Assembly: GCF_040807025.1 (NCBI RefSeq)
Contig: NC_090943.1
Span: forward strand, 1,536,356-1,600,355
DNA: 64,000 nucleotides
Origin: Struthio camelus
Taxonomy: Eukaryota; Chordata; Aves; Struthioniformes; Struthionidae
Direction: 5' to 3'
The first letter of the stretch is position 1; each line of letters starts with the position of its first letter. Below, piece after piece: positions 1 to 64,000 of this stretch. Both the position numbers and the translations under genes were made by a program. Under the pieces are notes generated by a model that saw only the letters and a program-made list of their open reading frames with translations, ran no database searches and had not been told where the DNA came from.

Positions 1-3000
1 GCTTGGAAGCGTGTTGGTGCAAGGGACTGGCCGTAGCAAGACCATGGGGTTCACATCTCTCACGGCAGCAGTGAAGAAAGATGCCCTGAGCGAAGAGCAG
101 CAGCCTTCCCCCAACCCAGCCCTCTGCCATGCTGCTTGAAGCCTCTTGGAAAAGCAAAACTGAAACCCAGGGGGAGAGGTACCGATCCGTCAGGGCTAGG
201 AGCTGATAGGGGCTTCAGAGCTGTAGTGGAAACGCTCGCTTGCTCAAATAAAGAAAACCTGCCGCAGCCGTAAGGTCCTGAAAAGCCACTAGCAAACAGG
301 ATAGACCTAATTTGAGGCTAGACCAAGAGAAGTTATTCTGGATTCATGTCTTATACCCATCTGTGCTTGGCTTGCTTGGATTAAAGAAGGCCCACTGCTG
401 ATCACCAAAGGGTGAATATCAAGTTGGCAGCTAGCCAGAAATAAGGCTTATCATGCTGAGGCATAAAAGGAAAGGAAAATGAAAGGGGGTAGCATGTGCC
501 TACTTGTAAAAGCACAGGGCTTAGGGCCCCCCAGGGAACGTTACGGTGGAGCTGGAGCCAGGGCTAGGACAAAACACTCATTACAAAAGAAAACTGCACC
601 AGCATCTCCGAGAAAAGTGCTCAGCTCCACAGGGTAATGAGTTATGTCTCCCCACTGCCAGGCGAGGCAGGAGTTATCCCCAAAGTCTTCCGCGATTCAG
701 CGGGGCAGCCGGTCCCAGAGCTCGCAGCTGAAGCCCAGTGTGGCTTCAAGCAGATCGTGTTTCCTGGCCGGATGAGGAAAGCTTCTTTCGTCCCTACACA
801 AACTGTGGGCACAGAGCTCCCCAAGCCTGTCTCTAACAAGACTTCTGTCAGCCCTGGATAAAGACGTTTTCGACGAGCTTAGCGCTTCCGGACGGAAGAC
901 AGCTCATGCCGCTTTACCCTCCAGCAGTGTTGCCCAAACCTTCCGAGAGCCTGAGCAGAAATTTATCCCACCTTCCTGGCTCTACCAGCAAAGGGGGAAG
1001 ACTCAGAAACCTGCAGCCCAGCTTTGCCCCACATCGGACAGACACCAAAGCTTTGATTTGCTCCCAGTGACTGTCACATTAAGGAAATTCAGGCATACAT
1101 GAAGGACCAGGAGCATCCCGCTCGAGATTAACACAGTTCATGGCTCGAGAAGAGAGGAAACTTTTCTCTCCTCCCTCACCGTTTCTGCCCTCACCTTGGT
1201 GAGCACAAGAGCCAGCACGGCAGATTTAGATTCGCCATCACTTTAGTTCTCACAAACCAGCAGCACAGAGTGATGTCTAGGCCGTAAACCCAGCACAAAA
1301 GTATTTGGATCAAACAGCGGCATGGAAGCCTCTGTTGTTTAAAACAGATTTAAACCTGCTGCCGTGCAAAAAGAATCCCTTAAATAAAGCACAGTTCAAA
1401 GTGACTCCCTGGACCTATACGTCACCCTCTCCTCCTTATCGGCTCCCCCACACCCGGTGGCCCTGGGTGCCCGCGAGGGCCCGCCGCCGGTTTGCCCGGC
1501 TTTCCTGAGCAAACAGGAACAGCAAGCCCTGCGCCTCGCTGCCGGCTGCTGCATCTTGTCCCAGCCGGCGAGGCATGACTCAGCTCCCAACCACAATCGC
1601 CGGCAGGGAAAGTAGCCGCTTCCCGGGTCACTGCAGCTCCGGGGACGCCGTCCTGCCCGCGCAGCAGCGGGGGACACTGCCACTGCCCCGTCGCTTCCCC
1701 CGCGCAGGTCCGACAGGCTGCCAGCCGGCCACGGCACCGCAAAACACAGAGTGCTGGCAGGCAGCAGGGCTGCTAACGCGGGATAAAGCCGCCTCCTTTC
1801 GCTCAAGATCAGTTAGTTTGTAAATGGTAATTTTCGTCCCTAGATGGCACTACAAAATGCTGGTGATCAATGGAGCTTTTTGTTTACAGCTGTGTAATTA
1901 AGTACTTACTCTCCCTTCATTTCATAAAAACGAATCAAAAGCTAGAAGGGGAGCATCCCCCGCTAAGACAGCCTGCACGTGCTACAGGCATGGAAATACA
2001 TTTACTGTAGCGTAACGCTTCTCAGTTAGAAATCTCAAAGAACGGCAAGAGTCTTCTTTTACAGAAGTAAACATTTTGAGGGCCTGGAAAACACCAAGGG
2101 AGAACAGAGCTCCTGAGGTGCACAGATGAGCTCCAATAAGAAGTTCAAAGCGAGAGAAGATCCCAGCTTCCCCAAAAGATGGAGCAATAGGCAAAGGGCA
2201 GGGTTCAAGTCCCCATGCCAAGCCTTGGTTTAAAGTAGCTTTTTCTTCTACTTGTTGCTTTGAGACAGGCCAGACACAAAGTCTTTCAGAACGGCGAGAC
2301 AGACACCTGCCAGTCTTTCACTTCTGGGTGCCAAGGCTGGCGGTATCACTCTTCTGCCTGGGAAAACACTACGTTCCTCCTTCGTGGGAGACATCTAACA
2401 CTGGATGAACACCGAACGGTTTAGGTCAGTCCTACCACTTCAGGGCAGTGGCCTTCAACCTGCCTGTTTGTTTTGGTCTCTTTTTGGGTGGCAAAGAGAA
2501 GCCTTCAGGTCCAAACCCTCCCTGACCTATGAGGCCATGCTGTGCCCTTTTTATGACGGCACAACCTTTCAGCCTGCCTGTCTGTTAGCTCTGTACTCTG
2601 GGGTTCGTAAGGCCCTTGGCCAACAGGGGCCTTTAGGAATTAAGAAGCCTGCCCATCTTCCCCTAACAATTGACACCTGCTCAAGACAAACCTCCTCAGC
2701 CACAGCCTTTTGGAGGCGGTACCTCACGATTCTAGGGCAGCTCGCTTGGATGATCACTGGGGCTCCATGTTAGACTCTTAACTTCCCTCTGACAGTGCCC
2801 TGAAGTGATTAGGTCTTTAAAGCAACTGCTGCTGGAAAAACAAACGAAACAGTGCTCCATACGCAACGAGCGGCTAGGAACGGGAGAACCAGATCGCTCT
2901 TCCTTAGTTTCCTCCCTTTTCTTCCTTCTTCTACAAAAGTCCACAGGAACTGAATGAAACGAGAAGCCAGATAACAGCCACACGCAGCAAAGGACACAAC

Positions 3001-3100
3001 ATTTGAACTCGAACCCGAATCTTTTAACATCACTGGAGCCCATCAGCACATTACAAATAACCGCTGCCATCAAGCACGGCCAGAGGAGCCCCGAGCTGCT
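1..3100. other. Unannotated left flank, probably PTPN23 intron 1 or beyond
   Basis: I recognise no gene here. The open frames on both strands are short, have no conserved motif and are not bounded by convincing splice sites. I looked on the minus strand for PTPN23 exon 2, which should continue the Bro1 domain, and did not find it. A GC-rich patch lies at about 1420-1780. A short degenerate duplication lies at about 2450-2640, where a 'cctgcctgt' core recurs at about 2459 and 2574. If PTPN23 is intact in this genome, this is intronic sequence running off the left edge; that is inference from the exon-1 donor at 4845. Confidence 0.4.
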
Positions 3101-3560
3101 CTCAGGGCCGCAGCGAGCGCCCACGGAGCGGGAGGCTGCTCACACAGCAGGTCTCCAGTGGAAGAGAGGATGCAGCGCTCGGAGCCGGCACGGTCACATG
3201 CTGCGGGGTCAGACTTGCCAACTCACTCCGCCAGACATCGCTCGCCCCCGAGGCGGGTGGCGAAGCCTCTCCCACTGCTAAAGCATCAGAAACTCCCTCC
3301 GCCCCAAAGTCTGCCCCTCGGACGAGGAGGGCCCGCGAGCGCAGCGCAAACAGGGGCGCCCGCTGACCGCCGAGGAAGGCCCCGCAGCGGCAACGAGCCG
3401 GGCAGCAGCGCGCCCCAAGCTGGCCGGCAGCGAACCGAGCAGGGGCAGCCCGTGGGGGCCGACGGGCGCCGCGGACGCGCTCGTGGCCTCGCTCCAGCCC
3501 CTCCGCGTGCAGCAGAGCCCCGACGGGGCCATGTGTCACAGGAGACCCGGCCAGCTCACC
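3100..3560. promoter_or_regulatory. GC- and CpG-rich patch, function unknown
   Basis: The base composition rises sharply compared with the preceding 1.2 kb, with many CG dinucleotides between about 3170 and 3540. No coding exon or splice structure could be assigned to it. It could be an alternative promoter or CpG shore inside PTPN23 intron 1, or unlabelled GC-rich intron. Only the composition is seen; the regulatory role is a guess. Confidence 0.25.
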
Positions 3561-3779
3561 GCACCCACCCGCCCTGCCAGCTCTCTATGGGGCGTCCCCC
3601 CGGTCCCTTCTCCACCCCACGCAGGAGTCCCCAACCCCGGACTGGGGCCCCCCAGCCCTTCCCCTACCCCAGTGTGGCAACCCTCAGCTCCCTTGTTTTC
3701 TCCTGCAGTCCCCCAAACACCCCCGGCACCCTCACAACCCCCTTTCCTGATCTGAGACACCCTGCCCCACACCCCCTGT

Positions 3780-4745
3780 GGCATCCCAAACACACCCCCC
3801 CTAGACCTCAAACACCCCTGCAAACACCCCCAAAACCCCCAGACATCCCCCACACACCACAAAAAAAACCCAAGCCCCCCCATCCACCACAGAAACCCCT
3901 AAACACCCCCCCACCCACCACAGAACCCCCCCAGACAACCCCCATCTGCTGCAGAAACCCTCAAACCACCCCAGACAGCCCCCCACACCACAAAAAAACC
4001 CACACCCCCCAAACATCCCCCACCCACCACACAACCCCCAGACACCCCCCATCCACCACAGAACCCCCCCCAAACAACTCCCATCTGCCACAGAAACTCT
4101 CAAACCACCCCACACACACCTCCCCACACCACAAAAAACCCCAAACCACCCCAGAAACCCCCCACACCACAAAAACACCCCAAACCACTCCCCAGACACC
4201 CCCCACACCACAAAAGCACCCCAAACCACTCCCCAGACACCCCCCACACCACAAAAACACCCCAAACCACCCCCCAGAAACCCCCCACACCACAAAAACA
4301 CCCCAAACCACCCCCCAGACACCCCCCACACCACAAAAACACCCCAAACCACCCCCCAGACACCCCCCACACCACAAAAACACCCCAAACCACCCCCCAG
4401 ACACCCCCCACACCACAAAAACACCCCAAACCACCCCCCAGACACCCCCCACACCACAAAAACACCCCAAACCACCCCCCAGACACCCCCCACACCACAA
4501 AAAACACCCCAAACCACCCCCCAGACACCCCCCACACCACAAAAAAATCCCAAACCACCCCCCAGACACCCCCCACACCACAAAAACACCCCAAACCACC
4601 CCAGACACCCCCCACACCACAAAAAGCACCCCAAACCACCCCAGACACGCCCCCACACCACAAAAAAAACCCCAAACCACCCCAGACACCCCCCCACACC
4701 ACAAAAATACCCCAAACAGCCCCTATCCACTACATAACCCTCAAA
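3780..4745. repeat. 41-bp minisatellite in PTPN23 intron 1
   Basis: A tandem array with a 41-bp period is clearest between about 4120 and 4720, where a 'cacaaaaacaccccaaacc' block recurs at 4291, 4332 and 4373. The array decays toward 3780. On the plus strand the unit is C runs and A runs without G except in 'cagac'. The transcribed minus strand therefore carries repeated runs of 4-6 G. Roughly 14 good copies are present. Long open frames across it on both strands (Pro/Thr/His-rich on plus, Gly/Val/Trp-rich on minus) come from the repeat and are not genes. Confidence 0.9.
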
Positions 4746-4845
4746 CACCCCAACCCCCGCCCCAAACCACCCCAACCCCCCTCCCCGAGCTCTGCCCTCC
4801 CCCCTCCGCACCCCAAACACGCCCCCTCACCCCCCCCGACCCCAC

Positions 4846-4929
4846 CTTCTTGACGGCGGCGTTGAAGGCGAACTCGCCGGCCTCCTTGAGGTCGAGCCAG
4901 ATCATGGGCATGCGGGGCACGGCCTCCAT
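4846..4929 (-). CDS. PTPN23: PTPN23 (HD-PTP) first coding exon, partial gene
   Basis: The exon is 28 codons from the ATG at 4929 to a donor 'AAG|gtgggg' at 4846/4845. It begins MEAVPRMPMIWLDLKEAG, which matches my recollection of the N-terminus of vertebrate PTPN23, and it ends in ...AVKK at a phase-0 donor. HD-PTP is a large endosomal protein with an N-terminal Bro1 domain that binds ESCRT-III, a V domain, a proline-rich region and a C-terminal tyrosine-phosphatase-like domain. This exon covers only the start of the Bro1 domain. The rest of the gene lies to the left and was not found in the window. The upstream sequence is a CpG island, which supports a true first exon. The assignment rests on one short exon. 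Confidence 0.82.
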
Positions 4930-5100
4930 CGCGGCCCGCCGCCTCGGCACCGCCCGCCCGCCCCGCCGCAAGCGCGCGCGCCGCCCCACGGGAAACCGAG
5001 TCCTCCCGCCCCGGCCACGCCCCCTCACTTCCGGCGGCGGCGGCGGCGCTCCGCCCCCTGCGGCGCTGCGCGTGCGCGCTGCTCCCATGGCGACGCCCCG
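4930..5100 (-). promoter_or_regulatory. PTPN23 CpG-island core promoter with ETS and NRF1-like sites
   Basis: The sequence immediately upstream of the PTPN23 ATG is very GC-rich. It contains an ETS/GABPA-type site CACTTCCGG at 5026-5034 and an NRF1-like GCGCGTGCGC at 5068-5077. There is no TATA box. This is the normal layout of a housekeeping CpG-island promoter. The motifs are read directly; their use is inferred. Confidence 0.6.
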
Positions 5101-5370
5101 CCGCCGGGGAGGGCGGTGAAACGGGCTGTCCCTATAGCGACGCCCCGCGCCCTCCCCGGCGGCGGCGAAGGCGGGCGGTTCCCATAGCGACGCCCCGCCC
5201 CGGGGGGGGCGAGGGGGCAGGTCCTATGGTCACGTCCCGCCCCTTGCGGGAGGAGAGGGCGGTTGCCATGGCGACGCCCCCGCCCCTGCAGGAAGAGAGG
5301 GTGGTTGCCATGGCGACGCCCCCGCCCGCCCCTGCAGGAAGAGAGGGCGGTTGCCATGGCGACGCCCCCG
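5080..5370. repeat. Tandem array of RFX X-box-like sites upstream of PTPN23
   Basis: A unit of about 42-50 bp is repeated about seven times. Three copies carry the identical 14-mer GTTGCCATGGCGAC (5262-5275, 5304-5317, 5350-5363). Related cores lie near 5084, 5127, 5177 and 5219, for example 'GGTTCCCATAGCGACG'. The core is one base from the canonical RFX X-box palindrome GTTGCCATGGCAAC. Between the cores are GC-rich linkers ('cccgcccctgcaggaagagagg'-like). The array sits 150-430 bp upstream of the PTPN23 ATG and about 1 kb past the MYO1G 3' end. Confidence 0.75.
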
Positions 5371-5424
5371 CCCGCAGCCGCGGCGCTCCCGGGGCGGAGC
5401 CGCGACACCCGGTGCGGGCGCAGG

Positions 5425-5545
5425 GAGCGGCCGGGACCGGGACACCGGCAGCCAGGGACCCCGGGGACCCCGAGACACCGGGACACCAGGACACCGGCAG
5501 CCAGGGACCCCGGGGACACTGGGACCCTGCTCGGGAGGGCGTCGG
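5425..5545. repeat. Short GGGACACC-type decamer repeat
   Basis: Decamer-like blocks ('gggacaccgg', 'gccagggacc', 'ccggggaccc') recur between PTPN23 and MYO1G. The same family of blocks forms the long array in MYO1G intron 20 (7080-8170). No gene is seen in this stretch. Confidence 0.7.
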
Positions 5546-5724
5546 GGGACTCAGGGCCCGAGGCCGGCTGAGGGGCCCTTGGGTGCCCCTTTCTCGCCGA
5601 AGGAGCCCTCAGGCCCTGCCCACCCGTGGCGGAGCTCTGCGAGGTGCTCAGGGGTCCCTGCTTGCCCAAGGTGTGTGTGTGGGGGGGGGGGAAGGGTGGT
5701 CCAGGTGGCACAGCCCTGCCCCGG

Positions 5725-6285
5725 CCTTCCCACCCCATCCCACATCCTCTCCCATCTCCATCCATCCCATCCCAACTCACTCCATCCCATCCTGTCCCAC
5801 CCTGTCCCATCCCACACCATCCCATCCTGCCCCATCCCACATCACCTCCATCCACCCCATTCATCCCAGTTCCATCCCGCCCCATTTCATTGCATCCTAC
5901 CCCATTTCATCCCATCCCATCCCATCCTGCCCCATCCCACCCCATCTCCATCCATCCCACCCCATTCTGTCCCGTCCCATCCCATCCCACACCATCTCCA
6001 TCCATCCCATCCCACCCAACCCCATACCATACCATAACTATCTCCATCCATCCCATCCCGTCCCATCCCATCTCGTCTCATCTCATCCCATCTCATCCCA
6101 TCTCCTCTCATCATCTCATTCCACTTCATCCCACCTCATGTCATGTCATCCCCTCCCCTCCCCTCCCCTCCCATTCCATCTCATTCCATCCCATCCCGTC
6201 TCGTGTCATCCCATCCCATCCCATCCCGCACCATCTCCATCCTCCCCACCCCATACCACCCCATCCCTCCCCAGCCCAGTCCTGC
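5725..6285. repeat. CCCAT pentanucleotide array downstream of MYO1G
   Basis: This is a degenerate (CCCAT)n/(CCATC)n array of about 550 bp, with interspersed 'tccatccatccc', 'ctgtcc' and 'cctcccctcc' variants. It lies just past the MYO1G poly(A) signal. Ser/His/Pro-rich open frames across it are repeat artefacts. The same pentamer occurs in MYO1G introns 5 and 7. Confidence 0.9.
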
Positions 6286-6444
6286 CCCACTGCAGCCAAT
6301 TTTAGGCCCCCACTGCCCAGCCCATGCCCTGGGCTAGCAGTGGCCCAAGTTTTGGTGGGGGGGCCACTGGGAAAACCCCAGCCACCATGCTGGGGGTGCT
6401 GGGGGTCCCAGGCAGGGTCACTCCCACGCTCCCATCGAGGGCTC

Positions 6445-6450
6445 TTTATT
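6445..6450 (-). terminator. MYO1G poly(A) signal AATAAA
   Basis: TTTATT on the plus strand gives AATAAA on the minus strand, 152 bases after the MYO1G stop codon (6602-6604). It would give a very short 3' UTR. The spacing is normal and no better signal lies between it and the stop. Confidence 0.75.
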
Positions 6451-6601
6451 CCCAGTGTGCACAGAGGCTTTGGCACGTCCCGGGGGCAGCGAGGGGCCAT
6501 GGGGCCGGGGCCACGCTGTCCCCGGGGCTGCAGCGGGACAAGGAGCACCTTGGTGGTGGTGAAGCGGCCCCGGCCGAGTCCCCGGCCCGCCCTGGCCCCC
6601 C

Positions 6602-9094
6602 TCATCTGCCAGGGCAGTAGAGCACGAAGCCATCACGGCTCTTGCTGAAATCGGGGGCAGTCACGTCGGGACGGGTCTCCACGGCCAGCAGCCGCTTGCG
6701 GCCACGCAGGCTCAGCTGGATGCAGTCGGACACGCGGACCTGCAGCTCCCGCTTGGTCCTGCAAGAGCCCGGGCTCAGCGCGGTGCCGCCGGGGCGGCCG
6801 TGCCATGCCGCACCGTGCCACGCCGTGGGGATGCGTGTCCATCCCGGACTCACGTGCGGCAGTGCTCCAGCAGGACGCCCACCAGCTCGCCCACCCGGTT
6901 GTCCCCCGCCGGCTGCATCTTGTGCAGGCACACGGCCATGTCGTCGTGGCTCTGCGTGTGGAAGACCACGAGCTGCGCCTGGCAGCTCGTCACGCTCAGC
7001 CCCGTTACCTGTGGGCCACGCGCGGGTGTCATGGCCAAGCGCGGGCATCCAGGGCCGTGGCATGCCCCGCTGCCCCGGACCGTGCTGTGGATGTCCACAG
7101 CACAGGGACCCGGGACACCAGGAACTAGAGACACTGGGACCCCAGCAGCCAGGGGCCCCAGGGACCCGGGAGCTGGGGCACTGGGACCCGGGACACCGGG
7201 AGCCAGGGATACAGGGTGCTGGGACATCAGGACACCAGAAGCTGGGACACTGGGACCCGGGACACCGGGAGCCGGGGATGCAGGGAGCTGGGACACTGGG
7301 AGCTGGGACACTGGGACTCAGGACACCAGGAGCCGGGGATGCAGGGAGCTGGGACACTGGGAGCTGGGACGCCGGGACCCAGGACACCAGGCGCCAGGGA
7401 TACAGGTCGCTAGGACATCGGGACACCAGAAGCTGGGACAATGGCGCTCAGGACACCAGGAGCCAGGGATGCACGGAGCTGGGACACCGGGACACTGGGA
7501 GCTGGGACACCAGGACCCAGAACACAAGGAGCTGGGGATACAGGGTGCTGGGACATTGGGACGCCGGGACCTAGGACACCAGGAGCCAGGGATACAGAGA
7601 CCTGGGACACTGGGACACTGGGAACTGGGACACTGGGACACCAGGAGCTAGGGACCCCAGGAACCTGGGAGCAAGGACACAGGGACCTGGGACACTGGGA
7701 GCTGGGATGCAGGGAATTGGGACAGCAGGACACCAGGAGCCAGGCACCCAGGAGCTGGGACTCTGGGAGCCGGGGACCCCAGGGAGCTGGAAGCTGGGAC
7801 ACAGGGACCTGGGACATTGGGAGTCAGGACACCAGGGGCCAGGATACAGGGACCTGGGACAGCAGGACATCAGAAGCCAGGGACTCCAGGGACCCAGGAG
7901 CTGGGACACTGGGAGGCAGGGACACTGGGACCTGGGTGCCAGGGACAGAGGGACACCAGGACACCAGGAGCCAGGGACCCCAGGGACCCAGGAGCTGGGA
8001 CACAGGGACCCGGGAGCCGGGACATCGGGAAACAGGGACCCGAGACACTGGGACATCAGCAGCAAGAGACCCCAGCGAGCCAGGTCTCAGGGACGGGGGA
8101 CACAGGGGACACCAGGAGCCAGGGACCCCGGCAGCTGGGGACCCGGATGTGGAGCCAGGCGCGGGCGTCCACGGCAGGGTGCGGGGCCACGGCTCACCAC
8201 GCTGAGCGGCAGCGCCCGCATCACCCGGTACTGGTGGCGCGGGTCGAGCTTGTAGAGGTGCTGGTCGGTGAGCAGGATGGCCCGGTCGCAGCTCTTGTTG
8301 AAGCGGTTGATCTGCGGGGCAGAGCCGGGCTGAGGGCACCCGGAGAGGGTGGGAGACCCCCAGAAAGGGGGGAGGGGGGGCCACCCGGGGCAGCGGATGG
8401 GTGGTGGAGGAGGATGGTGACGTGGGACCCCCCCCTCACCTTGCGGACGTGGCAGGAGAAGAGCACGGCGCCGAAGCGCACCTTGTCCCGCAGCGCCTGC
8501 ACCCGGCGGGCGAAGGGCAGCGCCAGCCCCGGGTTCTCGGTGGCCTGCGGGGACACGCGCGGTGGGGTACCTGCGGGCCACCGCCACCCATGGGTGCCCC
8601 CCGCTTCGGCTCGCGCCGAGCCCTTACCGAGGAGAGGTAGTCGCGCGCCCAGCTCCGCTGGCACCCCCAGTCCTTGCGCAGCCCCTGCAGCATCCCCAGG
8701 GCCGCCACCTTGGCCCGGATCTGGGCCATGTCCGAGGGTGGGATGTTCTTGACGATCTGCCTCGCTCGCCACCTGCAAGGAGCCGGGGTGGAAGCGGGGG
8801 GACCAACACGGCGCGCTCAGACCCCGGGGAGCGGGAGCGGAGCGGGACGGGGCGCGCATCCGGCGGGTACCTGCGGAAGAGCAGCTTGGCGTTGTCCTGG
8901 AAGCGGGCCAGCACGGCCGGCGGCTCGGGCCAGGGCACGCTCTTGCCGTAGTCGGGCATGGCGCGGACGCCCTGGAAGCGCCGCACCAGCTCCAGCAGGT
9001 AGGACTTCACCTTGTGCCGCTTGTAGTAGCCCATGATGGCGTAGGCGGCACGCAGGTAGCGGCAGCGCTTCCGCGCCAGGGCACCGCGCCAGGC
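6602..9094 (-). CDS. MYO1G: MYO1G exons 17-22: IQ neck and TH1 tail
   Basis: Exon 17 (residues 709-782) opens with [10 protein letters not shown], completing IQ1 ([13 protein letters not shown]), and carries a weaker second IQ near 728-738 ([11 protein letters not shown]). Calmodulin is the expected light chain. Exons 18-22 form the basic TH1 tail that binds acidic phospholipids. They include [43 protein letters not shown] and VTGLSV, all typical of the MYO1D/MYO1G branch. The protein ends [14 protein letters not shown] followed by TGA at 6604-6602. Intron 20 (7009-8197) is expanded by a decamer repeat; introns 17, 18 and 21 are under 100 bp. Confidence 0.92.
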
Positions 9095-12000
9095 CTGCAA
9101 AACGCCGGGGCTCACGCTGCGCTCCGTCCCTCGGACCCGGCCGGAGGGGCCGTGACGGCGATGGAGGCCATCTTGCCCTTCATTAAAGGCCTTCAGGTCC
9201 ACGGCCACCAACCCGTCCCCGGTGAGGGGGGTGACGTGCCACTGGCTGGGCACCCAATCCAGCTCCTTGCAGCTCAATGGGTCAACCCAGACCTTGGGCA
9301 CCCAAAACGACCACCCCGGTAGCAGAGCGTGGCCACGTCGCCCCCAAGTTGGGTTGGTCCATGGCCGTGCTGAGACCAAGCCAACTCGTGTCCCCGGTGC
9401 AGCCTGGGGTGGTCCCCCCCGGCCACAGCAGTGCCCACCTTCTGCAGCAGCAGGACAATGATGGGGATGAGCTGTGCCCGTGCCTGCTCGAGGCAGAAGA
9501 GGGTGCGCGGCGTGCGGATGAAGACCTTGGTGTGGCCGTAGGCCACATCATCCTGCAAGCCGTGCTGCTCCAGGAGGGCTTGCGCGGCCTCCCGGTCGGT
9601 GGCCATGAGGTGGTTAGGCCACGTGTACTCGCACGTCATCTTGTACCTGGGGGCAGAGCGGGCGTCAGCTGGCAGCGGGGGGCTCGGGGGGCTCTGAGGG
9701 CTGGGGTGGCCGTACCGCAGCAGGAAGCGGTCGTAGGGCTGGCGGTAGGCGAAGCCGGCGCGCCGCACCCGCACGTTCTCCAGCAGCCCCAGGTAGGCCA
9801 CCTGGTGCTGGCAGCGCTCCTCGTCGAAGAGCTCCGGCGACTTGGCGTCGTTGGGCTTGATGCAGCGCACGTAGTAGGGCTCCTGTGGGGACACGCGGGT
9901 GACGGGTGTCCCCTCCCGTGCGGCCCTGCACCCCGCGTCGGGGCTGGTTTCGTGTCCTGGAGCCGGGAGGCTCTGGGTATGCGGGGCTGGGATCGCATGG
10001 GGACAGCCCAGCCAGCTTGGGGACAGCTCGGCTGGGATGGGGACACGCTGGCCTGGCACGAGGATGTGGCTGGCTGGCTCAGGGACATGCCAGGCTGGCA
10101 TGGGCACAGCCCAGCTGGTATGGGGACATGCCAGCTTGGCACCAGGACGTGCCCAGGTGGCATGAGCACAGCCCAGCTAGGATGGGGACATGCCAGCTTG
10201 GCATGGTGACATGTCCAGCTGGCACCGGGACACCTGGTTGGCTTTGGGATATGCCAGCCTGGCATGGGACATGTCTAGATGGTGCAGAGACGTGCCAGGC
10301 CGGCCTGGGGACAGCCCAGCTGGCTTGGGATGCTACCTTGGAGGCCAGGTTGTCCACCAGGGCCACGATGGAGTTCTTGAAGAGGGTGGCGGCGGTGAGC
10401 GGGCGCTTGGTGACCTCGGTAATGCTCTGCTCGCCATCAGGCCACATGGCTTGCAGCACGGGGTCGGCGCTGGGGACAGGGCACTGGCATGAAGCTGGCA
10501 GCACTGGGCACCCTGTGGCCACCCCAGGGCTGAGCTCCTGCCCCACGGCAGTGCTCTCCACCCTGTGACTCTGCCCCCCTGCCCCAGAGCAGCCCCTTCT
10601 GACCCTCAGTGATGTGCCCAGCCCCATGTCAGTCCCCTCTGGGCCCCCCCCCCCGGGCCGTGTGCCCAGTCCCAGGCAGGCTCTGTCCCCAACCTGTTAT
10701 AGAGAAGCCGTTTGAAGTCCTGGAAGAGCGTGTCCTTGTTCTTGTCCAGGAAACCCTCCACTGAATACCTATAGGAGGGGGTTGCCGTGTTGGGGGCTCT
10801 GCCAGCCAGCCCTGGGGCAAGCTGTATCCCGTCCTGAGGGACCCAGGTGTCCGGTCAGCCCTACCTCGCCGACCCTGGCTGCGGTGGGCCTGGTGGGCTG
10901 GGAACCTCCCATTCAGGCAAGGGCTGCTAGGAGCACCCAGCCCCAGGCCCTTGGCCAGCCCCATGGAGGTGAGGTAGGTGTCAGGGGGCATGTCCCTGGG
11001 GAGCACCCGCGGGAGTCTTGGGGATACCCTATGGCCCCATGGTCTCCCATTCTTCTATAGCATCCCAAGGTCCAAATGCCCCCTCAAGGTCTCCCAGGAC
11101 CCTCATAGCCCCTTGTGGTCCCAAATAGCCTCCCATGTTCCCCATAGCCCCCAGCAGCTTTCTATAGTCCCCATAGCCCCCATGGTCCCAAAGGGCCTCC
11201 ATTGTTCTCTGTGCAGCCCCATGGCCCCCCCGGACCCTGACAGTCCCCTATGGCCCCATGTCCCTCCATGGCCCAAATGGCCGCCCGTGATCCTATGGCC
11301 ACCCATGGTCCCCATGGCCCTCATGCCCCTCTGCGGTTATCCGTGGCCCCTCCACAGCCCCATGGCCACTCATGGACTCCCATAGTTCCCCATCGTCCCC
11401 TATGGCCCAATGGCTATCCATGGTCCCATGTGGTCTCCCGTGGTGTCTAATGGCCCCCTATAGCACCAAGGTCCTCTATGTTCCCTTGGCCCTCCATGGC
11501 GCTCTATGGATCCCTGTGACCTGTCCCCGCATGGCCCCCCATAGCCCCATAACACGTGACAGCCCATGACATAGCCCCCATGGCCCACCATGATTCCGCA
11601 TGGCCCTCCATAGCTCCATAACACGCATAGATACCCATAGTCCCCTATGGTCCCACAGCCCTCCAAGATGCCCCATGGCCCCCCAGACCCCCTCACGTGA
11701 CATCTCCAGCGTAGTGCTTGATGCGGAAATCCCGGCCGAACTCCATCGTCTTGTCGGTGGGGCAGAGCTGGGCAGAGAGGTCGGGGAGTCAGACCCCACG
11801 GCCCTGTACCTGGGGCCACCACGCACCCCCACCCCACTCACTGCCCCCCGCAGCACCCCAGGAGCCGATGGGCACCTTGCGGCTGGTGTAGTGGGGATGC
11901 CGGCCGAGGCGGGTGTCCATGGAGTCAAGGAAGAGGGTGTCGGTGACGGTGCCCGCCGCCAGGCAGGCCTCGTCCAGCAGCGCCAGGATGCCCCGGTGCG

Positions 12001-15000
12001 GCTGCTCCACCAGCTCCACAATGAGTTCGTTGTTGAAGTACTCGATCTGCAGGGACAGGGTGAGGGGTGCCCACGTTTCCCTACAGCTTGCTCTGCCAGG
12101 CAATGTCTTCCCCGGTGTCCCTCAAATCTCACTCCGCCAGGCAACGTCCCCACCGGTGTCCCCCAAATCACGTTCTGCCACGCGATGCTCTCCCTGGTGT
12201 CCTCCCAAATCACGTTCTTCCAGGTGATGTTTCCCCTTGATGTCCCTCCAAATCTTGCTCTGTCAGGTGACATCCCCACCGGTGTCCCCCAAATCATGTT
12301 CTGCCAGGTGATGACCCCCGGTGTTCCCCAAATCTCACTCTGCCGTATGATGCCCTCCCTAGTGTCCCCCCCAAATCTCACTGCGCTCCCTGATGTCCCT
12401 CCTAATCATGCTCTGCCAGGCGATGCCCCCTGTGTCCCCGCATCCCCACTCATGGTCTGCCAAACGATGCCCCCCACGGCCTGGTGTCCCCGTGTCCCTG
12501 CTCACGCTCTGCCAGGCGATGCCCTCACGCTGGTACTCGGCCTGCTCCTGCCGCAGGATGAGTTCGATGAAGAGCTGCTGCAGCTTCTCGTTGCAGTAGT
12601 TGATGCAGAACTGCTCGAAGCTGGGGACAGCGGGGTCAGTCCCCACTGCGCATGACCCTGTCCCCATGCTGTGTCCCCTCTGCATGTCCCTTGTGGTTCT
12701 GTTCCCTCTGAGTGTCCCTATCCCCTTCATGTGGCCCTGCTGGCTCCTGTCCTCTCCACATGTCCCTGGTAGGTCCTGTCCCCTCCACATGTCCCTTGTG
12801 GCCCTCTCCCCTCCATGTATCTCTCCCAAGTCCTGTCCCCTCCACGTGGACCTTGTGGTCCCATCCCCTCTATGTATCCCTGTCCTCTCTGTGTGTTCCC
12901 TGTGTCCCTGTCCCTCCGCATGTTCCCTGTGGTCCTGTCCCCTCTATGTGTCCCTCCTGGATCCTATCCCCTCCACATGTCCCTTGTAGTCCTGTCCCCT
13001 CAGTGCCTCCCTTGTGTCCCTGTCCCCTCAACGCATCCCTCATAACACTGCTGCAGCCACACAGGCCCTGGGCAGGTCCCTGCATCTCGGCCCACCACGG
13101 GTCACCTGTTGGTGTCGAAGATCTCAAAGCCGTAGATGTCGAGCACACCGATGACGGTGCTCTTGCCGTGCCGGCGGGCATCGTAGTCCTGCGCCTCGAT
13201 GCCAGCGTTGATGCGCCCCACGATCCAGCCGAAGAGCCGCTCGTAGATGGCCTGGGCACGGCGGGGGACATCAGGGTTGGCCTGGGGACACCATGATCCC
13301 CCAGAAGGCTGGGGACACCTGGTCCCCAGACTAACCTTAGCGCAAGCGTCACAGGCGTAGGCGGCCTCCTTGACGCTGTGGCCCTTCTCGATGAGCTCGC
13401 CGCTTCCAGCTGCCACGGTGCGGGCCAGCAGCGCCTGCTGCAGCCGCCCCGGCGCCGTGGACGTCAGCTTGGCCAGCACCGCCAGCAGCCCCTCGTCCGC
13501 CACCGCCGCTGTCTCGCCTTCAGCCACAAACGTCACGTTGCCCTGGGACCCCCGGGACGCACCATTGGAGGATGGATGTGGATGGATGTGGATGTCCCCA
13601 CGCCACCCTGGCCAGGGGCCCTGGCTGGGATGCACTGAGCAGTGCTGGGCTGTACTGGTTTGTATCAGGCTGTACTGCTAGCTGGTGCTAGCTGGGATGG
13701 GCCGGGATAGGATGGGACGGATGGAATGGGATTGGATGGGATGGCACAGGATGGGACAGGACAGGATGGGACGGGAGGGGAAGGGATGGGATGGGTGAGA
13801 CAGACAGAATGGGATGAGATGAGATGGGATAGGATGGGACAGATGGGATGGGACAGGTTAGGGTGGGACTGGATGGGACTGGATGGGACAGATGGGATGG
13901 GATGGGACAGCAGGGATGGGACAGGACAGAACGGGACAGGAGAGGATGGGATGGGGGATGGGATGGATGGGACAGACAGGATAGGATGAGATGGGATGGG
14001 ATGGGACTGGATGGGACAGATGGGATGGGACAGATGGGATGGGTTGGGTCAGATGGGATGGGACGGGATAGGATGGGACTAGATGGGATGGGATGGAATG
14101 GGACAGGACTGGATGGGACTGGATGGGACTGGATGACATGGGACGGGATGAGATGAGACAGGATAGGATGGGATGGGACAGGACTGGACAGGATGGGACG
14201 AGATGGGATGGGATGGCACAGGATGCACTTCACCAGGTGCAGGATGGCAGCGAGGATCTTGTACACGGAGCTGATCTCCTCTGGGGTGAAGCCGATCACT
14301 GCCATGGCGTCCTCCACTGCCTTGTAGCTGGCTGCGTCATCACCCCCAGCCTGGGGATGGAGGGGGCCAGAGTGGCACAAGGAGGTCAGGGTGCCTGGGG
14401 ACCCCACTTGCCCCCTGCTCCGGCACTCAGCGGGGCTGAGCCCCAGCACATTCATCACCCGCTGCGTGGCACAGTGTCACAGCACCCCCCGGCCGATTCC
14501 CCGATGCTGTGGCCACTCACGCTGCTGGTGGTGCCCTCCTGGGTGTAGCGGTAGGCCCCGGGGTCGCGGCAGAGGTGCAGCGAGGCCAACAGCGATTCAG
14601 GGGCTCCCCGCAGCAGCTGAGGGGAAGGGGTGGTCATGGGGCTCCGTCACTCCCCCCAAGTCCCGCAGCCGGGGACGAGGCAGACCCCTGCCTTCGTCCC
14701 ACCCTGCCCGGTGTCCCCCGACCTGGCCCAGCCTGTCTGGACCCAGCTGGTTCCATCACAGCCTGTCCTGTCCCGTCCCACCACATTCTGTCCCATCCCA
14801 TCCCATCCCATCCCATCCTGTCCTGTCCCCTCCCACCACATCCTATCTCATCCCATCCATCCCCATCCCAGCCTGTCCCCATCCTGTCCTTCCCTTTTGG
14901 ACCCTAGCACATGCTTCTACCAGCCTATCCCCATCCAGTCCTGTCCTGTCCCATCCCATCTCATCCCATCCTGTCCCATCTCACCCTGCTCTGTCCCATC

Positions 15001-17107
15001 CCATCTCATCCTGTCCTATCCCATCCTGCCCTATCCCATCCTGTCCCGTCCCGTCCTGCGTCATCCCATCCCATGCCATCCAGGCCCATCTGTCCCATCA
15101 CACCCCACCCCCTCCCATCTTATCTGTCCACATCCCATCCCATCTGTTCCCATCCCATCCCATCCCATCCCATCCGTCCCCATCCTGTCCCGTCCTGCCT
15201 GGCTCACCTGGTAGAAGGAGTGGAAGTTCCTCTCTCCTGGCTGCTGCTGGAGGATGCGGGACTGGAAGAAGGAGCAGGGAGTGGGTGCTGGGCAGTGCCA
15301 CAGCGGCTGTGCCGGTGGCACCCATTCGCCTGCCCCTCATGGCGCCCCATGCTCGCACCTTCTCTAGGAGGTATTTGTGGATGTGGCCGCCTGTAGGGTC
15401 ACCCTTGAAGTCAAAGTTGATGTCCATGTACTTGCCAAAGCGGCTCGAGTTGTCGTTGCGGTTGGTCTTGGCATTGCCAAAGGCCTCCAGGACACAGTTG
15501 GACTTCAGCAGCACGTTCTTCACCCTGCATGGCCCAGCATGGCGCTGCATGGTGCGGCACGGCAGGGCCACGGGGCGCTGCCACCCCAATGGACACAGGA
15601 TACAGCATCCCAGGGGCCCCTGCACCACCCCTATGGGCATGGGGCACTCCAGGGACCCTACACCACCACCTCTATGGGCATGGGGCACCCCAGGACTCCT
15701 CGCACCCTGCCATGGAGCACCCCAGGGACCCCTGCCACCCCTATGGGCATGGGGCACTCCAGGGACCCTGCATCACCCCAAAGGCACGGGGCACCAGGGA
15801 CCCCACATCACCATCCCTATGGGCATGGGGCACCCCAGGACTCCTTGCACCCTGCCATGGAGCACCCTAGGGACCCTGCATCACCCCAAAGGCATGGGGC
15901 ACCAGGGACCCCACATCACCATCCCTATGGGCATGGAGCACCCCAGGGACCCCTGCACCACCCCTACGGGCATGGGGCACCGCAGGGTCTCCCACACCAC
16001 CCGGCCGGCCCCAGGTGCTGCTCAGGATGGCAGCTCCCGGGAGCCTGAGGGCGGGCGCCGTGGGTCCCGACCTACCTCTCCACCTCGGCGCGCTGTGTGG
16101 GGTTGGTGATGGCGGCGATGTACTGCATGATGTACTTGCTGGCTTCCGTCTTGCCCGCCCCGCTCTCGCCTGGCGGGGGAGGCAGCGGTGAGCTGGCGAA
16201 GCCGGCACCCGCGGGTACCCCCCACGCGCCCATCCCTGCTGCACGCCCGTCCTACCCGAGATGACGATGCAGGTGTCCTTGGCGCGGCGCTTCATGGCCT
16301 TGTAGGCGGCGTCGGCCACGGCGTAGAGGTGCGGCGGGCGCTCGTAGAGCTCGCGGCCCTGGTACCGCTCGACGGCGGCGGGGCCGTACAGCGGCAGCGC
16401 CCGGTACGGGTTCACCGCCACCACCACCTCCCCGATGTAGGTGTAGATGCGCCCTTGGGAGAACCTGCGCGCAGCGGGGCCGGCCGTGGGGCAGGGCGCG
16501 CGGCACCGCCGCCGGCCAGCGGCTCTTCCTCCGAGCGGCGCCCGCGGGCGCCTTGGGGAAGGTGACGGGGGCCGAGGCGCAGGCTAAGCGCCACCGTCAC
16601 CCAGGAGAACGGGCGCAAGGGACCGTAAGGGCGTCGTTAGCGGAAGCACTAACGACTCGCCGCCCTGCCCGTATCCCTGATCGCTACTGCGGCTTTGCAG
16701 CCGGCACAGCCCTGAGCCGAACCGGCTTGCCGCAGAGCCTGGCGCGGGCGGGCGTGCCTCAGTTTCCCTCCGCCGGCAGCAGATGCTTCCTGCAGACGGG
16801 TCCGCGCCTGCAGGGCTGCTTCCCGCCCCGCGCGAGGGTCCCGCACCCCTGGGCGAGGGGTCGGCGCGTTTCCCCAGGACAAGCAGCGTCGCCCGCAGCC
16901 TCAGCAAGACGAGCGACTCCGGCACCCAGCGGGGCCACCCGCGCCAGCCCAGGGAGCACCCAAGGGAGCCCCGGGCTCGCTCAGCACCCTCCCTGGCCGC
17001 GTCCCCCCGTACCGCAAGCGCAGGTTCTCCATAAAGTGCTCCATGGTGACCTCGTCGAGCAGGACGAAGTCGGCCTTGCCGAACTCGGGGCTCTCCTGCT
17101 CCGCCAT
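6602..17107 (-). CDS. MYO1G: Unconventional myosin-Ig (MYO1G), complete coding region in 22 exons
   Basis: Coding exons, 5' to 3' on the minus strand: 17107-17013, 16464-16256, 16169-16076, 15524-15359, 15261-15208, 14616-14521, 14350-14234, 13542-13336, 13251-13106, 12620-12506, 12046-11876, 11767-11697, 10768-10694, 10469-10337, 9882-9716, 9646-9439, 9094-8871, 8772-8628, 8544-8440, 8311-8198, 7008-6854, 6758-6602. All introns are GT-AG and all phases agree. The total is 3,024 nt (1,007 codons plus TGA), close to human MYO1G (1,018 aa as I recall). The protein is a class-I myosin: motor 1-700, two IQ-like motifs about 705-740, TH1 membrane-binding tail about 760-1007. MYO1G drives cortical actin-membrane tension in lymphocytes and other blood cells. 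MYO1G rather than MYO1D is chosen from motifs such as [13 protein letters not shown] and [12 protein letters not shown]-like blocks, and because CCM2 is next door. The 5' UTR was not resolved. Confidence 0.93.
7080..8175. repeat. GGGACAC-type decamer minisatellite in MYO1G intron 20
   Basis: About 1.1 kb is made of 10-bp-like blocks such as 'gggacactgg', 'gagctgggac', 'accaggagcc' and 'agggatacag', in higher-order mixtures. It fills intron 20 and accounts for several long Gly/Asp/Thr- or Pro/Ser/Cys-rich open frames on both strands, none of which is a gene. Confidence 0.92.
9439..12620 (-). CDS. MYO1G: MYO1G exons 10-16: actin-binding and converter half of the motor
   Basis: Exon 10 ([17 protein letters not shown]) is residues 396-433 and continues the relay helix after switch II. 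Exon 11 (434-490) ends in HYTSRK. Exons 12-13 carry the [18 protein letters not shown] segment with the cardiomyopathy loop. Exon 14 contains the [18 protein letters not shown] block. Exon 15 holds the conserved [11 protein letters not shown] strand and [11 protein letters not shown]. Exon 16 (640-708) is the converter and runs into the first IQ motif. Intron 15 is only 69 bp and intron 11 is 108 bp, whereas introns 10, 12 and 14 are swollen by tandem repeats. No frameshift or stop interrupts the joined frame. Confidence 0.92.
9990..10335. repeat. About 21-bp / 62-bp minisatellite in MYO1G intron 14
   Basis: Blocks of 'ggggacatgccagcttggca' type recur; the best pair starts at 10122 and 10184, a 62-bp higher-order period made of roughly three 21-bp units. 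The array is confined to intron 14 and abuts the donor side of exon 14. Confidence 0.85.
11010..11690. repeat. CCCATGG-rich degenerate repeat in MYO1G intron 12
   Basis: The stretch consists of degenerate 12-15 bp blocks around 'ccccatggccc', 'tggtcccatgg' and 'catagcccc'. It is low-complexity, fills most of intron 12 and has no conserved frame. Confidence 0.8.
12075..12505 (-). repeat. Exon-10-derived minisatellite in MYO1G intron 10
   Basis: Read on the minus strand, about nine units of 40-50 bp follow exon 10. Each resembles the last 20-30 bases of exon 10 plus its splice donor and the next 15-20 intron bases. The exon ends GGCATCGCCTGGCAGAGC with donor gtgagc. Repeat copies read for example GGCATCGCCTGGCAGAGC followed by atgatt (about 12420-12440), or GAGCATCGCGTGGCAGAAC followed by gtgatt (about 12180-12200). 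Spacers are 'tttgggggacaccgg'-like. The residues GIAWQS of exon 10 reappear several times if the intron is translated. The donor GT is kept in a few copies but the consensus G at +5 is lost. Confidence 0.8.
12660..13045. repeat. About 28-bp minisatellite in MYO1G intron 9
   Basis: Units of the form 'cctgtcccctccacatgtcccttgtgg' recur with variants ('ctctatgtgtccctcc', 'ctccacgtggaccttg'). The period is near 28 bp with insertions. It fills intron 9 between exons 9 and 10. Confidence 0.8.
13106..17107 (-). CDS. MYO1G: MYO1G exons 1-9: N-terminal motor half (P-loop, switch I, switch II)
   Basis: Exon 1 starts at the ATG at 17107 ([17 protein letters not shown]), the expected N-terminus of a short-tailed class-I myosin. 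The P-loop GESGAGKT is residues 102-109 and is split across exons 2 and 3, its first Gly codon being interrupted by intron 2. Switch I (NxNSSRFGK) is residues 156-164 in exon 4. Switch II DIYGFE is residues 384-389 in exon 9. All ATPase residues are present, so the motor should be active. The linker after residue 238 (exon 6/7 junction) is a few residues shorter than in the human protein. Exons 6 and 7 are both multiples of three (96 and 117 nt) with phase-0 ends. Introns 2, 4 and 8 are under 100 bp. Confidence 0.92.
13690..14225. repeat. GGGAT pentamer array in MYO1G intron 7
   Basis: This is (GGGAT)n/(GGGACA)n on the plus strand, about 540 bp, ending a few bases before exon 7 (14234). In the MYO1G transcript it reads (ATCCC)n, i.e. 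C-rich. It is complementary in orientation to the array in intron 5. Confidence 0.92.
14755..15200. repeat. CCCAT pentamer array in MYO1G intron 5
   Basis: This is (CCCAT)n with 'cctgtcc' variants on the plus strand, about 440 bp, ending just before exon 5 (15208). In the MYO1G transcript it reads (GGGAT)n, a G-rich repeat with GGG runs separated by two or more bases. It faces the inverted array of intron 7 across exons 6 and 7. Confidence 0.92.
15590..16005. repeat. About 36-bp / 108-bp minisatellite in MYO1G intron 3
   Basis: Units built on 'ctatgggcatggggcacccca' and 'gggaccctgcatcacccca' repeat through intron 3. A near-identical higher-order copy starts at 15771 and again at 15879, a 108-bp period. 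No coding content. Confidence 0.85.
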
Positions 17108-17930
17108 GCTGCACCCGCCGAGCACTGGGCGCGCAGGGTGAGGACTTCCCCGAGCCCCGTTGGTTTCTTCAGCTGCAGCGGCAGCAGCAGCGCAGGCGCC
17201 GTGCTTTGCGCCGGTCGGGGAAGGCCCTGCCCCGTTACCACCTCCCATGGGTGACAGTGGGGTGGGGTGGTGCCGGCGACCGGCTGGAGGGGACATCTGC
17301 AGCAGTGCCATGTTTTGGGAGCGAGGGGCACCCCGAGGGCTGACCTTGCCCTTGGTGCACCAGAGCCACCCTGCTACCCAGCCCCACGGAAGAGGATGGA
17401 CACCCTCTTGGCACCCCGGAGCAGGGACACCAGTGGGGCCCGGGCCCTGGATTTGGCCATGGGTGCACAGAAAGGGGGTAGAGGGGCGGCAGGGCTTCGA
17501 CCCCTCCTCACCCTACCAGGTCGCAGCAACGGCTGCGGTTAGACACCACTTCCCTCCAGAGGCAGCGCTGCGCTCGAAGCGCCGCCATGCACGCCCATTG
17601 CAGTGCCTGGCCGCATCCGGCCCCACACCCCAGTGCGCTGAGCGCCCCAGGGGCCCCCCGAAAGCTGGTCCGCCATCCCAGAGGGCAGGACCCTCTTGCA
17701 GAGGAAGGGCTGCTTCCCTGCAGGAAGCCTGCTAAGGGCACGAGCTGCCCTTGGAAGAGCTCTCAAAAAGCCCAGGAGATGCGGCAGAGGTGCTGGGAGC
17801 CGCATGGGATCACAGGGTCCTGCTCGGGATCGGCCCCGGGCCCCCCTTGCCCAACAACTTGCTTGTCCGAGCAGGACAGAGCCTGCAATAGCACAGGGAA
17901 TGCAGGACTGCAACGAGCCAACAGGAATTT
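17108..17930. other. MYO1G upstream region
   Basis: This is GC-rich sequence between the MYO1G ATG and the next minus-strand poly(A) signal. It should hold the MYO1G promoter and 5' UTR. On the minus strand a possible acceptor 'cgcgcccag' lies about 20 bases upstream of the ATG, so a separate 5' UTR exon is possible. No TATA box or clear initiator was identified. Confidence 0.4.
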
Positions 17931-17933
17931 GTG

Positions 17934-17939
17934 TTTATT
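17934..17939 (-). terminator. Minus-strand poly(A) signal, probable end of snoRNA host transcript
   Basis: TTTATT on the plus strand is AATAAA on the minus strand, followed in transcript sense by CACAAATTCCTG. It lies downstream of the two minus-strand snoRNA copies and about 830 bp upstream of the MYO1G ATG, so it is best read as the 3' end of the snoRNA host RNA rather than of MYO1G. Confidence 0.5.
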
Positions 17940-20297
17940 GATCTGCCACGGGCTGTAGAGCATTAAACATGACCGACTGTACCCCAAAACAGCAACCCAA
18001 CAGTTCCCCTCTCTGTCCTCAGTGCTGTGTGCCCTGCCGAGCAGCCACACTCTTAAGCTAAGAGCATCTGCGCTCCAAGGACACAGAGAACCCCACGTGA
18101 ATCCTCTCACTCCCAAAATGTGACTGATGGGCTGGGCAGGAAACCAGTCATGGGAATCTCCAAGGTTCCCCTTTGCTCACTGGGACTTTTACTGGTTTAA
18201 CTGGGGCACCAGCAGCCCAAAGTGAGACCATCTGAGGGCATCTCTGTGTTGGGCGTGTCTGTCCCCAGCACCAGGAGACCTCCAAGGCCAGGAATTGCCT
18301 CCCACTGCCCTTCCACAGTGCACGCGGCTTCTCCAGACCAGGGTCAGGCCTCCACCCAGCGCTGCACTGGGCGTCGCAGAGGCCCAAGAGAGCTAGAAGA
18401 GAACAGGCCAGCCGTTAGGAGCGCGCAGGTGACACCTACCGCAGCACGCCTGGGCCAGGGACCACCCGGACCACCCGAACCCCTCACGGGGGCTTCGCAG
18501 GCAGCCCCCCCCCCCCCGCAGCAAAGCCAAGGCACAAAAACACGCAGCGGGGCTGAACCGCAAGTTCAAGGACTCCCAACTGGTACTTCACGGCCATCGT
18601 TAGAGCCAGCGCACAGCATGCAACGGGAAATGTGGCAATCCTTGCATTCACAAACATCTCCAGTTACACAGAGCTTTGTTTTTAAACAGCAGGTTATTTC
18701 CCATTACTTCAAACGACCACAAACCATCCCTACCTCTGAAGCGAGGAGCAACACAGCAAGGCTTCCAGGGTCTTCAGTTCCTGTGGCTTTCCTCAAGTTT
18801 GGCCTCTCCGCAAACAGCTGGTGTCACAGAGCAGCAGCCCCACAGGGTACTGCGGTGGCAGGGGGAGAGGCAGAGGGGGCCGAGCCAGCTTCGCAGTCAG
18901 AGGACACGTACCGGGTGTCAGGGCAGCCCCCTCCACGTCCCGCTTCCAGCGTGGGCTGCAAGATGGTTTCCTGAAGTTCGAGAGGAGCAAGCGAAAGACG
19001 GTTTTATCGCCTGCACTCTGCTAACCTGGGGCTCAGCAATGCAGACGATGAGCAAGATCAGGCAACAGATTAAACCTTCCGCCACCAGCACCTTTAACTT
19101 ACCAGGAGCTGCAGCTTCCCTGTCAGCCCAGGTGGTCTTTGCGTTTCCCTTCTGTTAATGCTAAGACTACGCAGTCCTCTCACTTTGCAGGAGCATCTGA
19201 AAAAGCCAGAAAGCAGCAGGTAGGCCTCCCTTGCCGAGCTCTTTGATCACTAGACTCTAGAGCAAGAGGCCGGCAGCTCTGATGCCAGCAGCTCCCCGCT
19301 TCGTAGCCAAGTGCTAAATACCCAGCTCAGAGCACTAACGGCGGCTTCGCCCACAGCTTGCAGGTTGCGAGGCAGCTCATGGATGCAGCACGCGACCTGA
19401 GGAATTGCATGTCTACTGCAGGCAGCTTTGTGGGGCAGGTTGAAAACCACGTTGCGGAGGTAGGGTGGGAGCAGAGAGCAGAGCAGCTCTGGCAGAAGGC
19501 CACCCAACTCCTCCTTCCTCACAGTCCCGAGGTGCAGAGACCGAGATCTAAAGCCCTGTGGAAAACCCGTCAGAGCGGGCCAGGGCTGCGGCAGGACTCT
19601 GCAGCCACGCGCAGAGGCTGCAGGCAGGGTCTCTGCTGGGGCTCCAGCTGTGCCAGACCTGCTCCAGCGGGAAGGGCTGATCCTCACTCGCTTCCTCATC
19701 CTTCTCTGCTCACGCTCTTCTTCCAGGCAGAGGAGAAGCACCTCCTGTTTGCAGGATGCAATCCCAGGTGAGACCCAAAGTGAAACTCCATTCTCATCCT
19801 CTTGGCTCTGCAGGGCAGGAAGGAGACCGTTTCCTGCGTGCACACCTCACTTGAAAGCTTCACCCATACCTCCGGCTGCCTCCGCAGACCTGTGCTTCCC
19901 TCTCCCCACGCCTGGCTGCTCTTCCTCTTTCCCCTGGCCCTTCAGCCATGGCTGTCCCCACTAGCCCTGCGTTCCCCCGCAGCCCCCGACGGTCCCGGCC
20001 GCACAGGCAGGCGTTCCTGCTGGCAGGGCAGCAGCCCTGCTCCCCCTGGCACCTCAGAGGGCCAGGAGGGCAGCAAGACCTCCCGCGTGGGCAGACGGCT
20101 CCCAGGGGAGACAAAATCGCAGCCCAGTTAACGCCTGGGCACACCAGTGCCTCCACACCACGCAGAGCCCTAGACAGCTGGGCCGGCTTCTCAGCAGACC
20201 CCTCGCGGGGAACCTCTGCCGCGGCGCCCGCCGCTGCTGGGCACCTTCCGGATGACCGACACACGGCCCTCCCTGATGCACGGGTCCAGCGCACGAC

Positions 20298-20431
20298 GCA
20301 TGTCCGAGATTTCTATAGCCTCCCTCCGAAGGGAGCAGAGAGAGGCCTCAAACCATCTCAGGGCTGCTCTGGCAAGCACTACAGGAATGAACAGGGTCAC
20401 CCCAGACCCGGCCACGCTGGAAGGCTTGCGG
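20298..20431 (-). ncRNA. H/ACA box snoRNA, copy 1 (SNORA9-like)
   Basis: On the minus strand this is a two-hairpin RNA of about 134 nt. The 5' hairpin is closed by GCAAGC/GCTTGC. The H box AGAGCA (fits ANANNA) is at 20365-20370. The 3' hairpin is closed by CTGAGAT/ATCTCGG and topped by CTCCCT-TCGG-AGGGAG. The ACA box is at 20301-20303 with exactly three bases after it (ACATGC). It would guide pseudouridylation with dyskerin. The SNORA9 label rests on position between MYO1G and CCM2, not on a sequence search. Confidence 0.75.
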
Positions 20432-21434
20432 CAAAGAACAGAGGCTGCCAGACTCCAGAGCGCTGCGGGCATTCGACCCGTCGGAGTGCCTGTGAGCCGG
20501 CGCGATGAAGAGCCGTGGCCGGGCTGCCCAGGCGTGCCCGGCGGCTCCTCTCACCGCCTGGGGGCAGGTGACTCCTAGAGCTGTCAGCACAGCCAGAGCA
20601 AAACTCCCGGCATGCGTTTTTAGCGGGGGCAGCGGCTGAAACAGCCTTCCTTGGCCGCATTAAGCGAGCAGGCTGCGTTTTGCAACGCGGCAGGCTCCAA
20701 TGCTCTCTGCGTCCCACCGAACTCTGCAGGGAAGCCTCGCACTGACCGCAGCAGCTCGGCTCCGGTCCCCGCCAGGGTCGCTGCATCCCAAAAAGGTACA
20801 GCCAGAGCAAGGGCTGAAACGGGAACAGATGGAGCACCACGTCCCGGGTGCAGGGCCCCGACTCAGAGCATCAGCCAGACCTTCCCATTCTCTGCAAGAG
20901 CGCAAGCCGACCTGCGCCCCAAGTCACAGCCCTCCGGCGGGATTTCAGCCCTGCCAGATGTTTGTTTGCTGGCTTAAGAGGGTGCAGGCCCTTTGCAGCT
21001 GCATTCAGCGGACTCGTCTGCACAGACTAATTGCAATGACGTGGAGGAATGGGGAAAAAAAAACCTCTCAGGACAGACCTCTTTCACGTACCTGCTCGTT
21101 TCCAGCAGCTTCGTACATCCTTCTGGGTTGCCAGCAGACAGGGAGGCTGTGAACTGCAGAGGAAAAGAAGCTGGGTGTCATCAAAAGAAAAGCAACGGCA
21201 GTGCCAGAAAAGGAAGCATCGCTGTGCTCTGCAAACCCAGCTCAGCTCTGCCTGAGCGCAACGCAACGAGACCAGCTCAGACATCCGGAGTGTCTACAAC
21301 AGGCCCACAACAGCACGCGATGCCATTTATAGCGCCAAAGGCTGGCACAGGGCTAGGAACACGTCAGAGAGAAGGTGCTCGAGCTGGGGGGACACTGTGA
21401 GTGAAACGCACAGCTCTGCCTGCGATGCGACGGG

Positions 21435-21568
21435 GCATGTCTGAGATTTCTATAGCCTCCGCCTGAGGAGGGCAGAGAGAGGCCTCAAACCATCCCAGGG
21501 CTGCTCTGGCAAGCGCTACAGGAATGAACGGGGTCACCTCAGACCCGGCCACGCTGGAAGGCTTGCCG
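21435..21568 (-). ncRNA. H/ACA box snoRNA, copy 2 (SNORA9-like)
   Basis: This is a second copy of the same RNA, 1,137 bp upstream in the presumed host. H box AGAGCA is at 21502-21507 and ACA at 21438-21440 followed by three bases. The 5' hairpin loop and both presumed guide-pocket regions ('ttcattcctgtag', 'gaggctatagaaatct') are nearly identical to copy 1. The 3' hairpin differs but still pairs: CTGGGAT/ATCTCAG at the base and CCTCC/GGAGG at the tip. Sequence outside the RNA is unrelated apart from a few bases, so the snoRNA itself is the conserved unit. Confidence 0.75.
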
Positions 21569-22539
21569 AAAGGTAGCGACAAGAGGAACCGGACGCGTCT
21601 AACTTCCCCAGGCTGTACCTTTGGGGCTGAGCAGCATGAGACACCGCCGCGGCAGGGCACGGAAAGCAGCTCCAGACGGCGAGGAGCACCCAGCTCTGCA
21701 GAGAGAGAACAGCGTGAGGCAGGACAGTACCGGTTTCGCAGCCCGTCATTCCGGAAGGCTCTGGAAGCCACAAATAAAAAAAAAAAACAACCTACTTCCC
21801 CTAACGGCTAAAACGGTGCTAGAGCAGGGGGGCAGGAGCAGGAGACTGCAGAGGGTGCCCTAGCGTTCGCGAGCAAATCACAGGGCGTTTAGGGCGATAC
21901 TCAGACGCCCCCAGGGAAGCACACAGGTTGGCACCTACGGGCGAGCCCAGGCAACGCTGCACGTGCTTCAGGCGCCGTGTCTGAAGCCTGACGGGGGGGA
22001 CGGGGACCGCTCGGCGGTAACCACTGATGGCGCGGCCACGGGTTGCGGGCCCACAGCAGCCCCCAGGGCACAGCCAGCTCCATCAGGGCACGTTCCCCCA
22101 CCGGTTTTGGTAAGGGCGACCCCCAAGCATGGTTTGGCAACGCCCAGCAGCTCACGCGCAACCCCTGCCGGGGCGGTGACCCCCCCCCCCAAACCCACCC
22201 TGCTGAGCTCCCACCCATCACACACCCCTCCTGCAGGGCACAGAGCACCCCTGGGTCTGCTAAATCCCCACCCACAGGATCCGGAGGGCTCCGAGCCCCC
22301 CTCCCCTTCCGTGGGCACCGTGACCCCACCCCACCCAGGGACCCAGAGGGTGCAGGGCCCCCCGCCCCGGGCCGGTAAAGCCCCCACCTCCAGGCCTAGA
22401 AGATGTAAACCGCCCTCCTCGGCAAGTGAGCCCCTTGCCCAGGTCCCACTCCCCTCCCAACCCATCCTAGTGACGCCCCCTCCCCACGCATCACTCACCG
22501 GCCCGGCCCCACGCGGCCCGGCCCCACGCGCGCCGGAGG

Positions 22540-22910
22540 ACTAACCTTCCCAGCATGCCCCGCGCCCCACAGCGCCTCACGGGCGCGGCGGGCCCCCAGC
22601 GGGCAAGCGGCCCCAACCGTACCGCCGCCCCCCTCCCCGACCGCACCCCGCCACCCCGAGCCGGGCCCACAGCCCTCCCCCGGCCCCCCGGGAGCGGCCG
22701 CGGCCGCCGATGGCGGCGGATGGCAGAGCGCCGCGGCGCCACCCACCTCCCCTACCGCCGCCATGGCTGCGGGCGGGGCCTCGCTGGCGCGTGACGTCAA
22801 CGCGCTCGGCGCGACGCGGCGCAGCTCCCCCCCCCACCTCACCCCGCACCGCGGCGGCACCTGGCGGCCGGCGGCGGCGCAGCGGGCGGGAGCGAGACGC
22901 GCATGCGCGG
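22540..22910 (-). promoter_or_regulatory. CpG-island promoter module 1 (CRE + NRF1), probable SNHG15-like start
   Basis: The module holds a full CRE TGACGTCA at 22792-22799 and an NRF1 palindrome GCGCATGCGC at 22899-22908. A ZNF143-like TTCCCAGCATGC lies at 22547-22558, and a GCCGCCATGGC YY1-type motif near 22760. It is separated by about 600 bp from the CCM2 module, consistent with a divergent promoter pair. Confidence 0.55.
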
Positions 22911-23129
22911 TGAGCAGCCCAAGCAGGCAGCGCGGCCCACTTCCCGGTACCCCATCCCAGTTCCCCGTCCCAGTTCCGGCACGCAGGCCCAGTTCCTCCT
23001 CCTCGCAGGCCCCGTTCTCCAGCCCGGTTCCCAGTCCCAGCTGCCCCCCCCCCACCGGCTCGGGGCTCTCCTCCCCCGCCGCCGTGGGGCAGCGGGAACA
23101 TGGCGGCCGGCCCGCCCCACCACGGGGGC

Positions 23130-23410
23130 CTGAGGCGGGTGGGCGGGGCCAAGACGCAGGGGCGGGGCCAAGATAGGCGGGCGCGGCCACGCCTACGGGG
23201 GGGTGGGGCAAGCCTCGGGGCGCAGGGGGCGCGCGGCCCAATGAAAACGGCCTCCACGTGCAGGGGCGGGGCCAGGCCGATGTGGGCGGGGCCAGCTGGC
23301 CGGCCTCGGCGGGGAGCACAAGGTGGAAGCGCCAGCTGGGCGGGGCCGACCAATGGGGGCGGGGCTAGAACCACAGCGGGGCGGAGCCATGGGGAGGGCC
23401 GCCAGCCGAG
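23130..23410. promoter_or_regulatory. GC-box cluster between the two promoter modules
   Basis: At least six 'ggcggggc' Sp1/KLF-type boxes lie here in the same orientation, with CCAAT sequences near 23238 and 23350. The spacing is irregular. It is probably the shared activator region of the divergent transcripts. Confidence 0.55.
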
Positions 23411-23454
23411 CAAGCCGTAGCGGGGTGAGGCGCGCGGAGTCGGGCGGGGGAGGG

Positions 23455-23731
23455 GACAGGAGCGCATGCGCTTCTCCGCGTTCCCTGCCCGCGGAGGACT
23501 GACGTCAGTCCTCCGGGCCGGGCGCGGGGCACGCCGGGAAGCCGACGCCCAAGATGGCGGCAGGATTGAAAAGTTGTGGGTGCCGCTGAGGCGGCTCCGG
23601 GCGGGCCGCGGCCGGGAGCGGGAGCGGAGCCGCCAGCGGGCCGCGGCCGTCGCCGCCGGGCGCTGAGGCCGGGCGCGCACGGCCGCTGCGGGGATGCCCC
23701 GGAGGGGGCCGGGGCCGCCGCTGCCGGAGAC
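23455..23731 (+). promoter_or_regulatory. CCM2 promoter and 5' UTR (NRF1, CRE palindrome, YY1)
   Basis: An NRF1 palindrome GCGCATGCGC is at 23462-23471. A perfect 22-bp palindrome at 23493-23514 is centred on a CRE (TGACGTCA 23500-23507). An AAGATGGCGGC YY1 element is at 23551-23561; YY1 elements usually lie at or just after the start site, so transcription probably begins near 23520-23560. Two upstream ATGs occur in the likely leader (23554 and 23694). Confidence 0.6.
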
Positions 23732-23761
23732 ATGGAGGAGGAGGGCAAGAAAGGCAAGAAG
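23732..23761 (+). CDS. CCM2: CCM2 exon 1 coding part
   Basis: Ten codons ([10 protein letters not shown]) from the ATG at 23732 to donor AAG|gtgaga. The start context has G at -3 and G at +4, a good Kozak match. The short lysine-rich start before a very long first intron is as in human CCM2. Confidence 0.92.
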
Positions 23762-26700
23762 GTGAGAGCGGGCCGCGCCGCCCTCCCGTGGAGGGAGGGG
23801 GGGGTGTCCGTCTCCCCCCCCCCCCCCCCCGCCAAGGCCGGTTCCCCCGGGCTGGCTGGAGCTGGGGCTGTTTCTCAAGGCCCCTCCGGTGGCTTCTGGC
23901 CCGGCCCCGGCGGCTCCCTGGCAGCGCTGTTGCTCCGGGGCTGGGACCTCTCACCCCGGCCCCGGAGAAACTTTTTCTCTGTGTGGCCGTAGCGCTTAAG
24001 GCAGCGCCGGCCTGGCCTCCTTGGGGACGGCCGCCCTCCTTGCTGCCCCCCGTGCTCCATGGCTGTATGAGTCTCTTCTCGCTGCTCTGCCAGTGTCTGG
24101 GTATTGGTCTAGACTCAGAAGGGAGTTCGTCCTTCTGCTTCTCTCCTGAAGCTGCTGATGAGGCAGCTGGTTAATGACAATTTCAGTGTGTTGTCTGTAA
24201 CAGCACTGTGTTGACCAGTCTATTACTTGTGCTGCTAAACTAGAAGTGTAGTATATAGGTAGCCAGCCAGTTATAGTCGGGACTGCTGTGCTGTCAGCCC
24301 CTTGAAGATCAGCAGGCTCTGTTTCCATTGACTGGAAATGGGCTGCTTTAGTTTCTATTGTTTAAGCCTCTCTTGTGTGGTTTTTCTAGAGTGAATGTGG
24401 AGGAGGCAGAGCTCAAACTGAGGGCTAAGACCAGACTCCCTGCCTCTCAATGGTCCCTGAGCATATTGGTTTTGACTCTTCTTTCATGAAGAAACCCTTT
24501 CCTCAATTTGGTGATGACATAACTGTGGGGGAAAGCTATTTTTAGTCCTGTCTTGATTGGGGACACCTGCAGTAACTGTCTTCTCAGAAGGTGGCAGCAG
24601 AGTCTCCTACTGAAGCGCTAAGATCTGGAGTGATCGGAATACTAATAAAACTTGAAATTCTGTCTGTCTTCTCTTGATCTACCATGTGTCGTTATCACAG
24701 AATCAAATCCTGAAGGTTTCACTCAATGCTCTATCCAGGAAAGAAACTCGGGTAACAGTGGTAAAAGGCAAGCCTCGAGAGAGCTTTGTAAAAACACTTA
24801 AGTTCCTCTGCGTTGTCTAGCAATCTCTGTGAATTAGTAACGCGATTGGGAATAGAAATGATTCCGCTTAGAGTGGTGTGATCTAGATGTGTAGCATTGC
24901 CTTAAGCCAGAGTCCTTCTTGCTTCAAGAAGAAAAAAACTACATGCAACTCCTGAAGCTGTGGATGAATGCAGAGTAACTTTAGAAGTAATATCAGAACA
25001 GCTACAAGTGAATGCCTGTTGTCTGCACTAGGCAATGGGCTTTAAGTAGTGCTCAACTAAGGTACATAGACAAGATCTGATATGTTTTAGAAGTGGAATA
25101 ATCTGTTTTGTCTTCCCTGAAAAACAGCCTTCTGCTATTTGGTAAAAATAAAGCAGGTTTGTTCTTGTGCCTTGCAGAAATGAGCTCTCTGCTCCTGCGG
25201 TTTGCTTGTGTGGTTGCCTTGATTGATGAGAGAGCTCTGATGCCCCAGCTGACATAATCTGGGGTCAGGGAAAGCAGAGGGAGCACGCAAGGGTGCAGAC
25301 ATTACTTAGGTCAGAGCTGTCTTCTCATACGTATTTACCTTCCGTTTACTCAGAACTCCAACTTGAGAGAACTCTGCTACTGTCCAGGTGCTTTTAGGAG
25401 AGGTGGCCAGCTACTATGGTCACAGGCTTGCAGAATTGGAGTGGTTGGGCTTGGCATGGACCTCTGGAGATCATCTAGTCCAATCCCCCTGCTTGGAGCA
25501 GAGGCAGCTAGAACAGGTTGCCCAGGACTGTTTCCAGTTGGATTTTGAATATCTATTTGGGTGGAGACGCCACAATTGCTCTGAGCAACCTGTTTGATCA
25601 CTCTCTCTTTGAACATAAGAGAGCTTTTACTATGAGTCTTCTGTGTTTCAGTTTGTGACTGTTGCCTCTTGACCTTTCACTGGACACCCCTGAGAAGAGT
25701 CTGGCTCCTTCTTTACACCCCGCAATTGAGCGTTTATACACATAGATAAGATCTGCCCCTGCTTTCCCAAACCACCTCTGCTCCAGGCTAAACAGTCCCA
25801 GCTCTCTCAGCCTCTCATTATAGGAGAGATGCTCCTGTCCTTTAATCATCTTCATGGCCTTCCACTGGACCTCTTCCAGCATGTTGTGGTCTCTTCTGGT
25901 GAGCCCAGAAACGATCACAGCACTCCAGTCTAAGCTTTCTGGCTGATGGCTTCTGCCTTTTAGGGAACTCCTTGTCCACGAGGCTCACTTAAGACCCGTG
26001 TGAGTTACTGTGGCACATAGCTGCAGCTGGAGGATTTGGTTTCACACTAGGTATCTGGTGCTGGATGGTGTGCATGGAGTCTTTCTCCCTAATTCTCTGT
26101 GTAGGCACACTTGGAAGCAGCGTAATGTTGAGACATGCCCTCAGTCTCTGGTTGTAGAGAAGTCTGAGTCTGCAGAAGCTTGGCAACTTACAGGAGGGTA
26201 GCTCCTTAAACAAGGAGAGACCTGGACTTGGCCCTGCTCTGTTGTGGACCAGAATCACTACCTTGAAACAGTAGTGGCTTCATCTTAGGGTCTGTAGCGC
26301 TTTGGGGTCAGAATGTAGACTGAAGGAGTTTTCTCACCGCGCTTTCCCTCGTAGTGGTACTTAATTGGCTCTTAGCACTTATGCCTGTGGCTTTTTGGTG
26401 AACTTGGACCACTATCAAAGCCAGTTTAACGTGGCTGCTGAAACAGGCATGTTCATCTGCTGTGCCACAGCAGTTCACAGCTGCTGAGCCCTGAGGACTC
26501 TTAGGAAAACACTCTCCTTCCCATGTTACCCTACAGTGTGAAACCCTGCCAGAAAGCAGGTAGCTGGCCCTCAGCCAGCAGGATTGCAGGTTGCAATATG
26601 GCAATTGCACTTCCGTAGCACTACCTATAAGTAGTAGCATGATAGGCTTGGTCAAGACTTTTTCTAGAAGAAAATCCTAGTCCTGTGCTGGGACTACTCA

Positions 26701-29700
26701 AGCTTTAGACAAATGATGTATTTGCTGCAACTGGGGCCCTGGAAATACTACTGAACAATTTTTGTTTACAGTGACTCTTACTTCTACTCCTTCTGGTCAT
26801 ACACCTAAACCAGTTTGTGCCAATGCAAATACAGTAGTGGCAAGACATTCTGCATTTGACTAGATGTCCTCTGACTGAAGACTGCTTTAGTAGAGAGCAA
26901 GTCCTATGTTAAACAGGTTTGAGACGGAAATGTCCGCTTCAAGCTCCTTTGGAAGGAGTGGATCAATTCCAGAGCATGTCATCAGCTCTAGTTGCCCGTT
27001 TCTTCTGGTATTGGCCATAATATTAAAAGAGGAAACGCTGCATAGTTTCCTTCTGTGCTTGTTGCAGTCAGTTGTGCCGTGGGAAACTATCTGGAGCTTT
27101 AGAACAGTTGTTCTTAAGCCTTGTGGACTCTGGCTAGGATGACTGTTCCTGATGCTCCCTTTCTTGGAAAGGGAAGGGTGGAGGGAGGGAGGAAGGAGGC
27201 AAACTTCTTGGCATACCCTAATAGATGCCTTGGTCTGTAGAGTAGGATTTTCCTAGGTCCTGTTGACCTCCTCTATTGAGGCTCTTTTAGCATCTTATCT
27301 TAGCAAATCTGTGAGATGGATGCAAGGTTTCCTCAGGCATTTCAGGGCCAAGTATTTGAATGTTTTTCTTAAAATAGTTCATTGTGTGCTGCGTCTAAGA
27401 TGTTAGCATAAAACTTTGCTGGTTCAGGTATGCTCTAGATCTTTGTATGCTCACTTTTTCCTATTTCTAGAGACAGAATTTATGTGCTTTTGTGTAAAAT
27501 GTGAGGTCTCCTATTGCAGCAGTTGTAATGATTGCCAGATCTTGCTTATAGAACTGATCTGTGGTACTGACTTCTAATCGCTTGAAATGCCAGGTGACAT
27601 TAAGGGTGCTAGTTGGTCTATTAATTCCTTTTATTCTAGATCACTGGGAAATACCTGCCGCAACTGAGAAGGCAAGTCTCTAGCCTCTGCTAGGTGTGCT
27701 TCACGCTAAGCCAGGAAACTTCAGTAGCAAGGTGGTGTTCTTGGTTGGTGTGGGGTGCCCACAAGGGAGTGGGAAGCTGAGAACCTCCTGAAAGGAAGCA
27801 AGGGAGTTGAGTACCTTGAATGGAACTGATTGTCATTGAAGCTGGATGGAGCAATGTCAGCTCCTAGGCTTAATACAGGAAAATATTGAGGGATTGAGCT
27901 GGAAGACAAAGCTTTGTAGGAACTCCTGCTTAGAGGATAGGATTCCACTGGGCTTGGAAGGCCTCTTGAAGTTCCTACGCTATCCTGAGAATATTTTGTC
28001 TGTTTATGCGGGGATAACTGTGAGCCTTTGACAAGGCACTCGCCTTACTCTTCAGTGAAGTAGCAGTCCTGTTTGAAAATCTATTGCTCTAGGAATGGTT
28101 ATTCCATGACTTCATTGTGAGATTATTTAGGCCGCTCAAGTGAACACGGTATCCTTATTTTTAGCTTGCCTGGATGTTTTTAGACTAATGAAAGCACACA
28201 CATCTACTGGGACTTTAACATGGTTTTGAGTATGGAGGGCTTATTCTTGTTTTGTAGTCTTTCAGCTAAAGCAAAGCATGTGCACAGTGTTCCTGTAAGC
28301 TGACTGAGTTGTTGCGGTTGCTCTTTCCTCTTCCAAGACTTAATGTAGCAGCCATGATCTGATTCCAAAATTTTAAAGATGCTAGGCGTTATGCAGAATA
28401 AAAAATATAGGTTGAATGGGTGGTGATTCCTTGTGATAAAGCTCCAGTTACTATCATTTGACATGATATTGGCTTGGTCACCTTATAGCTTGCTTTGAAG
28501 CTGTGCTATAACACTTAGCACAAGCCTTCTTTCTCTGTCCTGTGCATATGTGCAGGTGTTTGAGCAGTAATCTGGAGTAAAACTTTCTTCCAGAATAACT
28601 GAGGGATCTCGTCTCTCTAAGCACTCCTTTTTGCTCCTGGCCTGTCCCTTGTGCTGGGACTCGCTCCACCACTCGTGAGTTGGTGTGAATCCGAAGGCCA
28701 GACTTCCCTCCTTGGGAAGGCTTCACAGGGGAAGGAAGGCTGGTCTTGTCTCTGGCTGTGGGATCTAAGGGTGGTGCTGTTGGCTTGCTGGCACTGTGAT
28801 CTGGGCCTCAGGAGACAGCTCAGCATACCTAGAAACTGCCGCCTCTTTCTGTGCGTTGCAGCATGGTGCTGGTATGGAGGGCACCTGCTCTTCCATAAGA
28901 GAACACAAAAGCAAGAGCCCTGGCTTCTGAGCTTCCTTTGCTGTGACAGATCAAACTTGAAGTGTTTGTGCTGTTCACAACAGTGCGCTAAAACATACTG
29001 CTCACTGGGATCGAGCTATCAGAAATTATACTGAGACTCATCTCTTCCCCCTGCCACCTCCTTCTCTAGCTTCAAAGGGAAGCCTCTAGCCCTAAAGGGA
29101 AACAGGGTAGTTATGAACTGTTGATCTGTATGCTGCCTTTCTTGGGGCATGTTTAATTAAAATGCCCAGCTTCTACAAAGCTGAGCTCAAACAGCATTCA
29201 TTAGGCTATCCTTGGCTCTCCTGCTCGTGGAGCAGAGCCTCCAGTCTTGTTCTGCAGCTAGAACACTGTTCACCATGTACCTCAGCCACGTCAGACAAGA
29301 CTACCGTGTTGTCTGAAAACGTCAGCTAGCATTTGATCCGTCTGCTGCGCCACTTGACGTAAGCCAAGCGAGGCTCTCGTAGGTGAGAACAACTCCAGAT
29401 ACTTGATATGGCTCTTCGAAGACTTCCTGATTTCCATTGCTTATTCTGTTAAACTTTAAAAAGTTGCAGTGACAAATCTTGTTGCTGGCTCTTTCAGCTT
29501 CCTTGGGAAAACCCCAGGGGCAACTCAGCATTTCTCTAATCTCACTTACAATCTCTGCCTATATTCAGAAATTCAATGATGAATACATTTGGCATCCCCA
29601 TTCCCTCTGGAGGGATGGCTTCTGGGTTGGGGGACAGGCTTGTCATTTCATAAATGGCTATCAATCTCATGATCTAAGTCTTTGTAGGGATGCCTGCATA

Positions 29701-32700
29701 CCCAGTAAACTGGATTTTAACAGCTGGTCTCCTTTGAATTGTCTGTGCTTGACTTGCTCTAGGGCATGGGGCTTAGCAGGACAATCCTGTAGTTTTTCTT
29801 GGCTTCAGTCCAGTTACCCAAACAGAATGGGGAGCCTCTTGTGTTTGCAGGGCTTCCTCCTACCTCCAAGCTGGATAGAGGAAGCCAGAATCTCCTAAAG
29901 GAGAAAAAAGGAGTAGAATCTCATAAAGGTGGGTCCATTTGTTTTTGAACTTGAAGCCCAGAGTAGGGGAAACGTGGGGTGAAGGGGGACTAGCAACAGA
30001 ACCTGAGGCTAGGGAGGAAAAGGGCAGGAGAGACTGGGCTCTGGCATGCTGGCCTCCAGCTGGTGGTTTTAATAGGGTCTTGTGCCCAGCTCTGCAAGGT
30101 GGCAGCTCCCTCCTGCTGCTGCTGCTAAATCTCTTCCACTTGACCTGAAGATTTGAACAGTTCTGGTGAACCTTGTGATGTCTTAATATCCACACTGTTG
30201 TACTTGTCTAACTTGCAGCAAGGAGCAATTGTGAAGCAGTTACTTCAAGAATGGAACTTGCTGTGCTTTTAGGTTGAGGACTGTGAAAGCGGAGAGTTGA
30301 CAAGCTGAAATTCTGATGCCACCTTTCTCCTTGTAGAGCATGTTTTAGTCTCACATCAATATCTTGCTCAGAGGCCTTCTCCTTTTCTGAGGACAGAACT
30401 GGGAGCTGTGCTATAATGAGGGGGAAAAACTTGCTTAAGCCAGCAGCTTATGTTGCCCCACAGAAGGAGGCTTTGTTCCCACTTCCCCCAGAGCCCTGGG
30501 GTGGTGGCAGGACACTTGCCTCGCACAGTAGATGACCTCTTCTAACCTGAGGTTCTTGTCTGACTCGGATGTTGAACAAATGTGCTGACGGTTGGAGCCA
30601 GCTGTAACTAGTGTGAGCTCTAGCAACCCCTTCCCAGTGGATTCAGGGTCTAGGCGACCGGGGGGGGGGGGGGCAAGGGTGGGAGCTGTAGGTATAAATG
30701 AGCCTGGAGCTTTTGCCTCGTGTGTGCTTGTTCATGAGATGCTTATGCTGAAGACAGCCTGAGAAGGATTGGACTGCTATGGGAAGTGTTTATGGCATGG
30801 CTGTCCGTACAGCGTTCACATCTGGATGAACTTGCTGTCTGTGCCTCCTGTGGCTCAGTGGAAAGTGCAGTCCTACTATTTAAATAGGCATGTGGCTGGG
30901 AGGGATGTATTGCTGCTGGATGTGGAGCTGTGGGGAGGCTGGGGCTCTGCTGTTCCTCTAGGGGACAGGGAGGAAATGCAGCTTTGGCAGGTCTCAAACA
31001 TGTTGCAAGATCCTCAAAATAAGGATACAGGAGGCTTGAGAGAAGTCACTCGACCTGGAGCTTGACGTAAGGCAGCACCTCTAGCAGCTTTTGCAGCCCT
31101 CTGCAGAGGGAGGGATTGCTGCGGAGGGTGGTGATCCACAGTGGCTAGGCTGCTGGGAGGGGTAGCCTGCTTTCCTGCTGCCCCAGCTCCTGCTGCTTCC
31201 TCGGCACTGGCCCTGGGGCTTGTTTTTTGCCAGCCCAGCTTCCTGCACCACCTCGCTGCAGTGTGCAGCAGCAGTGGGAGCAGGACAGCCCTTTCCTCTA
31301 GCAGCCGGCCATTAGATAAGATGGCCTGCCATGAGGGCCTTGGGTCTGCCTTGAGACTCAGAGGCTGGCCTGAAAACCAGTGCTGCCAGGCTGAGGGCTA
31401 TCCACAGCTGCTTGTGTGGGTGGGAATGGGGTGCATCTCCAGCTTGTTTTCCCCCCCTCAGATCAGGGGTGTGCTGAGCTGATGGTGCTGTCTCTGTAGC
31501 TAATGTTGGCTTGTGAGCTGCTCTGCAGCCTAGGTTCCCAGCCTCTAACCTGTGGTGGTGTTCTCCTCGCATGCTGTTAGGCAGCAGCATGGCCCCTTCC
31601 TCCCTGGCTGACCCTCTCCAGGATGGCTGCACTTCTCCCATTCTTGGTTTGGGAGAGGCAGTGAACAGCTCATCCTGGTCAGCCTTCTCCGTACCACTTC
31701 ATGGAGGTCAACAGTAGCCCCTCCTCAGGAGAGCTCCTTTCCCAGGCTGAAGAAGTCTTGGTCTGAGTTGCGCAAACTATTCCAGACTTGTGGTAACCCT
31801 TTTCAGCACCTTTCTGGCTTTTTCAGTCTTCCCTCATCCACAGTGAGACGAGCAGATTGGAGCTTGACCTCAGGGCAGTAATTCCAAAAGTCTTTCTGGG
31901 TAGAAAGAGGTGAGAGCCTACCTGGTGTGTGAGGTGGGGATTGCACTGCGTGTGCCTCGAGATATTGCCATGGACTTCTTGCCTCTCTGCCTAGCTCCTC
32001 AGCTGCAGATGAGTCTTCTGAAATGTTTTTGTCCCAGTCTCTACCCTTGCATACCTGAAGTCTTCAGCAGATGTTGCTACTTCATCAGCCCTCCTCTTCT
32101 GGAGGGCGGGTGAATGCTGTCCAGTGTGGGCCTGTGTCCGGGTTCCTGAGAGCTCTGTCCCTCCCATCTGCAAAATGGTTTTTTCTGATCCTGACCAGCT
32201 TTGGCTCTGCAGGAACTTCTCAGGCATGCTCCTCTCCCATTCCTCCTCCCTTCTGCTGTGCATCTTTATCCTCCCTTGCTCTCCCCAGTGTGGGTTTAGC
32301 ACCAGGATATGAATAACAGCTGTGACTAGAGGCAAGTTCACTGAAATGTCACCCACTGGAGTGGGGGAAGACAAAGCTCTGGTTCAGAGTTGGAGCAGTA
32401 TCCTGACTTCCAGCTATAGATCTCTGTTCAGGAAATACCTTCCAGCTAGCCATGGCCTGTGTAATCAGCTGCTTTGCATTAACCACTCTGGTTCCAAACA
32501 GTTACTGGAGGTGTATTTATTTTGTATTTGCTTTCCCTTGCAAGGGTGTGCAGAAATACTTGCCAAAACAGAGCACTAGCAGGGTAGTGAGGCACTCCCT
32601 GGCCAAGGCTGGGGGAGATAGCCCTTGTGAAAACTGTAGTTGATGCTCTGATACATGACTTAAACATGTTCTCTTCCTTTGTGGGTGGTCATGGGAGGCA

Positions 32701-35700
32701 GAGGGAGAGCATCCTGGATACTGCTGCTTCTTGCTATATGGATGGTCCTGTCCCTGCCACTTTCCACCTTGACACATGTCCCAGTCTTGGCTCCTGTGTC
32801 TTCAGAGGGAGTCAACTGGGCTGGTGGGAAGGGGCTGCGTGGGTCAGTGCTGTGGAGTATGGGCAGAGCTACTCAAGGAGCTCCTCTGAGGCAGAGGAGA
32901 CCTATGGTCTGCAGGGGGATGAGAGGGGTCACTTAGGGTTAAGGCTTCAGAGCCATGAGAACAGTCCCAGTTCTGACCTTCGGCTCTTGGGCTCTGTAAG
33001 TAATGGTGCATATCTGCATTGCTTGGCAGTTGCCTCTTGGCTAGGTCCTTGTTACCTGTTGGTGGCTTCCCTTTATGGAAGGGTTACCCTGGACTGTGTG
33101 GGACGAGGTCTCTCCTCCCTGTCCTGCTCAAACGTCAGCCTGGATCTGCAAGGTCTGGAGAGCTTGCCTCTAAGCTTCCGTCACAAGTTATGGATGGAGA
33201 AAGTCGCTGGCAACTTCAAACATAAGGGATGCAGGAAGTACTTGTAGTAAGACTGTCCCATATGTGTCCCTACAGGCAATCTAATGAGCCATGTAACGCC
33301 AGTCGACTCACTGGTAAAAGCAAATTAGTGACGTCTCAACCCTGAGCTAACGCTCTGGGAAAGCTGCCTCTGGAGAAGGCAACTGAAAACAGGAGATCGG
33401 GGATGGGGCAGACCTGTAGAAAAATCCAAAGCTATTAGGAGCAAGATGTCTTGTACCAGCCATGTTTTGTGGCTCAGGGAGGATACTGCCTACTACCATT
33501 AATGCCTGTATCGTTAATGAGCACAAAAACCCGTGTTCCCAGGTACTTACAGTCTGCTTCTCAGGACAGTAACTGGATAAGGGATATAATCTTCATTGTA
33601 CACCTAACTGCTGCTTTGCTGCTGAGAACACCATGGAAAAGGACAAATCCTGCAGTAATACTTAATGTAACACAGATTTTTTTTTTCCTTGAGCTCATAT
33701 GCCCGTGTTGAAATAGCTTTGCTGTTGTGGGTTTGCTCAGTACAAAATAACTCTACTATGTAATTCAGTAAATACTTGCTTTGCTGCTCAGTGAAGAGGG
33801 GCAGACAGTCAAAGCTTCCCAAAACTACATAGTTCACAAATGGCATTGGCTAAAGTAATGATACAAGCTTTCAAAAATGTAGCTTGCACTCAATAAAAGT
33901 TTCCATTCTGGAAACCCTGACCCAACACATCATAAAACAATATTCTGGTTTCTAGGCCCAGATAAAAGCGTGAGGTATCCCTGACCTCGGAGCCCTGGTA
34001 AGTTATGGTTTGCAGAGGAACTCTTAACACACTGCAGTTGGGGCTCTGCAGGCTCCCTTGCATGTGTGTAGCAGCAGAAAGCGGATAACTCCTTTCTATT
34101 TCAGAAGTACAGGCTGTTTTGGTACTGGCAAAAACCTGAAGCCGTGCAGAAATAGCGTTCTGGTACAAGATGATGCTTGTGTAGTGGAGAGAACTGTTGA
34201 ACTTGAGCAGCTACAGTATTTCTGGCACACTGCCTTGACACAAGGGTCTGTCTTGAACGAGTTTATTTTGGGGCAAACCTGAGACCTTTGCCCTGGGGGA
34301 TTGATTCTGGTCTGAAGCTCATCTTCACATCTCCACAGCAGCCTGCAGAGCAGTTTTCCAGGCACATCTTGAAGAAGCCCCCAGATTTCCTGCATGACCG
34401 CTAGAGCTGTAAGTCTTAGTAATGTCTTAGCAAAGAGGTAGTGGCTTGTCTCACCAGCACGCTTCAGAAGAGCAGCCTCTGATCCTTCCCCAGGCCTGGG
34501 GCATCGTGCTCTTAGGACAGCATCTCGGTCTTGCGCAGACTTCAAATCTCCATTTCTCTTACCTTTCACAAAGCTGTATTGGCCTCCAATGTGTTTTGAT
34601 CCTTTTGCCCTAGCGTTTGGTTGCAGCAAATGTCAATCAGCAAGTGACAAGCGTGCCTGGTGCTCTGCAGCACTACGCACCACACAGTTTAATGGAGGCG
34701 CCAGACCTGAGCTGTGGGAGGGTAAGTGGGAGAGTTACCCCCCCGCCCCGGTCTTGTGATGCTCTCAGTACCCAGGGAAGCGTTCACCTTTGATATTGGC
34801 CAAGAGGGGAAAATAAAGTATGAAGTTGCACTTGTCCTGCTACCTGATCGGTTCTGTTGCCCGAGGGCCAGTGGAAGTGGGACAATCCTACCCCAGCTGT
34901 AAGTGTCTTGTAAAAATGGTTAACAGTCAACAGCACAGCATGCAAAATCACTGCTGTCGGCTCCAGCATGTTTCCTTTCTGTTGCCAGAAGGAACCTCTG
35001 ACTTCCATTACATCAAGAACAAAGCAGAGCAGCCCAGTTAACCGGGTGCTTTGTCTTGGATACAGTAGAAACAACTGCTCTACCATGCTACAGTTGCTGT
35101 GGCTAATCAGAATGTGTAAATACGTAATGCGGCCAGTCTAGTACTGCTTTGAAACTTCAAGCTTCATTTTCAGCAAAGGTCTTCAGCGCTTGTGCTCAGC
35201 CCACAGGACATACTGAAAATACCGCAAGAAATGCTGCCTTCGTGAAAAGGTACACTGCTATCTGTCAGGCAGCAGCTTGCTACCTGGGGAGCCATCCACA
35301 GCAGTGAGCTCTCAGAATCGCATTTGAGCTGGAGCTTGCCAGAAGCAAAGCCACTGCTAACCAGATAGCTGTAAAGCTTTCCTTTGCAATTCCTGCACCT
35401 GGGTGTCAATGTTGCAATGGCAGCTACAGTTCAGTGCAGAACCGCTTTCAGGCCTATACGAGGCTGTATGTTCTAGTACTGTCAGTAACTGCTGTCTGAT
35501 GGCTTCTCTTAGCTGGCCCCAGTGACAATATCTCCTGTTAACCATCCCTTGCTTGTGCCTTAGCAGATACCCAGAGTAGTTGCAGAGGCTGATGCATGCA
35601 GGTGTAATCTAAAGATAGTTTGTTCCTACTATCTCCTTTAGAAATAAGGATCCCGAGAGCTGCGTGTGACAGCTGTGACTAAGATGATAACACTGAGGCT

Positions 35701-38700
35701 CCATGGATATAAAGTAAGTACAACAGGAGCTGCTTTCACCCTTTCTGGTATCCCTGGCACAGGGTTAGAGCATTTGAAAACTAGCTCTGTATCCCTTTGA
35801 CTTTTTGATCTTCTGTGATGTTTTGGGGGAGTGCTGGTTCCATTTCTGTTCTTTCCGTAAAAATCGTGTTGGAACTAACCTGTATCTCCCAAGACTGAGG
35901 ATCTTACCTGGTCCTGCAAGACAAGATGATCTCCGTGCTGTGGCGTATGTGTCTGTACCTAGAGCCTACTGGGTACCTACAAGAGATGCACAGGCCCCTG
36001 ACCTCTGAGGGAGGGAGATGACATTTAGCAGCTTGGCATTGACAGCTATTACAAGGGAGATGATGACAGGCTCGCAGCATTGCAAGCATTGCACTGAGGG
36101 TGCAGTGTATATGCTTCTCAAACCAGCTGTGAGAGCCTGGCAGAGCTTTGGAATTGCTAAATGGTCAGTGCCAGAAATGGGATTTGAACCCACAACCCTA
36201 CTGGGAAACCAAAAGACTCGGAAGCAGGAGAGAACCTTCAGCCGGGTATCTTGGTCGTCCTAGTTGCCGAGCTGTACTGATACCACTGACTGCACAGAAG
36301 AGCTCTGTGCCTCTTCTTTTTTGTGGGAGAAGAAAGAATGGGAATCAAAGGCACACTGTTGCTTACTTTATAAACAGCTTATTTCTCTAGACTACTTGCT
36401 GAGGCAGGATGGCATGGGGCTGCCCTCCTGCCTTCTCTCCCTCCTTCTCTGGGAATTAGGAGATTTAGTACTGGTGGGACTAGCCCGGACATCCATGCAG
36501 GACTTAACAAACAGTGGGGGGAAGAGACTAACACATGGATTTTTAGCTTGTTTTGCATTCTTGATATCAAACTAGAGCATTTCCTGCCTTAATCTTTATT
36601 TTGGCCTTTGTTTTTAAGACCCTTTCCCCAGAGGAAAGGCAGGATGACCAAAATACAGTGCATCAGCTCTATTGGTGTCTCCAAGGGAGAAGGACAAGCT
36701 TCAGTAAAATCGGCACAGGGCCACTGGACATCCAGGTGGCCGTGGCTCCTGTTGTTAAATGTATTATAGTGCCTTAAAGGCAGGTAAAAGCAGAACTAGG
36801 GGCATACGTAATAAAAACCTGAGGGGCTTTGGATGAATTCTGCAGGTCTGCCTAGAACTTCCTTTATAGCAGTCTTTCTAAAACAATTTTTTGGAAATGT
36901 GTCACTTCCCACTCCCCAGAAGACCCTCTCTGCTGGGTACAGGATAGCTGGCTTCTGAGGTGAGTTAGCCTGTGTATTTACAGTGTGGCAAGCTGGAAAA
37001 CATCTGAAACAAATGAACTTTGGCAGTAGAACAGTGTAAGAAAGTGAAAGGGTTTAAGGAAACCAATGAAACTGCCAAGACTATTGCAGAAGCCAGAGTA
37101 TGCAAAGCACAAAGGTCAAAGCCCAGCTGACCCGTTTGTGGGCAGGGTGTAACCAGAGATTTTATTTCCCTCCCCTGCCCTTTGCAATTGAATTCCTTTG
37201 GGCAGGAGTGCCAGTGGTAAAAAGATCCTTAAATCATTGGTTTCTCAAAGTCTTGGCAGAGCTTTAAGTAAATACTCTTAAGCGGTTGGCTTATAACAGA
37301 GGAAATGTCAGAAGTCAGACTGAGTGGTGACTAAATCAGTCTGTGGGCTTTGACCTTGACCAGCTCTGGAGCGTACTTTCTTGTGCATGAGGTCAGGCAG
37401 CCTCATGACACCTGAGCTATCTCGATACCCTCTCAGAGATCATGTTACCTCATCTAGAAACAGATGATTGATCCTGCTCTCAAGGAAGTGGCCAACAGTG
37501 GGTGCATTTGCAATTGCAGAGAGCGTTATCAGGGATGCTCTGGTGGCAGCTGAGCCAGACAATGGATCTTGCCATAGCTTCTCGCCTCCACCTCCCTGCT
37601 CCCATTTCCCCCTAACTCGTGGGTAGTGGGTCCTCACCGAGTCTGCCAGTCTTTCTTTTAGCATAACCTTAACTAGTTTTGCTCTGTGCTGGGTTGCTTG
37701 GTCGTATACCTGACCTTGCTCTGTCAGGTGTATGTGCAGTTATGCTGTTGTATTGGAGGGAGGTGACCCCAGAAGAGGGAGGTTTGGGGCAGTGCCCTGT
37801 TGCCATTGCACACCCAGCCTCTGGAAACATGTGCTCATGTTCTTGAGCTGTTGTCTTGCAATGGGTGCACAGACAACATGGCTTCTCTCCTGGTTCATTT
37901 GAAAATAGCTCTGGAGGTTAGTGCTAGTGGCACTTCTCTTGTCTGCACTCACCGGATTGCTGAAACCACTTGGATTGCCTGGGTGTCTGCCTGGGTCAGG
38001 AGGTAGGTAATGTGTAGTAATGTATAATGCATAGCAAGCCTAGCTCTTCAGAGGAGAGATTAAAAGACTTCTTGAAACGTCTCTGCAAGTATAATATACC
38101 TGCATAACATTCTGCTCTACCTTACCCTGTTTTACTGGTTTTGATACCATTCGGGAGAGGTACTTAAAAGCACTGTTTTCCATGAAGCACTTCAGGTACT
38201 TTGCTTAGTCTCGTCTGACTAGTACATATGTGCAGACTTAGTCACAAGCCTTTTAATAGGCTTCTCTTTGTTTCCTTAAGTATTTCTGTTATATTTACCT
38301 AACTGTAAGCAGAATACCAGATCCTCCCAGTGTTCATGTAGTGGAAGTTCACCAAACAGACTTTCCTTAACCAAAGCAAATATACTAAGTTGTAAGAACA
38401 AACATAGAAAGTTCACTTAATGCTACTGGATGCAGACAATACGCTGAGTGAACTTTAGGGCCTCCCCATGTTTTTGTTTTGTAGCCTTACTATGTTAGTA
38501 AAAAAAAAAAAATTTCTTTAATGAAAAGAGGAAATAGCCACCTTTCCTGGTTTAATTTCTCTTGAATATCATGAGATGTGAACCTTCCTGAAACAGTGGC
38601 TTTTACGAAAGGCAGGAAGTATAGGAAATCTCCAGAGACTGACTGAGCTTGCCTTAAGAGCTGGCAGTGGTAGGATGCTGCCTTCAAGATCCGCCATCCC

Positions 38701-41700
38701 AAGCATCTCGGGTGCAAGGAGCTGAAGAGCTGTGTTGCAGTGGGACTGCTGGGTCACATCTGCCGCTGCCTCCTGGGAGAGCAGAGGAGGACCAGAGCTT
38801 TGAGGACCTCTGCAGTGAGTTAAAGGTAGGCTTGGTGGAACAGTGTTGCCTGTGGAGAAGGGTGGGTAAAGCAAGCTAACTGCTTAAGGAGAAATTGCAG
38901 TGTCCTGTCTCCGCATGCTGTAGCAGTGCGGATAACCCCCTTCCAGCTCAATTACCTAGTCCGTCTCCTTTCACACAGGAAGGGTAACTGCTGAAATGTT
39001 TCTCCTAGATGTTGCCTGCAGAGGCTGAAAGGGCTCTAGTGTTAAAAGCAGATCTGGGGCTTTGCTTTCTAAAGCACCTTTCCTTCAACCTCTCCTTAGA
39101 GGTGTTTTCCAGTCTCTGATTATTTATGTTGCTTTTCAGTGGCAGCATCCAGGGCTCAACGTCCTTCAGTTGCAGCAGCCAAAAGCTGAGGCCTCACAAC
39201 TACTGCTGTAGTGCTGTAGAAGTATTCGTTAGTAACATCAGCATATTCTGTGTAGCTCAGGATGTGGATTGCCATGCAGATGTGAAGAGGTAGTGTTACC
39301 TTTGCTTCTGGTTGTGATCCTCTTTAACCCCGGGTTCCCCTCCTGCAAATCGCAGGTTCCTGTGTGTAGGTAGAGGTCAGGAGCTGACCACAGCTCACAA
39401 ATGTGGCTTGTGTTTCTCTTGGAAACCCCCTTCAGACCAAGGCCTATTGCCTTTTCTAAGCTCCTATATGTGTGTGTAAATCTGTAGCTTGGGAAATGCA
39501 GTGTGTCTGGGTGAACAGAGGGCTAGGCAAGAGGCAAAATAGGAGGGGTTGAAGGCCGCTGTTCAGCGCTGAGCTTTTGATGTTGGAAGTCCCCTGAGAT
39601 GATGTCATGTGGTCGGCAGCTCAGTGCTACCAATGGGGAGGGTCTAATGTCTTTTTTTCTCCCCTTGCCAGGCATGATGACCTTCTTGTCTGTTGATGAT
39701 GGGTGTGTATCTGTGGATCTTGCTGTTAAAGAAATACAAAGCTGGTGAAGCTAGTGGCTTTAGGTGGTGAATGCTGTGTAACAGCCAAAAGCTTTCTTTG
39801 GTTAGGGAGGAAGGAACCTCTTAACTTCAGCTCCCAGGCTGTACATAAGCCTGCTCTGTGTTGTGGGAGCCACCAGGATGGCTGAAGTTAGGCCCCTTCT
39901 TGGAGAAGGATGTGAGACCTGCCTGTAAAGCAGCAGATTAAAATACTGTCAAGTTTGGCAGGATGCGCCTCCCTGGGTGCTCTGGATGGCCTGGCAGTGC
40001 AGAAGGGCCTGCATGTTAGGAGGACACTTGAAAGAAAAAACACTTGTAAAACTTGAATTTGCCTAGTCCTCCTCAAAGATGCCATGAGAACTTGGGCCTC
40101 TAACATGAGAGGGGAAAAGGCTGAGGTGCCTCCCTGTGGTTAAAAGCTCTTTTCTTTTGTTTAGTGCTGGAAAAACAACCTATCTGACTGTGCTTGTTCC
40201 CACCTACCAAGGGAAGCTGTCTGCTTTGACTCTGATAGGGATGCCCAACTGTGTGGGTATAGGCGTGCTGCAAACTTTTGGAAGACTTAGGGGGGTGGAA
40301 AAAAAGGTGGAATTGCCCTTGAAGCTGGAACGGCCAAGGGTTTAAAGGAGCCATTCTAGCCTTTGCTTACAGGGAGGTGGATGTCACCTTGGGAGATGTT
40401 CTTGTGAGCGGCCGTCCTTGCAGAGCCTGCCTAGGACGGGTGCTCAGTTACAGTGGGGAAACCAGTGCTGCTGTGTTTTCAGCTGGCTTAGTTTCTGGAA
40501 GATGCTATTTGTTGAGATCCTTTTGCACAGGGGCAGCTCAGTTTTAGGAGGAGATATCGGGATATCTTAATAATTTAAGAAGTCACTGAGCTATGTGGAC
40601 ACAAACTAAGTCACCCCACACTAGACTTCTCTTCTCTAAGCTGGGTGTACTGTAAATCATATGTGATTATCTCAGTGTAGTGTTTGGTTAGGGACATGGC
40701 AAGGCTTTCCATAGACAGTGCAGGTTCCCTGAGGCCTGGAAGGGACTGAAGGGCAGGTATCCTGAACAATGCTCAGGAGAACTTGTTCAAGTGGACCACC
40801 CAGAGTAACCACTGGATCCTGGAGAGTTTCTTCTGAAGCTATGCAGATTTAAAAAAAAAAAGGAAAAACCCTTTAGCTGCACTGTAACTCAGAGGCCAAG
40901 CCCTGTTCAGAGCCTGGTGGGAGATGTTTGAGAATGGAAACTGCAAAAATACATAGAGCTGGGAGAGTTTGGTGGTTGGGAAGAGGCTCAGCGAGAGCAT
41001 GGCCCTGACTGGCTTTGACCTGTCTTCTCAGCAGGGCAGGCTGATTAGTGTGCTGATTAAAATGAAGGGCTCTAGAGCAAATTGTTTTACTGACTGCTGT
41101 TCTAGCATTCTGTAGAAGTACTTACTGGAGAAACTGGGAAGAAATAGCTGTAGCCCCACTTAGGGAAACGGTGCATTTGGCGTTCTCTGGGTTTTCTTAA
41201 GAGATTCTGATGTGAAAAAGCTATTTAATCTTCTCCCACTCTTGTGTCTCGGTGGGCTGCCGCAGTGGGCTGCTGACCTCTGTGCCTGATATGTGCCTCT
41301 GAGCAGCAAGGTAAAGGCTGGCTTGCAGCGTACTTAGCATTGCCTGGCTGTAGACATGTCTTTCAGTGTACAGCCATCCCAAACTACCTTTTCCTCTTAC
41401 ACATTCTTACACAAGAATATTTAAAATTTCCAACCCTTTCACACTAGGGATAGCGTTCAAAGCAGTAGTTTCTAGGCAGTGTCTCTGGAGTTTGATGTAT
41501 TTCGTGGCTATACTCAGTTTGGGGAACTTAAAGCTGAGTAATCCTGGGGTCCAGTATCTCTGGCGGGAGAGGAAACCTCCAGCAGCCCTCTTGCACCCAA
41601 AGGGGTTGGCATCACTATCACACCCTTTCTTTTAAGGGAGAGGAAGGAGGTGGCTCCTCAGGGGCACTAGTACTAGGCGCTTTATATCCTGAAAAGGAAA

Positions 41701-44700
41701 GAAAGTCTTCAAGGTGCACAAGCTGCAAACATTCATTCTTAATCCATGGATGTTGGCTCCTGTCTCTAAATGCTGGTGTCCCAGGGAACGTGCTAAAACA
41801 AACCAGACCTTCTTTCAACTGCCAGAAACCTCCTGAGATTCTTTACCTGATAGTCAAGAAAAAAACCATGTCAGTCGATGTATGTCTAGACTGAGTCAAT
41901 TCAGAGGATATTTTCCTGTGAAACAGTCCTCTTGACAGACAGTCCTAAAACTATATGACTACAGATCTGGGTATTGCACCTTTAAGTATGCAAAGAGTTG
42001 GAATTTTCTGAAAGCAGTAACTAAAGTGGATATGCTCGAAGATGGGCCTCCAGCTTGGTCAAGCACAGAGTAGCTTACGCATTCCCGTGGCTGCTGCTTC
42101 CTTTCCTTCCCCTGCCACCTTGGTCTTTGTTGGGCTTGAGGTTTGATGTTGCCACATGCTTGTTTTGTTCGCTGCCTCAAAGGTTTAGTAGCTTTGGTTA
42201 TGTTAATGAACTGTGTTAAACTGTGCAAGAGTAAAGTCTTGTGTTGGATGATCTTGAGCTTTAGGATGAAGTTACCTGCTTTTAGCTGCTGTCATGAGTG
42301 AGCTCTCCGAGCATAGCTCAGCACAGACTTTGCAAGCTTTCTATTTTGATACATGCACTGCTCATGGCCACGTGACTTTGACTGGCGCAGTGACATCAGC
42401 CCTACAATCCCATCTCAAAGCTGCTGCTCTTGATGGTGGTGAAGTCTGTCAGATGGACTTCTTCCCATAACCTTTGCTTTTGTATTTACCTGTGGCTCAG
42501 ACTCTGCTAGCAAACTCTTGCAACATCAATTCACCTCCTTGGTCGTCTGTGAAAGATGCCAAAAAGCTGTGCTCTCTATTTTCAGTCCAAAAACTACTTT
42601 TCCTCAGTGTCTGTGGAACCAAAACTATCTGCCCTTATCTCCTGGGTTCTTCGGTTGCCTATAACTATGAAGAGACCTCAAATGAGAAATGCTGGTAGGT
42701 CACCATTTTGCCTCTTCTGTGGCTGCCTGATGTTGTTGTCTGTTTACCTGTGCCCTGCTGCCGTGGTTCAGATGGGTCTCCGTACCTTCAGCTTTGCTGC
42801 CTGACCGTGCCGGCTCTTGTGAGGCAGCCAGCTACCTCCTGGAGTTGGAGTATTGATCTTGTCAGTGTGGGTGGCCCTGACATCTGCTTCCGATGCTCAA
42901 AGAGGCAGCTGGGCTGGGAACTATGGTCTAGCAGGACTCCCCCTCCTCAAAATCGTTTCTGCAGCAGCATTTCCTTTGCAGGGTCCTGAGAACAGCGGAA
43001 AGCGGGATGATGTGTGTGGTCCCATGGGAGCAGTTGTGCTAAAGTGTTGGCTGGTGCTGACAGATCTCTGCAAGAGTCTGTTTATGTGCTCTCCTCCTCT
43101 GGTGGACTGAGGATTGTGAGTAATTGGCCTGATCTAGCCAGGCTTGCTGGGAAGTCTCATCCAGGCTGTGTTCCCTAGCTTGCTTTTCATCCTGTGCCAT
43201 GAGACACCTTCATAAGCAGTTCCCTGTTGTGCCAGTGGTATGACCTTTGAGTGCAGAGCAAAAGCAGGGGAGAGCCTGTGACCTGCCCAGGAGAGGATGT
43301 TTCAGTGGCCTCCTGGTACTCGCGAGAGCCAGGACAGTGCCAGCACTGAACCGACTTTAACGCAGCCAGGAGGAGCAGAGCTCACCCTGTCCTGGCGTGG
43401 TCCCTCTTGCTGTCAGACGAGCTGAGCCGGCAGGGTCAGACAGTCTTCTGCCTTTGTTTTTCCTCCTGCGCTGCCAGGGTGGAGTTAGCCACTATTTCTG
43501 TAGTCAGCGCCTGTCTGAGATTCTTGGGGGATTTAAAACGGTGGCTAGGATGGACAGTTCCTGAGAATGGCTTTTCCCTTTCTCCTTTAATAAGCAGTGG
43601 GAGGGACTGGGAAATTGTTCTGCTTGGCTATAGCTGACCAAGCCCTGGGTGTTTCGCTGGCTGCTGATAGAGGAGAGAGCAAAGGCTGCAGACTCCTGTG
43701 GCATGGGAACCCGCCAGGCTCTGTGGCCCTCACCATCATGGTATGTGCTGTTGTCATCGAGCTACCTTCACTCTGGTGCAGGGAATGGCTTGCTAAGCTT
43801 TGAGCTGGAAAACTTCAGCCAAGAGACTGCTCTGTTCTCGGCACTGAAGCAAATGAGTCGTGGTTGTTTAAATGTAGTGTGAGCTGCCAGGCTCTTAGTG
43901 TGGAGCTGCTTTCTGTTCTTTCCGAGACTGGTAGAGTGAAAATTCACACCACAACATGAAAGAGCAGCTCCCTGGCCTTGCGAGGGCCTCCTTTGCCTTG
44001 CAGGGAAGGGCAGGCTGAGAAGGCTTGTTGGAGAGGGCTGCAGCTGCTTTGCCTGGGAGTGACCTGGGCAGAGCTGGGAGCTCTGATAGTTCAGAGCCTT
44101 GTTCCTCAAGTGCCTCTAGCAGCTTGGGGAGCCTATTTAGCACTTCCTAGTTTTAAGGACTCCACTCTTCTTGGTTAGAGGCATTCAGATGGGTTTAGTG
44201 GGGACTTTTTTGATCTCTGAATTTTGGAAATGGAATTTGTGGGGAAAATAGTATACTAACTCTCTCTCCAAAGTGTGCTCCAAATAGTGATTCCTGGAAG
44301 GCTGCAAACAAACTGATCTTGCCACATTTTTCTGCAAATATCAATAAAGATCAAAAGCCTAGCCAGTACTTACACTGCAGCAACACCTGGAGACCCTCTT
44401 CTGACTGGCTCTTCCTAGGTGTTGCTTGGACTGGTAGAAGGCTGTGTGCTACTGCTGTGATCCTGCAACTTGAGCATGTGCCAGATCCCTAACAAAGGGA
44501 CCAGCAAAGAGGGAGAAGAAGTGAGAACATGCCAGTTCTGATCCATTCTCACCCAAACAACCCAGCTCCTCCTCTCGTGTCCGCAGAGCTTAAGTCCTGC
44601 AGATTTGGACTTGTGAAATCAGGGAAGAGGCAGCTAGAGATTAAATCAGACCTGTGAGCGGTAGTTTAATGGGATGAGAGTTCTGAGCGGCTTGTGCTGC

Positions 44701-47700
44701 AGTGCAGGGCTGCCTGGGCTAACACCGAGGTTAGGAAGTACCGCTTAACTTAAAGCAGGGAGCAAATTCAGTAGGAGGCTGTATTGATACCTTCCCCTCT
44801 TTCAGCATGAAGCTGCTTGCTCAGATGATCTGCTGAAAACTGTTTCAGTCGAACTTGGAGAGGAAGGCCTGCCACATATTTCTGCCTCTGGCCTCTTAGT
44901 CCAGATGCATCAGCTCAGCCTTGCTCCGATATGCATCAGGACGTGAAAGCTGTGGGTGGAGGTCTGAGCTGGATCGTAGGAATCTCTTCAAGAGGAGAAA
45001 CGAGGCTCTGCTAAAAATAGCCGGGGAAAATTCCTTTCCTCTTGCCTTAAAGGAAAATCCTGTCAGTGTAGCTGGAGCCCAGTGTAGCTGGCAAGGCAGC
45101 CTGAAATGTGAAAAGAGCTGAGCCTTGTTTTGTAAAGGGCTCTTGTGCAGCTGTTGCACTAGTCCTAAGCTGCTGCTTTTTAGACTGACTTGAGTGCTAG
45201 CTTACTGTTTTTTTTAGGGAAATTGTATGTTTCTGCATTACTTGGATTTAATAATGTGCTTGTCTATGGGAACAGCTTTGAAATCAAATATAGGGTCTCT
45301 GACTGAAATAAGAATCCTTAATTTTTTTTAACGTGGTGCTGCCTCTGCTGACCCTGTGCATGTAGGTTGTGCATCTGTCTGCTGGAGGCAGGGAAGGGGT
45401 CCAAAGGCCCCAGGGGTCCACTCATTCCAGGTGATCCTCTAAGCACAAGCAATTCAGCCCAGTAGAGATGAAGCCAGGTCTTGTGGGGCCACAAGAGGAC
45501 TTGGAATGGCTGTCGTAGCAGAATATTGCTGAGCAGGATGGTAAGATGGTCTTAAGAGCCTCCTCTATAGGAGTTAAGCTGATGAAGATGGTTTCCCAAT
45601 CAGCTGGCCCCCATGTAAGTGAGGCACCCTGTGCTGCTTTGATTTGAGGAAAGCAGTCAGGATTAGAAGGGGGAAGGATGACTAACACAGTGCTGATGAC
45701 ACTGGAAAACTGCCAACAGGGTGGGGTGGGGAAGGATGGTAACCTAGAACAAAATCCTTCCTTTCATGCTGTAGTGAGCACAAAGCTATTTTTACCTGGC
45801 ACTAAAAGGCAAGAGTTACATATTGCCTTTTGCAGCCTTGCCCATAAAATGGATTTGTAGCCTCCTTGTTGAAGGAAGTGAGCTTCATTTCACTTTCTCC
45901 CAACCCCCGACACATTGGGTAGTGGGATCGGATGTTCAGTTCATTGGGAAAGCAGGGATGACTGCTGGAACTGTTCTTAGTGGTAGTCAGGTTGCAGCAA
46001 GTTGCCTTTGCACTGGAGAAGCAACAGGAAACTGAGACGCAATGCCATGCAGAGCCAAGCACTGCTGCCTCTGCAGCTCCTGGGCTCTTTCCTTCTTGAT
46101 CCCTAGAAGAGTTGCCTTCTTTAAGAAGGCTCTTTGACAACATGTAGGAAGAGCTGCAAGATCCCTTGCACCCTGCCTGATCAGGGAGAAGTTGATGAGG
46201 CCTACAGAAAGCTGGAAGTAGCCTCATGAACACAGGCCCTGGTTCTCATGGGGTGCTTCAACCACCCTGACATCTGCTGGGAAGACAGCACAGCTAGACA
46301 CAGTCAAAGAGGTTCCTGCAGAGTACTGAGGATAACTTTTTGACACAGGTGGTGGAGAAGCCAATGAGGAGATGTGTGCTGCTGGACCTTGTACTAACAA
46401 ACAAGGAAGGTCTGGTTGGAGATGGGATGGTTGGGGGCAACCTTGGCTGCAGTGACCGTGGGATGGTAGAGCTCAGGGTCCTGTGCGGAAGAAGCAGGGC
46501 AATAAGTAAGTTTGCAACCCTGAACTTCAGGAGGGCTAACTTTGGCCTCTTCAGGGACCTACTTGGAGGAATCTCATGGGGTAGGGCCCTGGAAGGAAGG
46601 GGGGGGAGGGTCCAGGACAGCTGGTTAATATTCAAGCATCACTTCCTGCAGGCTCAAGAGCAGTGCATCCCTCTGAGTAAGAAGTTGAGCAAAGCAGGCA
46701 GGAGACCTGCATGGATGAGCAAGGAACTTTCTGGCAAAACTCCAACAGAAGGAAGTCTACAGAACGTGGAAAAGGGGACAGGCCACTTGGGAGGAATACA
46801 GGGATATTGTCAGAGTACGCAGGGATGCAACAGGAAGGCTAAGGCCCATTTGGAATTAAATCTGGCAAGAGATGTCTTGGACAACAAGAAGGGCTTCTTC
46901 AAATACATCAGGAGCAAAGGGAAGCCAAGGGAAAATGTGGGCCTGCCTCTGAATGGGGCGAGGGACCTGGTGACAAAGGACACAAAAGGCTGAGGTCCTG
47001 AACGCCGCCTTTGCTTCAGTCTTTACTGCTAAGGCCAGTCTTCTCCAGACTCTCTTGTCCCCAGAGTCTGGGATTCCTGAAAGTAAGACTCTCCCTTGGT
47101 TGAGGAGGTTAGAGATCGTTTGTGTAAACTTGACACCCACAAATCCATGGGCCCTGAGGGGATGCACCTACAAGTACTGAGGGAGCTGGCGGATGTTATT
47201 GCTAGGCCACTCTCCATCTTGGAAAGGTCCTGGAGATCAGGAGAGGTGCCTGAGGACTGGAAGAAAGCCAGCGTCCCTCCAGTCTTCCAAAAGGGCAAGG
47301 AGGAGGAGCCAGGAAACTACAGGGCTGTCAGCCTTACCTCCAGCCCTGGAAAAAGGTGATGGAACACTGGACCTGGAGCTCATCACTAAGCACATGGAAG
47401 ACAAGGAGGTGATCAGGAATAGTCAGCACAGATTCACCAAAGGAAAATCGTGCTTACCCAACCTGATAGCCTTCTCTGATGGGAGACACCTGGCTGGGTA
47501 GAGGAGGGGAGAGCAGTGAGGGTGGACTACCTGGGCTTCAGCAAGGCTTTTCCACACTGTCCCCCATCACATCCTCACAGGCAAGTCGATAAAGTATGGG
47601 CTGGACGAGTGGACAGAGAGGTGGATTGAGAACTGGCTGGATGGCCGAGCTCAGAGGGTTGTGGTCAGCAGTGCAGAGTCTAGTTGGAGGCCTGTGTGTA

Positions 47701-50700
47701 GTGGTGGTCCCCAGGGGTCAGTCCTGGGACCAATATTGTTCAGCTTATTCATCAATGACCTGGAGGAAGGGACAGAGTGCACCCTCAGCAAGTTTGCCGG
47801 CGATACAACACTGGGAGGAGTGGCTGATGCCCCAGAGGGCTGTGCTGCCATTCAGAGGGACCTGGACAGGATGGAGAGATGGGCAGAGAGGAACCTCCTG
47901 AAGTTCAACCAAGGCAAGGGCAGGGTCCTGCCCCTGGGGAGGAATAACCCCAGGCACCAGGACAGGCTCGGGGCTGACCTGCTGGAAAGCAGCTCTGCAG
48001 AGAAGGACCTGGGGGCCCTGGTGGACAACATGTTGACCATGAGCCAGCAACGTGCCCTTGGAGCCAAGAAGGCCAATGGTCTCCTGGGCTGCATGAGGCA
48101 GAGTGTTGCCAGCAGGTGGAGGGAGGTGAACCTGCCCCTCTCCTCAGCCCTGGTGAGGCCTCCCCTGGAGTGCTGTGTCCAGTTCTGGGCTCCCCAGTAC
48201 AAGAGAGACATGGCACTCCTGGAGAGAGTCCAGTGGAGGGTTATGAAGATGAGGGGACTGGAGCATCTGTCCTCTGAAGAAAGGCTGAGAGAGCTGGGCT
48301 TGTTTAGCCTGGAGAAGACTGAGGCGGGGGATCTGATCAATGTCTACAAGTATCTGAAGGGAGGGTGTCAAGAGGATGGGGCCAGACTCTTCTTCATCGT
48401 GTCCAGTGGCAGGACAAGAGGCAACGGGCACAAACCGCAACACAGGAAGTTCTGTCTGAACATGAGGAAAAACTTATTTCCTGTGAGGGTGACCGAGCAC
48501 TGGCCCAGGTTGTCCAGAGAGGCGGTGGAGTCTCTTTCCCTGGAGATATTGAAAACTCGTCTGGATGTGATCCTGGGAAATGTGCTCTAGAGGACCCTGC
48601 TTGAGCATGGCAGTTGGACTAGATCTCCAGAGGTCCCTTCCAACCTCAACCATTCTGTGATTCTTCTGCCTGTGTGACTGTTCCCTTGGCTTCAGTACCT
48701 GATCTAGGCTTTCAGGTGATGGACCCAAGCAGGCCCTCATCCATGGGGGAACTGCAGTCTATAGCAGAAATGAGCACTACTTTGCCTAAAAGACGTCTTC
48801 TGAAAGATGGAGCGTGCTCTGTTCTCTGCCTCAGATCCAGGTCCCACTGGTTAGGATCCCCTCAAGTGTGTGCTTTCAAAATCCCAGGAGGACCCTTCTG
48901 TACATCTTCTCATTCAGTGTGCAATCCTGAGGCTACACACCTGAGAATATGCAGTGGTATGGTGTTGTCTTAAAGGCCTTTCTATTGGAAGATGTTCTTG
49001 CAGTAAAAAATTACCACCCTCCACAAAACTTAAGGTCTCACAGCTACAGCTGTTGTTTTTTCTGCTTTGGCAGAAGACATGGGATTAGGGAAGAAGCTGG
49101 GAGCAAATGCCATGTTCCTCTGCCTGGGTTTCCTTGCTTGGGGTTGGTGAGATTTCTGTCATCTGACAGCGTTTAAGTGTCTTAAACTACAAATTAGTTT
49201 TAAAACGCCATTCTGAATGTGTTGCTCTTTCAGACCAGCCTGCTGAATGTGGGGGGGAAAAACTGTGGATTGCCTTTAAGATTCCTTATGCCAGGCATCT
49301 CAGCCCTGGCATGAGTCAGCTGAAGCTGTTTGCAGCGAGACAAAGCAAAAGATGCTCTGCAGGACTTACGTGATGTGTTCGGTTGTGCGTGTTGCAGATC
49401 TAGGTTTAAGCATCCTCCGAATGCTGAGGGAGGAAAGGTTTGTGGCTCTCCCTCCTTGGTTTAGGAACCAAGTCTCAGTCCTCCTTGACAAAAGTTGACA
49501 GAGGTCAGGAGTGGTATCTAGAACTGCAACCACCTTTCTGCTCAGCAGCCTTGGCAGCATGCCTTGAGCTTTGGTCTGGATTGGTTTTGAACTCCTTGCC
49601 TGGCATCGTTCTCCAGAGCTCCCTTTAAAATCCTTCCTGTAGTGTTTTGCTAAAGCTGATAAAAAGCAGAAGCAGTTCTTAGTTTGTAGCTTCAAAGAGG
49701 AATTACTTGGATAATGATTCTACTTGAAAAAATATCTGGATGCTAAAGTGCTGTGGGTAGGAGAGCAACTGACCAAACAAAACCAGCTCTTGTGCAGAGA
49801 TGTTGGCGTGCCAAGTCCCAGCGCTGAACCTGGAGCTGACTTGTCTGGAGTTTCTCAGACCAAATGCTGACACACCTTTATCTCTCTGCGCCCGCAGTCG
49901 GGACAGCTGATGACCTAGAAACAAGCCCCTGCAGTGCCAGTTTACCGCTTTATCAAATGTTCTTTGTCTAACAAAAACCAGAGGGGTGCTTGGAATATGC
50001 AGCCCTTAATGAAAGGGCTTTAAGGAAGATGTTGCCAGCTGGCATGCTGCGATGTTAACGCACCCTCAGCTGTGAGCCGAGCCAGCGGGCTGAGGAGGAA
50101 GCAGCAAGGGGAATGGAACGTGTTTAATGGACGGTTTTCAGTCTAGAGCCCACATCTCGTTTGAGAGGGCTCCCAAGCTGACTCGGTGACTCTAGAAGAG
50201 CTGCCGAGTTCTCCACCTGGTCTTTCCTTGTAGTGGTAACATCTGAATAAAGCACTTGGGGGTGCCTGGAGTAGTGGTAGGGACCAGCTGGTTCTGTTGA
50301 AAGCTCTTTTCCTAATGAGCCTATTGAGCCAAACAGCATTCCCCAGTAAAGCCACCACTGTAAAATTAGACATGTAATGAGTATGACCTTCCTCAATTAT
50401 CTCTAAGCAATGCTGAAATACGCTGTAACCTCTCTGATCTGAAAGCCAGGGCAGAGACTGCTTGTAATGGGGCTGGGCGCTGCTGCTAGCTAAACAATTG
50501 GGAAACTGTTTGGCCTTGCTACATGCATTGCTGAGCTGCTTGTGGATCATGGATTTTGGCTTCCACTCAGGCATTTGTGTTGTAAACTGAAGTAAAGAGC
50601 TGCCTCCTGAGCAGCTTGGCTGTGTAGCAAGGGCAGGAGCAATTGCCTCCTTGACTCACCCCCTATAAGTTCAGATCTGTAGGCTGCTACTTTGGGGAAG

Positions 50701-53700
50701 AGCTCGAGTACTGGCCAAGTCGAAATCTGGTGCTTTGAGCAGCAGAATAAACCTAATTATAGGGAGAGTATAAAGTGGAAAAGGTCACATCTACTTGAAT
50801 TTCTGAACCTGCTCTTGGGACTTAATTGCGTTGCTTTTCCTTACTCTAGTCCAGTAACAGCTTCCTGAGCAGCCATGAGTGATCACAGGACATCAGCTGT
50901 TCCAGGGATGAGCATCACGCTGCTATCTGTGTTCCTTGGTCCCTTCTCCTCAAGGAGAAGAGACCCTGGAGTCCTGCTCTGGCCTACCGGAAGGGAAGCC
51001 CTGAGTTGAGTGTTGCACCAGCCATCAGAGGCCCGCATGGCAGAGTTAAACTTGGTGTGAGCCGGCTCGGTCCCTGCTGTGCCTCTGCCCCAGTGTGCCT
51101 AAAGGGGCTCCTGGCTGCATCAGCTAGATGCAGCGTAAGCACCCAGCTCTCTGGGCTGGAGTTCCCGTGAGCTGGGCTAAGGAGCTGTGGTGCCCATGGC
51201 AGGTGAGTTTGTGGTAACCCACTTTGGGAAGGTCTGAGGCAGCTCTGCAGAGAAGGATCTGGGGGTTGTGGTGGATGCCCAGTTGACCACAAGCAAGCAG
51301 GGTGCCTGGCAAAGGCGGCAGATGGCACCCTGGCTGCGTTAGGCAGAGTGCTGCCACCAGGTTGAGGGAGATGATCCTGCTGCTTGCTCAGAAGCTGTAC
51401 CTGGAGTGCTGGGTCCGGTGCTGGGCTCTCTAGGACAAGAAGGACATGGGCATGCGGGAGAGAGTCCTTCAAAGGCCCACAGAGATGATGAAAAAAGACT
51501 GGAGCCTCTCATACAAAGAGAGATCGGGAGAGCTGGGACTCTTCAGCCTGGAGAAGAGAAGGCTCGAGGGGTCTTCCCCCGTCAGGTATTTATATGCATT
51601 CAGGAGTGAAGAGGATGCAGCCAGACTCTTCTCAGTGGTGCCCAGTGACAGGACAAGAGGCAATGGGCACACACTGAAATACAGGAAATTCTGTTTAAAC
51701 AAAGTTTTACTGTAAGGATGGTCAAACACTGGCACAGGTTGCCCAGAGAGGTTGTAGTATCTCCATCCTTGGAGATGCTCAAAACCCGAGTGGACACGGC
51801 CCTGAGCAACCTGCTCCAGCTGCACCTGCTTGAGCAGGGGTTGGACTAGGTGATCTCCAGAGGTCCGTGCCAGCCTCACCTAAAACCTGTCCGGGAGCCC
51901 TGCTCTGTGCTGAGCTGAGAGGGAGGCTGTTGGGGAAAAGCTGCTTGCGGTGGTCTTACTACAGGCACTGCTCTGCTCAACTTTCTCCCAGTGCTGTCCC
52001 CACTGTTGCACTGGCAGATGGCACGTGTCCCTCCGTGCAGTGCTTTGGGGAGCTGAGCCCGTAATGGTGAATCGAGTGGAGCGTCTGGCTCTTCAGAAGC
52101 AGCCTCTCCTGAGGTGGTGTGCCTGGAGGCTTCCTGAATGGTTGTGTGGGGAGGCCACCTTTCATGGCAGTGCTGTTTTATGGTGGCTTAAACTGTGCTT
52201 ATGTTCTTCTCTTCACTTAGCACTGCAGTACAGGGAGCGTAACCCTTCCAGGGACCAGACAGCTTTCAAAGGCAGATGCATACTTGCTTTCCAAGGGGCA
52301 CCTTCTACAATCTGTGGATAAACATTGTACAGACCTAGTTTTGGTGACTACTGGCTGAACGTCTCTACGCAACATTTTATGCTGCCTTACAAAACTGCCT
52401 GTTAAAGAAGAAGGGGTAGAAAAATCCAAAAAGCTTTGTTTGTAGCCACAGCACGTTCCTGAAGTGGAAAGCACGTGGTGGGAGCGCATCTGGCTCTAAA
52501 TGGCTTTTAAACAGCCACCACACTAATATAATTCTCAAATCAGGAAGAAAGCTTGCGTAGACAGCTGGAGAGCGCTTGTGAATAAGTCACCACCTGGAAG
52601 CGGACACCACACAGTTGCGCAGAGCAGGGCTGTTGGGGCTTCCTCCTGTCGATGCACCAAGGAATAGGAAGCAGTTTGGAAATAAACCTCTGCTTGGCAC
52701 TCCAGCAGGATGTACCTGAGGTAGTTTGCAGCTTTGTGTTAATGTAGCATGAATCCTTGATGGCAAATGCAAAGATCCACGTAAAACCAGACTGGTTTCT
52801 GCTTTCTGCCTGGCTTTACTTCTCTGTGGAGCAAGCAGAAGACTCTAACCCCCTCTGCTTCTGGTAGTGCTATACACTTAGATGTTTACTTTGGGGACAT
52901 CTATTTTTTTCCTACGTATAGTCATCACACATCTGTCCTTCCCGGGCTGTAACTTGTATGCAGCCCTGTTAACCTCTGGGCAGGCAAGCGCTGTCTCAGG
53001 GCACCATCCCTCCTCAGGCTGTGCCGAGGGAAAGCCAAACCAACAGAGCCTGTGTTCCTGCAGCATCACCCTTACCAGTTAGCTCTCTTCTCTAAAAACG
53101 TATACTTTCTTGGACCTCCAGTGGCTTCTCTTCGTTCTTAGAAGAGAACTTTTATAGTCCTTTCCTTTGTTTACTGGCTGCTTCAGGTGACGGTAAGAAG
53201 GCTAGGAGCCCTTTTTGGCTTGGTTAATTTTTTCATGTGCCAGTGCTGCCTTAGCGCGTGATCTCTTTGAGGCTGCAGAGAGGTTTGGCTCCACTGAAGT
53301 GATTCTTGACATCTTTAGTCCACTCAGAAATGGATTTCTAATCCACCCAGAAATTGTGCCTGGTCCTGGTGTGCTGTCAGGAGCTATCTAGGAAGGCACT
53401 CTGGTTTCACATGTTAAGCAGGTTTGCCCTACGTCCCTTTAAGGACAAGATAGCCTGGGGCCCAGGCCTTTTGGAGGGAGAGATGGGGAATGTGTAGCAT
53501 GCTGGCCGGGAAGGGGACTATGTGGCTGAGCTCACTCCCGTGTTTTAGCCTGGTCTCCCTTCATCTCCAGGCAGATGTGCTGTGGGAGAATTAGCTTTAA
53601 AAGTTTGCATTTTAGATAATCCACTCGAGTGGATTAAGAAGCTCCTTCTGTCTGTTGTATATGAGGGATGCTGCTTTTCCTTGATGTAGTGCTCAGCAGG

Positions 53701-56700
53701 CTCGATGTACTCAAAGGGGTTCTCTGAAGCATCATCCCTTTATGGGTGGACACAAACAGCCAGGCTGGGCCCTGTGTGAAAGTGGTAGCTCTAACCTTGG
53801 GCAAGAAGAGCTCTAGGCTGGTGTTAACTCCTCCTTTACTGCATCCTGGAAACAGATGTAGCGCTTGCTGCAGCTTGGTTGATGGCAGCTCCGTAAGTTG
53901 CAATCCTTTGGCCAGCCTGAGCGCTCCCTCTCCTGCGGCAGCCCTGCGCTGGGGAAGAGGGGCTGCTTGCCTTCAGCACCAACCCTGCTTCCAGAAATAG
54001 TCCCGAAACACCCCAAGAACTGGGCTGAGCTGATGTTTGAGTGTGAATAATAACAATCGAGAAGATGAAGTGTAAATCCTCCCTTTTCCCCGAAATGGCT
54101 TTCTTGGGATTTCTGAAGCCACGTGGGAGCCAGGACCTGGAGCCAGGATGTGAAACTGCCAGGGCGTGCTGCTGGCCGGAGGGCTCGCATGGGGGCTGCT
54201 GCGGGGCGTGGGAAGAGCCAAGTCAGATGGAGTACATGCTGCTAACTCAAAACTACGCAAAGGATCCAGATTTTTCTTCCAGTAGTGAGAGGAAGGTGTA
54301 TGTCATCAGCAATTGTAACTCTAACGTGACGCTGGACTGCTGTTCTCATGCTGTTAGCTCCTCAGACTTGCTGCCAGCGGCCCCACCGCCAAGATTTACC
54401 CCTGAGGGCATGTGTTTCGGTGGCCCTGCTGCGTAGCTCCCGTGGCAGGCCTGGGCCCCAGGCTGCAGCGTGAGCTGGAGTCGCAGGCGCCGGCTAATTC
54501 TGCTGCCCAACAAGGAGCTCTTCATAAAACCTGTGTCCCGGCTCGCATTTCCCTCCTGTAGCTCTAGCTCCAGATCTCACCAGAATAAACATGCTGAAGG
54601 GTGGGGGCCGCTTCCTATGAGACACCCAATAAAGTGTTTTTTGAAATCTCCGTGTGTTGTGAAATGCTGGGAAAGCGCAGCATGCCGTGAATACTTTACT
54701 GGGGTCTAACGATGTTGCAAACTGTTTTGCCTTAACTCCTCTCGCTCCCAATAGCCTCTGGAGCTTTGGCAGGGGGGAGAGCGTTGAGCCTCCTGCGTGA
54801 GCCGCTCCTTGAAGGTTTAATTCTGGGTGAGGGTGCTTTACTTGAGCTTAGTACTCGCTTAACACCCTCCCCTGGCCTCTCCTTTACACCAAGAGCTTTC
54901 TGCAGCGCAGGCCAGGAGAGCATGAGGTACCTGCTCATCGAGCTCTGCTGCTGCAAGCTATCAGCCCTTGCAGAGGACTGACTTTGGCCTCTGAGACTTA
55001 TTCCTCAGCTGGTGGCTGGTCTCCAGCAATGAAGAGAGGTAGATCATTCTCCTGCTCCATAGTGGGCAAGTGCTAAAATAGCTACTGGGGTCAGTGAAAT
55101 CCCTGTTACTTGTTTTCTTAGCCTCCAACAGGAATGGCATCAGAGATGTGAATCATCTTGGTACGCATACAAGCTCAGGAGAAAGAGAAGTTGTTTCTTT
55201 TTGGGGTCCTCTCCCAAAAGAGAAATTAGCCTGGGAGAGTGGGTTATCTGATGCAGGTTTAGTTGCTCTGTTTCTGGGGAGAAGGGGTCCAAGGTAATCA
55301 GCGCAGCAGTAACGGGGTTATAGTCAGCAGGCATTAGCGGTGCGTTCTGTTTGGTGCGGCAAGAGGTCACAAATAACCCATCTAGAGCGAGAAGCTGCCT
55401 TGGGCTCTTCCCTAATCTTGTCTACCTCTTGCTGATTGGTGGTGCCCAGCTTTACCTCCTAGTGGAAGGAAAACCAGAAAGCTGGGAGAAACTATAATAT
55501 ATTCCCATGACTCACCAATATAGGCTATTTCCGATGTCCCTTGACTCCTCCTTGCCAGTCTCCCTTTTCCAGTTGGCCAAATGTAGGTGAACGTATAGCA
55601 AGTGAGCTAGGTCTTCTAAAAAAACGCAAGCTAGCCACAGCTGCCCTTCTTTATGGAGCAGGATCCCCTGCCTGATCACGTACATGCTTAGCGGGCTAAG
55701 CCTTTCGATAAGATATTGTCTCTCAATTAGTCAAGTCCTAAATGCTCCATTAAGCAGCTTGAGTTGCGGTGGGGTCTCTGAACTTAGCGTCAGCAGCAGA
55801 AGGCACGGGGAGGTGACCATGTGTGCCTTCCTCTGCCAGGAGCTACGGGACTCCTCAAAGTGCCCAGCCATGGGTGGCCTTGTGTGTTTGTGTAGCCACT
55901 TCTCTACCGCTTTTCCTACCTTTAAAACATGAATGCTTTTGAACAGCAAGCGACATAGCGTGCTGCAGTGAGGTCCCTGTGGACATCTGCTCATGTGAGG
56001 CGGTGGCTCACTGCCGGCCCTGGCTTCTTCCCCTGCCAGCAGGGTTGTGGAGCAGGATGCAGGCACGGATGCAGGGATGCAGCGATCCTTGTAAAATAAG
56101 CTGTGTCATGCCAGCTGAGCCCCTGCTCCCCATCCCAACGCATCTTCTGTTGCAGCACGCCAGCTCGTCTCCAAACCTGCCGCCTTGGTGACCAGGACGA
56201 AACGCAGGGAGGTGGACTGGGAGATGACAGCTTCAGAGACTGTAAACCTGGGCAAGGAGGGGGGAAAAAAAGAAAACTGACTTTGCTGTATGAATTTCAA
56301 GGAGAAATGAGATCCTTCTCTCCGAAAATGTAATAACTTGTCGGAAACTAGGTGCTAGCTGTATCCTGCAAGAGTCTAGGACTGGCTGCTTTCACATCCT
56401 CTGCTGGTTCCTGAGGGAAAGCTGACAAACTCAGATGCAAAAATAATCTCATCAGGCTGCTAGTCCCGGATAGTCTCTACCTATCTGTTGCTTTGCATGT
56501 TTTAAGGGCACTATTGATAGGCAGCTGTCCATCACAGGAGTTGCCCGGTGGGAAGCCTACCGGAGGAGTTTGCTGGTGTAAAGCCAGCTCTGTGCAAGCA
56601 CCAAGGGCGTATAGTTCTCTATCAACCTGGCAGACCTTCAAGTGTTTCTTCTATAGCTGACCTTCTTTTTGTCTCTGCTTAACGGGTAGATTTCATTGGG

Positions 56701-59700
56701 GAAATTACTCGGGTTGGCTTTTTAATTTGATTCTCTGTCTGTGAAATTAGCAACTTGTTTTCATTAATCCTCTGAGTCTGACTCTTCAGTTCATGTTTGA
56801 ACCCTGCAAGGCTCATCTAAACACTTCTCTCTTTCCCAGAGTGCCATCTGGGAGGTCTTGTGTCAGGCATGGAGCTCTTAGCCTCTTTTTCAAAGATTGA
56901 CAATCTTTCTTTTTGCTTGTCCTTTCAAACGTGAACAAGAAATTTAAGGAGTAGAAATCTAGGCTCTGAAAAAACTTTACAGCACTAGGTCTCAGTCAGC
57001 TTGGTAGACCTTGAAGAACGAAGTAGTCATGAAACAGCTAAACATTGGAGGGGAAACCCAGGTTAAAGCCCCCTGTGATTTGGGAATATTTCCACCGTCA
57101 GTGTGTCTATTTGCAAATGCAGGGTCTAGGAACAAAGAGTGTTGGCAGATTTGCATGGGTGTAGGGCTTCTGATGGTGGGGACATATGTGGCTGGGAGCT
57201 GGGAAAGGAATTGAGCTTAGTGAAGTTAGAGGAGCTTTTGTGCACCAGCCCGAAGGGAATGTTGTTCCTATTGCATGAAGCTGGCCCTGCTTGCTGAGCA
57301 GACATAAAAGTGAAGATGACTCTCTGTAAACACTTCTCTTTTCTTTTCCCCCTTTCTGAAACTTGTTGGTTCTTACCAGCAGCTTTATTTTTTACTGTTA
57401 CTGCCTGCATGCATATATAACAGAAGGAAACTGTGGTTTTTTTGCTTCCTGGACGCATTCTTGTAGAAGAGTGAAAGCTAGCAGGTTTGCCTAGCTCTTC
57501 AGCGTGATCTGGGAGGTTCAAGAGCCCCTGAAAACACAGTAGCAGCTTCTCTTTCACCTGGAGGTGTCTTTGGTGAGCCATCGAAGGACCTGCACTAACA
57601 AGCTTTGCTTCTGCTCTCTCTAACTGGGTACCTACATGGAGAACGAGGTAGGTTTTGGATTTATATAAGCGCTGAGAACCATGGAAGCCGCTCTGATGTT
57701 GTTCCGCATTGAGTCATGCTGTTTTATGCCTGCTCCTTGAATTTGGACCCTCAAAACTGCAGCACCCGGGCTGTTTCTGGCTTTGAGGAGAATCTGCAGT
57801 TCTCCTGCAGGGCCCAGGCGACCGGCTGTAGCCAGGGTGTGCAGGTGAGTTGGGAACGAGGGTAGTTCTGGAGTGTCCCCCTAGCTCGTGGTGGCTGCCT
57901 GAAGTCAGGAGGGGAAAGCTGGAGTTTCTTCTGCCTTTGGTGGAGCGGGTCAGATCTGTGCAGTCACGAAGAGGAAAGCTGAGCGGCTCCAGCGCCATCG
58001 GCGTCCTGCTGGAAGAAGGGGTGTCTGGGACCGTTCTGGATACAGCGCTGGCTGGCACTGACTGCAGATTTCTGTGCCTCCCTGCTTTTGATTTTGATTT
58101 CTGAAAGATTCTGTTGTGACTAGTCTTTACACAGCAGCATCTGAAGTTTGGTCTTGGATGCTCTCATATTCGGTTTTTTATAAGCGAGCTCCTCCTGAAC
58201 TTCCTTGTGCCTTGTTGCCTCAGAGAGAAGTGCCAGGAAGCCTGGCACCGTCCGTCGTGTTTTACCGCTTCTGGCGCTTCTGGGCTTGGCCAAGAGGCTG
58301 GTTGCTGGCAGGTTTTTCTGCTCTCTGGAGGAATTGTACCCTAGCCCCTCGATGGGCACCAGCTGGATTTCGTATCGTGAGGGGGTGGCATTCGTCTTTT
58401 GGAGTCCGACTTAGCGGAGGAGGGATGCACCATCTTTGAAATCGGCAGTGCTTGGTGGGGCTGTTCGCTGGTCCTGCTGGTATAAAGGCAGAGCTGTTTA
58501 ACAAGGACAGGTACAGTATCATGTAGCTGTTTCTTCTGTCCCTTTTGTCTTATAAACTCCCTCTATTTTTGTCTCCCCTGGCACACCCTGGTAGAAGGGA
58601 AGTTTTTCAGGGCAGGGCTGTCCCTGACGTCCTTGCGGTGCCTGGCTCAGTCTGGGATTTGGTAAATACTATTAGAACAGGAGCTTTTCTGTACAATTTT
58701 CCAGTCCTACTCTAATGTTTCCAATCGTTTTGGTCTCTCTTTGATCTCACTTGGTCGCGTAGATCTCTCATGCTTGTCTAAATTGAGAAAAGAAGCCTAA
58801 TGAAATTGAGCCATCAGTCCTGCTTAGCGCTCTTAGCCACAGGCTTTTTGCCTCAATAAACATGATAGGCAGGAGCTCGGAGACACGACTGGGTTAAAGA
58901 CCTTTTCAAAGTGTCACATGTCAGCGGAGCTGTGGGAAACTATCTGTCTGTGCCCTCTCAGCGTGCCGCAATTGAAGATAAAAAGCGTTAGCGACAAAAG
59001 AGGTTAAAGCTGCTGCTGTCTGATGGGGGCAGGTCAGAAGCGTGCAGTCGGGGCTGCACGTGAAGCTGCTCTGGGTAGATCACGGGTGGGTGGAATCCGC
59101 CTCCAAACTCATGTGTTACAGCAAGATTCAAGCTGCTCAGAGGAAGGGTCCACAGCAGCTGATTGTGATCATGGTTTCCAGGGAATGGTCCTTCCTGGGT
59201 GGACACTGGCAAGAGATGGGGCTGCGTTGGCTGTTTGAGGCTGCAAAGTACGTTACAGTTTTCTGCAAAGTGCGAGATCTGGGAGCGCTTTGTTTGTGTT
59301 TAATTAAACTCACCTTTCAAAGCATCCTTTCTGCCTCCGCAGATCTTTTCAGTCCACTGTTTGCCTTTTATTAAAGTTAGGAAAGCCCAAGCGTGATTGA
59401 CCTGGCGGTGGCCATTTCTCCAGGACGCCTGCCAGAGGTCAGCAGAAAGCTTCACTGCTGACCGCCTTGCTGCCGCGCTGAACCTGCAGCTCGCCGAGGT
59501 GCCGGGCCCTCGGATGCGCTACGCTGGCCCGCGGGACGGGGCAGCCAGAGCCGGGAGCGCATGCTGCATCGGAGCCGCAGACCTGGAGATGCCGCAGACC
59601 TGGAGATGCCGCAGCTGAGGAGCTCTTCCTTTCCATTCGAGACTGCAGGATGGACGATCCTGCTGATGTGGATCCCGAGCGCTGGATCTGCCTGTGTATA

Positions 59701-62700
59701 AACATCTGCCGAGCCTGCTAAACTTAGAAATGAAGACGTTCGTCTGTGCTCCTGGTCATCTAACAGTAGGGCAGGCTGATGCCGAGCTCGGTGCGCAGCT
59801 ACTGCTCTTCAGCCTCTGCAGTGACTTTTCAGGCAGTGTGTAGGGCTGCAGCTGCCCGCCCCGTGCCATGGGAGAAGGACGGTGATGATGCTCCCTCTAT
59901 AGCTGGGAATCTGTGTTTGCACACTGTCATCGGCCGGGCTACCGTGTTGGCTTGGAAACTCTGGCTGTTGGGTGGAAATTGGCTCAGGCTTTTTTGAAAG
60001 CAGCACTCGATGGTTTGGGGACCACAAAGCCCTTTTTTCAGTCTTGTAGTCGTCGTTTGTGCGTCTCCTCCGATACTCAGGCTGCACACGGAGGCGTTCC
60101 CCTATGCCTGCAACGTGGTCGGTCACCTAATCATAAAATATTGGCACCGGCTAACGTGGGGAAAAAGGCAAGTTCGCTGGAAACCTGCCCCTTGAGCACC
60201 ACTACAGCGGCCTAAATGTTATTTGCAGGCATCTGTAGAGCATCTCCAGCTCAGGCTTTCAGCCTTAAACACTAGTGTAAAACCGTTTGCAGAGGGCAGG
60301 ACTGTGCAAGCCTGGAAGGGCAGAACCTGTGATAAAGGAGCTGCAGACCGGAGAAACACCCGTGGCTAAACCATGCCAGAGCCCCGGGAGGGCCGGCTGC
60401 CTCGCTGCGACCGCGTGTGGGCCCGGGTGATGCCCCTGGGTGCGGGCCCTGGGACGGCAGGGAGCCCTGGGACGGCTTTGAGTGCTTTGTTTGGCAAAGT
60501 CTTGTGGTCGTGAGGACACCGTGTGATGCTTTCTGCCCGGGCAGCGGCCGTGTTTACTCTGAGCGCTGCTGCTGCCTTTGGCTCCCTTGCTAGATCCCAG
60601 CGTTCGTCTCAGTCTGTTGGGGACCGCTGGAGCCGGTGTGTATATATATGCTTTATAGATATGATAGATGCGTGGGTGAAAACAGTCAAATACATAGATG
60701 AGATTGTTTCTTCCAAACTGCGTTCACTAGTGAAGTGAATAAAGCCATATGCTTTGCCATAAAATCCAGCGGGCACCACGCTGTACCTTTGCCTTTTGCC
60801 TTTGCCTGTTTTTAACGGGTAGGCTCAACCTGACCGCGCCGTTATCTGCAGGTTCGGATATGCTTTTCCACTTCCTGCTCTTTGTGCAAGCTTTTTCTTT
60901 GATGGAGTTTCTTGCCTTTAGCCCTCTGCCTACAGTTGCGATTGTTTGCTCTGCTTTTATGCCGGCTGCTCCGTAAAGAGCATCAAAAAGAATCCAGCGA
61001 AATCGGATCGTGAAAGCAGCACCCGCTGCCAAGTGGTTTGGGGAAATCCCACCTCGTGGCTTTGATTCTTGCCCTGCATCTGTGAGCCGGCTCCGATCGT
61101 TTCTTTTATGCAAACCTATCCTGGGCGGTGCTGGTGCTGGGAGAGCCGGGGAAGAACAAGCGGGTTGCGCTCGGCTCTGCCGGCCGCCGGGACGCTTCGC
61201 TGCGCTCGACGCTGGTGTCAGGGGTTTCGTAAAGCGAGGGCTCGGATTGGGACGGTCCCCTCCTGCCCCATCTCCCCTGAGGCCTCGGACAAACTTGCAG
61301 CACGCCTGCCTTTTCGCCTTTGGAAACCGTCGTGGCGCGTTGTGCTCCTGGGAGGAGGAAGCACCTGCTGCAAATATGTGGGTGAATCATAAAATTGCAT
61401 GCCTGCTGAAACAAAGAGGAAGCGTACAGTTTTGCATGTGGCCACGGCTCAGTTACTGTTACAGCTCTTACTCTGAGTGTATATATAAATATATATATGT
61501 ATATATATTTTATTCTTAACCGGAAATATTGTAAATCATCACTTTGGGGTGAAAAAAGGCCAGTCTTGGTAACTGACACTTGTCAACGCTTACATTCTTG
61601 CAACACATCCCTGGAAGGGGGTTTGCACCGGATGATCATGCAACTGTGGATTCCTAGCCGGAAAACAGGATCCAGCGTGTCGATGGGGGTGGTTTTGGCT
61701 CATAGAACTGGGCTATGAGTTCTGCGTAAAAATGCATCACTAATGCAGTTTCTGGCTGTTTCGGAGCTGGTGTCACAGCGCAGAGAGGAGGCCGAAGGCT
61801 GTGCTCGGCTGGACGCATCCCTTGGCCCGTGTGTGCGTGTGCGTGTCGCGTCTCACGGAGACCTTAACCCTAACCGCCGCTGTTTCTGTTTCTGCCAGCA
61901 GCCTGGAATAGTGTCCCCTTTCAAACGAGTCTTCCTGAAGGGTGAGAAAGGTCGGGATAAAAAGGCCCAGGAGAAGGTTACGGAAAGACGACCTCTTCAT
62001 ACAGTCGTGGTGTCCTTGCCTGATCGCGTTGAACCAGACATACTGTTGAATGACTACATTGAAAAAGAAGTGAAGGTAACTTCGGCCTGTCTGGGACTGG
62101 GCTCTTCCCTCTCTTCTACGTTCCTCCTCTTAGGCCTAAGGGCTGTGTAGTTACATCACCCACTGCAAAAGAGCTTCCCCAGTAATTTTTTTCTACTAAA
62201 GGTATTGAAATCGTACCCTAAATTCACTTGAAAAGGTCGCAGCTCTTCTCTGAGTGAGTGCGTTTTCCCCAGGCAGCAAAGGCCTGGTACTGAGGTGTGC
62301 ATTCGACTGGAAAATGCAGCTCTTTCACTTTCTTTTCCCTGCTTGCGATGCTGCAGCTCCTTGCCGCTGTGCACAGGATGTTGCCAAACAGTGCAGTGCT
62401 GTTGTTGTCCTCTTAGCCTGCCCCGGGGCTTCCCATCGTGTCAGCATCTAGATGAAAATGTCGGGTGCTCCCTGGGCTTTCGGACCTGCTGCTCTGCTTT
62501 TCTGTCCCTCTCTGTCTCTGTTGATAAATTACTTTTCTCTGCAGTTTCTGGAGAACAGGCCTTGTGTGTGGTTTTCTGCTTCCTGATTTCATCTCCTTTC
62601 AGGTATCGGTCGCAAAGAAGTGCGCTCAGCTGTTCTTATTTTTTTAGCTCCTGTAAAATGTTTTGGGATGCAGCCTGTAGGAAAGATGCTGCACGGAGTC

Positions 62701-64000
62701 ACTATCTAATCCCACAGGCCTAACCCAAAGGGAACGAACACTCGCTGGTAACTGCAGAAGCTGAATGGACAGTGCAGCTATGTGTAAGCTCTGGATTCAT
62801 GGCATCTCCCTTCAGCTAGCAGTGGGAATAGATGGATATAGATGTAGTGTTAGGCCTACTTAAAAGCATGAGAGATCTTTCATACTGAGGTGCTCTCTAG
62901 CGCCTTCTAAACAGGGGCTTAGGGCACCAGCCATTTGGCAGTGCCCTTTGCACTGAGCCAGTGGTGGTCCTTCTTCCAGTAGCTAATGAGCTGGGGGCCC
63001 TACTTAGGGTGTGTGTCCTGTGGTAATGGTTTGGTTCTTCTTTCCCAGTATTTAGGCCAACTAACGTCCATCCCAGGGTACCTGAATCCCTCCAGCCGCA
63101 CTGAAATACTGCACCTGATAGATAATGCAAAGGTGAGCGCTCAGCCCTTCGGACAGCTCTTGAATGAATCCCTGTAGTTCTCCCATCAGTGTCGTCTTTA
63201 TCTAAGATATATGCACAGCCCTGTGGAGGGGGAGGCCGCTCTGAAGACGAAAAGACTTGCGGAGCTTCTCCAGGGCTAGGTCCTATCTGACTGATGTCCT
63301 CCCTTGCGGTGTTACAAATATGGCTTGGTGAACAGCCGGCACTCTGTTAGCTGGGGCAGTGCAGGGCTAGGGTCCCCTGGGCAACGGGAAGATCCAGGCA
63401 AGCCGCACGCTGTTGGAGCTAGCAAACGAGGAGTACAACGCAGAGAAAAGCATGGGGTAACTCAGGAAATCTCTTGGATTAAGCGGAGCGTACAGTGTGG
63501 GCCCTGCTGGGCCTATCTGCCTGCCACAGGGCAGCATGGGTGTCTCTGAGCTGCCTCCTAGTTGTGGGAAGGTGTTTTAGATCTAGAGCAGCTTCCCAGG
63601 GAGCTGCCTGCGTCCGCCGTTATAGACCCTGCTGGCCTGAGCTGGGTTCACACCCCTCTTCATTAGTTAACTGAAGGTCATGGGTATTTACCGTTAGCAA
63701 GAAGCCCCAGAACACATGACATGCAGATAGATGAAGGGATGGGGGAGGAAGATTCGCCTCCTTCTGAGAAGAGGGCCTCCTCCTTGTTACCTGACCGTTA
63801 CCAGAGGGGAAGCAGTTCACGTTTTAACGGAAACGTCTTTGTTTTAGAGAGCGCATCAGCTCCCAGGACAGCTGACTCAAGAACACGATGCTGTGATCAG
63901 TCTGTCTGCCTATAACATCAAGCTGGTGTGGAGGGATGGAGAAGACCTCATCCTCAGGGTCCCCATCCATGACATCGCATCTGTTTCCTACATCCGGGAT
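23732..64000 (+). CDS. CCM2: CCM2 (malcavernin), 5' part: exons 1-3 and part of exon 4
   Basis: Exons: 23732-23761, 61902-62075, 63049-63132 and 63848 to the window edge. All junctions are GT-AG and phase 0, giving 147 codons of about 440 expected. The N-terminus [19 protein letters not shown] and blocks such as [10 protein letters not shown] and [19 protein letters not shown] match vertebrate CCM2. Malcavernin is a cytoplasmic scaffold that links KRIT1 (CCM1) and PDCD10 (CCM3) and restrains MEKK3 signalling in endothelium. It has an N-terminal PTB domain that binds KRIT1 NPxY motifs and a C-terminal harmonin-like helical domain. The window covers the lead-in and the first third of the PTB domain. 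The gene continues to the right. Confidence 0.95.
25436..25935 (-). mobile_element. CR1 LINE 3' fragment
   Basis: The plus strand begins with the reverse complement of the CR1 3' end ('acctctggagatcatctagtccaa', 'gaacaggttgcccagga'). Translated on the minus strand it gives the C-terminal reverse-transcriptase tail ([28 protein letters not shown]), broken by frame changes. It is 5'-truncated and inactive. Confidence 0.9.
30660..30673 (+). repeat. G homopolymer run
   Basis: Fourteen consecutive G bases in CCM2 intron 1. It is a likely sequencing-length uncertainty and a polymorphic site. Confidence 0.9.
36169..36264 (-). pseudogene. tRNA-Leu-like relic
   Basis: On the minus strand the 3' part reads GTGGGTTCAAATCCCATTTC then TGGCA. 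This matches the B box and T arm of vertebrate tRNA-Leu (B-box reverse complement at 36179-36190). Upstream GGTTTCCCAGTAGG resembles the variable arm, and GACGACCAAG followed by CTGAAGG resembles the D arm (GATGGCCGAG...CTAAGG). The acceptor 5' strand no longer pairs and the anticodon loop is not recognisable, so it is a dead tRNA or the head of a tRNA-derived SINE. Confidence 0.5.
46226..48665 (+). mobile_element. CR1 LINE, 2.4 kb, 5'-truncated and dead
   Basis: It starts inside the endonuclease domain ('ggtgcttcaaccaccctgacatctgctggga'-like), runs through the linker and reverse transcriptase and ends with ATTCTGTGATTCT at about 48652. Conserved RT blocks are visible: [16 protein letters not shown] and [13 protein letters not shown] near 47100-47300, then [16 protein letters not shown] near 47700. 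The catalytic box, normally FADD in CR1, reads FAGD at about 47795, and several frame changes break the ORF. The 309-codon frame 47661-48590 is the RT C-terminal part. Confidence 0.92.
51236..51880 (+). mobile_element. CR1 LINE 3' fragment
   Basis: The sequence parallels 47985-48650 of the larger copy ('gcagctctgcagagaaggatctggg', 'gagctgggactcttcagcctggagaag') and ends in 'ctccagaggtccgtgccagcctcac'. It is more diverged and has many stops and indels. The 5' limit could extend to about 51170. Confidence 0.88.
53617..53636. promoter_or_regulatory. Perfect 20-bp palindrome with paired homeobox-type half sites
   Basis: The palindrome TAATCCACTCGAGTGGATTA is centred on CTCGAG and flanked by inverted TAATCC/GGATTA, the core bound by OTX/PITX/CRX-type homeodomains. 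It lies in unique CCM2 intron sequence. Only the symmetry is certain. Confidence 0.35.
61479..61512. repeat. TA-rich microsatellite
   Basis: Alternating TA tracts with small interruptions occur in the last 400 bp of CCM2 intron 1. It is probably length-variable. Confidence 0.8.
61902..62075 (+). CDS. CCM2: CCM2 exon 2
   Basis: 58 codons, residues 11-68, from [16 protein letters not shown] to DYIEKEVK, with donor AAG|gtaact. The acceptor is a tandem cagcag; use of the first AG would add one Gln. The segment lies before and at the start of the PTB fold. Confidence 0.95.
63049..63132 (+). CDS. CCM2: CCM2 exon 3
   Basis: 28 codons, residues 69-96, [19 protein letters not shown] to IDNAK, between acceptor tttcccag and donor AAG|gtgagc. 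It encodes the first strand and helix region of the PTB domain. Confidence 0.95.
63848..64000 (+). CDS. CCM2: CCM2 exon 4, cut by the window edge
   Basis: 51 codons, residues 97-147, starting [16 protein letters not shown] after acceptor ttgttttag and still open at base 64000. It contains the PTB core strands around [18 protein letters not shown]. Confidence 0.95.

Follow-up and report, generated by a model that had tools for sequence, protein, structure and literature searches.

A class I myosin gene that is probably MYO1G lies on the minus strand of a 64,000-nucleotide stretch of Struthio camelus DNA (contig NC_090943.1, positions 1,536,356 to 1,600,355; hereafter the window). Most of its intron 10 is taken up by a degenerate minisatellite whose units repeat the end of exon 10, its splice junction and the first bases of the intron. 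It is very probable that the array goes back to a tandem duplication that spanned the exon-intron border across the donor site, followed by neutral amplification and decay. No sign was found that the array is used or is under selection, and it is a molecular fossil of the border duplication.

Organization of the intron 10 array

The exon, the intron, the donor and the units of the array, with the borders of U1 to U10 set by eye, are as follows:

12620-12506, minus strand: exon 10 of the myosin gene; the unit derives from its last ~18-21 bases
12524..12531, minus strand: AGCGTGAG within exon 10 (AGC/GTGAGG); found again 23 bases further, across the real junction (12508-12501)
12500..12508, minus strand: authentic donor AGC/GTGAGC (junction after AGC); the C-G across the junction forms a CpG
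12505-12047, minus strand: intron 10, 459 bp, mostly array
12431..12473, minus strand: U1, at a distance of 52 bp from the exon copy; its junction is CC/ATGAGT
12391..12430, minus strand: U2, with an exact exon 18-mer at 12427-12410; junction GC/ATGATT
12359..12390, minus strand: U3, exon part truncated; junction GCA/GTGAGA
12320..12358, minus strand: U4, junction AGA/GTGAGA; scores above the real donor on a human donor matrix
12281..12319, minus strand: U5, junction AC/ATGATT
12239..12280, minus strand: U6, junction GC/AAGATT
12196..12238, minus strand: U7, junction AC/GTGATT
12155..12195, minus strand: U8, junction AC/GTGATT
12114..12154, minus strand: U9, junction GGA/GTGAGA
12069..12113, minus strand: U10, junction GC/AAGCTG; adjoins the acceptor region

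After the exon copy (U0), the ten degenerate units cover most of intron 10, from 12473 to 12069, and each consists of a variant of GGCATCGCCTGGCAGAGC followed by a variant of GTGAGCAGGG, the truncated U3 being the exception. A preliminary description of this DNA had counted about nine units; the array is real, and the number of downstream copies is ten, one of them incomplete. Starting from U0, the unit-to-unit distances are 52, 44, 30, 43, 39, 41, 43, 42, 41 and 41 bases, such that the spacing lies between 39 and 44 bp for eight of the ten units. These are head-to-tail copies of a unit within the ~10-100 bp of a minisatellite, and Tandem Repeats Finder (TRF) alone reports an array at 12090-12382 with a period of 41, 6.2 copies and 72% matches. 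At 17 of the 18 exon columns the commonest letter among U1-U10 is the exon letter, and the 18th is tied (G 4, A 4), the pattern that descent from the exon would produce.

There are also indications of higher-order copying. Segments 126 bp apart (12123-12187 and 12249-12313) are 85% identical over 65 bases, and it seems that a three-unit block was amplified again; mean unit identities of 0.839 at an offset of three units, versus 0.803 at one and 0.813 at two, lend this mild support. No gradient of polarity away from the exon was seen, the identities of the units to the exon copy ranging without order from 0.76 to 0.89. The 8-base repeat AGCGTGAG is a possible seed for slippage, and its 23-bp spacing was sought among the units and not seen.

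Similarity to the end of exon 10

The exon 18-mer GGCATCGCCTGGCAGAGC has six matches with three or fewer mismatches in the whole window, all within 12090-12523, of which one is the exon itself and one an exact copy at 12410-12427; the chance expectation is 0.15, and six were reached in none of 100 shuffles. A degenerate 20-mer spanning the junction has five matches in the window, all in exon 10 or the array, with an expectation of 0.17 and five reached in 0/100 shuffles, but it was designed with the units in view and its count is thus not independent.

Each of 21 exon ends (24 bases) was also compared with the intron that follows it, using 100 shuffles; the acceptor ends are approximate for introns 1, 19, 20 and 21. 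The end of exon 10 has nine matches in intron 10 (shuffled mean 0.15, largest 1 in 100) and a best score of 38 versus 16.7 +/- 2.2 in the shuffles, and intron 10 is the sole clear match to its own exon end among the 21 introns tested. In the remaining introns the best score never reached P < 0.05 relative to shuffled sequence; exon 13 came closest (P 0.05), followed by exon 5 (P 0.06), and neither has a match. Intron 14 has one match (P 0.23). Intron 7 contains five weak matches to the end of exon 7, all of a simple CATCC type (shuffled mean 1.15, largest 4; best score ordinary, P 0.33), which may be simple-repeat chance. The CATCC-type array of intron 7 (13543-14233, minus strand) starts 17 bases downstream of the donor.

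The extent of the similarity was tested in nine units (U1, U2 and U4 to U10); in U4, U6 and U7 the anchor was displaced by one base. Five of the nine remain similar beyond the junction, on the intron side, at P <= 0.02, and the other four are not significant there (P 0.09 to 0.195). Deeper into the exon than ~21 bases the similarity lacks significance in seven of the nine (P 0.135 to 0.825), with borderline values in U5 (0.040) and U8 (0.045), so the copied exon part described at first as the last 20-30 bases is better given as ~18-21. Taken together, these tests confirm a tandem array that repeats the exon-10 end, the junction and the first intron bases.

Intron 10 is not the only repetitive intron of this gene. 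Ten of the 21 introns are at least 340 bp long, and in seven of these ten TRF arrays occupy 63-83% of the length (TRF rows merged by hand); an array makes up 9% of intron 12, also in this size class, and TRF reported none in introns 1 and 16 of the same class and none in any of the 11 shorter introns (69-224 bp). This abundance of large arrays favors the view that the resemblance to the exon is due to chance, or that a general G-rich minisatellite is present without any link to the exon. However, such a view is already contradicted by the exact 18-base copy, by nine matches versus 0.15 and by the other 20 introns, none of which clearly matches its own exon end, and we give it practically no weight. 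Intron 10 would seem to be one among several introns that apparently grew through tandem repeats, and it is the one whose founder took in the exon-intron border. Between 6605 and 17107 (minus strand), the arrays of the mostly-array introns end 27 to 136 bases before the acceptor, the figure of 27 being due to a 25-base stretch of intron 7 (13570-13594) that TRF lists as a row of its own.

Source and direction of the duplication

Joined, exons 10 and 11 read WQS-IEYFNN, and the alignment with four solved class I myosins is ungapped at this point, which marks the exon as the conserved party. A search of the genome with exon 10 and the array as query gave, among the best candidates listed, this locus and five others (L002-L006); a motif search found a myosin exon in L002 to L005 and none in L006. 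L002 has a better E-value than L003, and L003, which we take to be MYO1D, is the sole paralogue locus seen with an intron at the codon position of exon 10. Its junction reads WKH/IDYFNN, with the next exon ~870 nt on, and its exon end is identical to that of MYO1G exon 10 at 17 of 24 bases. This exon end has no match in its own intron, of which the initial 459 of ~870 bases were compared, and none in the MYO1G array, where the MYO1G exon end has nine. TRF, which was applied to L002, L003 and L004, found no array in the 3,119 bases of L003. L003 shares the intron position but has no such array, so exon 10 is the source of the unit, and the units most likely arose after MYO1G and L003 had parted. 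The 18-mer, per-intron and paralogue tests thus support the proposal that an exon-intron boundary was amplified, with the exon as the source.

Two further features of the paralogues were seen. L003 carries a similar GTGAGG in the same codons as the AGC/GTGAGG of exon 10, and near the myosin paralogue in L002, at 1914-2599, TRF reports an array of 0.7 kb made of GTGTCCGTGCCC-type units of 18/24/36 bp.

Decay of the junction copies

At the junction, C/GTGAGC, the last exon base and the first base of the intron together form a CpG. Among the ten units the junction dinucleotide is CA in five, has both bases missing in three and is still CG in two; the CpG within the exon-like part (ATCGCC) is CG in three, CA in four, TG in two and missing in one, and is thus kept in 3/9 units having it, these counts being small (7 to 9 informative units). 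Positions +2, +3 and +4 are kept in 8/10, 10/10 and 9/10 units. T is found at +5 in nine of ten units and at +6 in nine of ten, in a hand alignment that places U3, U4 and U9 with the CG deleted and leaves out a GA; these three are equally readable as keeping the G at +5, a reading under which the claim of donor loss is weaker still. It is more likely that the shared change at +5/+6 is one early change spread by amplification, and because the units share it the copies are not independent.

The preliminary description had suggested that purifying selection degraded the donors while the exon-like part was better kept. Compared with exon 10 itself, the exon part matches in 135/166 cells and the +2 to +10 columns in 55/90, but the exon part seems better kept in this comparison because selection holds exon 10 fixed and leaves the first intron bases free to drift. 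Among the copies themselves the intron columns are slightly more alike, with a mean pairwise identity of U1-U10 in the hand alignment of 0.77 in columns +2 to +10 and 0.70 in the exon columns. Purifying selection is not supported, as the junction and exon-part CpGs decay in much the same way. Selection against the donors was considered and rejected, since CpG decay can account for the junction losses and +2 to +4 are mostly kept. Selection is not needed, and counts this small and non-independent also could not show a weak effect.

Donor strength and possible use of the copies

On a human donor matrix the real donor scores 3.72, the third lowest of the gene's 21 donors; by U1 pairing energy (-5.4) it is the sixth weakest of 21. 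Five sites in intron 10 outscore it on this matrix. The GTGAGA copies score 4.28 in U3 (12381), 5.04 in U4 (12338) and 4.17 in U9 (12132), and the spacer sites at 12279 and 12153 (CCG/GTGGGG) score 6.61, with a U1 energy of -8.0. By U1 energy the copies at 12338 and 12132 are equal to the real donor at -5.4, and that at 12381 is weaker at -4.6. A site within exon 10, at 12528 (AGC/GTGAGG, 23 bases before the real donor), also scores higher (4.18). The statement that each copy is weakened at +4 to +6 consequently fails for U3, U4 and U9, which read GTGAGA and outscore the real donor on the matrix.

In view of three GTGAGA units that outscore a weak real donor by matrix, two of which match its U1 energy, and of the pair of spacer sites at 6.61, the array could be imagined as a field of decoy donors that binds U1 and regulates or damps exon 10 splicing, and that selection keeps or purges. 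However, donor-like sites in intron 10 are not in excess (5 scoring at least 4 versus 3.7 +/- 1.65 in shuffles), counts at five thresholds are not above those in shuffles (P 0.07 to 0.5), and the junction losses are explicable by CpG decay. Moreover, none of the seven candidate donors tested preserves the reading frame and a stop follows in all seven, and extensions that are not divisible by 3 and then run into a stop give no productive isoform; judged from the reading frame, the copies would, if used, be expected to yield unproductive RNA. We consider a decoy field very unlikely, and the earlier suggestion of decoy recruitment by the array is not borne out, donor-like sites being no commoner than in shuffles.

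G triplets can serve as intronic splicing enhancers, and the array might instead act in this way, its repeated G-runs aiding a weak donor. Intron 10 has 25 G-runs of three or more in 459 nt versus 17.3 +/- 2.6 in mononucleotide shuffles (P 0.004), a count inflated by the tandem repeat structure, and only two of the gene's 21 donors score below the real one on the matrix; the G-run excess leaves room for a role in splicing. Yet the density of 5.4 per 100 nt is ordinary for the gene, introns 2, 5, 9, 11, 12 and 13 being higher and intron 3 equal, and by U1 energy the real donor is just the sixth weakest. An enhancer function is therefore unlikely in our judgment.

Origin and age of the array

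The border-spanning duplication that we favor would have begun with one tandem duplication that copied a ~50-bp segment over the exon 10/intron 10 border, the founder segment taking in a minimum of ~18-21 bases from the exon end, together with the donor and about 20-30 bases of intron. The protein reading frame suggests that the original, upstream donor stayed in use, such that the protein would have remained unchanged and the downstream copy would have been turned into intron. Slippage or unequal exchange may then have amplified the copy, with a later unit of ~41 bp and a sign of a three-unit block being recopied, lengthening a presumably shorter intron to 459 bp. The copies would have decayed neutrally, most rapidly at their CpGs, among them the CpG across the junction.

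The nine full units (dropping U3) have a mean identity of 0.796. At a substitution rate of 1.9e-9 this corresponds to an age of ~62 My, a figure that considers aligned columns only and ignores gaps, exchange between units and CpG excess. The array is probably not young; the founder event and its date are, however, conjectured from the sequence of one species.

Known processes explain the array, which is a neat fossil and can serve as a test case; nothing seen points to a function. Here an intronic minisatellite can be traced cleanly to its founder, with the conserved exon 10 serving as a fixed yardstick for the copies, and it illustrates that a border-spanning duplication can lengthen an intron without changing the protein. 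It is also a natural setting in which to test which of several near-equal donors in succession the spliceosome selects. A bolder proposal is that introns in GC-rich bird genes may lengthen through tandem capture of the donor boundary, with the upstream donor winning, and that the GTGAGA copies bind U1 and tune MYO1G. We regard this as quite improbable; if true, exon sequence would repeatedly become intron harmlessly, and the GTGAGA copies would give rise to a low level of frame-shifted, decayed transcript.

Comparison with known systems

The closest precedent is the minisatellite of human IFI6 (6-16, G1P3), reportedly described by Turri, Cuin and Porter in 1995 (Nucleic Acids Res 23:1854). In both systems minisatellite units carry splice donors, and two downstream repeat units of IFI6 are donor sites, giving three mRNA species (PMC4526556). 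The IFI6 copies are thus used, whereas frame and decay argue against use in intron 10. In intron 10 the spacings are 30 to 52 nt, three of the ten being divisible by 3, and none of the seven donors tested keeps the frame; the IFI6 unit is generally given as 12 nt, a length that preserves the frame when a copy is used.

Intron gain by tandem duplication, as in ATP2A1/ATP2A2 and a potato RdRp gene, is similar in that the duplication supplies splice signals and exon sequence ends within an intron; in the potato gene the duplication crosses an intron-exon border (PMC4974935). The ostrich array differs in that an existing intron was probably lengthened and, judging from the reading frame, the old donor was retained. 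It is not a new intron inside a former exon, the corresponding codon position in L003 being likewise interrupted by an intron. In unit size, GC content and degeneration the array is like ordinary intronic minisatellites of GC-rich DNA, several of which are present in the same gene, but unlike them its founder unit spans a splice junction, and so its source is known. A literature search, with subscription papers mostly outside its coverage, gave nothing on MYO1G together with a minisatellite, and no boundary-derived array in a bird appeared among the matches listed (titles and abstract starts).

Gene identity and genomic setting

In a comparison with solved structures the gene product matches myosin-Ic and myosin-Ib best, and it has the class I myosin motor expected of MYO1G; no chain named MYO1G is among the best 60 of 150 solved-structure matches. 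The name is our assumption, taken from the human protein and from the SNORA9 neighborhood. Two H/ACA snoRNA copies lie ~1.1 kb apart:

20298-20431, minus strand: SNORA9 copy 1
21435-21568, minus strand: SNORA9 copy 2

In human, SNORA9 presumably lies in SNHG15, which adjoins MYO1G; the two SNORA9 copies place the ostrich locus in the corresponding setting insofar as this linkage holds. The pair is perhaps located in introns of an SNHG15-like host gene.

The contig is 173.7 Mb long, and the start of the window lies 1.54 Mb from one of its ends. Chromosome ends tend to be minisatellite-rich, and if the end of the contig is the end of the chromosome, a minisatellite-rich setting is unsurprising. 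Beyond the 3' end of the gene, at 4101-4717, TRF reports an array of 15.1 copies of 41 bp with 94% match, which looks younger than the intron 10 array and has an equal period. On the plus strand, 47661-48590 is a 309-aa open frame that we take to resemble the end of a CR1-type reverse transcriptase (avian CR1).
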